This document shows, piece after piece, positions 1 through 50,908 of a stretch of 50,908 nucleotides of DNA. How positions within the stretch are numbered: the first letter of the stretch is position 1; each line of letters starts with the position of its first letter. The notes below the pieces were generated by a model that saw only the letters and a list, made by a program, of their open reading frames with translations, searched no databases and was not told the DNA's origin. The stretch is from Thermodesulfobacteriota bacterium (GTDB lineage: Bacteria > Desulfobacterota > Thermodesulfobacteria > Thermodesulfobacteriales > Thermodesulfobacteriaceae), in assembly GCA_030550555.1 (NCBI GenBank), contig JAUQPD010000007.1, positions 81,563 through 132,470 of the forward strand, in the 5' to 3' direction. The position numbers were made by a program, and so were the translations under genes.

Positions 1-3000
1 AATGTTTTGTAGTATTCCTGTAGAGGTGCGTAGGAGAAGCTTTTTTGTTTTAGTTTCTTTATACTGCATACCATTGCTCTTGCCCCTGATATAGTTGTAG
101 CATAAGGGATATCTAATTCAAGGGCATGTCTTCTTATAAGATAGGCATCTAATTTGCTAACTTTACCTTTAGCGGTATTTATCATGAGGGCGATTTCTTT
201 GTTTTTAATGTAGTCAAGAATATTTGGACGTATTCCCTCTGATATTTTTGGAATTTCTTTTACTCTTATACCACATTCTCTGAGGTATTTTGCTGTTCCA
301 GAGGTTGCTAAGATCTCAAAATTCATTTCCTCAAGCTTTTTAGCGATATCTACTACTTCTGGTTTATCCTCGTCTTTTACTGAGATAAAAACTTTTCCAG
401 AAAGTGGAAGTTTCATCCCAGCTGCAAATTGAGCTTTTGCGTAAGCAAGGGAGGGATCCCAATCTATCCCCATAACTTCTCCGGTAGATTTCATTTCAGG
501 TCCAAGTATTACATCCACTCCAGGAAATCTCTTAAAGGGGAAAACGACCTCTTTAACGGAGTAGTATTTGGGGATAATCTCTTTAGTGAAACCAAGATCC
601 TCTAAAGTCTCACCAAGCATTATCCATGTTGCAAGTTTTGCTAATGGAACACCTATAGCTTTTGAGACAAAAGGAACGGTTCTTGATGCCCGTGGGTTTA
701 CTTCAAGAACGTAGAGTTCATCATCCTTTATGGCAAATTGAATATTTATTAAACCTCTTACTTCAAGCTCCATGGCTAAACTATATGTCGCAGATCTTAT
801 TTCATCGAGTATTTTTTTTGAAAGGTGGACAGGAGGTAAGACACAGGCTGAATCTCCAGAATGAATACCTGCCTCTTCAATATGCTCCATAATCCCACCA
901 ATTACGACCCTTTCACCATCACAAATTGCATCTACGTCAACCTCAGTGGCATCTTCAAGAAATTTATCTATTAACACTGGGTGCTTTGGATTAATCTTAA
1001 CTGCGGTCTCTATATAGTTAGCAAGTTCATCTTCGGAATACACTATTCTCATGGCTCTCCCACCAAGAACGTAGGAAGGCCTAATAAGGACAGGAAATCC
1101 TATTTTCTTTGCTACTGAAAAGGCCTCATCAGCTGTAAAGGCAATTCCAGCTAAAGGTCTTTTTAGACCAAGTTTTTGTAAGAGAGCATCAAATTTCTCT
1201 CTGTCTTCTGCTCTATCTATGTTGAGTGGAGAGGTTCCAAGAATCCGTACTCCTGCCCTATAGAGAGGCATTGCTAAATTCAAAGGAGTTTGTCCACCAA
1301 ATTGAACAATCACACCTTCTGGCTCTTCCTCTTCATAAATGTTAAGAACATGCTCAAAAGTAAGAGGTTCAAAATAAAGTCTTGAAGAAACATCATAGTC
1401 TGTAGAGACAGTCTCGGGATTTGAGTTTATCATAATAGCATCATATCCCCTTTCTCTTAGAGCCTTTATGGCATGGACACAGCAATAGTCAAATTCAATT
1501 CCCTGCCCTATTCTATTTGGACCACCGCCAATTATGATGACTTTTTTCTTCTTACTAAGCTTTGCTCTAGATTCATTTTCAACTTCATAGGTTGAGTAAT
1601 AATAGGGCGTGTAGGCTTCAAATTCTCCTGCACAGGTGTCAATAAGTTTGTAGGTAGGTAAGATGTTCAAGGATTTGCGGTAATTTCTCACTTCCTCCTC
1701 TTTTGTTTTGGTGAGAAAGGCAATTTGGCGATCAGTAAATCCCATTTGCTTTAGCTCAAGAACCTCATCATAGGTGAGAGACTCTAGTTTTCTTCCCTTA
1801 ATTGATTCACTTACATCAAATAGCTCCTTTAGATGATAGAGAAACCATGGATCAATCCAGCTGTATTTGTAGATCTCTTCAATAGTAAATCCTGCTTTAA
1901 AGGCCTCTCTAATATAAAAGAGTCTCTGACTATTGGGTCTTGCTAACTTTTCAATAATGAGTTCTCTTGGGAGGATCTCATCAAAGTCTGAGGGGGATTT
2001 TCCATCTGCACCAAATCCTGCCCTTCCAATTTCAAGTCCTGCAATCGCTTTCTGCAGAGCCTCTTTAAAGGTCCTACCAATTGCCATCACTTCTCCTACT
2101 GATCTCATGGAGGTAGTGAGTTCATCTTTACATTCAGGAAACTTTTCAAAGGTATATCTGGGTATCTTAACAACTACATAGTCAATGGTAGGCTCAAAGG
2201 CAGCCCGAGTTTCCTTCGTGATGTCATTAGCCAGTTCATCTAAGGTATAGCCAATTGCAAGTTTGGCTGCTATTTTGGCTATCGGATATCCTGTTGCCTT
2301 GCTTGCAAGGGCAGAGGAGCGAGAGACCCTAGGGTTCATCTCTATGACCACAATCTCTCCTGTTTTCGGATTGACTGCGAATTGAATATTGGAACCACCT
2401 GTTTCTACTCCAATCTCCCTTATAACCGCCTGGGCAGAACTTCTCATAATTTGATATTCTCTATCGGTCAGAGTTTGTGCTGGAGCTACAGTAATGGAGT
2501 CACCTGTGTGAACCCCCATTGGATCAAAGTTTTCAATTGAACATATAATTACCACATTATCCTTAAAATCCCTCATCACTTCAAGCTCATACTCTTTCCA
2601 TCCAAGAACTGATTCCTCGAGCATTACCTGATGAATTAGCGAGGCTTCAAGCCCTGCAGAAACGATTTCTCTTAACTCCTCAATATTGTAGGCTATTCCT
2701 CCACCTGTGCCTCCGAGAGTAAAGCTCGGACGAACAATAACAGGAAAACCTAAGTCTTTAACTGCCTTTTCAGCTTCAGCAACAGAATGCACAATGTAGC
2801 TTTTGGGGACTTTCAGGCCAATATTTTCCATTGCCTTTCTAAATAATTCTCTACTTTCTGCCTTCTCAATGGCTGATGCCTTTGCTCCAATTAACTCTAC
2901 ATTGTATTTCTCAAGAACTCCTTTCCTGGCAAGAGCAAAGGCAATATTCAGCCCTGTTTGGCCTCCAAGTGTTGGGAGAAGAGCATCTGGTCTTTCCTCT

Positions 3001-3236
3001 TTAATAATATACTCCACCACCTCTGGCAGTAGGGGCTCAATATAAGTTCGATCTGCCATCTCAGGATCAGTCATAATGGTTGCTGGATTAGAGTTAATAA
3101 GCACTATTTCATAACCCTCTTCTCTCAAAGCCTTACAAGCCTGACTTCCAGAGTAATCAAACTCACAGGCCTGACCAATAACAATCGGCCCCGAACCAAT
3201 TATTAAAATCTTCTTTATATCAACTCGCTTAGGCAT
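1..3236 (-). CDS. carB: Carbamoyl-phosphate synthase large subunit (3' end cut by window edge)
   Basis: Makes carbamoyl phosphate from bicarbonate, ammonia (delivered by CarA) and two ATP, for arginine and pyrimidine synthesis in the cytoplasm. Reading the minus strand from the ATG at 3236 gives [20 protein letters not shown], then [12 protein letters not shown], the typical CarB N-terminus. The frame is open at the window edge after about 1,078 codons, close to the usual full length, and the last residues (PLQEYYKT) resemble the normal CarB tail, so the stop should lie just outside. An AGGAGG-like site precedes the ATG. It lies 56 bp behind the ppiD-like gene and probably shares its promoter. 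carA is not in view. I checked the frame at both ends, not every codon. Confidence 0.95.
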
Positions 3237-3292
3237 GCTCCCTCCTTTTCTAAATTCCTTTTTTGTTTCATATTAATGTCACTTGAATATTT

Positions 3293-5086
3293 CTAAAGTT
3301 GCTGAAATATTGGATAGATTTTTACTTTGGCTTTACTTCGTTCCTTTTGGAGTAAATCCATCCAAGATTTGTATCGCTTATATTCAAGGAGTATCTGACG
3401 ATAGATTATTTTTTCCTCATCCTCAGGTTTTTCAGTAGGATCCTCTATCGAGAGAATAGCAAACATCTTGAGATCTCTCCCCATCCAGCTATAACTCTCA
3501 ATAAGGCCTGGAACACCTCTGTTGCTCAACATTTCTGGAAGATCTCTGCGCAAAGCCTTCATGGATTTAACTTGAAAACCTGCAAACTCAGCTAATCTCC
3601 TTAGGTCTCTCTCATTTTTCGATTTATTGATGAACTCTTGTGCCTTGGCCTCACAAAAGGTCTTAGCCTTTTCTGCAATGAAGTCTTCCTTAACCAGGTT
3701 TTTGGCCTCATTAAATGTCAAATTTCTCTTAGGTTGTTTTTCCAGTATCTGCACAATATATACTCCTCTCTCAGTCTCAATAGGAGGAAGGGTATCTCCT
3801 CTCTGCTTTTTAATTATGTTCTGAGCAATATCTCTTGACATAAAAAATTTTGAGAGTTCTTCAGTAGTCAGAAAGGAGGTTTCCTCAAGTTTGGAATTAT
3901 TTTTGTCTGCCCATTTAACTAGGCCATCCTCTGCAATTATCTTTGCAAAGAACTCGTTTGCTTTGGCCTTCACTCTCGCTTTTATCTTTTGTTCTTTTAA
4001 CTCTGAAAGAAGTCTTGAGCGAACCTCTTCGTATTTGAAATATCTCTCTGGTTTCACCTCCTCTATTCCGAGGATAAGATATCCATCTTTACCCTCAAGT
4101 GGACCGAGAATATCCCCAACCCTTGCCCCTCTAATGAGATTCTTCAGCTCCTCAGGAAGGACATCAACCTCTACCCATTCACCCTTTTGACCACTAAATC
4201 TGTCAAAATCTTTGAGCTCCTTAAGAGCAGTCCTGATTTCCCTTGCCCGATTAAGGGCTTCCTCCCCTTTTCCCACAATTAGGATCCTCCTAACTTTTAC
4301 CCTATAGGGTTCTTTGAATCGCTCTATATTTTCCTGATAGTAACGCTTTAATTCTTCTTCAGTTACCTCTACCTCACCTTTGTAGGGTATAAAAAAATAG
4401 GCTAGTTTGACTTTCTCATCTTCCACATATCTGTCCCTACGGGCATGAAAGAAACTCTCAAGCTCTCCTTCTGTCCATCTGACTTCTCTGGCACACACTG
4501 AAAAAGGTAGAGAAAGCTCTAAAACCTCAAGCTTCTGGTTTTGAAAATTATAGTAAGCATCAACTTCCATTTCTGAAACAATAATAGGTGCTGAGATAAG
4601 GTTTGCAAGCTTCTGTCTCAGTATGTCAGCTCTAATCAGTTTTTCAAAGGCCTTAGGGGTTAAATTCAAACTTCTAAGAAAAGACTGATATCTTGCAGGA
4701 TTAAAGCTTCCCTTTTCTTGAAAGGCAGGCGTATGAGTTATGGCAAGCTTAAGTTCTTCATCGGTAACCCTAATTCCGTATTTCTTTGCTATCTGTTCTA
4801 TAAGCTTTTGCTCAATTAGTTCTTCAAGAACAGTCTCCTTTAGTCTCATCTTTTGAAGGTCTTCCTGAGAAATATCTCCAAGAGTCTGTTTCAGTTGAGT
4901 ATACTTGAAATTATAATATTCTTGAAACTGTGAGAGAGTTATCTTGTCCCTGTTGACCTCTGCCACAATTTCCTTGCGATAGTCTGTAAAGGAGCCAATT
5001 CCCCAAAAAACGAAAACTATGATAATTACTGCAAGGAAAATCTTTCCGAAGACTGAACTTACACTCTTTCGAAGGAAGTCAAACAT
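3293..5086 (-). CDS. ppiD: SurA_N/PpiD-type periplasmic peptidyl-prolyl isomerase/chaperone
   Basis: Membrane-anchored folding factor for exported proteins. The 597-residue product has a short cytoplasmic N-terminus, one hydrophobic anchor at about residues 13-33 (KIFLAVIIIVFVFWGIGSF), a SurA_N-like helical region (about 40-190) with the usual EVNRDKIT entry, and a middle segment (about 260-350) resembling a degenerate parvulin domain (VRRILIVGKGEE...GPLEGKDGYLILG). That matches PpiD topology, an N-terminal anchor with a periplasmic body. PpiD parvulin domains are often inactive, so a chaperone role is more likely than catalysis. It starts at ATG 5086, about 20 nt after the predicted transcription start, and heads a likely two-gene unit with carB. 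The family is clear; the exact orthology to E. coli PpiD is inference. Confidence 0.85.
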   Translation of the reverse strand: MFDFLRKSVSSVFGKIFLAVIIIVFVFWGIGSFTDYRKEIVAEVNRDKITLSQFQEYYNFKYTQLKQTLGDISQEDLQKMRLKETVLEELIEQKLIEQIAKKYGIRVTDEELKLAITHTPAFQEKGSFNPARYQSFLRSLNLTPKAFEKLIRADILRQKLANLISAPIIVSEMEVDAYYNFQNQKLEVLELSLPFSVCAREVRWTEGELESFFHARRDRYVEDEKVKLAYFFIPYKGEVEVTEEELKRYYQENIERFKEPYRVKVRRILIVGKGEEALNRAREIRTALKELKDFDRFSGQKGEWVEVDVLPEELKNLIRGARVGDILGPLEGKDGYLILGIEEVKPERYFKYEEVRSRLLSELKEQKIKARVKAKANEFFAKIIAEDGLVKWADKNNSKLEETSFLTTEELSKFFMSRDIAQNIIKKQRGDTLPPIETERGVYIVQILEKQPKRNLTFNEAKNLVKEDFIAEKAKTFCEAKAQEFINKSKNERDLRRLAEFAGFQVKSMKALRRDLPEMLSNRGVPGLIESYSWMGRDLKMFAILSIEDPTEKPEDEEKIIYRQILLEYKRYKSWMDLLQKERSKAKVKIYPIFQQL

Positions 5087-5112
5087 GGGTTCTTGGTAGG
5101 ATAATTTTTGAT

Positions 5113-5140
5113 AGTATACCAGAGTAGTTTTCTAAATCAA
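5113..5140 (-). promoter_or_regulatory. Sigma70-type promoter for ppiD-carB with extended -10
   Basis: On the minus strand TTGATT (5140-5135) is followed after 16 bp by TATACT (5118-5113). TGG lies immediately upstream of the -10, giving an extended -10 element. The predicted start near 5106 leaves a leader of about 20 nt before the ATG at 5086. Confidence 0.6.
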
Positions 5141-5176
5141 TAGGCTTTTCCCATAGCTCATTAGAATCCTCTCTTC

Positions 5177-5205
5177 TTGATGTTTTATTTAATTGGATTT
5201 AAATT
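5177..5205 (+). promoter_or_regulatory. Candidate promoter for rel/spoT
   Basis: TTGATG (5177-5182), a 17 bp spacer and TAAATT (5200-5205). The same -10 hexamer with a 17 bp spacer recurs upstream of the Re-citrate synthase gene. The expected transcription start (about 5211-5214) sits on the ATG at 5215, and no Shine-Dalgarno is visible, which would make the mRNA leaderless or nearly so. Confidence 0.4.
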
Positions 5206-5214
5206 TAAAATTAT

Positions 5215-7410
5215 ATGAAAAATAATAGCCAAGTGACCATTGGGAAAATCCTTGATCAAATCCAAAGCTACCTTCCTGGAGCTAATACCTATCTTGTAGA
5301 AAAGGCCTATGTCTGGGCAGCCAAACTCCATGAAGGTCAGGTTAGAAAATCTGGTGAACCCTATCTATCCCATCCCATGGAAGTAGCCTACATCCTTGCC
5401 CAAATGAAAATGGACATACCCACTATCTCTGCAGGGTTCCTACATGACGTAGTCGAAGACTGCAAAGTCTCCATAGAAGAAATTAAGAAGGAATTCGGAG
5501 AAGAGGTAGCTTACATAGTTGAAGGAGTTACAAAGCTTGAAAACCTCCCTGCCCATTCTGACAAGATTACCAAACAAGCCGAAAACTTGCGAAAGATTCT
5601 TCTTGCAATGGCAAAAGACCTCAGAGTTATCATTGTTAAACTTGCTGACAGACTTCACAACATGAGAACCTTAAGCTCCATGCCAGAACATAAACAAAAG
5701 CGAATTGCCCAAGAAACTTTAGAAATCTACGCTCCTCTTGCTGGAAGGCTTGGGATAGACTGGGTAAAGACTGAGCTAGAAGATCTCGCTTTTAAGTATC
5801 TCTATCCTGATATATATGAAAAGCTTCGCACCGAAGTTCAAAAAAGAATTGAAGCCTCAACTGATTTCGTAGAGAAAGTAAAAACAATACTCAATGATAT
5901 CCTCAAAAGACACTCTATAGAAGGAAGAGTTCTCGGAAGAGTTAAACATCTCTACAGCGTATATAGAAAACTTCAAAAATATAACTTAACAATTGATGAT
6001 TTAGACCAGATCTATGACCTATTTGGTTTCAGAATTATCGTTAAGACAGTTGAAGACTGTTATAAAACTTTAGGTATTGTTCACGCTCACTGGAAGCCTG
6101 TACCTGGACGTTTCAAAGATTATATAAGTCTACCTAAACCTAACATGTATCAAAGTCTTCATACAACAGTTGTAGGCCCAGATGGGAAGAAAATTGAAAT
6201 CCAAATCCGTACTGAAGAGATGGATAAAATTGCAAATGAAGGAATCGCTGCCCATTTTCTATATAAAGAAGGAAATATTATTGATTCTTCAAAGTATAAA
6301 CAATTTGAATGGATTGCAAAACTTATCGAACTCCAAAAGGAACTACAAAATCCTAGAGAATTTCTTGAATCTCTAAAATTAGATCTCTTTCCAGAGGAGA
6401 TCTACGTATTTACTCCAAAGGGTGATGTCATTGTTCTTCCTGCTGAATCTACTCCAGTAGATTTTGCTTATGCTATACACACTGAAATAGGTCATCGCTG
6501 TGTAAGAGCCTACGTAAATGAAAAGCTTGTTCCACTTGATTATAAATTGCAGACAGGGGATGTAGTTAGAATTGAGACCTCTCCCCATCAGAAACCAAGT
6601 CGTGATTGGCTAAAGTTTGTAAAGACAAGTAGAGCTCGCTCAAGAATTAAACAATGGTTTAAACAAGAAGAGAGAGAAAGACAAATTACTCTGGGATTGG
6701 AATTACTCAATCGTGAATTTAAGAAGTATAACCTCCATCTCAACGAATTAATAAAAAACCAGGTCTTCCCAGAACTTCTCCAAAAATTAAATGCCAAAAA
6801 TGAGGAGGAGCTTTTTATCCAGATTGCTCTTGGAAAAGTCTCTGCAAAGTATGTGCTAAAGCTTCTTAGTGAATTAACCAAAGGTGCCTTTAAGATTGAG
6901 GAAGAACCGTCCCATGAATTCATAACATACAGAAAGACACATGAAACAAGAAGCACTGAATTCAAACCTACCCTTAGCTTAGGGAATGATCGGCTATCAG
7001 ACCTACTCTTCCATCTTGCTCAGTGTTGTAGACCTATTCCAGGCGATGAGGTTGTTGGTTACATCACCAGAGGAAAGGGGATCTCAGTACACAGAGCAGA
7101 CTGTCCCAATCTCAAAGACCTTGACCCTGAGAGGATAATAGAGGTTAAATGGGAAAAGCCAGATGGCAGGGTCTACCCTGCACATATCTATGTTGTCTCC
7201 CTTGACAGAAAGGGACTGCTTGCTAGCGTGTCATCCGCTATAGCAAGTGCAGAGGGAAATATCCTTAAGGCTGAAGTAAGGACAACTTCAGATAAAAAGG
7301 CCTACTTTGATCTATACATAGAGGTAACAGACAAGGCCCATTTAGATAGGGTCATCACGAATATAACGAAAGTCGAGGGAGTTCTACAGGTTGAAAGAAA
7401 ACTTGTTTAA
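5215..7410 (+). CDS. rel: Bifunctional (p)ppGpp synthetase/hydrolase (RelA/SpoT family)
   Basis: Makes and degrades the stringent-response alarmone (p)ppGpp. The 731-residue protein has the full Rel architecture. The N-terminal HD hydrolase domain shows H53, H77-D78, E81-D82, D145 and N149. The synthetase domain carries RFKD at 299-302, the signature of bifunctional enzymes (RelA-type synthetase-only proteins have an acidic version). A TGS domain follows at about 390-455, a CCRPIPGDEVVGYITRGKG zinc-finger-like region at about 610-630, and an ACT domain at about 655-731. Intact HD residues argue that hydrolysis is active. No ribosome-binding site precedes the ATG; GTG at 5233 is in frame but no better. 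The stop overlaps the convergent rpmB stop. It is probably the only long Rel of this organism (inference). Confidence 0.96.
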   Translation: MKNNSQVTIGKILDQIQSYLPGANTYLVEKAYVWAAKLHEGQVRKSGEPYLSHPMEVAYILAQMKMDIPTISAGFLHDVVEDCKVSIEEIKKEFGEEVAYIVEGVTKLENLPAHSDKITKQAENLRKILLAMAKDLRVIIVKLADRLHNMRTLSSMPEHKQKRIAQETLEIYAPLAGRLGIDWVKTELEDLAFKYLYPDIYEKLRTEVQKRIEASTDFVEKVKTILNDILKRHSIEGRVLGRVKHLYSVYRKLQKYNLTIDDLDQIYDLFGFRIIVKTVEDCYKTLGIVHAHWKPVPGRFKDYISLPKPNMYQSLHTTVVGPDGKKIEIQIRTEEMDKIANEGIAAHFLYKEGNIIDSSKYKQFEWIAKLIELQKELQNPREFLESLKLDLFPEEIYVFTPKGDVIVLPAESTPVDFAYAIHTEIGHRCVRAYVNEKLVPLDYKLQTGDVVRIETSPHQKPSRDWLKFVKTSRARSRIKQWFKQEERERQITLGLELLNREFKKYNLHLNELIKNQVFPELLQKLNAKNEEELFIQIALGKVSAKYVLKLLSELTKGAFKIEEEPSHEFITYRKTHETRSTEFKPTLSLGNDRLSDLLFHLAQCCRPIPGDEVVGYITRGKGISVHRADCPNLKDLDPERIIEVKWEKPDGRVYPAHIYVVSLDRKGLLASVSSAIASAEGNILKAEVRTTSDKKAYFDLYIEVTDKAHLDRVITNITKVEGVLQVERKLV

Positions 7411-7604
7411 CTCACTGCCTTTTGAATTTTACCAGCCTTTATACAACGGGTACAGACCCGCATCCTTCTAACTTCACCATTAGGAAGTCTTACCCGAACT
7501 CTCTGTAGGTTAGGATACCACCACCTGCTTGACCTTTTTCCAGAGTGACTAACTTGATTCCCACAGAATGGTCTCTTTCCACAGATCTCACAAACTCTTG
7601 CCAT
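7407..7604 (-). CDS. rpmB: 50S ribosomal protein L28
   Basis: Small basic protein of the large ribosomal subunit. MARVCEICGKRP is the classical L28 opening, and a Cys pair (CEIC) plus a second pair near the C-terminus (CTRC) form a zinc-ribbon-type L28. I chose the internal ATG at 7604 (65 residues) over the longer frame starting at 7637, because an AGGGGGAAAGAG ribosome-binding site lies just before it and the extra 11 residues are not part of the family. It lies 68 bp after bamA at the end of the long minus-strand gene run, an unusual place for L28, which often pairs with rpmG. Its stop shares TTTAA with the convergent rel stop. Confidence 0.95.
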   Translation of the reverse strand: MARVCEICGKRPFCGNQVSHSGKRSSRWWYPNLQRVRVRLPNGEVRRMRVCTRCIKAGKIQKAVS

Positions 7605-7672
7605 CTCTCTTTCCCCCTGTGAAGGATTGACTGCCAAAATATAATTCAGCTTTTTACTTTTGCAAGAATAAC

Positions 7673-10321
7673 TTAGAAGAACCCTCCTATCTGAAAGTTG
7701 AGATTACTCTTATCTTCGCCAGGTTTTTTATCAATATTATAGCCCCATTCAATTCTCAAGGGACCTAATGGTGATAACCAGCGGACACCCAATCCAATAC
7801 TTTTCCTAATCTCCGAGGTATCAAACTTGTATTTTTGACTCCACACTGTGCCCATATCATAAAAAACTACACCCTGTAAATTTATAGCAGAGATCAACGG
7901 AAAAAGAATTTCAAACTGGTTGTAGAACATACGTGTTCCACCTATTCTTTCCTTTGTAGTTTCATCTCTTGGAGAAATATCACCATATTTATATCCCCTT
8001 ACCGAGGATATACCACCAAGGAAAAATCTCTCATATACAGGAACCTTAGTAGCAGATCCCTCTGTAATATACCCATACCCCAAAACTACATGACCAGTAA
8101 GTTTCCTGATAGGAAAATAGACCTGATGTTCTGCGGTAAATTTGAGAAATCTGGCATCTCCTCCCAGAAAACCTCCAGCATAACTAAGACCTAACTCATG
8201 ATACCAACCCTTTGTAGGCATAAAGAAGCGATTTCTTGAGTCGTAAACAACTCCAGTTTCAAAGGAACTGGTTACGTGAATTTTAGCTGACTCCTTAATT
8301 ATATAGGAAGCATTCTCTGCAATATCCTTTAACACCGAGTCGTCATATCTATAACCAATATAAGCAGAAAGATTGGGTGTAAAAATGTAACCAAATCGTA
8401 AAGAGCCACCAGAACTGTCCTTCGTAAAATCGTCATACTTAGTTACGTAGTCATATAGAGACCAACCAAGGGAGTAACGAGTATCTCTGAAATAGGGATC
8501 AAAGAAGTTGATAGCATATCTACTGGAGCGAGTTCCAAGTTTTGCTGAGACACTCACTCTCTGTCCTTTTCCAAGCCAATTTCTCTGCGCAATTTCTGTC
8601 ATAAATACAAACTTCTCACTGGAGCTGTAGGCTGCACCTATACTAAAGGTCCCTGTTAAAGCCTCCTTTACCTTTACTTTTAGGTTTAACTCTTCCTCCT
8701 TTGCCCCTCTCTCTTTCTCAATCTTAACGTCTTCAAAAAATCCTAACCTGCGGAGCCTCTCTTCACTCTTTTCGAGCCTCTTACCAGAATAGGGCCAACC
8801 TTCTGCAATCAACAACTCTCTTCTGATGACTTTATCTCTTGTCTTTGTGTTACCCTCAATATCAATTCTGTTCACAAATACAACTGGTCCCTTCTCTACA
8901 CGAAAAATCACATCAAGTAGATTCTCCTCTCTAGCTCTCTCAAATTGAGTTAAAACCTTAGCATAGGCATAGCCATAGTCAGTGAAAAGATGGGTTATGA
9001 ATACTTCGTCCTCCCTTAGAGCACCGAGATTGAAGATCTTTCCAGGCTGAGTCTTTAGTTTTTTACGGATCTCCTCTTCTGGAAAAAGGTCCTGGACTAT
9101 CTTAATATCTCTAACCCTATATTGAGGCCCCTCTTCTATGGGGATCCTTATAATCACTCCATCCTCTTCTTCTATTACCTGTGGCTCGCCTACTTTGACC
9201 TCTAAGAAGCCCCTATTTTTGTAAGCTGTTTCAATCTTTCCAAGATCTCTATAGAGATAGGCCAAATTGTAGACCCCTGGTTCAGCCTTAGGCTCCGGCC
9301 CCATCATCACTGCAAGATATCGGAGATACTTTGTAATAGGTGTAAACAAGGATCTCTCAGAAACTGAGAGATATCCCTTCAACTCGCGTTCACTAAAAGC
9401 TCTATTTCCAACAAATTCTATACGCTTAATGTATTTTTTCTTTCCTTCTTTGATCTCGAAAATCAGATTAACCTGAGCAGGTGTGACAGGCTCAGTCCGA
9501 AGAGTTACTTCCGTGTTATGAAAACCCAGCTGTTCGTAATAGGCCTTTATGTTCTCAAGGGCTTTGTTTAATTTTTCTGGTGTTGGTATGTCTCCAGGTT
9601 TTAACTCTATAATCCTTGCAAGATCATCCTTTTTACCCTTCTTCAGTCCCTTAAAAGTTATCTCCTTTATGGAATCCCTTTCCTTTACTTTGTATACAAG
9701 TATGATTCCCCGTTCTCCTCTTTCTGTAAAAATCTCAATAGTCTCGAAATAACCAAGGCGATAAAGTCCTTTTAAATCATCATTCAGCCTCTTTAAATCA
9801 AGGGGCTCACCAGCCCTAATCTTCAGTCTTGGAAGTAAGATATCCTCACCCACTCTTCTGAGCCCCTCAAATCTTACTTTCTCAACATAGGGCCTTTCCC
9901 TGTATATTAAGTCAAACTCTCGCTCCGTAGCTCTAATAAGCTCCTCAATCTTTCCAACACTTCCAGTAACATAGAAATAGTAAGGAATCCCTCCTGGAAC
10001 AATGACTTTCCAGTCAATACTTAGGGCATCTCTGATAAGGGTCAGCGAGATCTCACCGATTCCAATATATTCCGCACTTCTTAAGAGACGAAGAGCGATT
10101 TCCTCACTCAAGGACCTTATCTCAAGCTGAAGATCTGAGGCTCCAGCCCTCTCTTGAAGAGCCTTGAGGTATTCTTTTAAAACTTCCTCTGCTCTAAGAT
10201 CTCCAAAGGTCTTTGTTCGATAAATGAGAATCCTTTCTGTCTTAGATGCATGACATTTAAAAAGAAAAACTGTTGAGTTGAAAACTATTAGAATCAAACT
10301 GAGAAAGAAAATTCTTAACAC
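7673..10321 (-). CDS. bamA: Outer membrane protein assembly factor BamA
   Basis: Central component of the beta-barrel assembly machine, in the outer membrane. The 882-residue protein opens with a signal peptide (about 1-26, ending CHA/SK). An extra N-terminal segment of about 110 residues follows, then five POTRA-like repeats starting near YVEKVRFEG, RDSIKEITFKG, KKYIKRIEFVGN, YRVRDIKIV and VFVNRIDIEGN. The 16-strand barrel domain contains the conserved VRGY motif of loop 6 and ends in a terminal phenylalanine (QIGGFF), the expected beta-signal. Translation starts at GTG 10321 with GAGGA six bases upstream. It follows lolD by 9 bp, so lipoprotein export and barrel assembly genes are co-transcribed. 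The N-terminal extension is longer than in enterobacterial BamA (about 800 residues) and its role is unknown. Confidence 0.95.
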   Translation of the reverse strand: MLRIFFLSLILIVFNSTVFLFKCHASKTERILIYRTKTFGDLRAEEVLKEYLKALQERAGASDLQLEIRSLSEEIALRLLRSAEYIGIGEISLTLIRDALSIDWKVIVPGGIPYYFYVTGSVGKIEELIRATEREFDLIYRERPYVEKVRFEGLRRVGEDILLPRLKIRAGEPLDLKRLNDDLKGLYRLGYFETIEIFTERGERGIILVYKVKERDSIKEITFKGLKKGKKDDLARIIELKPGDIPTPEKLNKALENIKAYYEQLGFHNTEVTLRTEPVTPAQVNLIFEIKEGKKKYIKRIEFVGNRAFSERELKGYLSVSERSLFTPITKYLRYLAVMMGPEPKAEPGVYNLAYLYRDLGKIETAYKNRGFLEVKVGEPQVIEEEDGVIIRIPIEEGPQYRVRDIKIVQDLFPEEEIRKKLKTQPGKIFNLGALREDEVFITHLFTDYGYAYAKVLTQFERAREENLLDVIFRVEKGPVVFVNRIDIEGNTKTRDKVIRRELLIAEGWPYSGKRLEKSEERLRRLGFFEDVKIEKERGAKEEELNLKVKVKEALTGTFSIGAAYSSSEKFVFMTEIAQRNWLGKGQRVSVSAKLGTRSSRYAINFFDPYFRDTRYSLGWSLYDYVTKYDDFTKDSSGGSLRFGYIFTPNLSAYIGYRYDDSVLKDIAENASYIIKESAKIHVTSSFETGVVYDSRNRFFMPTKGWYHELGLSYAGGFLGGDARFLKFTAEHQVYFPIRKLTGHVVLGYGYITEGSATKVPVYERFFLGGISSVRGYKYGDISPRDETTKERIGGTRMFYNQFEILFPLISAINLQGVVFYDMGTVWSQKYKFDTSEIRKSIGLGVRWLSPLGPLRIEWGYNIDKKPGEDKSNLNFQIGGFF

Positions 10322-10330
10322 AAGTTATCC

Positions 10331-11014
10331 TCAAACAAGTTTTTCATACTCTAAAAGTATACCCTCTTTAAGTAGATAGATTTTATCCATTTTTTTGGCA
10401 AGCTCAAGATTGTGAGTTACTACGATCAGAGTTATTCCTTGGTCTCTGCTTAATTCCATAAAGATGTTGAAAACCTCTTGTGTGCTCTCAGGATCTAGGT
10501 TGCCAGTCGGTTCATCTGCAAGCAAAAGCTCCGGTGAGAGAAAAATAGCCCTTCCTATGGCAACCTTTTGTCTTTCACCCCCAGAAAGTGGATATATCTT
10601 TGAGTCCCTTTTGTCAACAAGATTCAATCTCCTAAGAACTGACTCAAGCCTCTCCTTCAGTTCAATTTCCCTTAACCCAACCATCAGGCCTGGAAGTTTT
10701 ATATTTTCCTCAACTGTTAGTTCAGGCATAAGATGATAAAACTGGAAGACAAATCCTATGTGCCTCTTTCGAATCTCTGAGAGCTTCTCCTCATTATCGA
10801 AATCGATTCTTTCCCCTCTAAAATAGATCTCACCTTCGTCAGGCATATCGATAGTTCCAATTAAATTTAAGAGTGTAGTTTTGCCCGAACCAGAAGGTCC
10901 TACGATGGCAATTTTTTTCCCCTTCTCAATACTCAAATTTACTCCTCTTAGAACTTCAATTACTCGCTCTCCACTTCTGAAACTCTTTCTGAGATTCCTG
11001 ATCACAAGAAACAT
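10331..11014 (-). CDS. lolD: Lipoprotein-releasing system ATP-binding protein LolD
   Basis: ATPase of the LolCDE-type ABC transporter that extracts lipoproteins from the inner membrane for transfer to the outer membrane. The 227 residues include Walker A GPSGSGKT (39-46), the Q-loop (VFQFYHLMPELTV), the ABC signature LSGGERQKVAIGRA, Walker B LLLADEPTGNLD and the switch His in VVTHNLELA. It starts two bases after lolC with AGGAGA upstream of the ATG, and bamA follows after 9 bp. Pairing with a LolC-type permease separates it from other MacB/FtsE-like ATPases, though specificity rests on context. Confidence 0.9.
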   Translation of the reverse strand: MFLVIRNLRKSFRSGERVIEVLRGVNLSIEKGKKIAIVGPSGSGKTTLLNLIGTIDMPDEGEIYFRGERIDFDNEEKLSEIRKRHIGFVFQFYHLMPELTVEENIKLPGLMVGLREIELKERLESVLRRLNLVDKRDSKIYPLSGGERQKVAIGRAIFLSPELLLADEPTGNLDPESTQEVFNIFMELSRDQGITLIVVTHNLELAKKMDKIYLLKEGILLEYEKLV

Positions 11015-11016
11015 TT

Positions 11017-12240
11017 CTATTCTCTCCTAAGAATTTCCGCAGGACTCATAAGGGATGCCTTTCTTGCGGGATACAAACAGGCAAAAATGCTTATGGCAAG
11101 GGCAATCCCTCCAATCAATAGCAAATCAAATAGCTTCAAACTTATAGGTAGATACTCTACTGGATAGACCTCTCCAGGTAGCTTTATGATAGGATAACGA
11201 GAAAGAAGCTGAGAAATAGCAATTCCAAGGAATACTCCAATTAAAACCCCAACCGAAGAGAGCAAAAAACCAGAAAGAAAAAAAACCTTCATAATCTGTT
11301 TTGATGTGGCACCAAGGGCCCGGAGTATGGCAATATCCCCTCTTTTTTCCGAGACAAGCATAATCATTGCAGAAAGAATAGTAAAAAGTGATACCGTTAC
11401 CATTAATGTTAGCACTATAAAAAGTCCTATTTTCTCCATTTTCAATGCAGAAAAGAGATTTCTGTTCCACTCTTGCCAATCTAAAATATAAACTTCGTAT
11501 CCAAGATTTCTTATAAGCTCTAACCTATATCTTTCTGATTTGAAAGGATCTCTGAGTTTGAGTTCCAGGGTGAGTGCCTTGGGGAGAAAACGTTGAGATA
11601 ACTGGTCAAAGGAGGTAAAAACAATACTTAGGTCATAATCATAGAGCCCACTTTCAAAAAAACCTATAACTCTAACAGGAATTATCTTTGGAAAAAATCC
11701 GAAGGGAGTAAAGACTCCCTCTACACTTAGATAATTCAATCGCTCTCCAAGGCTCAAACCTAGTCTGTCCCTTAATCTAACTCCAACAACAATTTCAAGT
11801 TCTCCATTAGAATTAGAATCCTGGGGGTGATACTGGAAAAACTTAAATCCCTTCTCCTGACTATATTTAGAGAGATCAACCCCTTTTAAAATTATTCCCA
11901 GAGGCTGACCTGCCTTTAGAAGTAGTCCCTGCTGGATGGTGACAAGTTGAATACTCTGTAATTCACCTTTGGGGATAGCCTGCTCAATAGCAGAGAGAAC
12001 CTTTTCACCTTTCAAAACATCATAGGTCGTGACACTCAGATGCGGATTAAGGCTTAGTATCTTTTCTGCAACTACCTCTTTAAACCCTGTTATAACAGCA
12101 TTTACTATAGTAAGGGCACAGACACTCAAAATAAGGCCTATCAGAGCTATAGTGGTAATTACTCCTGTAAATCTCTCTCGCTTTGGTGAGAGGATATACT
12201 TAAGAGCTAACCAAAATTCCCAACTACCTAGGGGTCTCAC
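11017..12240 (-). CDS. lolC: Lipoprotein-releasing system permease, LolC/LolE family
   Basis: Membrane subunit partnering LolD. The 407-residue protein has the family plan: one helix near the N-terminus (about 25-50, ITTIALIGLILSVCALTIV), a large periplasmic domain (about 50-265), and three C-terminal helices (about 275-300, 320-345, 370-395) around the FtsX segment (EKRGDIAILRALGATSKQI). It starts with GTG in a GTGA overlap with the lysS stop, so translation is probably coupled. Only one permease gene is present; many non-enteric bacteria use a homodimeric LolF-like permease in place of LolC plus LolE, so LolF is a fair alternative name. Confidence 0.9.
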   Translation of the reverse strand: MRPLGSWEFWLALKYILSPKRERFTGVITTIALIGLILSVCALTIVNAVITGFKEVVAEKILSLNPHLSVTTYDVLKGEKVLSAIEQAIPKGELQSIQLVTIQQGLLLKAGQPLGIILKGVDLSKYSQEKGFKFFQYHPQDSNSNGELEIVVGVRLRDRLGLSLGERLNYLSVEGVFTPFGFFPKIIPVRVIGFFESGLYDYDLSIVFTSFDQLSQRFLPKALTLELKLRDPFKSERYRLELIRNLGYEVYILDWQEWNRNLFSALKMEKIGLFIVLTLMVTVSLFTILSAMIMLVSEKRGDIAILRALGATSKQIMKVFFLSGFLLSSVGVLIGVFLGIAISQLLSRYPIIKLPGEVYPVEYLPISLKLFDLLLIGGIALAISIFACLYPARKASLMSPAEILRRE

Positions 12241-13730
12241 AAATCCTCTTTTCTCCTAAGATGAGGGAAAAGAATTACCTCTCTGATTGAAGGCGAGTCC
12301 GTAAAGATCATCACTACCCTGTCTATGCCAATCCCCTCTCCTGCACATGGTGGCATGCCATATTCAAGGGCCCTAATAAAGTCCCAGTCTATTTCTGGGG
12401 GGATCTCTTCATCAACCTCTCTGAGTTTCAATTGCTCTTCAAACCTCTTTCTTTGATCAATGGGGTCATTTAACTCCGAAAAGGCATTTGCGACCTCTTT
12501 TCCTGCTATGTAAAGTTCAAAACGCTCGGTAACCTCGGGATCTACATCACTTCTTCTTGCAAGCGGTGAAACCTCAACAGGATATTCAAGGACAAAGGTT
12601 GGCTGAATGAGCTTGCCTTCCACAAGTTCCTCAAAGAGTTTGGTCCACCATTTTCCTAAGCGGGGATCCTTAGGATTTAATTCAATGCTCTTCTCCTTAG
12701 CAAAGTTAAGTAGCTTATCTCGATCTCTCAAAATCTCCCTTGGTACACCTCCAATCTCTACTAAAGCTTCAAGAAATTTAAGCCTCCTAAAAGGCGGAGT
12801 GAAATCTATTTCCTGCCCCTGATATATGATTTTTGGGGATCCCGCAATCTCAAGGGCAAGCCCCAAAAAGATCTCCTCTGTCCTTTTCATTAGGTCTTCA
12901 TAGGTTGCATAGGCTTCATAGAACTCAAGCATGGTGAATTCAGGATTGTGCCTACTTGAGACCCCTTCGTTCCTAAAATTTCTATTCAACTCAAAAACTC
13001 TCTCAAAACCTCCCACTAACAGGCGCTTAAGATAGAGCTCTGGTGCAATCCTCAAATAGAGATTCATATCAAGGGCATTGTGATAGGTCACAAAAGGTCT
13101 GGCAGTTGCTCCTCCAACAATTGAATGCATCATGGGAGTTTCAACCTCAAGAAATCCCTCTGAAATTAAATAGTCTCTAATAAACTGAATTATCCTGGTT
13201 CTAGTTCGAAAGATCTCTCTCGTCCGTGCATTCATGATGAGATCTAAATAACGCATCCTGTAGCGTAATTCAGTATCTTTCAAGCCATGAAACTTCTCAG
13301 GTAGAGGTCTTAGACTTTTCGTAAGTAACCTCAACTCTTTCACAAGTATAGTTACCTCTCCAGTCTTTGTCTTTATGACCTTACCTTTAACTCCAAGTAT
13401 ATCTCCTAGGTCTACATATTTTCTGAAGAACTCAAAGGTCTCAGGAGATATCTCGTTTTTTGCAATAAGAATCTGTATGCGATCAGTCTCATCCTGAATG
13501 TGTCCAAAAATGAGTTTTCCCATCTCTCTACGAGAAATAAGTCTTCCTGCAAGAGTAAATATCCTATCTTTTTTTTCAATCTCCTCTTGAGAAAGGTCGC
13601 TATAGAGTTCTTTAATGTGTTTTGACCGATCTTTCGGTTTAAAATCGTTTGGGTAGGGGTTAATTCCGAGCGCTAAGAGCTTTTCCAGTTTTTCAAGTCG
13701 TGCCCTTAGAACCTGAGACTCCTCCTGCAT
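12237..13730 (-). CDS. lysS: Lysyl-tRNA synthetase, class II
   Basis: Charges tRNA-Lys with lysine. The 497 residues comprise an N-terminal OB-fold anticodon-binding domain (about 50-170; GRLISRREMGKLIFGHIQD) and a class II catalytic core. Motif 2 is visible as FRNEGVSSRHNPEFTMLEFYEAY and motif 3 as GEGIGIDRVVMIFTDSPSIR. The length is typical of bacterial LysS. An AGGGGG site lies upstream of the ATG. It sits between the Xer recombinase gene (61 bp upstream) and lolC (4 bp overlap); a lysS-lolCDE arrangement recurs in related anaerobes as far as I recall. Confidence 0.97.
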   Translation of the reverse strand: MQEESQVLRARLEKLEKLLALGINPYPNDFKPKDRSKHIKELYSDLSQEEIEKKDRIFTLAGRLISRREMGKLIFGHIQDETDRIQILIAKNEISPETFEFFRKYVDLGDILGVKGKVIKTKTGEVTILVKELRLLTKSLRPLPEKFHGLKDTELRYRMRYLDLIMNARTREIFRTRTRIIQFIRDYLISEGFLEVETPMMHSIVGGATARPFVTYHNALDMNLYLRIAPELYLKRLLVGGFERVFELNRNFRNEGVSSRHNPEFTMLEFYEAYATYEDLMKRTEEIFLGLALEIAGSPKIIYQGQEIDFTPPFRRLKFLEALVEIGGVPREILRDRDKLLNFAKEKSIELNPKDPRLGKWWTKLFEELVEGKLIQPTFVLEYPVEVSPLARRSDVDPEVTERFELYIAGKEVANAFSELNDPIDQRKRFEEQLKLREVDEEIPPEIDWDFIRALEYGMPPCAGEGIGIDRVVMIFTDSPSIREVILFPHLRRKEDL

Positions 13731-13791
13731 TGCGACCCCCTCTGAAAAGATTTCACCTCTATTTTATTCCTAAAAGAACCTTTTCCAAGTG

Positions 13792-14694
13792 CTAAGATTT
13801 CTTATCTGTTGCTCTTGGATGCGAAGATGTATAGACCTGCAGGAGGTAATCGTAATTAATTGAAGTATATCGCTGAGTGGTTGCAAGAGAACTATGCCCA
13901 AGAAGTTCCTGAATAGACCTTAGGTCCATCCCTGCATTTAGGAGATGGGTTGCAAAGGCATGCCTCAAAGAATGGGGATGAAGTCTATACAACCCTATTT
14001 TCCTTCCTGCTCTCCTCACAACTTCAAACAGCCATCTCTCTGAAAGCCTCTTTCCCATCCGATTCACAAAGACGTAGTTAGATGTTCTGTTAAGTTTGGT
14101 AAGCAATTCCTCTCTCCTTTTAAGGTAAGCTTTCAATACTTCTGCGGTTTTCTTATTCATAGGCACTAGTCTGTCTTTATTTCCTTTCCCTCTAACTCTT
14201 AGAGTTCCTGTTGAAAAATTAATATCTTCAATCTTTAGTGCGGTTACTTCAGAGACTCTTATGCCAGAACCATAGAGTAGCTCCATTATAGCCCTCTCTC
14301 TAAGCGACAAAAAATCCTCACCCTTGAGAGTATCAATCAGGGTATTTAGCTCTTCTTCAGTTGGCACATATGGCAGTTTAAGACGCTTCTTGAAGGAGCT
14401 TGTCCTCCCCTGAGAATACCTTATTTGAAAACCCCTAAGACGTAAAAATTTTAAAAAACTTCTAACCGCACTTATTTTCCTTGTTATGGAATTGACATCA
14501 AGCCCCTGCACCTTCAGTGCCAAGGAAAAGGCTCTGAGCGTGAGAGCATTGACATGCTCAAGCTCTGTCTTTGACTCTTGAAGTAACTTAATAAAATCTA
14601 AGACATCTCTCCGATAGGCCCTCAAGGTATGGTCTGAATATCCCCTTTCGTTTTCTAAGTAAGAGATAAATTCATCCACTAATTCCAGTTGCAT
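13792..14694 (-). CDS. xerD: Tyrosine recombinase, XerC/XerD family
   Basis: Site-specific recombinase, probably resolving chromosome dimers at a dif-like site. An N-terminal SAM-like core-binding domain (about 1-90) precedes the catalytic domain, which shows the complete set R146, K170, H241, R244, H267 and nucleophile Y276 (numbered from the ATG at 14694), in GSGIRVSE, HPHSLRHAFATHLLNAG and LGHSSLATTQRY. I chose ATG 14694 because it follows the kinase stop as TGA-C-ATG, a coupled arrangement, and because family members start at this distance. A GTG at 14709 would add five residues. No other Xer gene and no recognisable dif site are in the window, so XerC, XerD or single-Xer identity cannot be settled. 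Confidence 0.9.
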   Translation of the reverse strand: MQLELVDEFISYLENERGYSDHTLRAYRRDVLDFIKLLQESKTELEHVNALTLRAFSLALKVQGLDVNSITRKISAVRSFLKFLRLRGFQIRYSQGRTSSFKKRLKLPYVPTEEELNTLIDTLKGEDFLSLRERAIMELLYGSGIRVSEVTALKIEDINFSTGTLRVRGKGNKDRLVPMNKKTAEVLKAYLKRREELLTKLNRTSNYVFVNRMGKRLSERWLFEVVRRAGRKIGLYRLHPHSLRHAFATHLLNAGMDLRSIQELLGHSSLATTQRYTSINYDYLLQVYTSSHPRATDKKS

Positions 14695-14695
14695 G

Positions 14696-16417
14696 TCAAT
14701 TGATGACACGGAGAAGTTTCTCTAAGAGTTCCTCAAATTTAAAAGGTTTTAAAAGAATTTCCTCCTCTGGGATCTCTGAAAGAAGAAAAATATCACCAGT
14801 AAGATAGATTACTGGCGTATTGGGGAAAATTTTTTGAAGATAATTAGTAACTTCTTTTCCTGACATTCCAGGAAGATTGATATCGACAATCACTGCATCA
14901 GGTTTGGGGAGTTCAGAGATCTCATTAACAAGCTCCTCTCCAGATCTAAAGGAGAAGACCTTGAGTCCTTTTTCCTCTAAGAATTCTTTTAACACCTCTC
15001 TTGTTCCCTCTTCATCTTCAAGAAGATAGATAATTTTATTTCTCAAAATATCTAACCTTTTTTCACTTTTACCTACGGATAGGTCATCAAATAGTGGAAT
15101 GTATAGGTGAAAGGTAGTTCCCTTCCCAACCTGGCTAACTACATCAATAAAGCCTTCAAGATTCTTGATGTGATGGTTTACTAAGAATAACCCCAGCCCG
15201 CTTCCTTTCTCTTTGGTTGTGAAAAAGGGTTTAAATATGTGAGGAAGGACCTCCTCAGGAATTCCCTTTCCGGTATCTTTTATAGAAATTTTAAGATATT
15301 TTTTATTATTTACTAAATCCTCATATTTACTGAGAGAAATATATATATCTCCTTCACCTTCCATAGCATCTTTAGCATTAGACAAGAGATTTAAGAAAAT
15401 ATAACGCCAAAATGCAGAATCGCCGTAAGTGCATAAAGATTTATAATAACCAAAGTCAAGATAGAGTCTAATCTTCTCACCTATTATCAGTTGAAAAACT
15501 TCTAGATTTTCTTTCAGAAATTTGATCATATCAATCTTTTTTATTCTCAACTCCTTGCTTTCTTTACTATAATCAAGAATAACTCTATTTATATCTATCC
15601 ATGAATATATTGTTTTTTCTATTATATTAATAATCTCCTCTACTTTGGAAAAGGGGGCTGTTTTAAGATCACGGAGATATGTAAGGATTATATTTAATAT
15701 ATTATTGAAATCGTGAACTAAGCCTCTTAGAAATTCAGAAAAAGTTTGAGTTTTATGTAATTTCTCGATATTCTGAGATATCTCTAATAATTCGGAAATA
15801 TCTGAAGCAATTCCAATAATAATTGGTTCTCCATCCCAATCATGAGTTTGGAAAAAATTCCACAAAAAATTCTTAATTCTTCCAAATTTATCTACGATTC
15901 CAAGTATTATACCCTCCTCTTTAAAACCACTACGCACACGATTCAAATGATAAAAAAACTTTGGTCTGTCTAGGTCCCATATTAAATTCAATTGAATATT
16001 TTTACCAATTAAGTCAGTTCTTGAGTATCCTGTAATTTGTTCACAAATTTTATTTATATAAATAATTTTATCATCTTTTATAAATAAAACTAAAACTGGT
16101 AAGTCTTCGATTACTTCGTATAAAAATCCAGAAAACGGCTTATCCCTCCTAAGTTCATAAAGTGTTATTAAAAGATGATCATTATCAATTTCAATACATC
16201 TGCCGTAAAAGATTTTTTGTACAGGTGTTTCTAATATAAATACAAACTTTTTATCCTCTGAGAGATCAACATCTAAACATTTTTTCTGTTTTCTTATTTG
16301 TTCAACCAATTCCTCAGCTCTTTTATTGTAATAAACGATTTCATAGGTATTTTTATTGATAATCAAAAGTGGGTAATCAACTAAATAGAAACCCTTTACT
16401 ACTAATTCATGGAACAT
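14696..16417 (-). CDS. PAS-containing hybrid histidine kinase with C-terminal receiver
   Basis: Cytoplasmic signalling protein of 573 residues with no membrane helices. After an N-terminal PAS-like segment (about 1-90) comes a PAS domain (about 97-210), then a dimerisation box with H235 in VHDFNN (NtrB-like), an HATPase domain (about 330-440; N347 in LLSNAKDAM, DTGKGIP, GSGLGL) and a receiver domain (about 460-573) with D468/E469, phospho-acceptor D512 in VDINLPGM and K558 in LLKPF. It overlaps the MFS gene by 11 bp and is coupled to the Xer gene downstream. No DNA-binding response regulator is nearby, so output probably goes through phosphotransfer to an unlinked partner. The first 250 or so codons look more AT-rich than the neighbours, a possible sign of different ancestry. 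The signal is unknown. Confidence 0.9.
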   Translation of the reverse strand: MFHELVVKGFYLVDYPLLIINKNTYEIVYYNKRAEELVEQIRKQKKCLDVDLSEDKKFVFILETPVQKIFYGRCIEIDNDHLLITLYELRRDKPFSGFLYEVIEDLPVLVLFIKDDKIIYINKICEQITGYSRTDLIGKNIQLNLIWDLDRPKFFYHLNRVRSGFKEEGIILGIVDKFGRIKNFLWNFFQTHDWDGEPIIIGIASDISELLEISQNIEKLHKTQTFSEFLRGLVHDFNNILNIILTYLRDLKTAPFSKVEEIINIIEKTIYSWIDINRVILDYSKESKELRIKKIDMIKFLKENLEVFQLIIGEKIRLYLDFGYYKSLCTYGDSAFWRYIFLNLLSNAKDAMEGEGDIYISLSKYEDLVNNKKYLKISIKDTGKGIPEEVLPHIFKPFFTTKEKGSGLGLFLVNHHIKNLEGFIDVVSQVGKGTTFHLYIPLFDDLSVGKSEKRLDILRNKIIYLLEDEEGTREVLKEFLEEKGLKVFSFRSGEELVNEISELPKPDAVIVDINLPGMSGKEVTNYLQKIFPNTPVIYLTGDIFLLSEIPEEEILLKPFKFEELLEKLLRVIN

Positions 16418-17621
16418 AGATCTTTTCTCTTTTTCTTAGGATATTTATAATACTCAAATTTATTACTAATAAGAAAAGGCAAACAAGCAAAAGGAGCCTT
16501 TTCAACTCTATAATTTCTGAGAGAAGACCGATGAAAAATTGACCAAGTGGGGCAGTGCCGATAAAAGCAACCGTAAATAAACTCATCACCTTGCCCTTAT
16601 GCTCTGAATTGCTTCTTCTCTGGATCATAGCATTCGCAACTGGATAAAAATGGGTAAAAGCCATCCCTATAAGTATCAGGCTAATAAAATAAATCGGAAA
16701 ACTCTTTGAAAAGATTAGACCCATTATACCGAGTGTCCACAAAAGGTGGGCTTTAAGTATTTGCCAGATCTCGGAATCTGGTTTCCTGGAAATAAAGACT
16801 ATGAGAGCCCCAGTTATTGCCCCAATCCCAACAGCAGAAGATAGTAAGGCAAAATCCTTCGAATATCCATTCAGATGTTTATGCACAATCATTGGTAAAA
16901 GTATTATAATTGAAGTGGCAAGGACTGTAAATAAGGCTACAAGAAGGAGTAAAAGCAGAATCTCCCTTCTACTTAAAAGGAATTGAAAAAAGGCGTTGAT
17001 TTCCTTGTTAAAAGTGAGCCTCTTCTGCTTGCCCTTGGGGCTCTCCCCTCCTTTCATCATAAAAGTGAAAATTATAAAAGGAAGATAGCTTATGATATTT
17101 ACCCAAAAGCAGAGCACAAGAGAGTGAGCTAGAATCACTCCAGCAATGAGGGGACCAAACATTCGTGCACTATTGAAAGAAAAGGCTTGAAGTGAGAGTG
17201 CCTGAGTGAGATATCGTGGAGGCACAATTTCTCCAATTAGGACCTGTCTCGTAGGCATATCAATAGAAGAGAGAAAAGATGCTATTAAACCGGGTATTAA
17301 AAATAGCCAAAAATTGAACTTTTCCATTTCGATAAGAGCTATGAAAATAAAAGGGGGGATGAGAGATAGAACTAAAACAAGTTGTATTAGGCGCTTAGTT
17401 GAAATTCGGTCAATCAGGAAACCTGCAAAGAGCGTAAAGGCAACACCCGGAAGACCAGTCAACAGACTATACAATCCAAGTTCTGAAGAGGACTTGTTGA
17501 GGTCATAAATCAGCCAATGAAGAGCAGTTGTCTGAATCCAGGATCCTGTAAAGGAGATAAAGTGACCAGTGAGAAAAAGTCTGAAATCTCTATAAAGAAG
17601 AGGTCCAAGCAAATTACTCAC
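16407..17621 (-). CDS. MFS transporter (EntS/MFS_3-like exporter)
   Basis: Inner-membrane secondary transporter of 404 residues with about twelve hydrophobic helices. The opening (LLYRDFRLFLTGHFISFTGSWIQTTALHWLIYDL) and the loop 2-3 region (GFLIDRISTKRLIQ) are typical of the MFS_3 group containing the enterobactin exporter EntS. The substrate cannot be told from sequence; efflux is the likely direction. Translation starts at GTG 17621 behind GAAGGT. It is the first gene of the long minus-strand run and overlaps the kinase gene by 11 bp, so the kinase may sense something linked to the exported compound (inference). Confidence 0.85.
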   Translation of the reverse strand: MSNLLGPLLYRDFRLFLTGHFISFTGSWIQTTALHWLIYDLNKSSSELGLYSLLTGLPGVAFTLFAGFLIDRISTKRLIQLVLVLSLIPPFIFIALIEMEKFNFWLFLIPGLIASFLSSIDMPTRQVLIGEIVPPRYLTQALSLQAFSFNSARMFGPLIAGVILAHSLVLCFWVNIISYLPFIIFTFMMKGGESPKGKQKRLTFNKEINAFFQFLLSRREILLLLLLVALFTVLATSIIILLPMIVHKHLNGYSKDFALLSSAVGIGAITGALIVFISRKPDSEIWQILKAHLLWTLGIMGLIFSKSFPIYFISLILIGMAFTHFYPVANAMIQRRSNSEHKGKVMSLFTVAFIGTAPLGQFFIGLLSEIIELKRLLLLVCLFLLVINLSIINILRKREKIYVP

Positions 17622-17641
17622 ACCTTCACTATTTTAAGACA

Positions 17642-17675
17642 GGTTTCTTTAATTTTGTAGTTTTCTTAAGAAACC
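17642..17675. promoter_or_regulatory. Inverted repeat in the divergent MFS / cold-shock promoter region
   Basis: GGTTTCTT (17642-17649) is repeated inverted as AAGAAACC (17668-17675), and the second arm lies inside a perfect 12 bp palindrome, TTTCTTAAGAAA (17662-17673). It sits between the divergent MFS and cold-shock genes, where an operator would be expected. A weak -35-like TTTACA (17678-17683) with TAGGCT 16 bp on could serve the cold-shock gene. The binding protein is unknown. Confidence 0.35.
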
Positions 17676-17739
17676 CCTTTACAAAAATTTTTTTTGGTGT
17701 AGGCTGGCTTTAAGAAATTTTTTAAGGAGGTTTGGTTTT

Positions 17740-17991
17740 ATGTTTAGAGGTAAGGTTAAGTGGTTTGATGAGAAGAAGGGTTACGGGTTCATTTCCAAGG
17801 AAGAGGGTGGTGATGTCTTTGTGCATTTCTCAGCCATAGACATGCCGGGCTTTAAGACCCTCAAAGAAGGTCAAACCGTTGAGTTTGAGGTGATTCAAGG
17901 TCCTAAAGGTGAGCAAGCATCCAAGGTAAGAGTTTTAGACGCTGACTCACGTGAAAGGCAAAGAAGATCACCTTCAAGAAGAGAAGGCTAA
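17740..17991 (+). CDS. csp: Cold-shock domain protein (CspA family)
   Basis: Single-stranded nucleic-acid-binding protein, an RNA chaperone. The 83 residues hold a complete cold-shock domain (1-66) with RNP1 KGYGFI (13-18) and RNP2 VFVHF (26-30), plus aromatic W8 and F9. A short arginine- and serine-rich tail (about 69-83) extends it past the usual 66-70 residues and could add non-specific RNA affinity. A strong AAGGAGG site lies ten bases before the ATG. The 3' end overlaps the longest form of the next gene by 41 bp, so the tail may exist partly because of that overlap. Confidence 0.96.
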
Positions 17992-18238
17992 TTCTATATG
18001 GAGGAGTAAGGTTCTGAGTGCCTTGCTCCTCCAACCTCTTCTCACTCATATCACTATTAAAGTTCCAAGATCTCAAATTGCTTTACTTCGCTTCATCCTC
18101 GAAGGTTACGACCACTTAGCTACTCTCACTGTTCTGGATGCCCAAAATGGCCTTATAAAAATTCAATTCCCTCCCCAGGAAGAGCAAACAATTAGGGAGA
18201 TCCTCTCAGATTTTCAGGTTGTCTACATCAATGAATAA
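17951..18238 (+). CDS. DUF4911 family protein
   Basis: Small protein of unknown function. Residues about 36-92 ([40 protein letters not shown]) match my memory of the DUF4911 family, which is compact and begins close to this segment. The listed start is GTG 17951 inside the cold-shock gene, giving 95 residues with an unconvincing polar N-terminus. TTG at 18023, with AAGG ten bases upstream, would give 71 residues and fit the family better. The start is therefore uncertain. It is probably co-transcribed with csp. Confidence 0.7.
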
Positions 18239-18269
18239 CTTAGTAGTTTCTCTGTTAAACTCTTTAAAC

Positions 18270-19199
18270 TTAAAACAACTCTTCTGGAAAAGGTTGAAGA
18301 TATCGTTGAGAAATAAGATATTCCTCCTCAAAACGGAAAGCTAAGCCCCTCAAGAGTTCGAGTGGGAGTCTTAATTCCACTCTACCACTTCGAAATTTTT
18401 CAATGATATGCAAGAGATGATTTCGTTCGCGAGGATTGATTCTTTTAGTAAAAAAGCCTGCAATATGATAAAGAGTATTTGCATGCCGAGCTCTACTTGG
18501 TTTGTGACTAAGGGCAAGCAGAAAATTAGTCTTGTATTGACGTAATTTTTCCTCAAAAGGTATATGGGCACTGGCAACGAGAACCCCCAACTGTCTCGTT
18601 AACTCCTGATGACAGGTCGAAAGGATAAATTTATACTTAGTGTGAAACTTAACTAATCCCTGAGGATTGGGATTTTTTAGAAACTCTCTTAGCTCTGCAA
18701 GGGCAAAGATTCGCATTAAAAAATGATAGTAAATAGTCTTATCCCTTAGTCTTCCTTCATCTTCTAAGGGAAGGAGTGGTCTATAGTGCTTAAAAGATTC
18801 TGCAAAGAAACCATCGGTCTTTCTCAAAAAACGTTCTCCCTCAAATTCTTTTGCAGAACCTACACCACATGATGGAGATTTGCTTTTTAGTATGGCACCA
18901 TCAATCTCCTCAAGTTGACTGAAAAATTTGTCTGCTAAAGCCTCCATCTCTTGGGTCAGATCTTTTCCAGTTTCAGGTTGGATCAAGGCCTTTTTAGTTC
19001 CAATTCTGTGAATTACAATTCGGGGCCTTGGCACACCAAGGCCAAGTGCAACCTCTGGACAGAAATAAAGGGGATCGACAAACTTCTTTATCTTCTCAAC
19101 AAGTGGATCTCTTATTTGACCACCATCATAGCGAGTAGGCTCCTGAAAGCAAGCACTTAGAAGTAATTTTGGTCTGTAGAAAGATAACTGATTATCCAT
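18270..19199 (-). CDS. TudS-like (DUF523) and DUF1722 fusion protein
   Basis: The 309-residue protein joins an N-terminal DUF523 domain (about 10-150) to a C-terminal DUF1722/YbgA-like domain (about 165-305; VKFHTKYKFILSTCHQE). DUF523 includes TudS, a [4Fe-4S] 2-thiouracil desulfurase. The three expected cluster cysteines are here: C17 in LLLSACF, C47 in YFCPEVALG and C111 in KSPSCGVGS. By family it may remove sulfur from thiolated nucleobases or another sulfur compound, using or supplying an iron-sulfur cluster. The gene is alone on the minus strand, convergent with the DUF4911 gene 31 bp away. The domain call is firm; the desulfurase activity is inferred. Confidence 0.85.
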   Translation of the reverse strand: MDNQLSFYRPKLLLSACFQEPTRYDGGQIRDPLVEKIKKFVDPLYFCPEVALGLGVPRPRIVIHRIGTKKALIQPETGKDLTQEMEALADKFFSQLEEIDGAILKSKSPSCGVGSAKEFEGERFLRKTDGFFAESFKHYRPLLPLEDEGRLRDKTIYYHFLMRIFALAELREFLKNPNPQGLVKFHTKYKFILSTCHQELTRQLGVLVASAHIPFEEKLRQYKTNFLLALSHKPSRARHANTLYHIAGFFTKRINPRERNHLLHIIEKFRSGRVELRLPLELLRGLAFRFEEEYLISQRYLQPFPEELF

Positions 19200-19290
19200 A
19201 GAATTCTTTACGTTAGCATCAGCTACGTTAACATTATTTTAGAACAAACGGAGAAATTTTCCATGAAAAAATACTAAGAATTTCGGGATC

Positions 19291-19318
19291 TTGACAATAG
19301 AAATTTTCATAGGATTAT
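19291..19318 (+). promoter_or_regulatory. Candidate promoter for the aminotransferase-selA operon
   Basis: A perfect TTGACA (19291-19296) is followed after 16 bp by GATTAT (19313-19318), 4 of 6 to the -10 consensus. The leader to the ATG at 19359 would be about 35 nt. The -35 is strong and the -10 modest. Confidence 0.45.
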
Positions 19319-19358
19319 AGGTTTTAATTATTCCCGCATAGAAAGGGGCATCAAGGTC

Positions 19359-20564
19359 ATGGGGAGATTATCAAAAATCAAACCAGCAGACCGCACAACG
19401 GGTGTGGAGTATGCCATAAGGGATATTGTAGAAACTTCAAAACAAGCACTATCCCTTGGGCTAGATCTCATCTATCTCAATATCGGTGATCCCGTGAAAT
19501 ATGGTTTTAAAACCCCAAAACCTCTTATTGAGGCAGTCTACAAAGCTATGTTAGAGAACCAAAATTCCTATTCTGACTCTCTTGGTATTCCTGAGGCTTT
19601 GAAAGCCATAGAAAGTTATGCTTTAAAAAAGGGAATAAAACCAATTGATATCTTCATTACCCAGGGTGCAAGTGAAGCCATAGAGTTTGCTATAGCCTCT
19701 CTGCTAAATCCTCAGGATAATATCCTTCTCCCCTGCCCCTGCTATCCACTATATCAAGCTATAGTATCAAAGCTTGGAATTGAGGCAAGATTTTACAATC
19801 TTTCTGAGGATAAAAACTGGGAGCCCGATGTTGAAAGTATTGAAAGTCAAATTGACAAAAACACCAAAGCGGTTGTCATTATCAACCCTAACAATCCAAC
19901 AGGTGCTATTTACTCTAGACAGACCTTGGAAACAATCGTAGAAATTGCTAAAAAATACAACCTTGTCATTCTCTCAGATGAAATATATGACCAATTCGTA
20001 TTAGATGAAGGAGTTGAACATATATCTATTGCCTCTTTATGTGATGATGTTCCAACTGTGACTTTTAATGGTCTTTCTAAGTGTTATTTTAGTCCTGGGT
20101 GGAGAATAGGTTGGGGCATAGTCTCAGGTCCTAAAGAAGTTCTTGAAGACTTTATAGAGGCCATACATAAACTTGCCAGAGCAAGGCTCTGTGCACCCCA
20201 TCCCTTTCAATATGCCATTCCTGTTGCTTTGAATAATGACAATGGATACCTTAAAGAGGTAATCCCTGCTCTAAGAAAAAGGAGAGATCTAATTGTTGAA
20301 GGTTTGAATCAAATTCCACATATCATGTGCAAAAGACCATCTGGTGCCTTTTATGCCTTCCCAAGGATTGACATACCAGGAATTGATGATCTTGAATTCG
20401 TCAAAAGATTGATCATGGAAGAAGGAGTCGTGGTTGTTCACGGAAGTGGCTTTGGTTTAAAAGGGGGAGCTAACCATTTTCGGATAATCTTTCTTCCTGA
20501 AGAGAAGATACTTGAAGAAGCCCTCTTCAGAATTGACCGCTTTGTGAGAAAACTTACGAAGTAG
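19359..20564 (+). CDS. PLP-dependent aminotransferase, class I/II (alanine/aspartate type)
   Basis: Fold-type I transaminase of 401 residues. The N-terminal RTTGVEYAIRDIV segment, the ITQGASEAIEFAIASLL cofactor region, NPNNPTGAIYS, SDEIYDQFV and the Schiff-base lysine in NGLSKCYFSPGWRIGW are all present. The C-terminal RIIFL supplies the substrate carboxylate arginine. The N-terminus resembles AlaA-like and archaeal alanine aminotransferases, so pyruvate/alanine chemistry is plausible, but specificity cannot be read reliably. It starts an operon with selA, 14 bp downstream. Confidence 0.9.
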   Translation: MGRLSKIKPADRTTGVEYAIRDIVETSKQALSLGLDLIYLNIGDPVKYGFKTPKPLIEAVYKAMLENQNSYSDSLGIPEALKAIESYALKKGIKPIDIFITQGASEAIEFAIASLLNPQDNILLPCPCYPLYQAIVSKLGIEARFYNLSEDKNWEPDVESIESQIDKNTKAVVIINPNNPTGAIYSRQTLETIVEIAKKYNLVILSDEIYDQFVLDEGVEHISIASLCDDVPTVTFNGLSKCYFSPGWRIGWGIVSGPKEVLEDFIEAIHKLARARLCAPHPFQYAIPVALNNDNGYLKEVIPALRKRRDLIVEGLNQIPHIMCKRPSGAFYAFPRIDIPGIDDLEFVKRLIMEEGVVVVHGSGFGLKGGANHFRIIFLPEEKILEEALFRIDRFVRKLTK

Positions 20565-20578
20565 TTGGAAAGGAACTT

Positions 20579-21958
20579 ATGAGAATCCCTTCTGTTCACG
20601 AGCTCAAGGAGAGATTATCTACCCTATTCCCTGATTATCCTTTTTCCCTTTTTACTGAACCTGCAAGAAGGGTTTGTGAATATCTTAGAGAGAAAAAAGT
20701 AAGAGGAGACCTTACAGAAATAAAAAAGGAAGATTTGGATAAACTCTTAATACATTATTTCAAAGATTATATATCACCAAATCTCAGGAGAGTAATTAAT
20801 GGGACAGGAGTGATAGTTCATACAAATCTGGGAAGAGCGCCTCTCTCTAAGGATCTTATAACCTATCTCACAGAGATCGCCCTCTACTACTCTAACCTAG
20901 AATTTGATCTAAAGGAGGGAAAAAGAGGGAGCAGATACTCTCATGTAGAAGAATTGCTTCTTGAACTGACTGGTGCAGAGGCAGGACTTGTAGTAAACAA
21001 CAACGCTGGAGCTGTTCTCATCAGTCTAAACACCCTTGCCAAAGGAAGAGAAGTTATTGTCTCCCGTGGGGAACTTGTAGAGATTGGAGGGTCTTTTAGA
21101 ATTCCAGAAGTTATGGAATGGGCAGGCTGTTATTTAAAAGAAGTTGGGACAACTAACAAAACTCACCTTTACGACTATGAAAGAGCTATTAATGAAAACA
21201 CAGCTCTTCTTTTAAAGGTCCATAAAAGCAATTATGCTATTGTTGGCTTTACTAAAGAAATACCCGTTGAAGAACTTGTAACCCTTGGCAAACGTTACCA
21301 TATTCCTGTTATGGAAGATCTTGGAAGTGGTTCTCTTATTGATTTTTCCAAATATGGCTTACCTAAAGAACCAACTGTCCAAGAATCCATAAAAAAAGGA
21401 GTCGATATAGTCACATTTTCTGGAGATAAGCTTCTTGGGGGACCTCAAGCAGGTATAATTCTCGGAAAAAAAGAACTGGTTGAAAAAATTAGAAAAAATC
21501 CTCTAAACAGAGCAATCAGGATTGATAAGCTTACCCTTGCATCTTTAGAGGCTACTTTAAGACTCTATAGAGACGAAAAAAAGGCAATTGAACACATTCC
21601 TGTTCTTCGAATGATTTTAGAAAACCCAGAAACCACCAAAAAAAGGGCAAAAAAACTACTTATTTTACTCTCAAAGATTTCACCAAATTTGAAGGTAACC
21701 CTTGTTAAGACAATTGCTAAAACTGGAGGTGGGGCTCTACCCTTGTTAGACATACCCTCATACGGTGTTGCCCTCCGTTGGAAGGGACTTTCAGCAAAGG
21801 AGCTTCAAAGACTTCTCCGCAACCAGTCTCCCCCTATAATAGGAATAATTGAAGAGGACCACTTTATAATTGATGCCCGCTGTCTCTTCGAAAATGATCT
21901 GAAGGAAATCAAAGAAAGCCTTACCCGCTTAAGCCATGAACTTGAAACCTCCACCTAA
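20579..21958 (+). CDS. selA: L-seryl-tRNA(Sec) selenium transferase
   Basis: PLP enzyme converting seryl-tRNA(Sec) to selenocysteyl-tRNA(Sec) with selenophosphate. The 459 residues are full length for bacterial SelA: the N-terminal domain (about 1-70), the TGVIVHTNLGRAPL core entry, VVNNNAGAVLISLN, and the lysine in FSGDKLLGGPQAGII that binds PLP. Its presence implies that the genome uses selenocysteine, so in-frame TGA codons elsewhere deserve care. selB, selD and tRNA-Sec are not in this window. Its 3' end overlaps the TPR gene by 23 bp. Confidence 0.95.
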   Translation: MRIPSVHELKERLSTLFPDYPFSLFTEPARRVCEYLREKKVRGDLTEIKKEDLDKLLIHYFKDYISPNLRRVINGTGVIVHTNLGRAPLSKDLITYLTEIALYYSNLEFDLKEGKRGSRYSHVEELLLELTGAEAGLVVNNNAGAVLISLNTLAKGREVIVSRGELVEIGGSFRIPEVMEWAGCYLKEVGTTNKTHLYDYERAINENTALLLKVHKSNYAIVGFTKEIPVEELVTLGKRYHIPVMEDLGSGSLIDFSKYGLPKEPTVQESIKKGVDIVTFSGDKLLGGPQAGIILGKKELVEKIRKNPLNRAIRIDKLTLASLEATLRLYRDEKKAIEHIPVLRMILENPETTKKRAKKLLILLSKISPNLKVTLVKTIAKTGGGALPLLDIPSYGVALRWKGLSAKELQRLLRNQSPPIIGIIEEDHFIIDARCLFENDLKEIKESLTRLSHELETST

Positions 21959-23438
21959 ACATGAATATCTTCTTCCCATTATAAAAAGATTTCTGGAAAT
22001 CAAAAATCTACCTTCACCACCCTCTACAAACCCCTTTACAGTCAACACTAAAGAACTAATTGAGAATTTTGACGAAAACTTGTGTTCCCTCTTGATTATT
22101 GAAAGACTGTTTCTCGAAAATACAGAAGGCTCTCTCTACAGCTCAAATTTGTTAGATCTCCTTCTTGAAGTTGAAACATTACCTGGATACATTTTCAGCT
22201 TCAGGGAAATTCCACTCCCTGAAACTTACCCTTTCTTTCACATTGCTGAAGACATATATTTTTATCCTTCATTATTTGAAGAGACAAGTCGTCTATTTTT
22301 AGAGCTTTGGAGAAAGAAAGTAAACTTTAGCTCATCCTTTATTGCCCTTGCAAAGGGCTATGATGTCAGGGACCTGAGAAAAATAATTGATATAGCAAAA
22401 ACTCTAGGTTTCACTAGACTTGGAAAAAAAGCCCTTGAAGATTTGGAAGACATCATAGAGTTATATATTTATGGAAAAAGCGAAGAGCTCATCAAAGCTC
22501 TAAAAGACGAAGACTCTGTTTTAGTTATCTCAGAAAAGGTCTTAAGCATTTTAGATAAGATTAGTCCGATTTTACTTCATGAGGGAAAAAGATATATTTT
22601 CACGGTGTGGGGAGCTTCCTTTAAGGAGGAGTTATTTGCCTTAGATTCTGATCTTTTTGGGCATATTGGCTTAATTGACAAGGTTGCCCTAACAGATCCT
22701 CACTTTGCAACTTTTAGTCCTCTTCTTCTTGCTTTTGCAAGTCTTGAGCATGCTAAAAGAGCTGGAAAAAGTTACCACCATTTAGATTATTTTACTCTCC
22801 ATGTTCTTGCTGATCTCTATTATGAGTGGGATGACTATGGGAGTGCCCTCAAGACCTACCTAAGGGCAAAGGACCATACTCTTCAGCCAATAGAGCTTTC
22901 CCTCAGTTTAGCTTCTATCTACTATATCTTCGGGGACCTAAAGCAAGCAGAAAGAACACTTCGCTCAGAGCTTTGTGGATGCAAGAAAGAAGACCCACGA
23001 GTCCACTACAATCTTGGGATAATTTATAACTCTCTTGGAAAAAAAGACCAAGCGGAGTATCACCTCTTTAAGGCCTATCTTTTAAATAAAGAGGAGCCCC
23101 TTTTTAGAAAACAGCTTGTGAAGTATCTTTGGGATGAAGGAAAATTAGATGAGATTCAAGAGGTCTTGAAAGATATATCTCAACTCACCCCAGAAGAGAA
23201 GGCCTATTTGGGAAAAATAGCTTTTCTAAAGGGGGATTACGAGTCCGCCTTAGGCTACTTGAGAGATATTCTGAGTTCTAAGGATAGAGACGGAGCGTCT
23301 TTATATTTTCTTGCTTGGTTATATATGTATTTTAGGATGGACAGTGAGGTAGTTAAAATGCTCCTTGATGAAGCTCGTGAGAGGTTAACTGAAGAAGAAT
23401 TTGAAAGACTTTCAAGTGAATTTGGACTTCCTCAATGA
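21936..23438 (+). CDS. TPR-repeat protein of unknown function
   Basis: I do not recognise a specific family. The 500-residue product has a non-repetitive N-terminal half (about 1-260) and a C-terminal half (about 265-470) built of tetratricopeptide-like helix pairs (LADLYYEWDDYGSALKTYLRA, YNLGIIYNSLGKKDQAEYHL, KIAFLKGDYESALGYLRDI). No signal peptide or membrane helix is seen, so it is probably a cytoplasmic scaffold. It starts inside the 3' end of selA (23 bp overlap) and ends in an ATGA overlap with the MBL gene, so it is translationally embedded between two enzymes. A partner role with either is possible but unproven. Confidence 0.75.
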   Translation: MNLKPPPKHEYLLPIIKRFLEIKNLPSPPSTNPFTVNTKELIENFDENLCSLLIIERLFLENTEGSLYSSNLLDLLLEVETLPGYIFSFREIPLPETYPFFHIAEDIYFYPSLFEETSRLFLELWRKKVNFSSSFIALAKGYDVRDLRKIIDIAKTLGFTRLGKKALEDLEDIIELYIYGKSEELIKALKDEDSVLVISEKVLSILDKISPILLHEGKRYIFTVWGASFKEELFALDSDLFGHIGLIDKVALTDPHFATFSPLLLAFASLEHAKRAGKSYHHLDYFTLHVLADLYYEWDDYGSALKTYLRAKDHTLQPIELSLSLASIYYIFGDLKQAERTLRSELCGCKKEDPRVHYNLGIIYNSLGKKDQAEYHLFKAYLLNKEEPLFRKQLVKYLWDEGKLDEIQEVLKDISQLTPEEKAYLGKIAFLKGDYESALGYLRDILSSKDRDGASLYFLAWLYMYFRMDSEVVKMLLDEARERLTEEEFERLSSEFGLPQ

Positions 23439-24193
23439 GAGTGACAGTTCTTGGCTCTGGAACTGGCTGGTTAAGAATTGAACGCAGAGCACCTGCCTAT
23501 CTGGTGACCTATGGAGATTTTCACATTCTACTTGATATCGGACCAGGGACTCTCTACCAGCTCCTCAACACGGGCTTGTCCTTAAATGATATCTCTGCTA
23601 TTTTTATCTCCCATTTTCATCCAGACCATGTAACTGACCTCATCCCTTTCTTTTTTGCTACAAGATATCAGCTTGGCTACACACCGCAAACTCAAGTATT
23701 TGTAATAGCTCACAAAAAATTTCAGGAATTTCACGAAGCACTTAAAGGGGCCTTTGGGCAATGGGTATCACCTCCCGAACATCTCTTCAGATTTATCCTT
23801 CTCCCAGGGGACTCCTTCCAGAGCTTTGATCTTGGACCTTTTAGAGTAAAAACTCTGGGAGTAAATCACAATGAAGAATCCCTTGCAATAAGACTTGAAC
23901 TTGGTGAAAAAAGTCTTATCTATTCGGGAGACACTGGGCTTTGCAATGAGATCATAGAGCTTGCTAGGGGTGGAGATCTCTTGATACTTGAATGTGCCAA
24001 TTCACAGGAATATAAAAGTCCATTTCATCTTGGACCTGAAGATATCGCAGAAATTGCTCTCAAGGCCAAACCCAAAAGAATCCTTCTGTCACACTTTTAT
24101 CCTCACAGCGAGTCTCCACCAATTGAGCTCATTCAAAAGGTCTATGATGGAGAGATCATCCTTGCAAAGGATTTTCAAATAATTGAAATATGA
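23435..24193 (+). CDS. MBL-fold metallohydrolase (RNase Z / phosphodiesterase-like)
   Basis: The 252 residues show the metallo-beta-lactamase metal motif HFHPDH (H60, H62, D64, H65), a GDTG motif (about 165) bringing the bridging aspartate, and a distal HFYPHS histidine near 222. Overall it resembles RNase Z/ElaC-like and cyclic-nucleotide phosphodiesterase-type MBL proteins, but lacks an obvious long exosite arm, so tRNA 3' processing is not assured. The start overlaps the TPR gene stop as ATGA. Substrate unknown. Confidence 0.85.
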   Translation: MRVTVLGSGTGWLRIERRAPAYLVTYGDFHILLDIGPGTLYQLLNTGLSLNDISAIFISHFHPDHVTDLIPFFFATRYQLGYTPQTQVFVIAHKKFQEFHEALKGAFGQWVSPPEHLFRFILLPGDSFQSFDLGPFRVKTLGVNHNEESLAIRLELGEKSLIYSGDTGLCNEIIELARGGDLLILECANSQEYKSPFHLGPEDIAEIALKAKPKRILLSHFYPHSESPPIELIQKVYDGEIILAKDFQIIEI

Positions 24194-24202
24194 GGTGTAG
24201 AG

Positions 24203-24421
24203 ATGGAGGGACTTGATCCAAAGCTAATAAATAAACTAAAAGACAAAATACAGAAAGAACTTGTTCAAAGAGAGAGAGAAACCTTAGAATTCTGGCTTGC
24301 AGAAATACAAAAAATATATCAGAAAAAACATACATCACTTGAAGAATTGAAAAGTGAGTTAAAACTTTACATTGAAAAAATGAAAAACCGTTTAGAAATA
24401 ATTAAAACTAAAGGATATTGA
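24203..24421 (+). CDS. Small charged helical protein, unknown
   Basis: A 72-residue protein, almost entirely predicted helix or coiled coil (KLKDKIQKELVQRERETLEF, SELKLYIEKMKNRLEIIK), with no cysteines and no membrane segment. GAGGTG lies nine bases upstream of the ATG, and the gene fits tightly between the MBL gene (9 bp) and thrC (9 bp), which supports real translation. I do not recognise a family. Confidence 0.65.
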   Translation: MEGLDPKLINKLKDKIQKELVQRERETLEFWLAEIQKIYQKKHTSLEELKSELKLYIEKMKNRLEIIKTKGY

Positions 24422-24430
24422 GGGTAAAAT

Positions 24431-25819
24431 ATGTATTATTTTAGCACAAGAGGATATCTTAAAAAATTTACTTTTTCTGAAACTGTTTTTGAAGGCCTTG
24501 CTCCTGATGGTGGCCTATTTCTTCCTGAAAAAATTCCTACTATTGATAAATCTGAGCAGGAACGGTGGAGGAATCTTTCATATAAGGAGCTTGCTTTTGA
24601 GGTTTTTAGATTATATGCAACTGATATACCAGAGGAAGATCTAAAAACTATAATTGATAAAAGTTATTCTACATTTCGTCACAAGGAAATAACACCGACA
24701 GTAAAAGTTGGTAATTTTTATGTGTTAGAACTTTTCCATGGACCAACTTATGCTTTCAAGGATATAGCTCTTCAATTTCTTGGCAATTTATTTGAATATC
24801 TCCTAAAAAAAGAAAATAGAAAGATTAATATCTTAGGTGCAACTTCAGGAGATACTGGTGCATCAGCAATATATGGTGTAAGAGGAAAAGAAAATATTTC
24901 AATTTTTATACTACATCCACATAAGAGAGTATCACCAATACAGGCACTTATGATGACTACAGTTCTCGATCCGAATGTACATAATTTAGCTATTGAAGGA
25001 TCATTTGATGATTGTCAGAGAATAGTCAAAACTATATTTATGGATCTTGACTTCAAGAGAAGGTATGGACTTACCGCGATTAACTCAATAAATTTTGCAA
25101 GAATATTAGCTCAGATAGTTTATTACATATATTCCTACTTTAGAGTCAGTATAGAAGAAGGCGCAAGCGAAGTTCGGTTTTCTGTACCTACAGGCAACTT
25201 CGGAGATATCTTTGCTGGCTATATGGCAAAAAGGATGCTTGGCAAAGGTATTGAACGACTTATCTTAGCGACTAATGAAAACGATATCCTTGCTCGTTTT
25301 GTAAATTACGGAGACTATTCGGTCGGTAAGGTCGTTCCCACAATTGCTCCTGCTATGGATATACAGGTTGCGAGTAACTTTGAAAGATATCTCTATTACC
25401 TATTAGGAGAGGATCCTTATAGAACAAAACAGGCAATGAGGGAGTTTAGTGAAAAGGGAGCTTTGAGGTTTGATGAGAGTGTCTTAAATAGAGTGAGAGT
25501 AGATTTTCTCTCAAGAGCAGTCTCTGAAAAGGAGACCTTAGAAACCATAAGAGATATCTACGAGGAGACTGGCTATCTCCTTGATCCACATACAGCAATT
25601 GGGGTGAGGGCAGGTCTCACCTATAAGGAGGACTTCCCCCTGATATGCCTGGCAACTGCACATCCTGCTAAATTCCCCGAGGTTGTCAGCACTGCAATTG
25701 GTAAGGATTTTCCTCTTCCTAAAGAAATTGAGGAACTTAAGAGTAAACCACAGAGATATGTCGTACTTCCTCCTGATCCAAAGGAAGTAAAAAATTATAT
25801 GATCAACAATTTAAACTGA
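24431..25819 (+). CDS. thrC: Threonine synthase
   Basis: PLP enzyme converting O-phosphohomoserine to threonine. The 462 residues follow the longer class: the N-terminal YFSTRGYLKKFTFSETVFEGLAPDGGLF-type opening, the PLP lysine in GPTYAFKDIALQF, ATSGDTGASAIYG for phosphate binding, and PTGNFGDIFAGY. The first half is visibly more AT-rich than the second. It is the last gene of the aminotransferase-selA run; a new promoter follows. Other threonine-pathway genes are not nearby. Confidence 0.95.
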   Translation: MYYFSTRGYLKKFTFSETVFEGLAPDGGLFLPEKIPTIDKSEQERWRNLSYKELAFEVFRLYATDIPEEDLKTIIDKSYSTFRHKEITPTVKVGNFYVLELFHGPTYAFKDIALQFLGNLFEYLLKKENRKINILGATSGDTGASAIYGVRGKENISIFILHPHKRVSPIQALMMTTVLDPNVHNLAIEGSFDDCQRIVKTIFMDLDFKRRYGLTAINSINFARILAQIVYYIYSYFRVSIEEGASEVRFSVPTGNFGDIFAGYMAKRMLGKGIERLILATNENDILARFVNYGDYSVGKVVPTIAPAMDIQVASNFERYLYYLLGEDPYRTKQAMREFSEKGALRFDESVLNRVRVDFLSRAVSEKETLETIRDIYEETGYLLDPHTAIGVRAGLTYKEDFPLICLATAHPAKFPEVVSTAIGKDFPLPKEIEELKSKPQRYVVLPPDPKEVKNYMINNLN

Positions 25820-25838
25820 TGTGTATTCTTTATCTTTC

Positions 25839-25867
25839 TTGACAAGTTATTTTCCAGGAATTAAATT
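25839..25867 (+). promoter_or_regulatory. Sigma70-type promoter for the Re-citrate synthase operon
   Basis: Perfect TTGACA (25839-25844), 17 bp spacer, TAAATT (25862-25867). The leader to the ATG at 25906 would be about 33 nt. Confidence 0.6.
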
Positions 25868-25905
25868 AAGTTATCTGGATTTAAAGTTCTTCCCTGGGGG
25901 GTCCT

Positions 25906-27705
25906 ATGCTGAAAATTAACTATGACAAGGATAAATTTCGGCTTATCGAGCCAACTGAGCCGGAATTATATAAAGATTTTTTTCCCTATGTTGAGCCACC
26001 AAGAATTTTTTTTGATGGGAAATACATACCTCCTCAGCCTGCATCGGAGTTCTATATAACTGACACGACCTTTAGAGATGGTCAACAGGCAAGGACTCCT
26101 TACACTCCTGAACAGATCGAAACACTGTATAAATTTCTTCACAAACTCAGTGGTCCCAAGGGGATAATACGTCAGACCGAGTTTTTTCTCTACACCCAGA
26201 GGGACCGAGAAGCCCTAGAGAGATGCCTTTCTTTAGGATACAAATATCCTGAAATCACGGGTTGGATAAGGGCAAACAGAGAAGATCTAAAGCTTGTTAA
26301 AGAAATGGGTCTGAAAGAGACAGGCATGCTCACCTCTTGTTCTGACTATCACATATACTTAAAGCTTAAGAAAACTAGAAAGCAGGTACTAGAGGACTAC
26401 CTTGCAGTTGTCAAAGAGGCCTTATCATACGGTATAAGACCAAGGTGTCATTTTGAAGATGTTACCAGAGCGGACATTTACGGTTTTGTTATACCCTTTG
26501 CAATAGAGCTAATGAAACTGCGTGAGGAGAGTGGAATTGATATCAAGATTAGGCTTTGTGATACTCTTGGTGTTGCGGTGCCCTATCCCGAAGCAAGTCT
26601 TCCTATAAGTGTTCCAAAACTAATTAGAGCTCTTATTGATGAGGCTGGGGTTCCAGGGGAGCTTTTGGAATGGCATGGTCACAACGACTACTATCGAGCT
26701 GTAATTAATGCTACTTATGCCTGGTTGTATGGCTGTGCCTATGTAAATACTTCATTACTTGGAATAGGTGAGAGAACTGGAAACACCCCTCTCGAAGCTA
26801 TGGTCTTTGAATACATTGCACTCAAAGGCACAAACGATGGCATGGATACGACAATAATTACCGATATAGTCAATTACTACAAAGAACATCTCCACGAAAA
26901 AATTCCACCTAGACAACCCTTTGTTGGAGAAGACTTTAATGCAACGAGAGCTGGAATCCACATTGATGGTCTCATTAAGAATGAAGAAATTTATAATTCC
27001 TTTGACTCGATAAGAATCCTAAAGAGACCTATACAGATAATTATCACTGATAAGAGTGGAACTGCTGGGATAGCCTACTGGATCAATACACATTTTAATC
27101 TTACTGGTGAGAGCGCAATTGATAAAAGGCATCCTGGAGTTATTAAAATTTATAAGAAAATTCAAGAATTATATGAAAAAGGACGTATCACCTCTATATC
27201 TAATGAAGAAATGCTTGCCCTCACAAGAAAATACTTACCTGAGCTATTTGAATCAGAATTAGATCATCTTAGAAAATTTGCTCATAAACTGCTCATACAG
27301 TTTATAGAAGATCTTGTCCAAGAACAGGATCTAATTACTATGAATGTTGAGGCTATTAAGCCTATCCTCAAGAGATTTCTATCTGAACATCCCTATGTTC
27401 AATTCATCTACATTGTTGATATTGAAGGAAAACCCATTATTGGTTTAACAGATGACGTAGAATTTCGTAAAAAATTTGACGAACTTTTAACGACTGAGAC
27501 CTTTGAAAATAGAGATTGGTTTATTAATCCCATGAAGACTGGAAAAATTTATATATCTCCATTCTATACTTCGAAAATGACCAATAAACTTTGTATTACT
27601 GTTTCTGCCCCTATAAGAAATGCAGATGATGAAATTATAGCTATACTCGGAATGGATATTCGCTTTGAGGACCTTGTAAAGATGGAACGAGAAAATGCTT
27701 TATAG
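25906..27705 (+). CDS. Re-citrate synthase-like HMGL enzyme with C-terminal Cache-like domain
   Basis: Residues about 45-445 form an HMGL/isopropylmalate-synthase-type TIM barrel with divalent-metal residues D53 and R57-D58 (TDTTFRDGQQAR), E255 and H257/H259 (EWHGHND), and GIGERTGNTPLEA. Segments such as GIIRQTEFFLY, YKYPEITGWIRA, GMLTSCSDYHIYLKLKKTRK and RAGIHIDGLIKNEEIYN resemble the Re-citrate synthase group known from Clostridium kluyveri and sulfate reducers, so condensation of acetyl-CoA with oxaloacetate is the best guess. Homocitrate or citramalate synthase is the alternative. Residues about 485-595 look like a Cache/PDC sensor module (FIYIVDIEGKPIIGL, RDWFINPMKTGKIYISPFY, CITVSAPIRNADDEIIAILG), with no membrane helix anywhere. 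Length is 599, well beyond a barrel enzyme alone. It overlaps tolB by 11 bp. Confidence 0.8.
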   Translation: MLKINYDKDKFRLIEPTEPELYKDFFPYVEPPRIFFDGKYIPPQPASEFYITDTTFRDGQQARTPYTPEQIETLYKFLHKLSGPKGIIRQTEFFLYTQRDREALERCLSLGYKYPEITGWIRANREDLKLVKEMGLKETGMLTSCSDYHIYLKLKKTRKQVLEDYLAVVKEALSYGIRPRCHFEDVTRADIYGFVIPFAIELMKLREESGIDIKIRLCDTLGVAVPYPEASLPISVPKLIRALIDEAGVPGELLEWHGHNDYYRAVINATYAWLYGCAYVNTSLLGIGERTGNTPLEAMVFEYIALKGTNDGMDTTIITDIVNYYKEHLHEKIPPRQPFVGEDFNATRAGIHIDGLIKNEEIYNSFDSIRILKRPIQIIITDKSGTAGIAYWINTHFNLTGESAIDKRHPGVIKIYKKIQELYEKGRITSISNEEMLALTRKYLPELFESELDHLRKFAHKLLIQFIEDLVQEQDLITMNVEAIKPILKRFLSEHPYVQFIYIVDIEGKPIIGLTDDVEFRKKFDELLTTETFENRDWFINPMKTGKIYISPFYTSKMTNKLCITVSAPIRNADDEIIAILGMDIRFEDLVKMERENAL

Positions 27706-28909
27706 AATACTTTTTTTTCTATTATTTCTCCTACTTCCTCTGAAACTCCATCCAGAGCAATCAAATGAAGTTCCATTAATAACTGTTACGCCTCAGGCAT
27801 ATACCAAGACAGTTGTTAGGATTCCGAATATTGAAGGCGACTCAAGGGGTGAGCTCTCATCCCTTGTGAGATCTCTCATAAACTTACATCTTTTTTGTGT
27901 TGCCCTTGAAGAACCTCCTCTTCCTGGTCTTAGAGATAGAGCACATTTTCTTCGCGGTAGTCTGTCTCTGAAAGATGGTCTATACCATTTTCAAGGAGAA
28001 CTCAATTCTCCTCATGAAGGCAAGGCTAAGATGATCCGTCTTGAGGCAACTTCAAAAGAACTTTTAGCTTACGCCCTTGCAGATCTTATAGTTGAGGAGA
28101 TATCTCCCTATAAGGGCCAAAGTAAAACCCGCATAGCCTTTGTCAAAAGAGATAAGGCTGGAGATAATCTCTATGTGATGGATTTCTCAAGAAAAAATCT
28201 CAAAAAAATCAAAAGTGCAGAATTGATACTTTTTCCCAAGTTTTCTCCAAGCGGTAAAAAGCTTGCCTATGTTTCCTACAATGGCAAAGACTTCTTTTTA
28301 GAGATATACGAATTTGCAAAAGGAGATAGTAAAGTTTTTAGGATACCAGGTCTTAGCTCTACTCCTGTTTGGATGCCTAATGAGAGGGAACTCATTCTTA
28401 CCTTAGGTAGAGATGGCGAAATTAACCTCTTTGTTTTTAACCTTGACAGAGCAGAACTTAGTGCCATCACTAATGGAAGAGGTATCCATCAGGCTGGTAG
28501 TGTGAGCCCTGATGGAAAACTTGTTGCCTTCGTTGGTGACCGGACTGGAAGACCCCATATATATATTTTAAACTTGGAAAACAGAAAAATTGAACGAATC
28601 TCTACTGAAACAAACTACCATACTTCACCTCGATTTTCGCCTAAGGGAGGAATTCTCATATATCTTTCTCAACGAGCTGGAAAAAACGAATTGATTCTCT
28701 ATAACTTCAACAAAAGAGAGAAAAAGAGGCTTGTATTACCCTATTCACTAAGTGATCCAGCCTTTTCACCGAGTGGCGACTATCTGATTTTTACTGGAAA
28801 GACAAGGAATGGAACTGGGCTTTACCTTTTGCATCTGGACTCACTGATAGTTTACCCCTATATGCCTGCTGGTAATCTCCACTATCCTGATTGGGGAAGA
28901 TTTTATTAG
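27695..28909 (+). CDS. tolB: TolB-like periplasmic beta-propeller protein
   Basis: Periplasmic component of the Tol-Pal envelope system. The 404-residue precursor has a signal peptide (about 1-20, YRILFFLLFLLLPL), an N-terminal TolB domain (about 25-140) and WD40-like/PD40 blades (about 145-400) marked by FPKFSPSGKKLAYVS, GSVSPDGKLVAFVG, SPRFSPKGGILIYLS and PAFSPSGDYLIFTG. The length matches TolB. No other tol/pal genes are in view. It begins inside the last codons of the citrate-synthase-like gene, so expression is coupled to a cytosolic enzyme, an odd pairing. Confidence 0.88.
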   Translation: MLYRILFFLLFLLLPLKLHPEQSNEVPLITVTPQAYTKTVVRIPNIEGDSRGELSSLVRSLINLHLFCVALEEPPLPGLRDRAHFLRGSLSLKDGLYHFQGELNSPHEGKAKMIRLEATSKELLAYALADLIVEEISPYKGQSKTRIAFVKRDKAGDNLYVMDFSRKNLKKIKSAELILFPKFSPSGKKLAYVSYNGKDFFLEIYEFAKGDSKVFRIPGLSSTPVWMPNERELILTLGRDGEINLFVFNLDRAELSAITNGRGIHQAGSVSPDGKLVAFVGDRTGRPHIYILNLENRKIERISTETNYHTSPRFSPKGGILIYLSQRAGKNELILYNFNKREKKRLVLPYSLSDPAFSPSGDYLIFTGKTRNGTGLYLLHLDSLIVYPYMPAGNLHYPDWGRFY

Positions 28910-28922
28910 AATGTAACTAATT

Positions 28923-29387
28923 ATGAAGCACAGTCTATCAAAGATAGCTGAATTCATCTTTCAAAATGATAGACTTTTTAGATTCTTAGATGCTGTCATC
29001 ACTGATTTTGGAGAGGGATATGCCCAAGTTGAAATGACTGTAAAAGAAGAACATCTTAATGCAGCTGAAGTCTGTCAAGGTGGCGTTCTTTTCACGCTAG
29101 CTGATCTTGCCTTCGCCCTTGCTTCAAACTCCTATGGAACGATTGCTCTGGCAATCAAAAGCTCCATCACCTATGTTAAGAGTGCAAAATTAGGCGACCG
29201 TCTTATAGCTCGTGCATCAGAATTTTACAGATCAAAAAGTCTTGCAACCTATCTCGTCGTCATCACCAGAGCAGATGGAGAAAAGATTGCCTTTTTTGAG
29301 GGAACAGTTTATAGATTTGACAAGCCCGTTCTCAAGGAATCCGAAGTAAAAATAGTGGAGGAAGCCAATGCCAATAGTCACAATTAA
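28923..29387 (+). CDS. PaaI-type hotdog-fold thioesterase
   Basis: Hydrolyses acyl- or aryl-CoA thioesters. The 154 residues match the PaaI/4HBT group: the HLNAAEVCQGGVLFTLADLAFALASN helix region holds the catalytic acid and the oxyanion Gly-Gly, followed by AIKSSITYVKSAKLGDRLIARA. PaaI proteins commonly act on phenylacetyl- or hydroxyphenylacetyl-CoA, but substrate range is broad. The 13 bp gap after tolB and the 20 bp overlap with the tautomerase gene suggest one transcript. Confidence 0.88.
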   Translation: MKHSLSKIAEFIFQNDRLFRFLDAVITDFGEGYAQVEMTVKEEHLNAAEVCQGGVLFTLADLAFALASNSYGTIALAIKSSITYVKSAKLGDRLIARASEFYRSKSLATYLVVITRADGEKIAFFEGTVYRFDKPVLKESEVKIVEEANANSHN

Positions 29388-29556
29388 ACTTTTCTCTGGT
29401 AGATCGAGAGAGACAAAGAAAAAAATTGCCGAGGAAATTACAAAAATACTTGAAAAGGAGCTAAGGATTCCTAAAGAAGCAGTTATAGTAATTTTTGAGG
29501 ATATTGAACGTTCTGATTTTGCTCAAGGAGGAGTCCTTTCAGACGAAAGTTCATAA
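29368..29556 (+). CDS. 4-oxalocrotonate tautomerase family protein
   Basis: Small tautomerase of 62 residues. After removal of Met the catalytic Pro1 is exposed (PIVTIKLFSGRSRETKKK), and an arginine at the expected position (R12 region) is present, as in DmpI/4-OT. GGAGGA precedes the ATG, which lies inside the thioesterase gene (20 bp overlap). The 3' end overlaps the convergent fumarase-beta gene by 34 bp. The substrate is unknown; proximity to a PaaI-type thioesterase hints at aromatic metabolism, but no other pathway gene supports that. Confidence 0.85.
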   Translation: MPIVTIKLFSGRSRETKKKIAEEITKILEKELRIPKEAVIVIFEDIERSDFAQGGVLSDESS

Positions 29557-30068
29557 AAATCATTACCCCAGATATCAATTCCCACGATAGCTGGGAAACC
29601 TCTTACTTTGATACGAAAGAAGGCTTCTGGTCCTAGATCTTGCCAGGCAATTGGCTCAAGTTTTTCAACAAACTGAGTGAGATAGGCTCCTGCTCCACCG
29701 AAGGTTATCAAATAGACAGTTCCATACAGTTGATGGAGATCTCTTGCATTATGAGAGCGTTTACCCTTACCAATTGTTCCAGCAATTCCAAGTTTGAAAA
29801 ATTCCTCCAAATAGGGGTCCATCCTTGTGGATGTAGTTGGACCGCAGGAGCCTATTATCTTACCAGGAGGTGTAGGCGATGGTCCAACATAGTAAATAAA
29901 TTGATTAGTAAAGTCAAAGGAAAAAGAACCCTCCTTTAAGGCATTTAGAATCTTTCTATGGGTTGCATCTCTTGCACAGAGAAGCCATCCTGTCAGCAGA
30001 ACGAAATTACCAACCTTTATATCTGCTAAAGTTTCTTTTGAATCCAAAGGAACTTTGATTTTCAACAT
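29523..30068 (-). CDS. Class I fumarate hydratase beta subunit (FumB-type C-terminal domain)
   Basis: Beta half of the two-subunit [4Fe-4S] fumarase/tartrate dehydratase family, hydrating fumarate to malate. The 181 residues carry the swivel-domain motifs LLTGWLLCARDATHRKI, YVGPSPTPPGKIIGSCGPTTSTRMDPY, GKGKRS and FGGAGAYLTQFVEKLEPIAWQDLGPEAF. The alpha subunit that holds the cluster cysteines is not adjacent; the upstream gene, 10 bp away, is an Rrf2 regulator. In many anaerobes alpha and beta genes are neighbours, so this one is split off. The L(+)-tartrate dehydratase beta subunit is the alternative. Confidence 0.9.
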   Translation of the reverse strand: MLKIKVPLDSKETLADIKVGNFVLLTGWLLCARDATHRKILNALKEGSFSFDFTNQFIYYVGPSPTPPGKIIGSCGPTTSTRMDPYLEEFFKLGIAGTIGKGKRSHNARDLHQLYGTVYLITFGGAGAYLTQFVEKLEPIAWQDLGPEAFFRIKVRGFPAIVGIDIWGNDFYELSSERTPP

Positions 30069-30078
30069 CTCTTTGGTA

Positions 30079-30534
30079 TTAGAAGCACTTTAAGGTGACA
30101 TTTTCTGCATATTTTTCTTTTTCTTCAGGAGACATGGGTTTGATGAGGTCTGAGAGTTTTACATTTTTGAGCATACATTCAATGTGGTTTGAAAGCCTTT
30201 TCCATATTGGGTAGGCAACGCATTCATCAACCTCATCACAACCTTCACCAGGATCCACACAGGAAGCGACACACACTGGACCCTCAAGAGGTTCCAGAAT
30301 ATCGTAGAGATTGATTTCATCAGGAGGTTTTCTCAATACATAACCACCTCCAGGACCTCTTGAAGAGCGTATAAGTCTTGCCTGTCTCAACCTATTAAGA
30401 ATTTGAGCAAGATAGACTCGGGAGATCTTCTGTCGCTCGGAGATCTCATCAAGAGTAACCCCATTTGGATAGGCTTTAGCTATTTCAAACATGGCTCGAA
30501 CCGCATACCTTCCCTTTGTTGAGAGTTTAAACAT
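30079..30534 (-). CDS. Rrf2/IscR-family transcriptional regulator
   Basis: Winged-helix repressor of 151 residues. The N-terminal KLSTKGRYAVRAMFEIA and recognition region (about 25-65, ISRVYLAQILNRLRQARLIRSSRGPGGGYVL) are typical. Four cysteines, C88, C92, C99 and C105, form the probable [2Fe-2S] pocket, so it likely senses iron-sulfur status, redox state or a related signal. It precedes the iron-sulfur-linked fumarase beta gene by 10 bp and is divergent from the slipin gene. A CCGGAGG-like site precedes the ATG. Confidence 0.93.
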   Translation of the reverse strand: MFKLSTKGRYAVRAMFEIAKAYPNGVTLDEISERQKISRVYLAQILNRLRQARLIRSSRGPGGGYVLRKPPDEINLYDILEPLEGPVCVASCVDPGEGCDEVDECVAYPIWKRLSNHIECMLKNVKLSDLIKPMSPEEKEKYAENVTLKCF

Positions 30535-30564
30535 CTCTACACCTCCGGAAAATCTTGCTTATTA

Positions 30565-30605
30565 ATATTACATCGTAAATATAATTTAAAATACAAAAAT
30601 AGCAA
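30565..30605 (-). promoter_or_regulatory. Candidate Rrf2-gene promoter with overlapping inverted repeats
   Basis: Minus strand: TTGCTA (30605-30600), 16 bp spacer, TATATT (30583-30578). The -10 is overlapped by TAAAT-ATA-ATTTA (30576-30588), a perfect inverted repeat, and by a near-palindrome around 30565-30582. Rrf2 proteins often repress their own gene, so this is the natural place to look for the operator. AT-richness makes chance palindromes likely. Confidence 0.35.
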
Positions 30606-30630
30606 GAGCTGAAATTTTATATTTTACTTC

Positions 30631-30659
30631 TTGACTTTTAATTAGAATTTCTGTAAACT
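30631..30659 (+). promoter_or_regulatory. Sigma70-type promoter for the slipin-ilv operon
   Basis: TTGACT (30631-30636), 17 bp spacer, TAAACT (30654-30659): the same -10 hexamer and spacing as the dsrA promoter. The leader to the ATG at 30694 is about 30 nt and includes a GGGGGG ribosome-binding site. Confidence 0.6.
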
Positions 30660-30693
30660 CAAGTTACAAGAACACAAAAAGGGGGGTTAAGTT

Positions 30694-31452
30694 ATGGGGC
30701 TATCACTGCTCTTTTTAATACTTATTGTCTTGCTTTTTTTACAGGCTTCACTCAAGGTTGTCAATGAGTATGAAAGGGCAGTTATTCTAAGGTTAGGTAA
30801 ATTCCACAAAGTCAAGGGGCCGGGGCTAATACTACTGATTCCGGTCATTGATCGCATGAGAAAAATTGATTTAAGAACGGTAACCTTAGATGTGCCACCT
30901 CAAGAAGTGATTACGAGAGACAATGTTTCCATTAGGGTAAGTGCTGTAGTTTATTTTAGAGTTGTCGATCCTGATAAGGCATTTCTTCAGGTTGAAGACT
31001 ATTACTATGCTACCAGCCAGCTTTCTCAGACCACCTTGAGGAGTATATGTGGTCAAGCAGAGTTGGATGAGATTCTTGCTGAGAGGGAGAAACTAAATAT
31101 GAAACTCCAAGAAATTCTTGATGCAGAGACTGAACCTTGGGGTGTTAAGGTTTCAAAGGTAGAAATAAAGGAGATTGACCTTCCTGAAGAAATGAAAAGA
31201 GCTATGGCAAAACAGGCTGAGGCAGAGAGGGAGAGGAGAGCTAAGATAATAAGTGCAGACGGTGAGTATCAAGCTTCAAAGACCCTTCTTGAGGCAGCAA
31301 AGATCATGTCTGAGAATCCTATCACCCTACAGCTCAGATATCTTCAGACCCTTACTGAAATAGCAACTGAGAAAAATTCTACCATTCTCTTTCCACTTCC
31401 CATCGAACTTCTTCATGCCTTTTTTAACAGGGGAGATGTCAAAAAGTCATAA
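30694..31452 (+). CDS. Slipin family SPFH/Band 7 membrane protein
   Basis: Integral membrane scaffold of the stomatin/slipin type. The 252 residues have one N-terminal hydrophobic segment (about 3-19), then the Band 7 domain ([68 protein letters not shown]) and a C-terminal helical region. Slipins are often encoded beside an NfeD-type protease partner; none is here, the next gene being a DUF465 protein 66 bp on. Confidence 0.92.
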
Positions 31453-31518
31453 AACAGGAAAATTTTCACATAACCTCGCAATTATTATTTTTAAAAACTA
31501 TCATATTGGAGGTGCTAC

Positions 31519-31743
31519 ATGGATGATAAAGAATTAATTAAGACCTATGCGGAAAAGTATGAAGACATTAGAATGCTTTATGCTCGTCATCAGGAGTTAG
31601 AAAAGGAGCTCAGTGAACTTAGCCGTAGACCTTATTTAACTCCTGAAGAGGAAATTAGAGAAAAACAGATTAAGCTTGAGAAACTTCACTTGAAGGAGAG
31701 AATTTTTGAGCTCATAAAAAAATATCAAAAGGAGGGGAATTGA
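31519..31743 (+). CDS. DUF465 (YdcH-like) small protein
   Basis: A 74-residue helical protein with the DUF465 signature [20 protein letters not shown] followed by [17 protein letters not shown]. Function unknown. GGAGG lies six bases upstream of the ATG. Its stop is one base from the TTG start of ilvB, and the AGGAGGGG inside its last codons serves as the ilvB ribosome-binding site. Confidence 0.85.
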
Positions 31744-31744
31744 G

Positions 31745-33448
31745 TTGGGTAAGATAATGACTGGTGCTCAAATGGTAGTTGAAGCCCTTAAGAGAGAGGG
31801 TGTGGAGGTTATTTTTGGTTATCCTGGGGGAGCAATAATTGACATTTATGATGAGCTCTATAAGACTGATAGTATTCATCATGTGCTAGTTAGGCATGAA
31901 CAGGGGGCAGCGCATGCTGCTGATGGTTTTGCAAGATCTACTGGCAAAATAGGAGTTGCTCTTGCTACATCTGGTCCTGGAGCCACAAACACTGTAACTG
32001 GCATAGCTACAGCCTATATGGATTCTATCCCGATTGTGGTGCTTACAGGGCAGGTGCCAACAAAGTTGATCGGTAATGATGCCTTTCAGGAGGTTGATAC
32101 TACTGGTATCACCAGACCTATAACCAAGCATAACTTTCTTGTAAAAAGGGTGGAGGATCTTCCCAGAGTGTTAAAAGCTGCCTTTTACATTGCTCGAACG
32201 GGGAGACCTGGGCCTGTACTTGTTGACTTACCGAAGGATGTACAGCAAGCAAAAGCAGAATTTGACTATCCTGAGGAGATTCGTCTAAGAAGCTATAATC
32301 CTACCTATGAGCCTCATATAAAACAAATCGAAAAGGCTTACCAACTATTGGAAAAAGCGGAAAGACCAGTTCTCCTCATTGGAGGTGGTGTTATTGCTTC
32401 AGGTGCTTCTTCTGAGGTCCTCGAACTTGCTGAGAGATTAAATCTTCCTGTCATTATGACCTTGATGGGGCTTGGTGGTTTTCCGGGAGATCATGAGCAG
32501 TCCCTTGGGATGCCAGGGATGCATGGAACCTATTACGCAAACATGGCAATAGCGAATTGTGATGTGCTCCTTGCGGTTGGTGCAAGATTTGATGACAGAG
32601 TGACAGGAAGAGTTGATGCCTTTGCTCCTTATGCAAAGATAATACACATTGACATTGATCCCACCTCTATTCAGAAAAACGTAAAAGTGGATGTTCCCAT
32701 TGTGGGTGACTGTAAGAGAGCCCTTGCAAGACTTCTTGAAGTTGTAAAGGAGGCTGGAAAAAACAAAAAATATTTCAAAGAGAGATTTAAAGAGTGGTGG
32801 GAACAGATTGACATCTGGAAAAGGAGATATCCCCTCTCCTACAAGTATGATCCAAATGTTATCAAACCCCAGTTTGTTATTGAAAAGCTGTATGAGCTAA
32901 CTCAAGGCAATGCCATAATATGCACTGAAGTGGGACAAAACCAGATGTGGACAGCTCAATTTTATAAATTCAAATATCCAAGGACTCTTATTACATCTGG
33001 TGGATTGGGTACTATGGGATTTGGGTTTCCTGCAGCAATTGGTGCTCAAATGGGGAACCCAGGAAAGTTAGTAATTGACATTGCAGGTGACGGATCTATT
33101 CAAATGAATATTCAAGAACTTGCAACCGCAATGGATCAAAGACTGCCAATCAAAATAATAATTCTCAATAATGGCTATCTTGGCATGGTTAGACAGTGGC
33201 AAGAGCTTTTCTATGAGAGAAGATACTCTGCGGTCAAGTTTGCCACTATTCCAGACTTTGTTAAAATTGCAGAGGCCTATGGAGCAGTTGGGCTTAGAAT
33301 CACCAAGCCTGAGGAAGTGGAACCCACACTAAAACAGATTTTAACCATAGACAAGTTGGTAATATTAGATGTCATTATAGCTCCTGAAGAGGGAGTCTTC
33401 CCAATGGTTCCTGCGGGCAAAGCAACAACAGAGATGATCCTGGTATAA
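31745..33448 (+). CDS. ilvB: Acetolactate synthase large (catalytic) subunit
   Basis: ThDP enzyme for the first common step of branched-chain amino acid synthesis: two pyruvate to acetolactate, or pyruvate plus 2-oxobutyrate. The 567 residues contain the catalytic Glu in [19 protein letters not shown], the FAD-linked middle domain, and the ThDP-binding [29 protein letters not shown] region. Start: TTG 31745 lies six bases after AGGAGGGG, whereas the in-frame ATG at 31757 is 18 bases away, so TTG is preferred. ilvH follows after 27 bp. Later pathway genes (ilvC, ilvD) are not in the window. Confidence 0.96.
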
Positions 33449-33475
33449 AAGAAGGAGGAGAAGGAGGAGGAAGAG

Positions 33476-33973
33476 ATGTCTGAAAGGAAGTGCACTCTTT
33501 CTGTATTAGTTGAAAATACACCAGGAGCTTTAGCCAGAATTGCTGGGCTCTTTAGTGGTAGGGGGTTCAATATAGATAGCCTCTGCGTTGCGGAGACACT
33601 TGATCCCACTCTCTCACACCTCACACTTGTGACAAGAGGGGATGATCAAATAATTGAACAGATTATAAAACAGCTAAGAAGATTGATTGACGTCTATAAA
33701 GTAGTGGATGTGACAGAAGAAGGTGATTATGTTGAGAGAGAAATGGCTCTAATTAAAGTTAGAGCTGAGAAAGAAAACAGAGAAGAAATCTTTAGAATTT
33801 GTGAAATTTTTAGATTAAAGATCGTTGATGTTACGCCAAGGACCTACATTATCGAGGTAACAGGTGATAAGGACAAATTGGAAGCGGTTATTGAACTATT
33901 GCAACCTATGGGTATAAAGGAGATCGTAAGGACTGGGACAATTGCTATGAAAAGAGAGAAGAAAAACATCTAA
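33476..33973 (+). CDS. ilvH: Acetolactate synthase small (regulatory) subunit
   Basis: Regulatory partner of IlvB conferring valine feedback inhibition. The 165 residues begin with an ACT domain (CTLSVLVENTPGALARIAGLFSGRG) and NIDSLCVAETLDPTLSHLT, followed by the conserved C-terminal domain (about 85-160). The length is that of IlvH/IlvN long forms. A GGAGG-rich purine tract precedes the ATG. Confidence 0.96.
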   Translation: MSERKCTLSVLVENTPGALARIAGLFSGRGFNIDSLCVAETLDPTLSHLTLVTRGDDQIIEQIIKQLRRLIDVYKVVDVTEEGDYVEREMALIKVRAEKENREEIFRICEIFRLKIVDVTPRTYIIEVTGDKDKLEAVIELLQPMGIKEIVRTGTIAMKREKKNI

Positions 33974-33996
33974 TCCCCTTCTCTCCTTTTTATTTC
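33954..33996 (+). terminator. Possible intrinsic terminator/attenuator after ilvH
   Basis: GAGAGAAG (33954-33961, inside the ilvH 3' end) can pair with CTTCTCTC (33978-33985), followed by CTTTTTATTTC. The 16-base loop is long and the stem is not GC-rich, so at most it would reduce read-through into the transketolase gene. Confidence 0.3.
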
Positions 33997-34024
33997 AATC
34001 CATATATTTCAAAGGAGTCTGGCT

Positions 34025-35971
34025 ATGCTCAAGCTTTCCTTGGAAAGAGAAAGACTTTCTCTTGAAGAGATTCAATTTTTTCAAGAAGCCTTTCTGCGTT
34101 GTGCAAGAAGAATAATCCTTGCAACTTCTCTTGCAGGATCAGGGCATCCTGGGGGATCGCTCTCTTCATTATCGATGCTCCTTGTAGTCTATGCATTAGC
34201 TAAGATAGATCCAAAGAATCCGCGAGCAGAGGATAGAGACAGAATTGTAATTAGCCATGGACACATAAGTCCGGGAGTCTATAGTGTCCTTTGTGAGTAT
34301 GGATTCTTTCCAGAAAAACCCTTTTTATTTGAATTTAGAAGAGCAGGGTCAGCCTTTGCAGGACACATTGAACAGGCTGTTCCAGGTGTAGAGTGGAATA
34401 CCGGAAATCTTGGCCAGGGTCTATCTGCAGCCTGTGGCATGGCAAAAGCCTTGAAACTTAAAGGACTTCCAAATTGGGTCTTTTGTTTTATGGGTGATGG
34501 AGAACAACAAAAGGGTCAAGTTATCGAAGCAAGAAGATGGGCAGTAAAATTTGGTTTAGATAATCTAATAGTGCTTGTTGACTATAACAAACTCCAAATT
34601 GGTGGTAAGATTTCTGAGGTCATGCCTCAGAAAATTGGAGAAGAAATCCTTGCCACTTCTTGGAATTTAATTGAAATTGATGGACATGACTTTCAACAGA
34701 TCTATTCAGCACTGAGACAAGTAATTCAACGAAGGGTTCCTGATCCTTCAAAGCCAACCGCAATCCTTGCCCATACAGTTATGGGAAAGGGTATTTCTTT
34801 TATGGAAAACGATCCTAAATGGCATGGATCTGCCCTTCCTCCTGAGCTCGCTAAAAAAGCCTTAGAGGAATTAGGCTTTGATCCACAGGAATTTGACTAT
34901 CTAAAAGAGGAACGCAAAAAATATACTGTCTCCTTTCCTCATCAAGCTCATGACCCTCTTCCAGTGGAGATTTCTCCAGCTGATCCCCAGCTGTATGATG
35001 TAAATATTAAAACTGACTGTAGATCAGCCTTTGGAAAAGCCTTACTTAACCTTGCTATAAAAAACAACCTGCCTGATAAATGTCCCAAAATTCTTGGACT
35101 AACTTGTGATCTTGAACCCTCTGTTAAGATGACAGAATTTCGCAATTATTCACCTAACGCCTTTTTTGAATCTGGTATTCAGGAGCATCATACCGCCTCT
35201 GTGGCAGGTGCACTTTCTAAGGAAGGTTTCCTTGTGTTTTTCTCAACTTTTGGTGTTTTTGGCTTAGATGAAGTATATAATCAATTGAGAATAAATAGCT
35301 TAAACAGAACCGCACTGAAAGTGGTTTGCACCCATCTTGGAGCTGATGTTGGCGAGGATGGTCCTACGCATCAATGTATAGACTATCTTGGTTTGCTTTT
35401 TAGCCTTCAAGACTTCGAAATTTATATCCCTGCTGATCCCAATCAAACTGATCACATAATTCGAACGATTGCTTTGAGGTCTGGCAATGTCTTTGTAGGT
35501 ATGGGAAGATCTGCAGTCCCCATCGTTACCAAAGAGGATGGAACTCCATATTTTGATGAAAATTATGTTTTCACTCCAGGTAAGGGAGATTGGTTGAGAG
35601 AAGGATCTGATGCAGTGATAATAAGCTATGGGAATACAATTCCAGAAGCACTAAAGGCCTATGAGGAGTTGAAGAGAAGGGGCCTTCATGTGTCTGTCCT
35701 TAATGTAGCATCAATAAAACCTTTCCCAACTGAGGACATTTTAAGAGCAGGAAGAATTGGGAGAGTGATTGTCGTTGAAGATCATTATGTAGATTCAGGA
35801 CTTGGAACAAGAATTGCCTCAATCTTTGCTCTACACAAGTTATCTCCGCAGATAGTCCTACTAGGACATCAAAGGCCTTGCTCTTCAGGAAGTCCCAAGG
35901 ATCTTTTTAAGCTCTCAGGAATCGATTCAGAAGCCATTGTTCATGCGGTAGAAAATATCCTGCATGGATGA
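34025..35971 (+). CDS. tkt: Transketolase
   Basis: ThDP enzyme moving two-carbon units between sugar phosphates in the non-oxidative pentose phosphate pathway. The 648-residue product is a single full-length chain: pyrophosphate domain (SGHPGGSLSSLS, GNLGQGLSAACGMA, FMGDGEQQKGQVIEARRWA), pyrimidine domain (FESGIQEHHTASVAGALSKEGF) and C-terminal domain (about 525-645). An AAAGGAG site precedes the ATG. The 3' end overlaps tatC by 8 bp. The N-terminal half is somewhat divergent from the E. coli type, so a related ThDP enzyme cannot be fully excluded. Confidence 0.9.
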   Translation: MLKLSLERERLSLEEIQFFQEAFLRCARRIILATSLAGSGHPGGSLSSLSMLLVVYALAKIDPKNPRAEDRDRIVISHGHISPGVYSVLCEYGFFPEKPFLFEFRRAGSAFAGHIEQAVPGVEWNTGNLGQGLSAACGMAKALKLKGLPNWVFCFMGDGEQQKGQVIEARRWAVKFGLDNLIVLVDYNKLQIGGKISEVMPQKIGEEILATSWNLIEIDGHDFQQIYSALRQVIQRRVPDPSKPTAILAHTVMGKGISFMENDPKWHGSALPPELAKKALEELGFDPQEFDYLKEERKKYTVSFPHQAHDPLPVEISPADPQLYDVNIKTDCRSAFGKALLNLAIKNNLPDKCPKILGLTCDLEPSVKMTEFRNYSPNAFFESGIQEHHTASVAGALSKEGFLVFFSTFGVFGLDEVYNQLRINSLNRTALKVVCTHLGADVGEDGPTHQCIDYLGLLFSLQDFEIYIPADPNQTDHIIRTIALRSGNVFVGMGRSAVPIVTKEDGTPYFDENYVFTPGKGDWLREGSDAVIISYGNTIPEALKAYEELKRRGLHVSVLNVASIKPFPTEDILRAGRIGRVIVVEDHYVDSGLGTRIASIFALHKLSPQIVLLGHQRPCSSGSPKDLFKLSGIDSEAIVHAVENILHG

Positions 35972-36704
35972 TCTAAACGAGAAAAGACAACCTTTCATTG
36001 AGCACCTACTTGAGTTAAGATCCTGCCTTATTAGAGCTTTGGTCTGTTGGACCATCGTAAGCATAATTGTTTATGTATATTCAGACAGAGTGATTGAGTT
36101 CTTTCTAGACCCTCTCAGACCCTATCTGGCAGAAGAACATAAGGTTTATTTTAAAACACTTCCCGAGGTCTTTGCAAACAAACTCAAACTCTCAGTGATT
36201 CTTGGCTTTATATTGGGAAGTCCCTACATCATTTATCAACTCTGGATTTTTGTTGCTCCGGGTCTCTATCCTCATGAAAGAAGATGGGTAAAGATTGCCT
36301 TCTTTTTGAGTTCCCTATCCTTCCTTCTTGGAGCCCTTACCGCCTACTACCTATTCCTCCCCTTTATATTGAATTTTCTCTATTCTTTTGGTGAGAAATT
36401 CCTCACCTTCAAGCCCTATTTAGGAGAATACATCAATTTCTTGTTAAGACTTCTTCTCCTCTTTGGAATCCTCTTTCAGATCCCAACTCTTGTATATGTG
36501 CTTGAGAGGGTGGGGATTGTGGAATTGGATCAACTTAAAAAATTTAGACCTTATGCGGTCATTCTTGCCTTCATAATTTCTGGGATTTTAACGACTGGCA
36601 TTGACCCTGTTAATCAACTCTTACTTGCTATCCCCTTGACAGCCCTCTATGAAGTGGGTATAATTTTGATAAAATTAGATCCTTTTAAAAGGAGGTTATT
36701 CTAA
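35964..36704 (+). CDS. tatC: Sec-independent translocase subunit TatC
   Basis: Twin-arginine translocase core and signal-peptide receptor in the inner membrane. The 246 residues contain the conserved PFIEHLLELRSCLIRAL N-terminus, the FANKLKLSVILGFILGSPYIIYQLWIFVAPGLYPHERRW region and six hydrophobic helices. It starts within the transketolase gene end (8 bp overlap) and overlaps tatA by one base (TAATG). Confidence 0.97.
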   Translation: MDDLNEKRQPFIEHLLELRSCLIRALVCWTIVSIIVYVYSDRVIEFFLDPLRPYLAEEHKVYFKTLPEVFANKLKLSVILGFILGSPYIIYQLWIFVAPGLYPHERRWVKIAFFLSSLSFLLGALTAYYLFLPFILNFLYSFGEKFLTFKPYLGEYINFLLRLLLLFGILFQIPTLVYVLERVGIVELDQLKKFRPYAVILAFIISGILTTGIDPVNQLLLAIPLTALYEVGIILIKLDPFKRRLF

Positions 36705-36931
36705 TGCCTTTTGGACTTGGTGGTCAAGAGTTATTTATTATCCTCTTCCTTGCTCTCTTAATCTTTGGTGCCAAAAGACTCCCAGAAGTTGGTGCGGGGC
36801 TTGGAAAGGGTATCAGGTCCTTCAAGGAATCACTAAAAGAGGCTGATGTCAGTGATGATATCAAAAAACTCGAAGCAGAGAAGAAAGAAGTTAAACAAGA
36901 ACCTGCAAAAACCGAAACATCAAAATCCTAA
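36704..36931 (+). CDS. tatA: Sec-independent translocase subunit TatA/TatE
   Basis: Pore-forming Tat component. The 75-residue protein has one hydrophobic helix (about 8-21, ELFIILFLALLIFGAKRLPE), the conserved FGAKRLPEVGAGLGKGIRSFK amphipathic helix, and a charged C-terminal tail. It is coupled to tatC by a TAATG overlap. No tatB is present, suggesting a minimal TatAC system at this locus. It is the last gene of the slipin-to-tat run. Confidence 0.97.
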   Translation: MPFGLGGQELFIILFLALLIFGAKRLPEVGAGLGKGIRSFKESLKEADVSDDIKKLEAEKKEVKQEPAKTETSKS

Positions 36932-37141
36932 TTTTATACCCAATAATCTTACCAAGTTACTCCTACGGCTCTAAAACACAGACTGTCAGCTAAAGTTTAA
37001 AGGTAATAAAAAAGGATTTACTCTACAGAAATATGCTTAATACTTTGAATTTAACTTCAATAAAAAAGTTTATGACTTGATAAATAAAGTGATTTAATAA
37101 ATAAATGAGAGGAGGAGCGGTCCCTCCCCTCATAAATCATC
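36932..37141. other. Convergent intergenic region between tatA and dsrD
   Basis: About 210 bp of AT-rich sequence without a credible gene. The only structure seen is the dsr terminator hairpin at its right end; no convincing terminator for the plus-strand tat operon was found. Confidence 0.6.
37105..37133 (-). terminator. Hairpin terminator of the dsr operon
   Basis: Read on the minus strand, ATGAGGGGAGGG pairs with CTCCTCCTCTCAT as 12 consecutive pairs, two of them G-U, around a short loop, followed by ATTTATTTATTAAAT. The pairing is unbroken only in the minus-strand RNA (the same positions are A-C on the other strand), which fixes its direction. It lies 9 bp past the dsrD stop. Confidence 0.7.
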
Positions 37142-37399
37142 TTATTCCTCTGGTTTGTCCATTCCAGCTTCTAGGCCCATTCCAACTCCAGGAAGCCCAT
37201 ACATTACGGTGCTTCCTGTAGAAAAGTACTCAAGTTTTCCCTCTTTTACTAGTTCATTGGCTGCATTTTTAATGTCTCTGGGATTTGCTTCAGGTATTTC
37301 CCTTTGCAAGTCTTTCAAGTAGATCTTACTCTTTCCTCCACTGCTAGCTTTTTTCTGAAATACCTCTAAGATCTTCTGTTTAAGAGCTTCCTTGTCCAT
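37142..37399 (-). CDS. dsrD: Dissimilatory sulfite reductase-associated protein DsrD
   Basis: Small winged-helix protein encoded with dsrAB in sulfate reducers, where it is reported to stimulate DsrAB activity. The 85 residues match DsrD: KQKILEVFQKKASSGGKSKI, KDLQREIPEANPRDIKNAAN, EGKLEYFSTGSTVMYGLPG. AGAGAGGGG precedes the ATG and the gene lies 21 bp after dsrB. DsrD accompanies reductive-type, not typical oxidative-type, Dsr systems, so it argues for sulfite reduction or disproportionation. Confidence 0.96.
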   Translation of the reverse strand: MDKEALKQKILEVFQKKASSGGKSKIYLKDLQREIPEANPRDIKNAANELVKEGKLEYFSTGSTVMYGLPGVGMGLEAGMDKPEE

Positions 37400-37420
37400 A
37401 TTAACCCCTCTCTTTAGATT

Positions 37421-38647
37421 TTATTCAAAATCGACCATTGTTTCAACATGGTTTGTAAACTTAAAGTGCATTGATGTTCTATAAGTATCATAGGCAAGTC
37501 TATAATCGTCAATAAGATGCCATGTAAATGGAATTTCTGTCAATTCAAAAAATCTCTCCCAACCAATTCTTTCAATCCAATCTCCAATTCTTTCATACTT
37601 ATTGGCATGTTGAGAGTAAACCTCAAGTATCTTTTTGATCCACTTTACAGCAGTTGGCCAACGTGGAGGTTCATTGGGAATATAAGGAATAACAACCTTG
37701 GAAAATCTTGGTGGAGTGATTCTGTTGGAGACCTTACCACCTACAACCACAGCAAGTCCATCTCCCTGGCCATCTGAAATTGGCATAGCTGGACACATTG
37801 TGTAGCAGTTACCACAGAACATACATCTATCTACGTTAACCCTAACTGTCTTTCTCTTCTGTCCCTCTACTTCAACTGTTGCTGGTTTAATAGCTCCAAG
37901 AGGACAAGATGCAATAACTAGTGGTATTTCACAGACCTTTTCAAGCCTATCATCTTCAATTAGAGGTGGTTTTCTGTGAATTCCAACAACTGCAATATCA
38001 GAACAGTGAACAGCACCACACATATTAATACAGCATGCAAGGGCGATTCTTACCTGGGCAGGAAGCTTATGTGATCCAAAATAATCGAAAAGCTCATCCA
38101 TTATTGCCTTAACCACACCAGATGCATCAATAGCTGCAGTGTGACAATGAATCCATCCTTGAGTATGGACAATATTAGTCACGGAGGCACCAGTTCCTCC
38201 TATTGGAAACTTGTAAGCCCCACCAGGCATTTTTCTGCTCTTTAGGTCCTCAATTAAGGCTCTAAGTTTTTCCTCATCTGTAACATGAAACTCTACATTG
38301 TTTCTAGTTGTCCAACGCACATAACCATCACAGTATTTGTCAGCTATTTCACAGATTTCTCTGATGTAATCTGTGGTCTCAAGCCTTGGAGTTCCACACC
38401 TTACTACATAGACTACGTCGCCTGTTTCAGATTTATATTTTAATACCCCAGGCTGGAGAATCTCATGGGATTTCCACTTCCCATAATTCCTCTGAATTAC
38501 AGGAGGTAAAAACTGCCAATAATGCGGTGGCCCGATGTCAGTAATCCTGTTCTCCATTGGTTTCTGGGGATTATAGAGCTTCTCAGCAAGGGTTGGATCA
38601 TAAGGCTCAAAGTAAATTGGATCAGGTCTTTCTGGTCTCTCACTCAT
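37421..38647 (-). CDS. dsrB: Dissimilatory sulfite reductase beta subunit
   Basis: Catalytic subunit binding siroheme coupled to a [4Fe-4S] cluster; with DsrA it reduces sulfite. From the chosen ATG at 38647, the ligand cysteines are C168, C205, C206 and C210 ([19 protein letters not shown]), spaced as in known DsrB. A ferredoxin-type insert ([20 protein letters not shown]) follows. I chose the internal start ([10 protein letters not shown], 408 residues) because AAGGAGGGG lies directly upstream; the frame extends 10 codons further to 38677 without a site. dsrA is 60 bp upstream. Confidence 0.97.
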
Positions 38648-38707
38648 GAGTCCCCTCCTTATTTTTAAAAATTTCAAAAATTTCTATCCATTAAAGCAAT
38701 AAGGCAC

Positions 38708-40006
38708 TTATGCAGGGTGACGTCTCCTAAACTCTGCAACATCCCTAGTCCACCCCCCCTCCACTTCCTCCTCTTTCCAGAAAATGTATGGGTTGGAACG
38801 AGGCTCTCTTACATGCTGAGGAATTGGCTTCAGACCAAGAACATCAACTATGAATCTATTGAGACCAATTCTCTGAATGGTCTCACCAAGCCTTTCTCTA
38901 TTTTTTCCATTTTCCATCCAGTAATCCCAGACCTTGTATATAAGATTTTTGAGATTGTCATAAGGTGGTTCAAGCTTCATAAAGGGAACAATCACGGTTG
39001 AAAGTTGAGCTCCCTCTAGAATTGGAGCCTTTGCTCCCATCAAGATGGTAGCTCCCCTATCATCTCCGGGACGAAGAGCTTCTGGCATAACATTAATACA
39101 GTGCATACATCTGTTACACTCTCTATTGTTTATATATAGCTTCTTCTGGCCTTCATCCCAGAACATGCACTTGGTGGGACAGAGATCAATTACCTCCTTC
39201 TTGATGTCAAAGGGACCCCAATCTCTATCTGAATGGGCTCCAGCATTTGGTTTCAACTCTCCTCCAACATAGGCCCTTACCGCTTCCTGATCAATCTTAA
39301 TATCATCTCTCCAGGTTCCAATGATGGAAAAATCTGCACGAGCAATCGCTGCCACACAATCATTGGGACAACCAGACACCTTTATCTTGAACTTATAGGG
39401 AAAGGCAGGACGGTGTAATTCATCCTGAAATTGCATAGTTAATTCGTAAATGATGTCCTGTGTATCAATACAGGACCACTCGCATCTTGACATACCCACA
39501 CAACACTCAGGAGTTCTCAGATTTGAACCTGATCCTCCAAGGTCCATCTTAAGCTGATGAGTGAGGTCATAAAAGATATACTCAAGTTGCTCAGTAACAG
39601 TTCCAAGAAGAATAATGTCTCCAGTTGACCCGTGGAAATTCATGATTCCACTACCACGGTGGTCCCAAAGATCACAGAGTTTCCTAAGAGCTGAAGTGTG
39701 ATACCACTTTGCAGCAGGCTGATTTACACGAACCGTGTGGAAAGCCCAAATAGCTGGGAATTTTTCCTGCTGATCAGAATAACGTCCAATTACTCCCCCT
39801 CCATATCCAAAAACCCCAACAATCCCACCATGCTTCCAGTGAGTCTCCTTGTTTTTGTAAGAAAGCTCCATCTGGCCGAGTATGTCAAATCCTGCCTGTT
39901 TCTTGTGCTTTTCGGCATAATTATAAATGTCATCCACAAAACTCGGCCAGGGCCCAGACTTCAACTCATCCAAAAGTGGTGTGTCGTGCTTTTTTACTTC
40001 TCCCAT
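38708..40006 (-). CDS. dsrA: Dissimilatory sulfite reductase alpha subunit
   Basis: Partner of DsrB in the sulfite reductase heterotetramer. The 432 residues contain the siroheme/[4Fe-4S] cysteines C169, C175, C213 and C217 (PECCVGMSRC, SGCPNDC) and a ferredoxin domain (LCPTKC, ECNRCMHCINV at 296-305). The length and N-terminus (HDTPLLDELKSGPWPSFVDD) are normal for DsrA. GGGGAGG precedes the ATG. A good promoter lies just upstream, so dsrA-dsrB-dsrD is a three-gene operon ending in a hairpin. DsrC and DsrMKJOP are not in the window. Confidence 0.98.
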   Translation of the reverse strand: MGEVKKHDTPLLDELKSGPWPSFVDDIYNYAEKHKKQAGFDILGQMELSYKNKETHWKHGGIVGVFGYGGGVIGRYSDQQEKFPAIWAFHTVRVNQPAAKWYHTSALRKLCDLWDHRGSGIMNFHGSTGDIILLGTVTEQLEYIFYDLTHQLKMDLGGSGSNLRTPECCVGMSRCEWSCIDTQDIIYELTMQFQDELHRPAFPYKFKIKVSGCPNDCVAAIARADFSIIGTWRDDIKIDQEAVRAYVGGELKPNAGAHSDRDWGPFDIKKEVIDLCPTKCMFWDEGQKKLYINNRECNRCMHCINVMPEALRPGDDRGATILMGAKAPILEGAQLSTVIVPFMKLEPPYDNLKNLIYKVWDYWMENGKNRERLGETIQRIGLNRFIVDVLGLKPIPQHVREPRSNPYIFWKEEEVEGGWTRDVAEFRRRHPA

Positions 40007-40037
40007 GATAACCTCCCCACAGTTTTTTCTTTCGCTA

Positions 40038-40066
40038 AGTTTAGATAGTTAGTTTATTTTTGTCAA
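40038..40066 (-). promoter_or_regulatory. Promoter of the dsrABD operon
   Basis: Minus strand: perfect TTGACA (40066-40061), 17 bp spacer, TAAACT (40043-40038). The predicted start near 40031 gives a leader of about 25 nt carrying the GGGGAGG site. Near-consensus spacing fits high, largely constitutive expression. Confidence 0.7.
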
Positions 40067-40170
40067 GAGCTCTATCACCCAGTTATGATGAAAAAATAAT
40101 AACATTTTCTATTTTTTTACTTTATTAAAAAGTTTTTTAAAGCTTTGTTAAATTTTTAAATCTAACCCTA

Positions 40171-40201
40171 AGGAGGGATTATGGAGCATCCTCTTGAATA
40201 A
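40171..40201 (+). other. Six-codon mini-ORF with a strong ribosome-binding site
   Basis: AAGGAGGG (40170-40177) is followed by ATG 40181 and the reading frame MEHPLE-stop (40181-40201). It lies 58 bp before the Mut7-C gene and 164 bp upstream of dsrA on the other strand. The GAGGGAT around the ribosome-binding site can also pair with ATCCTC inside the mini-ORF. It could be a leader peptide, a gene remnant or chance. Confidence 0.25.
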
Positions 40202-40259
40202 TCAAATCAAATTTTTAACATTTTAACTTGAACTTTTTTAATTACAAGGCTGGTTAGAG

Positions 40260-40736
40260 ATGAAAAACTTCAAAGAGCAAACCTTTTTACTTGAAGCCTC
40301 TCTCCATGGACTTGCAAAATGGTTACGATTCATGGGCATAAATACACTAACCCTAAATGAAAAAATAACTACCGAAATCATCCAAAAACACCCAGATAAG
40401 TTCTTCCTCATTACAAGTAAAACGACAGCTCAGATCCTCGAAAAAATGGGTATAAACTTTCTTCTACTACCAAGAGGGCCTTTGAAGGCTCAATTAACTT
40501 TTCTTCTCCTCAAATTAGAACTTGAACCCTCTTTAAGTCTTGAGCTCTGCTCAATTTGTGGTGAGAAACTCATTCCTGTTAAAAAAGACTTATTCAAGGA
40601 AAGAATTCCTCCAAAAGTTTGGGATCTCTGTGAAGATTTTAACTATTGTGCTCGATGTGATAAACTCTATTGGGAAGGTGACCATGTGAAGAGAATGTGG
40701 GAGAGATTTAGAGCTCTGATTGGGAGGATCTGCTGA
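40260..40736 (+). CDS. Mut7-C family protein (DUF82 PIN-like RNase domain with zinc ribbon)
   Basis: The 158 residues match the Mut7-C/DUF82 family: LEASLHGLAKWLRFMGINT, a PIN-like core with FLITSKTTAQIL, and a C-terminal zinc ribbon with CSIC (about 98) and CARC (about 130). A nuclease role is inferred from the PIN-like fold; no substrate is known. It stands alone on the plus strand, convergent with etfA, overlapping it by 29 bp. The ATG has only weak upstream purines (GGTTAGAG). Confidence 0.85.
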   Translation: MKNFKEQTFLLEASLHGLAKWLRFMGINTLTLNEKITTEIIQKHPDKFFLITSKTTAQILEKMGINFLLLPRGPLKAQLTFLLLKLELEPSLSLELCSICGEKLIPVKKDLFKERIPPKVWDLCEDFNYCARCDKLYWEGDHVKRMWERFRALIGRIC

Positions 40737-41703
40737 GTTTTTTGATTAAAGTATCGAGCACCTTGCCTGCATCCGCAATGAGTGCAACATTAGCAATTTT
40801 GACAAGAGGAGCCTCCTTATCTATATTAACTGCAACAATAAATTCTGAATTCTCTATTCCAACTGTATGTTGAATAGAGCCTGAAATGCCAAAACCAATA
40901 TAAAGTTTAGGTCTAACTGAGACTCCACTAACTCCTATCATTCTCCCCTCGTCAACCCAACCTGCGTGACAAACAGGACGCGTAGCTCCAACCTCTCCTT
41001 CAAGAAGAGAAGCAAGCTCAAAAAGTTTCTGAAAATTCTCCTTTGTCTTTAGTCCAAGCCCTCCTGCAACGACCACTTTGGCGATGCTCAAGCGATTGGG
41101 CTCCCTCTTTACCTTTATAGCTCTACGAACACGAATCTTGCTTTCCCAATTGAAATCTTTGGGAAGATCTATCATCACAACTCTGGGAGCTCTTTTTCCC
41201 TCTCTAATGCTAAAAGCCCCGAGAGAGAGGGTAGCCATTATTGGCCTACTTTTAGAGTAAAGCTCTGCTATTATGTTGTCTCCATAGGTAGGTCTTAACA
41301 TGTAAAGGTTTCCCTCTTTAAGCGTAAAACCATTTACATGGGCACAAAGTCCAACTTGAAGTTCTCCAGCTACCCTGGGAGCAAGAGAGCTCCCTTGGTG
41401 AGTGGCAGGAAAAAAGACCCCAAAGGGATTTTTTTGCCTTATGATCTGAGCTAGGACCCTTCCATAAAGATCGTCGCGAACATGGTGAAGGCTCTCATGA
41501 ACGACCAAATGAACCTCATCACAGTCCGCCCTCTCTATATCTTCACAATTTTTTACCTCTTCTAACGAGCTTGAAAGAATAAGTAAAGCCACCTTTTTGT
41601 TTAGAGCCGAAGCAATGTCTCTTAGGGGAGTCAATATCTCTAAACTTCCTGGATGCAACTTACGATCAAAAAACTCACCGTAAGCATATATTATTTCACT
41701 CAT
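40708..41703 (-). CDS. etfA: Electron transfer flavoprotein alpha subunit
   Basis: FAD-binding subunit of ETF, taking electrons from acyl-CoA dehydrogenase. The 331-residue protein has the N-terminal ETF domain (about 1-185) and the C-terminal FAD domain with GWVDEGRMIGVSGVSVRPKLYIGFGISGSIQHTVGIENSE and a final NVALIADAGKVLDTLIKKL helix. It is the last gene of the acd-etfB-etfA unit, 34 bp after etfB, with AGGAGG upstream of the ATG. Confidence 0.95.
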   Translation of the reverse strand: MSEIIYAYGEFFDRKLHPGSLEILTPLRDIASALNKKVALLILSSSLEEVKNCEDIERADCDEVHLVVHESLHHVRDDLYGRVLAQIIRQKNPFGVFFPATHQGSSLAPRVAGELQVGLCAHVNGFTLKEGNLYMLRPTYGDNIIAELYSKSRPIMATLSLGAFSIREGKRAPRVVMIDLPKDFNWESKIRVRRAIKVKREPNRLSIAKVVVAGGLGLKTKENFQKLFELASLLEGEVGATRPVCHAGWVDEGRMIGVSGVSVRPKLYIGFGISGSIQHTVGIENSEFIVAVNIDKEAPLVKIANVALIADAGKVLDTLIKKLSRSSQSEL

Positions 41704-41737
41704 GGTTGAAATCCTCCTACTTTAAGGCTTTCTTGGG

Positions 41738-42529
41738 TCATGATTTAAGAAAACCTTTCTGTCTTAATAGCTCAATTAATCTTTCTGAGAGTTCCTCAGG
41801 AGGCCCTTCCCAGATCTCGCCTTTTGAAGAGATTGTCTTTTCAAAAACTGAGGCAACTTGTGTTGGAGAACCCCTAAGTCCGACTTCCTCTTGGGAGAGT
41901 CTTAGTGTTTCAGCATTCCAGATAGTAACCTCAACTTCCCTCTCTTTGAGTAGCCTTTTCAGGGAAGGAGGGCGTATGTAGTCCAGTTTAGTGGTGACAC
42001 TTACGACAAGAGGTGGTGCAACTTCTAATTCCTCAATCCCGTAATCAGTAACTCTTTCAAGAATAAATACTCCATTCTCAACAGAGATGTTTCTTACATT
42101 TGTTACTGAAGGGATTCCGAGTAGGACAGCAGTTTCTGGAGGAACCTGTGCGGTTTCTCCATCAATGGACTTTAGCCCCATAAGGACAAGACTAAAGGGG
42201 CTCAATTTTTCCAGGGCTTTTGCTAAAACTTTACTTGTTGCCAAGGTATCAGAACCAGCAAAGGCTCTATCTGAAAGCAAAATTAGTCTATCTGCTCCAA
42301 GAGAGTATACACGTCTTAAGACAGAGCTTGCATTAGGCGGTCCCATTGTCAGGACTACAACCTCTACTCCCAATCTCTCTTTAAGTCTCATAGCAAGTTC
42401 TATTGCAGGAGCATCATGGGGATTGAGAAGTAGATCAGCAGAGTCCCTGCGAAGAGTATGAGTTTCAGGATCAACCTTCACAGATCTAAGATCAGGGACA
42501 GCTTTTACGCAGACAATAATTTTTTCCAT
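41738..42529 (-). CDS. etfB: Electron transfer flavoprotein beta subunit
   Basis: Partner of EtfA. The 263 residues begin KIIVCVKAVPDLRSVKVDPET and include the nucleotide-binding region (LTMGPPNASSVLRRVYSLGADRLILLSD) and the ETF signature DGETAQVPPETAVLLGIPSVTNV. Whether it binds AMP, as in simple ETFs, or a second FAD, as in bifurcating ETFs, cannot be decided by eye. It lies between acd (19 bp) and etfA (34 bp). Confidence 0.95.
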   Translation of the reverse strand: MEKIIVCVKAVPDLRSVKVDPETHTLRRDSADLLLNPHDAPAIELAMRLKERLGVEVVVLTMGPPNASSVLRRVYSLGADRLILLSDRAFAGSDTLATSKVLAKALEKLSPFSLVLMGLKSIDGETAQVPPETAVLLGIPSVTNVRNISVENGVFILERVTDYGIEELEVAPPLVVSVTTKLDYIRPPSLKRLLKEREVEVTIWNAETLRLSQEEVGLRGSPTQVASVFEKTISSKGEIWEGPPEELSERLIELLRQKGFLKS

Positions 42530-42548
42530 GTTACATCTCCCTGATGTA

Positions 42549-43703
42549 TTAGATTTTCACAAACTTTGCGAGCTCTCTTGCAATGACATTCTTTTGAATT
42601 TCATTTGTGCCTTCATAGATCTGCAAACACTTGGCATCTCGAAATAATTTCTGCACTGGATAATCGCGCATATAGCCATATCCTCCCATCATTTGAATAG
42701 CTCTCTCGCAGACCCACATGGCTTGATCGGTGGCATAACATTTAGCCATAGCTGAGGCACCTGAAAAGTCTTTTGCTCCACTATCAATATAACTTGCAAC
42801 CTGATACACAAGAGCTCGTGCGGATTCGAGTCTCATTGCCATTTCAGCAAAGGTATGACTCACTGCTTGAAAGTTATATACTGGCTGACCAAACTGAATC
42901 CTCTTTCTTGCATGTCTCAAACTCACCTCCAAGGCAAACTGGCCAATGCCAAGAGCTTGGGCTCCTGCCCCACACCTTGCATAGTCAAGAGTTCTCAGAG
43001 CTACCATAAATCCCATTCCCTCTCTTGCAATGACCCGTTCTTTAGGAATTCGACACTCATTGAAAATGAGATCCGTCGTTACTGATGCCCGCAACCCTAA
43101 TTTTTTCTCCTTTTTCCCAACGACAAACCCTGGATCCCCCTTTTCAACAATAAAAGCAGTTGCACCTCTTGCACCTTTTGTAGGATCTGTCATTGCTATA
43201 ACAACGTATATATCTGCAATTCCTCCATTTGTTATCCACTGCTTTACTCCATTGAGAATATAGTAGTCTCCATTCTTGATAGCTTGAGTTTTTATAGCAA
43301 AGGCATCACTTCCTGCCTGAGGTTCTGTGAGAGCAAAGGCACAAAGTTTTTTTCCCCTTGCAATGTCAGGAAGATAAATTCTTTTTTGTTCTTCATTCCC
43401 AAAAAGAATAATTGGATAGGCTCCAAGGAAAGAGGCTGCGTAAGTGGTTGAAACACCTGCACAATAATAGGAGAGCCACTCAACAGCAATGCACATAGCC
43501 CTAACCCCTAACCCAAGACCTCCATACTCTTCTGGAACGATAATTCCAAAGAGATCCGCATCAGCAAGAGCCCTTATTGGAAGAGGATCATATATCTCCT
43601 TTTCATCCCACTCAAGGGCTTTTGGTAAAATGTATTTCTCCCCAATCTCCTTTATTAGGTCTTTTATTGTTCTCTCTTCATTTGTCAGAGGATATTCAAG
43701 CAT
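42549..43703 (-). CDS. Acyl-CoA dehydrogenase
   Basis: FAD enzyme introducing a 2,3-double bond into an acyl-CoA. The 384 residues show the FAD/substrate motifs CAFALTEPQAGSDAFAIKT and QWITNGGIADIYVV, and the catalytic base E364 in QIYEGTNEIQ, the position used by short- and medium-chain, butyryl and glutaryl-type enzymes. Linked etfB and etfA supply the electron acceptor. No other beta-oxidation gene is nearby, so the substrate (fatty, branched-chain or aromatic acyl-CoA) is open. GAGGAG precedes the ATG. Confidence 0.95.
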   Translation of the reverse strand: MLEYPLTNEERTIKDLIKEIGEKYILPKALEWDEKEIYDPLPIRALADADLFGIIVPEEYGGLGLGVRAMCIAVEWLSYYCAGVSTTYAASFLGAYPIILFGNEEQKRIYLPDIARGKKLCAFALTEPQAGSDAFAIKTQAIKNGDYYILNGVKQWITNGGIADIYVVIAMTDPTKGARGATAFIVEKGDPGFVVGKKEKKLGLRASVTTDLIFNECRIPKERVIAREGMGFMVALRTLDYARCGAGAQALGIGQFALEVSLRHARKRIQFGQPVYNFQAVSHTFAEMAMRLESARALVYQVASYIDSGAKDFSGASAMAKCYATDQAMWVCERAIQMMGGYGYMRDYPVQKLFRDAKCLQIYEGTNEIQKNVIARELAKFVKI

Positions 43704-43714
43704 TAGGCTCCTCC

Positions 43715-44326
43715 TCAGACTATTTTAATTACCTTTGCTCCTCTGGTTTTGTGAGCTTTGATATCTCTTAGGGCTTGAAGAGCCTCTTCAAAGGGATATA
43801 TCGCAACTTCAGGTCTAATTTTAAATTTAAGTGCATATTCTAGAAAGGCTCTGTATCCAATTGAACCTGCACAAAAAAGGGGGGCTAAGTTTACTATTTC
43901 TTCGCCAACATTTGGAACTGGAAACACATAATCCTCTTTTGCTAAGACATATTCCGCATATCCACCGTTTACATCTTTTCCTGTCCCTTTAAAGTTAGCA
44001 CAGAGATTTTCAAGTCCCTTCGAGCAATAAGGGCAAGTCCCACAGGTGTGATAAATCCACCCAAGACCTACTACTTGACCCTTTTTTAGATTTTTTACTT
44101 CATGCCCCAAATCTACTATTTCTCCGATGATTTGATGTCCTGGAACAATAGGAAGGAGAGAAGGTCTCACTCTTCCCTCGAGCTCATCAAGATCGGTATG
44201 ACAAACACCGCAGGCAATAACTCGAATTAAAATTTCATCCTGAGAAGGCTTAGGATCAGGAAGTTCTGATAGAGAAAAAGTCTCATCTGAGGGCGCTCCA
44301 AAGGCCTTGATAATCCAAGCACGCAT
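43715..44326 (-). pseudogene. Zn-dependent alcohol dehydrogenase lacking its Rossmann domain
   Basis: The frame keeps the GroES-like catalytic domain of a zinc alcohol dehydrogenase: CGVCHTDLDELEGR, PGHQIIGEIVDLG, the structural zinc cysteines CGTCPYCSKGLENLC, and GGYAEYVLAKEDYVFPVP up to PLFCAGSIGYRA. It then jumps directly to the C-terminal piece FLEYALKFKIRPEVAIYPFE and ends normally (TRGAKVIKIV). About 125 residues forming the NAD(P)-binding fold are missing, in frame, giving about 203 residues instead of about 330. It cannot bind cofactor in the normal way, so a pseudogene is likely, although the frame is otherwise clean. The ATG 44326 (MRAWII) matches family starts; a TTG three codons earlier is possible. 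It precedes acd by 11 bp. Confidence 0.75.
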
Positions 44327-44471
44327 ACCTAACAAACTAAAGTATACTACATCATACTATCCTTCTCAAGAAGCAAAAGGTAGATGAAAAATTATTAAAT
44401 GGTGTTTAAATAGGAGAGAAATTTATCGAAGATTTTGCGACCTCATCCTAATTAAAATATGGAGGAGTGTT

Positions 44472-46052
44472 ATGAGGATTCTCGTCTCAGATAGTCTTTC
44501 AGAAGAAGGGATTCAAATCTTAAAAGATGCAGGATTTGAGGTTGTTTATAAGCCAGGTCTAAGCGTTGAAGAGTTGAAAAAAGAAATTGCTGACGTTGAT
44601 GGTCTTATTATTAGAAGTGGAACAAAAGTGACAAAAGAGATCCTTGAATCTGCAAAGAGATTGAAAGTAATTGGAAGGGCAGGAACAGGTCTTGATAATG
44701 TAGACATCGCCACTGCAAATGAGAAAGGTATTGTGGTTATGAATGTGCCTGGGGGGAATACCTTATCTGCTGCTGAGCATACACTTGCGCTCCTATTTTC
44801 CCTTGCAAGAAAGATCCCTCAGGCAAATGCTTCAGTTAAAGAAGGAAAATGGGAGCGAAAAAAATTTATGGGAGTTGAGCTTAACGGAAAGATACTTGGT
44901 GTTATCGGGCTCGGAAGAATTGGTAGTATTGTAGCAGAAAGAGCTCTTTGCATGAAAATGAAGGTAATTGCCTATGATCCCTTTGTCACTCCTGACTTTG
45001 CCTCAAAAAAAGGTATTGAACTTGTTAGCCTTGAAGAGCTTCTTTCGCGGGCAGATTTTATAACGATCCATACACCTCTTACTAAGGAGACCTATCATCT
45101 CCTCAATCGCGATACTCTCTCAAAGGTCAAGAAGGGCTCCTACATAATCAATTGTGCAAGAGGAGGAATTATTGATGAATCTGCCCTCTATGAAGCCCTA
45201 GTTTCTGGTCATATTGCTGGTGCTGCCCTTGATGTCTTTGAAAAGGAGCCCCCTGATCCAGATAACCCTCTCCTCAAATTGGACAATGTAATTGTCACTC
45301 CCCACCTTGGTGCTTCAACCGTTGAAGCTCAAAAGGTTGTGGCAATAGAAATAGCAAAACAGGTGGTTGATTACCTCCTCTACGGTATCGTGAGAAACGC
45401 AGTTAACGTTCCCTCCATTAGTGCTGAAGCCCTAAAAGTAATACAGCCCGTTCTCAATCTCGCAGAAAAAATAGGTCTCCTCTCTGCTCAGATAGCAGCA
45501 GGAGCTATCCAGGAAGTGGAGATTACCTACAGAGGTGAGCTTGCTAAAATTGACACCCAACCAGTTACCCTGTCCCTCATAAAGGGACTCCTTGCCCCCT
45601 TCCTAAAAGAGGATGTAAACTATGTCAATGCCCTTCTTAGGGCCAAAGAGAGAAACATTAGAATCTTAGAATCCAGAACTGAAGAAACAGAAGACTTTAC
45701 TTCCCTCATAAGTGTAAGGACAAAACACACACAGGGTGAGACCCTTGTTGAGGGCACTCTCTTTGGAAAAAAAGAACCAAGAATAGTGAGAATAAATGGT
45801 TTTCGTCTCGATGCTTTACCAGAAGGTTATATGCTTTATATTTTTAATGAAGACAAACCTGGTGTAATAGGAAAAATAGGAACTATCTTGGGCAAACATA
45901 ACTTAAACATCTCAAGGATGCACGTCGGACAAGATCCTATGAAAAGGAGAAATATCATTCTCCTTAGCTTAGATCAACCTCCTTCCCAGGAAGCCCTCAA
46001 GGAATTACAAGATCTTGACACGGTATACCTTGTAAAGGCTCTTGCTTTGTAG
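44472..46052 (+). CDS. serA: D-3-phosphoglycerate dehydrogenase
   Basis: First enzyme of serine synthesis, oxidising 3-phosphoglycerate with NAD. The 526 residues are the long bacterial form: substrate and NAD domains with GVIGLGRIGSIVAERA, the catalytic CARGGIIDESALYEAL and HLGASTVEAQ segments, an intervening ASB domain (about 320-450), and a C-terminal ACT domain (about 455-526; YMLYIFNEDKPGVIGKIGTI) that binds serine. GGAGGAG lies before the ATG. rlmN follows 37 bp downstream. Confidence 0.97.
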   Translation: MRILVSDSLSEEGIQILKDAGFEVVYKPGLSVEELKKEIADVDGLIIRSGTKVTKEILESAKRLKVIGRAGTGLDNVDIATANEKGIVVMNVPGGNTLSAAEHTLALLFSLARKIPQANASVKEGKWERKKFMGVELNGKILGVIGLGRIGSIVAERALCMKMKVIAYDPFVTPDFASKKGIELVSLEELLSRADFITIHTPLTKETYHLLNRDTLSKVKKGSYIINCARGGIIDESALYEALVSGHIAGAALDVFEKEPPDPDNPLLKLDNVIVTPHLGASTVEAQKVVAIEIAKQVVDYLLYGIVRNAVNVPSISAEALKVIQPVLNLAEKIGLLSAQIAAGAIQEVEITYRGELAKIDTQPVTLSLIKGLLAPFLKEDVNYVNALLRAKERNIRILESRTEETEDFTSLISVRTKHTQGETLVEGTLFGKKEPRIVRINGFRLDALPEGYMLYIFNEDKPGVIGKIGTILGKHNLNISRMHVGQDPMKRRNIILLSLDQPPSQEALKELQDLDTVYLVKALAL

Positions 46053-46089
46053 ATGAAAGATACAGGGTGAAAATATCATTAATTAGCAT

Positions 46090-47205
46090 ATGACAAATAA
46101 AGTGGACGCTAAAGCTAATATAAGAGGGCTATTGCTTGAAGAGCTGAGAGAGCTTTTTGTTGAATTAGGGGAGCCTGCATACAGAGCAGATCAGGTCTAC
46201 CACTGGATAACCTGCAAGGCTGTATTAAGCTTTGATGAAATGACCAATCTTCCAAAAACTCTCAGATCCAAACTTGATTCTATTTTTTCTATATCCCTCC
46301 CTGAGGTTGTTGAAATCATTAGTGATTCAGAAGGAACAACAAAATTTGCCCTTAAGCTTGATGATGGAGAAGTAATTGAAATGGTTCTAATTCCTGAACG
46401 GGATCATTTTACTCTCTGTGTTTCGACTCAAGTAGGCTGTGCTATGGGCTGTAAATTTTGCCTTACAGCGAGGACTGGATTTCGCAGAAACTTAGAGGTT
46501 AACGAAATTATCTCTCAGGTAGTTCTCGCAAAGAGATTTCTTCTTAGCAAAGGAGAGATTCTTCCCCTCAGAAACTTAGTATTTATGGGAATGGGGGAAC
46601 CCTTAGCTAACTATTCCAATCTTATCAAGGCCCTTAAAATTCTTGAGGACAAGAGGGGCTTTAACTTTTCTCGTAAAAGACTAACAGTCTCTACTGTAGG
46701 ACTTGTTGATAAGATTTATAATCTAGCCCAAGACTTCCCAACTGCTCTTGCTATATCCCTCCATGCCCCAAACGATAGGCTAAGACAACAACTTATTCCC
46801 GTCGCTAAAAAATATCCCTTGGAAATCCTTCTTGAGGCTATAAAGAGATTTCCTAGGATAAAAAATGGAAGAACAACTATAGAATACATTTTGATAAAAA
46901 ATGTAAACGACTCCAAAATTCAGGCTGAGGAACTTTGTAAAATTTTAAGAGGACTACCAGTAAAGGTCAATCTAATTCCCTTTAATCCTCATCCAGAGCT
47001 TCCCTTTGAGAGACCTGATGCGGAAAAGGTTCGAGAGTTCCAGAGAGTTCTTTTAGAACATGGAATTTTGACAACTGTGAGAAAAAGTAAAGGTATTGAG
47101 ATTTCTGCAGGATGTGGTCAGCTTAGAAGAAGAATACTTGAATCCTCTTCATTTCCAAATGCCACTTATTGTGAAACCACAGCTTGGGCATCTCCCCTCT
47201 CTTAA
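46090..47205 (+). CDS. rlmN: 23S rRNA (adenine2503-C2)-methyltransferase (and tRNA A37)
   Basis: Radical SAM methyl synthase. The 371-residue protein has the cluster motif C117-x3-C121-x2-C124 (VGCAMGCKFCLTA), the methyl-accepting and catalytic Cys pair expected for RlmN (C342 in ISAGCGQL is clear), and SAM-binding FMGMGEPLANY. The C-terminal tail after residue 350 overlaps the convergent radical SAM gene by 57 bp and looks like a non-conserved extension. No strong ribosome-binding site precedes the ATG at 46090. Confidence 0.95.
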   Translation: MTNKVDAKANIRGLLLEELRELFVELGEPAYRADQVYHWITCKAVLSFDEMTNLPKTLRSKLDSIFSISLPEVVEIISDSEGTTKFALKLDDGEVIEMVLIPERDHFTLCVSTQVGCAMGCKFCLTARTGFRRNLEVNEIISQVVLAKRFLLSKGEILPLRNLVFMGMGEPLANYSNLIKALKILEDKRGFNFSRKRLTVSTVGLVDKIYNLAQDFPTALAISLHAPNDRLRQQLIPVAKKYPLEILLEAIKRFPRIKNGRTTIEYILIKNVNDSKIQAEELCKILRGLPVKVNLIPFNPHPELPFERPDAEKVREFQRVLLEHGILTTVRKSKGIEISAGCGQLRRRILESSSFPNATYCETTAWASPLS

Positions 47206-48165
47206 AGCCATTTTCAACACTGTAAATCCATATCTCTCTATAAGTAAAGTATTACACTTAGGACAGTAGGTATTTTCCCCTTCAATACCTCTCACATTCC
47301 CAATATAGACGTAGTAGAGACCCTCTTCTTTACCAATATAATAGGCCCTAAGTAAAGTTTCAACAGGAGTATATGGTTTATTTGTCATTTTGAATTGAGG
47401 ATAAAATCGAGACACATGCCAGGGTGTTTCAGGACCTAGATTATCTCTTATAAATCTTGCTATAGCTCTAAGCTCTTCTTCGCTATCATTTTCCTCAGGT
47501 ATGACAAGGGTTGTTATTTCTACCCAGAGTCCTTTAGTTTTGAGATATATAAGATTATCAAGAACTGGCTTTAATTTTGCCTTGCAGAGGCGTTGATAAA
47601 ACCCCTCTGTGAAGGCCTTAAGATCTACATTTATTCCATGTAAATAAGGGGCTATAATATCAATTGATGCTTTACTCATATAACCATTAGAAACAAAAAC
47701 GTTTTTTATACCCTTTTCTACAGCAAGACATGCACAATCAAAGGCAAACTCAAAAAAGATGGTTGGCTCTGTGTAGGTGTAAGAAATGCTCTTTGAGCCA
47801 CTCTCTGAGGCAAGTCTCACAATATCCTCGGGTGTTCTTCTTTTTCCCGGAATTTGTCCTGGATAGAGATGAGGATGTTGAGAAATTTCAAAGTTTTGAC
47901 AAAAGGAACATCGGAAATTGCAACCAATGGTAGCAATTGAGTAGGAAAAAGACCCAGGAAGAAAATGATAAAGTGGTTTCTTCTCAATTGGGTCAACATT
48001 TTCAGCGATAACCTTTCCGTAGACAAGAGAGTATAGAATTCCTCCCTCATTTTTTCTGACTCCACAGATACCTGTCTTCCCAGGTTGAATAATACAATGA
48101 TGGTTGCAGAGATTGCATCGAACTTTTTTCTCTTCTAAACTTTCATAAAGAAGGGCTTCCCTCAT
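47149..48165 (-). CDS. amrS: AmmeMemoRadiSam-type radical SAM enzyme (AmrS/PflA-like)
   Basis: Radical SAM protein of 338 residues, related to pyruvate formate-lyase activases. An N-terminal Cys region (C17, C20, C24, C34; CNLCNHHC...CGV) precedes the SAM-cluster motif C82-x3-C86-x2-C89 (GCNFRCSFCQNFEIS), YTYTEPTIFFEFAFD and GINVDLKAF. The C-terminus holds a zinc-ribbon-like pair CPKC and CPSC. This layout is that of the radical SAM member of the AmmeMemoRadiSam trio; the other two members (Memo and AMMECR1) are not in the window. Its start follows the NIL-ferredoxin stop by two bases (TGA-TA-ATG), so it is in the YcaO operon. Substrate unknown. Confidence 0.88.
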   Translation of the reverse strand: MREALLYESLEEKKVRCNLCNHHCIIQPGKTGICGVRKNEGGILYSLVYGKVIAENVDPIEKKPLYHFLPGSFSYSIATIGCNFRCSFCQNFEISQHPHLYPGQIPGKRRTPEDIVRLASESGSKSISYTYTEPTIFFEFAFDCACLAVEKGIKNVFVSNGYMSKASIDIIAPYLHGINVDLKAFTEGFYQRLCKAKLKPVLDNLIYLKTKGLWVEITTLVIPEENDSEEELRAIARFIRDNLGPETPWHVSRFYPQFKMTNKPYTPVETLLRAYYIGKEEGLYYVYIGNVRGIEGENTYCPKCNTLLIERYGFTVLKMALREGRCPSCGFTISGIWK

Positions 48166-48167
48166 TA

Positions 48168-48590
48168 TCAGACCGCCTCACTTTGTATATGAATTTCCAT
48201 AGCCTTTGTAATGCAGGCGGAAACACAGAAAGCACAGGCTGTGCATTTTTCAGGGAGATAAATCACCTTGAAGGTCTCTCTATCAACTGAGAGGGCTCCT
48301 GTTGGACAAACCGCAGTGCAAGCTCCGCAATGAATACAACGCTCTTCATTTTTAACTACCTGTTGCCCAAGAGGCTGTACCTCCACCCCTTCCTCTTTTA
48401 AATATTGGAGCCCCCTTTCCAAATTGTCTCGCTCCCCCATAAGTTCAAGTATCATTATGCCCTCTTTCCCAGGAGTGATTGTTGCTTTTAATATATTGAA
48501 AATCAAATTATAATCCTTAACCAGCCGGTACACTATTGGTTTTTCCACAATCTCTGGTGAGAATTTCAAGAAAAGACCCTTTTTAAGCAT
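48168..48590 (-). CDS. NIL-domain ferredoxin (HcyF/MA1822-like)
   Basis: A 140-residue protein with an N-terminal NIL domain (about 1-75, KGLFLKFSPEIVEKPIVYRL) and two [4Fe-4S] motifs, C85-x2-C88-x2-C91-x3-C95 and C116-x2-C119-x2-C122-x3-C126. NIL-ferredoxins accompany the DUF39 sulfur-transfer enzyme that converts aspartate semialdehyde to homocysteine in methanogens and many anaerobes. Here the partner is a YcaO protein instead. The ATG 48590 is chosen because the longer frame would start at a TTG lying just before its own AGGAGGAGAG ribosome-binding site. It is 21 bp after the YcaO gene and 2 bp before the radical SAM gene. Confidence 0.88.
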   Translation of the reverse strand: MLKKGLFLKFSPEIVEKPIVYRLVKDYNLIFNILKATITPGKEGIMILELMGERDNLERGLQYLKEEGVEVQPLGQQVVKNEERCIHCGACTAVCPTGALSVDRETFKVIYLPEKCTACAFCVSACITKAMEIHIQSEAV

Positions 48591-48611
48591 CTCTCTCCTC
48601 CTCAATTCATT

Positions 48612-50360
48612 TTAGTTTCTATTGTTTAGCAGATTCTCACAATATTCTAAACCTCTTTTTGCCATTGTAAGGTTTGGATCAAGAGCAAGAGCTTTCCTAA
48701 AAAAGATCTCTGCTGGAGCAATAAAGTTAAGATTCTTAAGACAATATCCTGCATTAGCGTAATCTATGGCAGAAGCTGGATTCAATTCAGTTGCCCTGAG
48801 AAACGCATCAAGGGCTTGGAGATAATTTCCCAGTCTGTAATAGGCTCTGCCCATAAGATTGTATAGTTCTGCTACTTCACCCAACTCGAGGGCTCTCTGA
48901 CAAACCTCTATGACCCTTTCAAATTCTCCTTTTCTAAAATAAGTATCTGCTAAGTGACTCAAGATAGAGAGTGTATCTTGATTAGCAGCTGAAAAGGTTA
49001 ACGCCTTCTCATAGGCCATTAATGCCTCTTCAAGCTTACCTTCTTCTTTCAGAACATTCCCATAATAGCCCCAAACATAATATCTGTCCTCAACAACGCT
49101 CAAGATTTTTTCAAGGAGTTCCTTTGCATAGGTTCTTCCATGATAAAAAACTACTGTTCTTATGAGGTGGAAAAGAAAGGGGATTCTGGTCCTTTCTCTA
49201 AAGAGAATGCCAGGAATAATTGCATAGACTGCTGGAATCTTTAGATTTTCCTCTTCTATGTCGATAAGATAGACCTCATAGCCGAGATTCTTTAAGCTCT
49301 CCGTCAGTTGCTCAAGCTCCTCTCTGTGATCATCAGAATAGATGTTTGGAAGTTCCTCCAAGAGGACCTCTCCATCATAGTCTATAACCATTTTAGCTTC
49401 ATCAAGTGAGGAAAATTTGGGAAGTCCACTTTCCAGATACTTGCCCTCGGTATCAAAGTCTCCTGCAAGCTGAGCAACCTCTGTTATAGCCCTAATCAAA
49501 GCTCTTGAAGGACTTGTAGCAGTTCCTCCTGCGTAGACTATTTCACTTCGGTGAGGGAAAGTAGATGGATCCTGGGCAAGAACCGCAATTGTCGGAACTG
49601 GCATACCAAAGGTCATATCCCTAATCCAATATCTAATTCCAAGTCTCCTAAATGGTTCGAGCAGACGCTCAACCTCTTGGGGTAACCCCTCCTCCCTAAT
49701 TGCCCTCATGGGAGTATTGGCTCTAATAGAAAGGGCATTAGTGTGCCTTTCAATAAGTTCACAGATAGCTTGAACACTTGCTTCAGAATAAGTATTTCCC
49801 CCTGCTGAACCATTATACTCATAGAGGATCCAAAACCAATGAAAGGGCAAGTACTTTATCTCTCTGGTTGACAATTCAAGGGCTGGCACGAAATACAGGG
49901 GAGTTTTGCGAAGGAGTGACAGGGCATAATCTCTAATGGTAGGCTCCTCCTCGTCCTCAAGAGAGGCTAAAAAAACCTCCCAGGGAATTGCCCTCTCCCC
50001 AAGTTCCTCATAAGTGGTAAGGATTGCCTTCTCCCTCACCTTGTGATGAAAACTGAAGAGAGAATATCGCTCAACAAGTTCCATAAGGGCACTTGCCCTT
50101 GCAAGAATGTCGGTTGAGCCTTTACCCATCTGTTTGTAATTGTTAGTAACATTCACGCCTTCAATGTCATAAAGACTAATGTAGACAGGAATTCCCAGTC
50201 TTCCCTTGTCAATGCGTTGCACACCTTTATAAATTCTAAGGCCAGATTTTCTTAGCCTTTCCTCAACTATACGAACTGTCTCCTCAGGATCTCTTGCCTT
50301 ATCAGCTATCACCTTCTTTGATGGAGTCATAAGCTTACTAAGAAATCTATCTCTATCCAT
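48612..50360 (-). CDS. YcaO-domain protein with C-terminal TPR repeats
   Basis: YcaO proteins use ATP to activate amide carbonyls, forming azolines, thioamides or amidines. Residues about 60-410 carry the ATP/Mg motifs: S90-x3-E94-x2-E97-R98 (ASALMELVERY), E193 and E201-x2-E204-R205 (SEASVQAICELIERH), and R286-x3-R290-x3-E294-x2-Q297 (SRALIRAITEVAQ). After about residue 425 come four TPR-like helix pairs (about 430-575; LAEALMAYEKAL-like, AYYRLGNYLQALDAFLRATELNP). The C-terminal proline motif of azoline-forming YcaOs is not seen. No precursor peptide, TfuA or E1-like partner is adjacent; the downstream genes are a NIL-ferredoxin and a radical SAM enzyme. AGGAGGGG precedes the ATG. Confidence 0.88.
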   Translation of the reverse strand: MDRDRFLSKLMTPSKKVIADKARDPEETVRIVEERLRKSGLRIYKGVQRIDKGRLGIPVYISLYDIEGVNVTNNYKQMGKGSTDILARASALMELVERYSLFSFHHKVREKAILTTYEELGERAIPWEVFLASLEDEEEPTIRDYALSLLRKTPLYFVPALELSTREIKYLPFHWFWILYEYNGSAGGNTYSEASVQAICELIERHTNALSIRANTPMRAIREEGLPQEVERLLEPFRRLGIRYWIRDMTFGMPVPTIAVLAQDPSTFPHRSEIVYAGGTATSPSRALIRAITEVAQLAGDFDTEGKYLESGLPKFSSLDEAKMVIDYDGEVLLEELPNIYSDDHREELEQLTESLKNLGYEVYLIDIEEENLKIPAVYAIIPGILFRERTRIPFLFHLIRTVVFYHGRTYAKELLEKILSVVEDRYYVWGYYGNVLKEEGKLEEALMAYEKALTFSAANQDTLSILSHLADTYFRKGEFERVIEVCQRALELGEVAELYNLMGRAYYRLGNYLQALDAFLRATELNPASAIDYANAGYCLKNLNFIAPAEIFFRKALALDPNLTMAKRGLEYCENLLNNRN

Positions 50361-50398
50361 ATTTCTTACTCCCCTCCTATGCTCTCTATTACTTTCTA

Positions 50399-50545
50399 TT
50401 ACTCAAAATTGACTATGTTTCTCCTTTTTCTGCTAAAGTCTATCCCGACAAGATAAACCTCTTTCCCCTCACTTAGATACTTCTCCACATATCCCTTGCT
50501 CTTTATGACCTCAAGTGTGAGACTTATATCTAATTTTGTGTAAGA
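50399..50545 (-). pseudogene. C-terminal remnant of an AAA/PD-(D/E)XK nuclease-type protein
   Basis: Minus-strand reading gives FWSYTKLDISLTLEVIKSKG, then YVEKYLSEGKEVYLVGIDFS and RKRRNIVNFE-stop (TAA at 50401-50399). The KYLxEGKEVYLVGIxFxxKxRNI pattern is the usual C-terminus of the PD-(D/E)XK nuclease superfamily proteins with an N-terminal AAA-ATPase-like domain. A stop precedes FWSY, and nothing of the ATPase part remains, so only about 48 codons survive. It lies just upstream of the YcaO gene. Confidence 0.65.
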
Positions 50546-50556
50546 CCAAAACTAAC

Positions 50557-50594
50557 TTTACTATATTAAAATACATTTTTACTATATTAAAATA
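50557..50594. repeat. Two 17 bp direct repeats (TTTACTATATTAAAATA)
   Basis: Identical copies at 50557-50573 and 50578-50594, four bases apart, between the nuclease remnant and the transposase remnant. They may mark an insertion boundary, be part of a dead element end, or be simple slippage in AT-rich DNA. Confidence 0.55.
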
Positions 50595-50636
50595 AAAATT
50601 TCTCAAGGAATTGTGAAATTGTTAACATATTCGCTC

Positions 50637-50908
50637 TCATTTCCTTAAGTTTACCACCCTTACTTCGTCCTCAACTTCAAATCTCAGGGCATATAACTGC
50701 TTGCCAAAAGCCTAAAGTTTCTCCCCTTTCATGATCCAGTAGCCTAAGATGTGTTTATAGCCATCAAGGTCTATTCCAAGAGCTGTAAAGACAGAGACCT
50801 TTTGCAGGCGATTATCTTCTCTTATTTCGGTGTGATAGGCTTTGGAGTAGCCATTAGCAAGGCAAGCAAGAACGAATTCTTCGTATTCTTTGTTAAATCT
50901 TTTCCAGC
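50637..50908 (-). pseudogene. Decayed IS256/Mutator-like transposase fragment (runs off right edge)
   Basis: Minus-strand reading from the window edge gives WKRFNKEYEEFVLACLANGY, then HTEIREDNRLQKVSVFTALG and IDLDGYKHILGYWIMKGEKL, ending in TAG at 50714-50712. In a shifted frame FWQAV follows at the place expected for the Mutator motif (LG-W---GE---FW), so a frameshift has occurred, with further stops down to 50637. The xVYxALGIDxxGxKxxLGxW pattern is the core of IS256-family transposases. The start lies outside the window. The catalytic acids cannot be assessed in full. Confidence 0.65.

Follow-up and report, generated by a model that had tools for sequence, protein, structure and literature searches.

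A putative Re-citrate synthase with a cytosolic C-terminal Cache domain in a Thermodesulfobacteriota bacterium and its relatives

According to the survey that redefined the Cache superfamily, Cache domains had been identified exclusively in proteins with signaling outputs and are mostly extracellular, with the YkuI_C and Diacid_rec Cache families described as principally intracellular (PMC4822843). In the chemoreceptor PctA, an arginine of the pocket contacts the carboxyl group of the ligand (PMC10104139). For the kinase KinD, PMC3831638 reports a wild type that binds pyruvate and a mutant of the pocket arginine, numbered R95 there, that binds acetate. On the enzymatic side, a Re-type citrate synthase homologue is found in Thermodesulfatator indicus, where labeling data point to oxidative synthesis of 2-oxoglutarate (PMC12743299); this species probably belongs to a class related to that of the organism studied here, which, from its genome size and gene content, may be a Thermodesulfobacteriaceae-like metabolizer of sulfur or sulfate. 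No publication on a fusion of Re-citrate synthase and Cache domain was found in the literature searched. The architecture is visible to public Pfam models, however, and database annotation may already show it.

Gene architecture and predicted fold

The window, that is, the whole stretch of 50,908 nucleotides from a Thermodesulfobacteriota bacterium that was analyzed, contains a complete gene at 25906..27705 on the forward strand (+), which is read from an ATG start as a single open frame of 599 codons and encodes a Re-citrate-synthase-type enzyme followed by a C-terminal Cache domain. A possible ribosome-binding site, GGGGGG, lies just 5' of the start codon (25896..25901, +), and the reverse strand of 25906-27705 is interrupted by numerous stop codons. 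Upstream are threonine synthase and other genes, none with an evident role in citrate metabolism. The next gene (27695..28909, +) encodes a TolB-like beta-propeller protein, which is not thought to be part of the system; its 11-base overlap with the end of the synthase gene (27695-27705) suggests translational coupling of unrelated functions.

Residues 49-322 (26050..26871, +) match the HMGL-like TIM-barrel family (PF00682, E 2e-32, above the curated cut-off), and the predicted full chain resembles homocitrate and isopropylmalate synthases in fold searches. The preliminary description had proposed a condensing enzyme resembling Re-citrate synthase, with all metal residues in place, and both points were supported. 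R57, D58, H257, H259, and N293 are invariant in an alignment of 49 relatives. The R57-D58 pair (26074..26079, +) belongs to the motif DTTFRDGQQ, whose catalytic and metal-binding role we assume by analogy with LeuA and homocitrate synthase. The metal-binding motif H257-G-H259 occupies 26674..26682 (+), and N293 of GERTGN, in the metal-site region, occupies 26782..26784 (+).

The barrel is followed by a post-barrel region of residues 323-450 (26872..27255, +), about the end of which tailless relatives stop in alignments, and then by the tail. Two Pfam families match the latter above their cut-offs: dCache_1 at residues 467-590 (E 7.7e-15, 55.5 bits versus 45) and MCP-like_PDC_1 at residues 484-590 (E 2e-14, 54.4 versus 27). 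The Cache signal is independent of the enzyme part, because the isolated tail still yields a match at E 5.7e-16. Searched by sequence against the PDB, the tail matched Cache domains of chemoreceptors and kinases, including Tlp3 (E 3e-7) and KinD (E 0.003), and the family profile of the tail improved these values to 1e-9 and 2e-8, respectively.

Structure prediction with AlphaFold, based on 49 aligned natural sequences, gave a mean pLDDT of 90 and a pTM of 0.74 for the full chain, at which value the relative placement of the enzyme and Cache domains is uncertain; the tail alone reached a pLDDT of 91 and a pTM of 0.86. In a Foldseek comparison of the tail with the PDB, KinD came first, with seven chains comprising the wild type, the pyruvate complex, and the R131A mutant, followed by WalK, Tlp3, CitA, DctB, and the cytosolic protein YkuI. 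The predicted fold is thus a Cache domain and not another fold. The initial proposal of half a Cache domain at residues 485-595 was right about the domain and too narrow about its extent: in the model, the tail is a complete single PDC/Cache fold at residues 451-598 (27256..27699, +), whose long N-terminal helix, residues 451-471 (27256..27318, +), links it to the enzyme.

The highest hydropathy over 19 residues is 0.94, and no membrane helix was found in the protein, as had been noted from the outset. The Cache domain is therefore neither extracytoplasmic nor placed between membrane helices, but cytosolic, and its output partner in the Pfam architecture is the HMGL-like enzyme rather than a signaling domain. 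The absence of a membrane helix also rules out a periplasmic enzyme. The E-value of the isolated tail, its predicted structure, and the 43 relatives rule out a spurious Cache match, and the recurrence of the architecture in open frames of about 150 genomes rules out a fusion created by frameshift or misassembly.

Distribution of the tail and its ligand pocket

The survey covered three phyla: that of the window, Bacillota_A (L094, the phylum of Hornefia), and Chloroflexota (L055). A first sample of 148 genomes from the window's phylum yielded 69 full-length copies with the tail, at 50-80% identity, four partial copies, all containing the tail, and two copies without it. The second sample, which overlaps the first, contained the enzyme in 194 of 395 genomes at E <= 1e-100; among the ~155 copies listed, only three (G034, G718, and G016) are clearly tailless, with frames of 455-489 aa, and a further short copy (G784) lies at a contig end. 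About half of the genomes sampled from the phylum thus have a Cache domain on an enzyme of core metabolism.

The enzyme was also detected in 32 of 299 Bacillota_A genomes and 17 of 201 Chloroflexota genomes. Every full-length match in these two phyla ends between query positions 424 and 458, and the full-length clostridial and chloroflexal copies are about 450-460 aa long, none with a tail. When a tailless enzyme served as the query, the best 80 named matches were clostridial, other Bacillota, or chloroflexal. At E <= 1e-3, Pfam detects a Cache domain in 43/43 tailed members and 0/6 tailless ones. Given where the clostridial and chloroflexal copies end, the tail is an addition specific to one lineage. 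The tails form one clade (97/93), and the pattern fits best with one acquisition followed by inheritance with few losses or replacements. G034 is closer to clostridial forms (65-74% identity) than to tailed ones and G718 is 71% identical to G034, which suggests gene replacement.

Being near-universal in the branch of the window's phylum and absent from the clostridial and chloroflexal branches, the tail is not a general dimerization domain of the enzyme family, an option that the preliminary description had raised. A narrower alternative is that, within the phylum, the Cache fold was kept as a dimerization or heat-stabilizing module without a ligand. This would agree with the almost constant retention of the tail and with the frequent dimerization of Cache and PAS domains (PMC8694187). 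We nevertheless regard it as unlikely. Heat alone is an improbable explanation for a tail that numerous relatives throughout the phylum possess, and the pocket positions R536, W538, S556, T565, S567, and D584 are invariant against a mean column identity of 53% over the whole tail.

These residues belong to a set of 11 invariant positions among 154 in 41 tail sequences (P496, Q499, G508, R536, W538, G546, S556, T559, T565, S567, and D584), and four of them (R536, W538, S556, and D584) coincide with four of the six positions of the PctA ligand motif, an overlap with p about 2e-4 in the 41 tails. R536-D-W538 (27511..27519, +) would contribute the carboxylate-binding residues: R536 and W538 are both invariant, and the KinD residue aligned with R536 is the arginine mutated in R131A. 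The KinD segment Y-S-S-R-I-T-G corresponds in the alignment to Y-T-S-x-x-T of the tails. D584 (27655..27657, +) occupies the position of PctA D173, and S556 (27571..27573, +) that of PctA D146, which in PctA contacts the amino group. Because the latter position is Ser in 41/41 tails, the canonical amino-acid motif of PctA is incomplete here, while the remaining PctA pocket positions (R, W, Y, and D) are largely retained. The ligand that we would guess from these residues is a carboxylate of small size, which may be a 2-oxo or hydroxy acid. The conservation of the pocket favors a working sensor.

Identity of the condensing enzyme

Citrate is very likely the product of the enzyme, and the Re stereochemistry is putative. 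A profile search for Si-citrate synthase (PF00285), which gave a match in 13/14 control genomes, found none in the window's genome. The genome does have a frame of 654 aa that belongs to the aconitase family. Across the 148 genomes of the phylum, 66 have only the Re-type enzyme, 56 only the Si-type, nine both, and 17 neither, a near-exclusivity with a Fisher p of 5e-16 when relatedness among the 148 genomes is ignored. In some of the 17 genomes with neither type, long frames that may represent ATP-citrate lyase match part of PF00285 weakly.

The core could instead be another condensing enzyme, such as a homocitrate or citramalate synthase, so that the sensor would control a different branch of metabolism. 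We consider this improbable. Profiles of the related synthases do match, weakly, but all scores of these NCBIfam equivalogs (homocitrate, isopropylmalate) are far below the cut-off, and the same genome encodes separate LeuA-like and citramalate-synthase-like paralogues in addition to lacking a detectable second citrate synthase. Furthermore, genes of the TCA type adjoin tailless orthologues from the same phylum: malate dehydrogenase and fumarase in one case (L033:1474-4784) and an NAD-isocitrate-dehydrogenase-like gene in the other (L034:446-2871). Both paralogues carry the LeuA_dimer domain (PF08502), which Pfam does not detect in the 599-aa synthase; the idea that the tail stands in place of the LeuA regulatory domain is consistent with this arrangement.

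Proposed control of citrate synthesis and comparison with known systems

We propose, with moderate confidence, that this protein is a citrate synthase to which a cytosolic Cache domain has been added, and that binding of a carboxylate controls citrate synthesis allosterically in place of LeuA_dimer. The protein would be the citrate synthase of the cell, a Re-type enzyme with its origin in the homocitrate/isopropylmalate synthase family, and would supply the oxidative branch from citrate to glutamate. The single Cache domain, added after a complete enzyme, would use R536 and W538 to hold a small carboxylate of the cell interior, while S556, T559, T565, and D584 would form the remainder of the pocket lining. 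The effect of binding would then pass through helix 451-471 to the post-barrel region and alter activity or assembly. Because a receptor-type sensor is present in nearly all copies of the phylum and missing in two other phyla, the synthase is probably switched by a small acid in the cell. Tailless enzymes outside the phylum work without a Cache domain, and such control is thus not universal.

The relatives of the tail include other intracellular Cache domains. A profile search at E <= 1 found no second Cache domain of this kind in the window's genome. In the phylum, the proteins other than the enzyme that match best resemble chemoreceptors and carry the Cache domain C-terminally; most lack membrane helices, and one (G065, L185) comes from the window's own family. 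Six MCP-like proteins (L185, L184, L172, and L181-L183) have no membrane helices and terminate in a cytosolic Cache domain that bears the pocket signature of the tail, namely R-x-W-[FY], Y-x-S-x-x-T, C-x-T-x-S-x-P, and G-x-D. In the clostridial phylum, the signature marks the C-terminal end of other receptors and also occurs within CheW-like proteins, whose CheW domain is split into two halves by the Cache domain (L210, L212, and L213). Since soluble receptors and CheW-like proteins share the signature, the tail is one member of a broader collection of intracellular Cache domains; how these group among themselves is only weakly resolved in the tree. An EAL-domain protein (L174) with a C-terminal cytosolic YkuI-type Cache domain shows part of the signature.

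These relatives on soluble chemoreceptors and inside CheW-like proteins could suggest that the tail docks to signaling proteins, and C563, found in 35/41 tails and most intracellular Cache relatives, that it is a thiol or redox sensor rather than an allosteric carboxylate sensor, but we give this the least credence of the alternatives, as the genome has no second Cache domain of this kind at E <= 1 and C563 is not invariant while the carboxylate-site residues are.

As a speculative extension of the allosteric reading, one that we ourselves find rather doubtful, the intracellular Cache domains might constitute a distinct family that responds, on chemotaxis proteins and on citrate synthase alike, to a common metabolite of the cytosol, for example pyruvate or a different small 2-oxo or hydroxy acid. 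If true, a single kind of sensor would steer swimming as well as carbon entry into the citrate branch across much of the phylum, and, to our knowledge, no Cache domain had previously been shown to exert direct control over an enzyme of central metabolism. Allosteric control by the tail would itself mean direct control of citrate and glutamate synthesis in anaerobes of the phylum. Tailed and tailless enzymes, with ~55-60% core identity, offer natural controls.

Compared with known systems, the enzyme appears to have the same kind of HMGL/LeuA-like core as the Re-citrate synthases of the Clostridium kluyveri and Syntrophus aciditrophicus type (EC 2.3.3.3), and the identity to uncharacterized tailless clostridial and chloroflexal relatives extends over the full length of the core; however, copies outside the phylum stop at the end of that core, whereas the window's enzyme adds a Cache domain. 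LeuA and (R)-citramalate synthase, both represented in the same genome, pair a related barrel with a C-terminal allosteric domain, LeuA_dimer, in the place of which the window's enzyme has an unrelated sensor domain.

For the tail itself, KinD of Bacillus subtilis (PDB 4jgo and 4jgp) is the best fold match and shares the pocket arginine and Y-[ST]-S-x-x-T, but it consists of two Cache modules outside the cell, attached to a membrane kinase, whereas the tail is a single cytosolic Cache on a soluble enzyme. The amino-acid-sensing dCache_1 chemoreceptors PctA and Tlp3 share R-x-W-[FY] and the final D with the tail, and differ from it in the residue at the D146 position as well as in domain number and location. 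YkuI (EAL + YkuI_C) and the C-terminal cytosolic Cache domains of chemoreceptors are similar in layout, as there, too, a soluble protein ends in a cytosolic Cache; the partners in those cases are signaling proteins, whereas the partner of the tail is a central metabolic enzyme.
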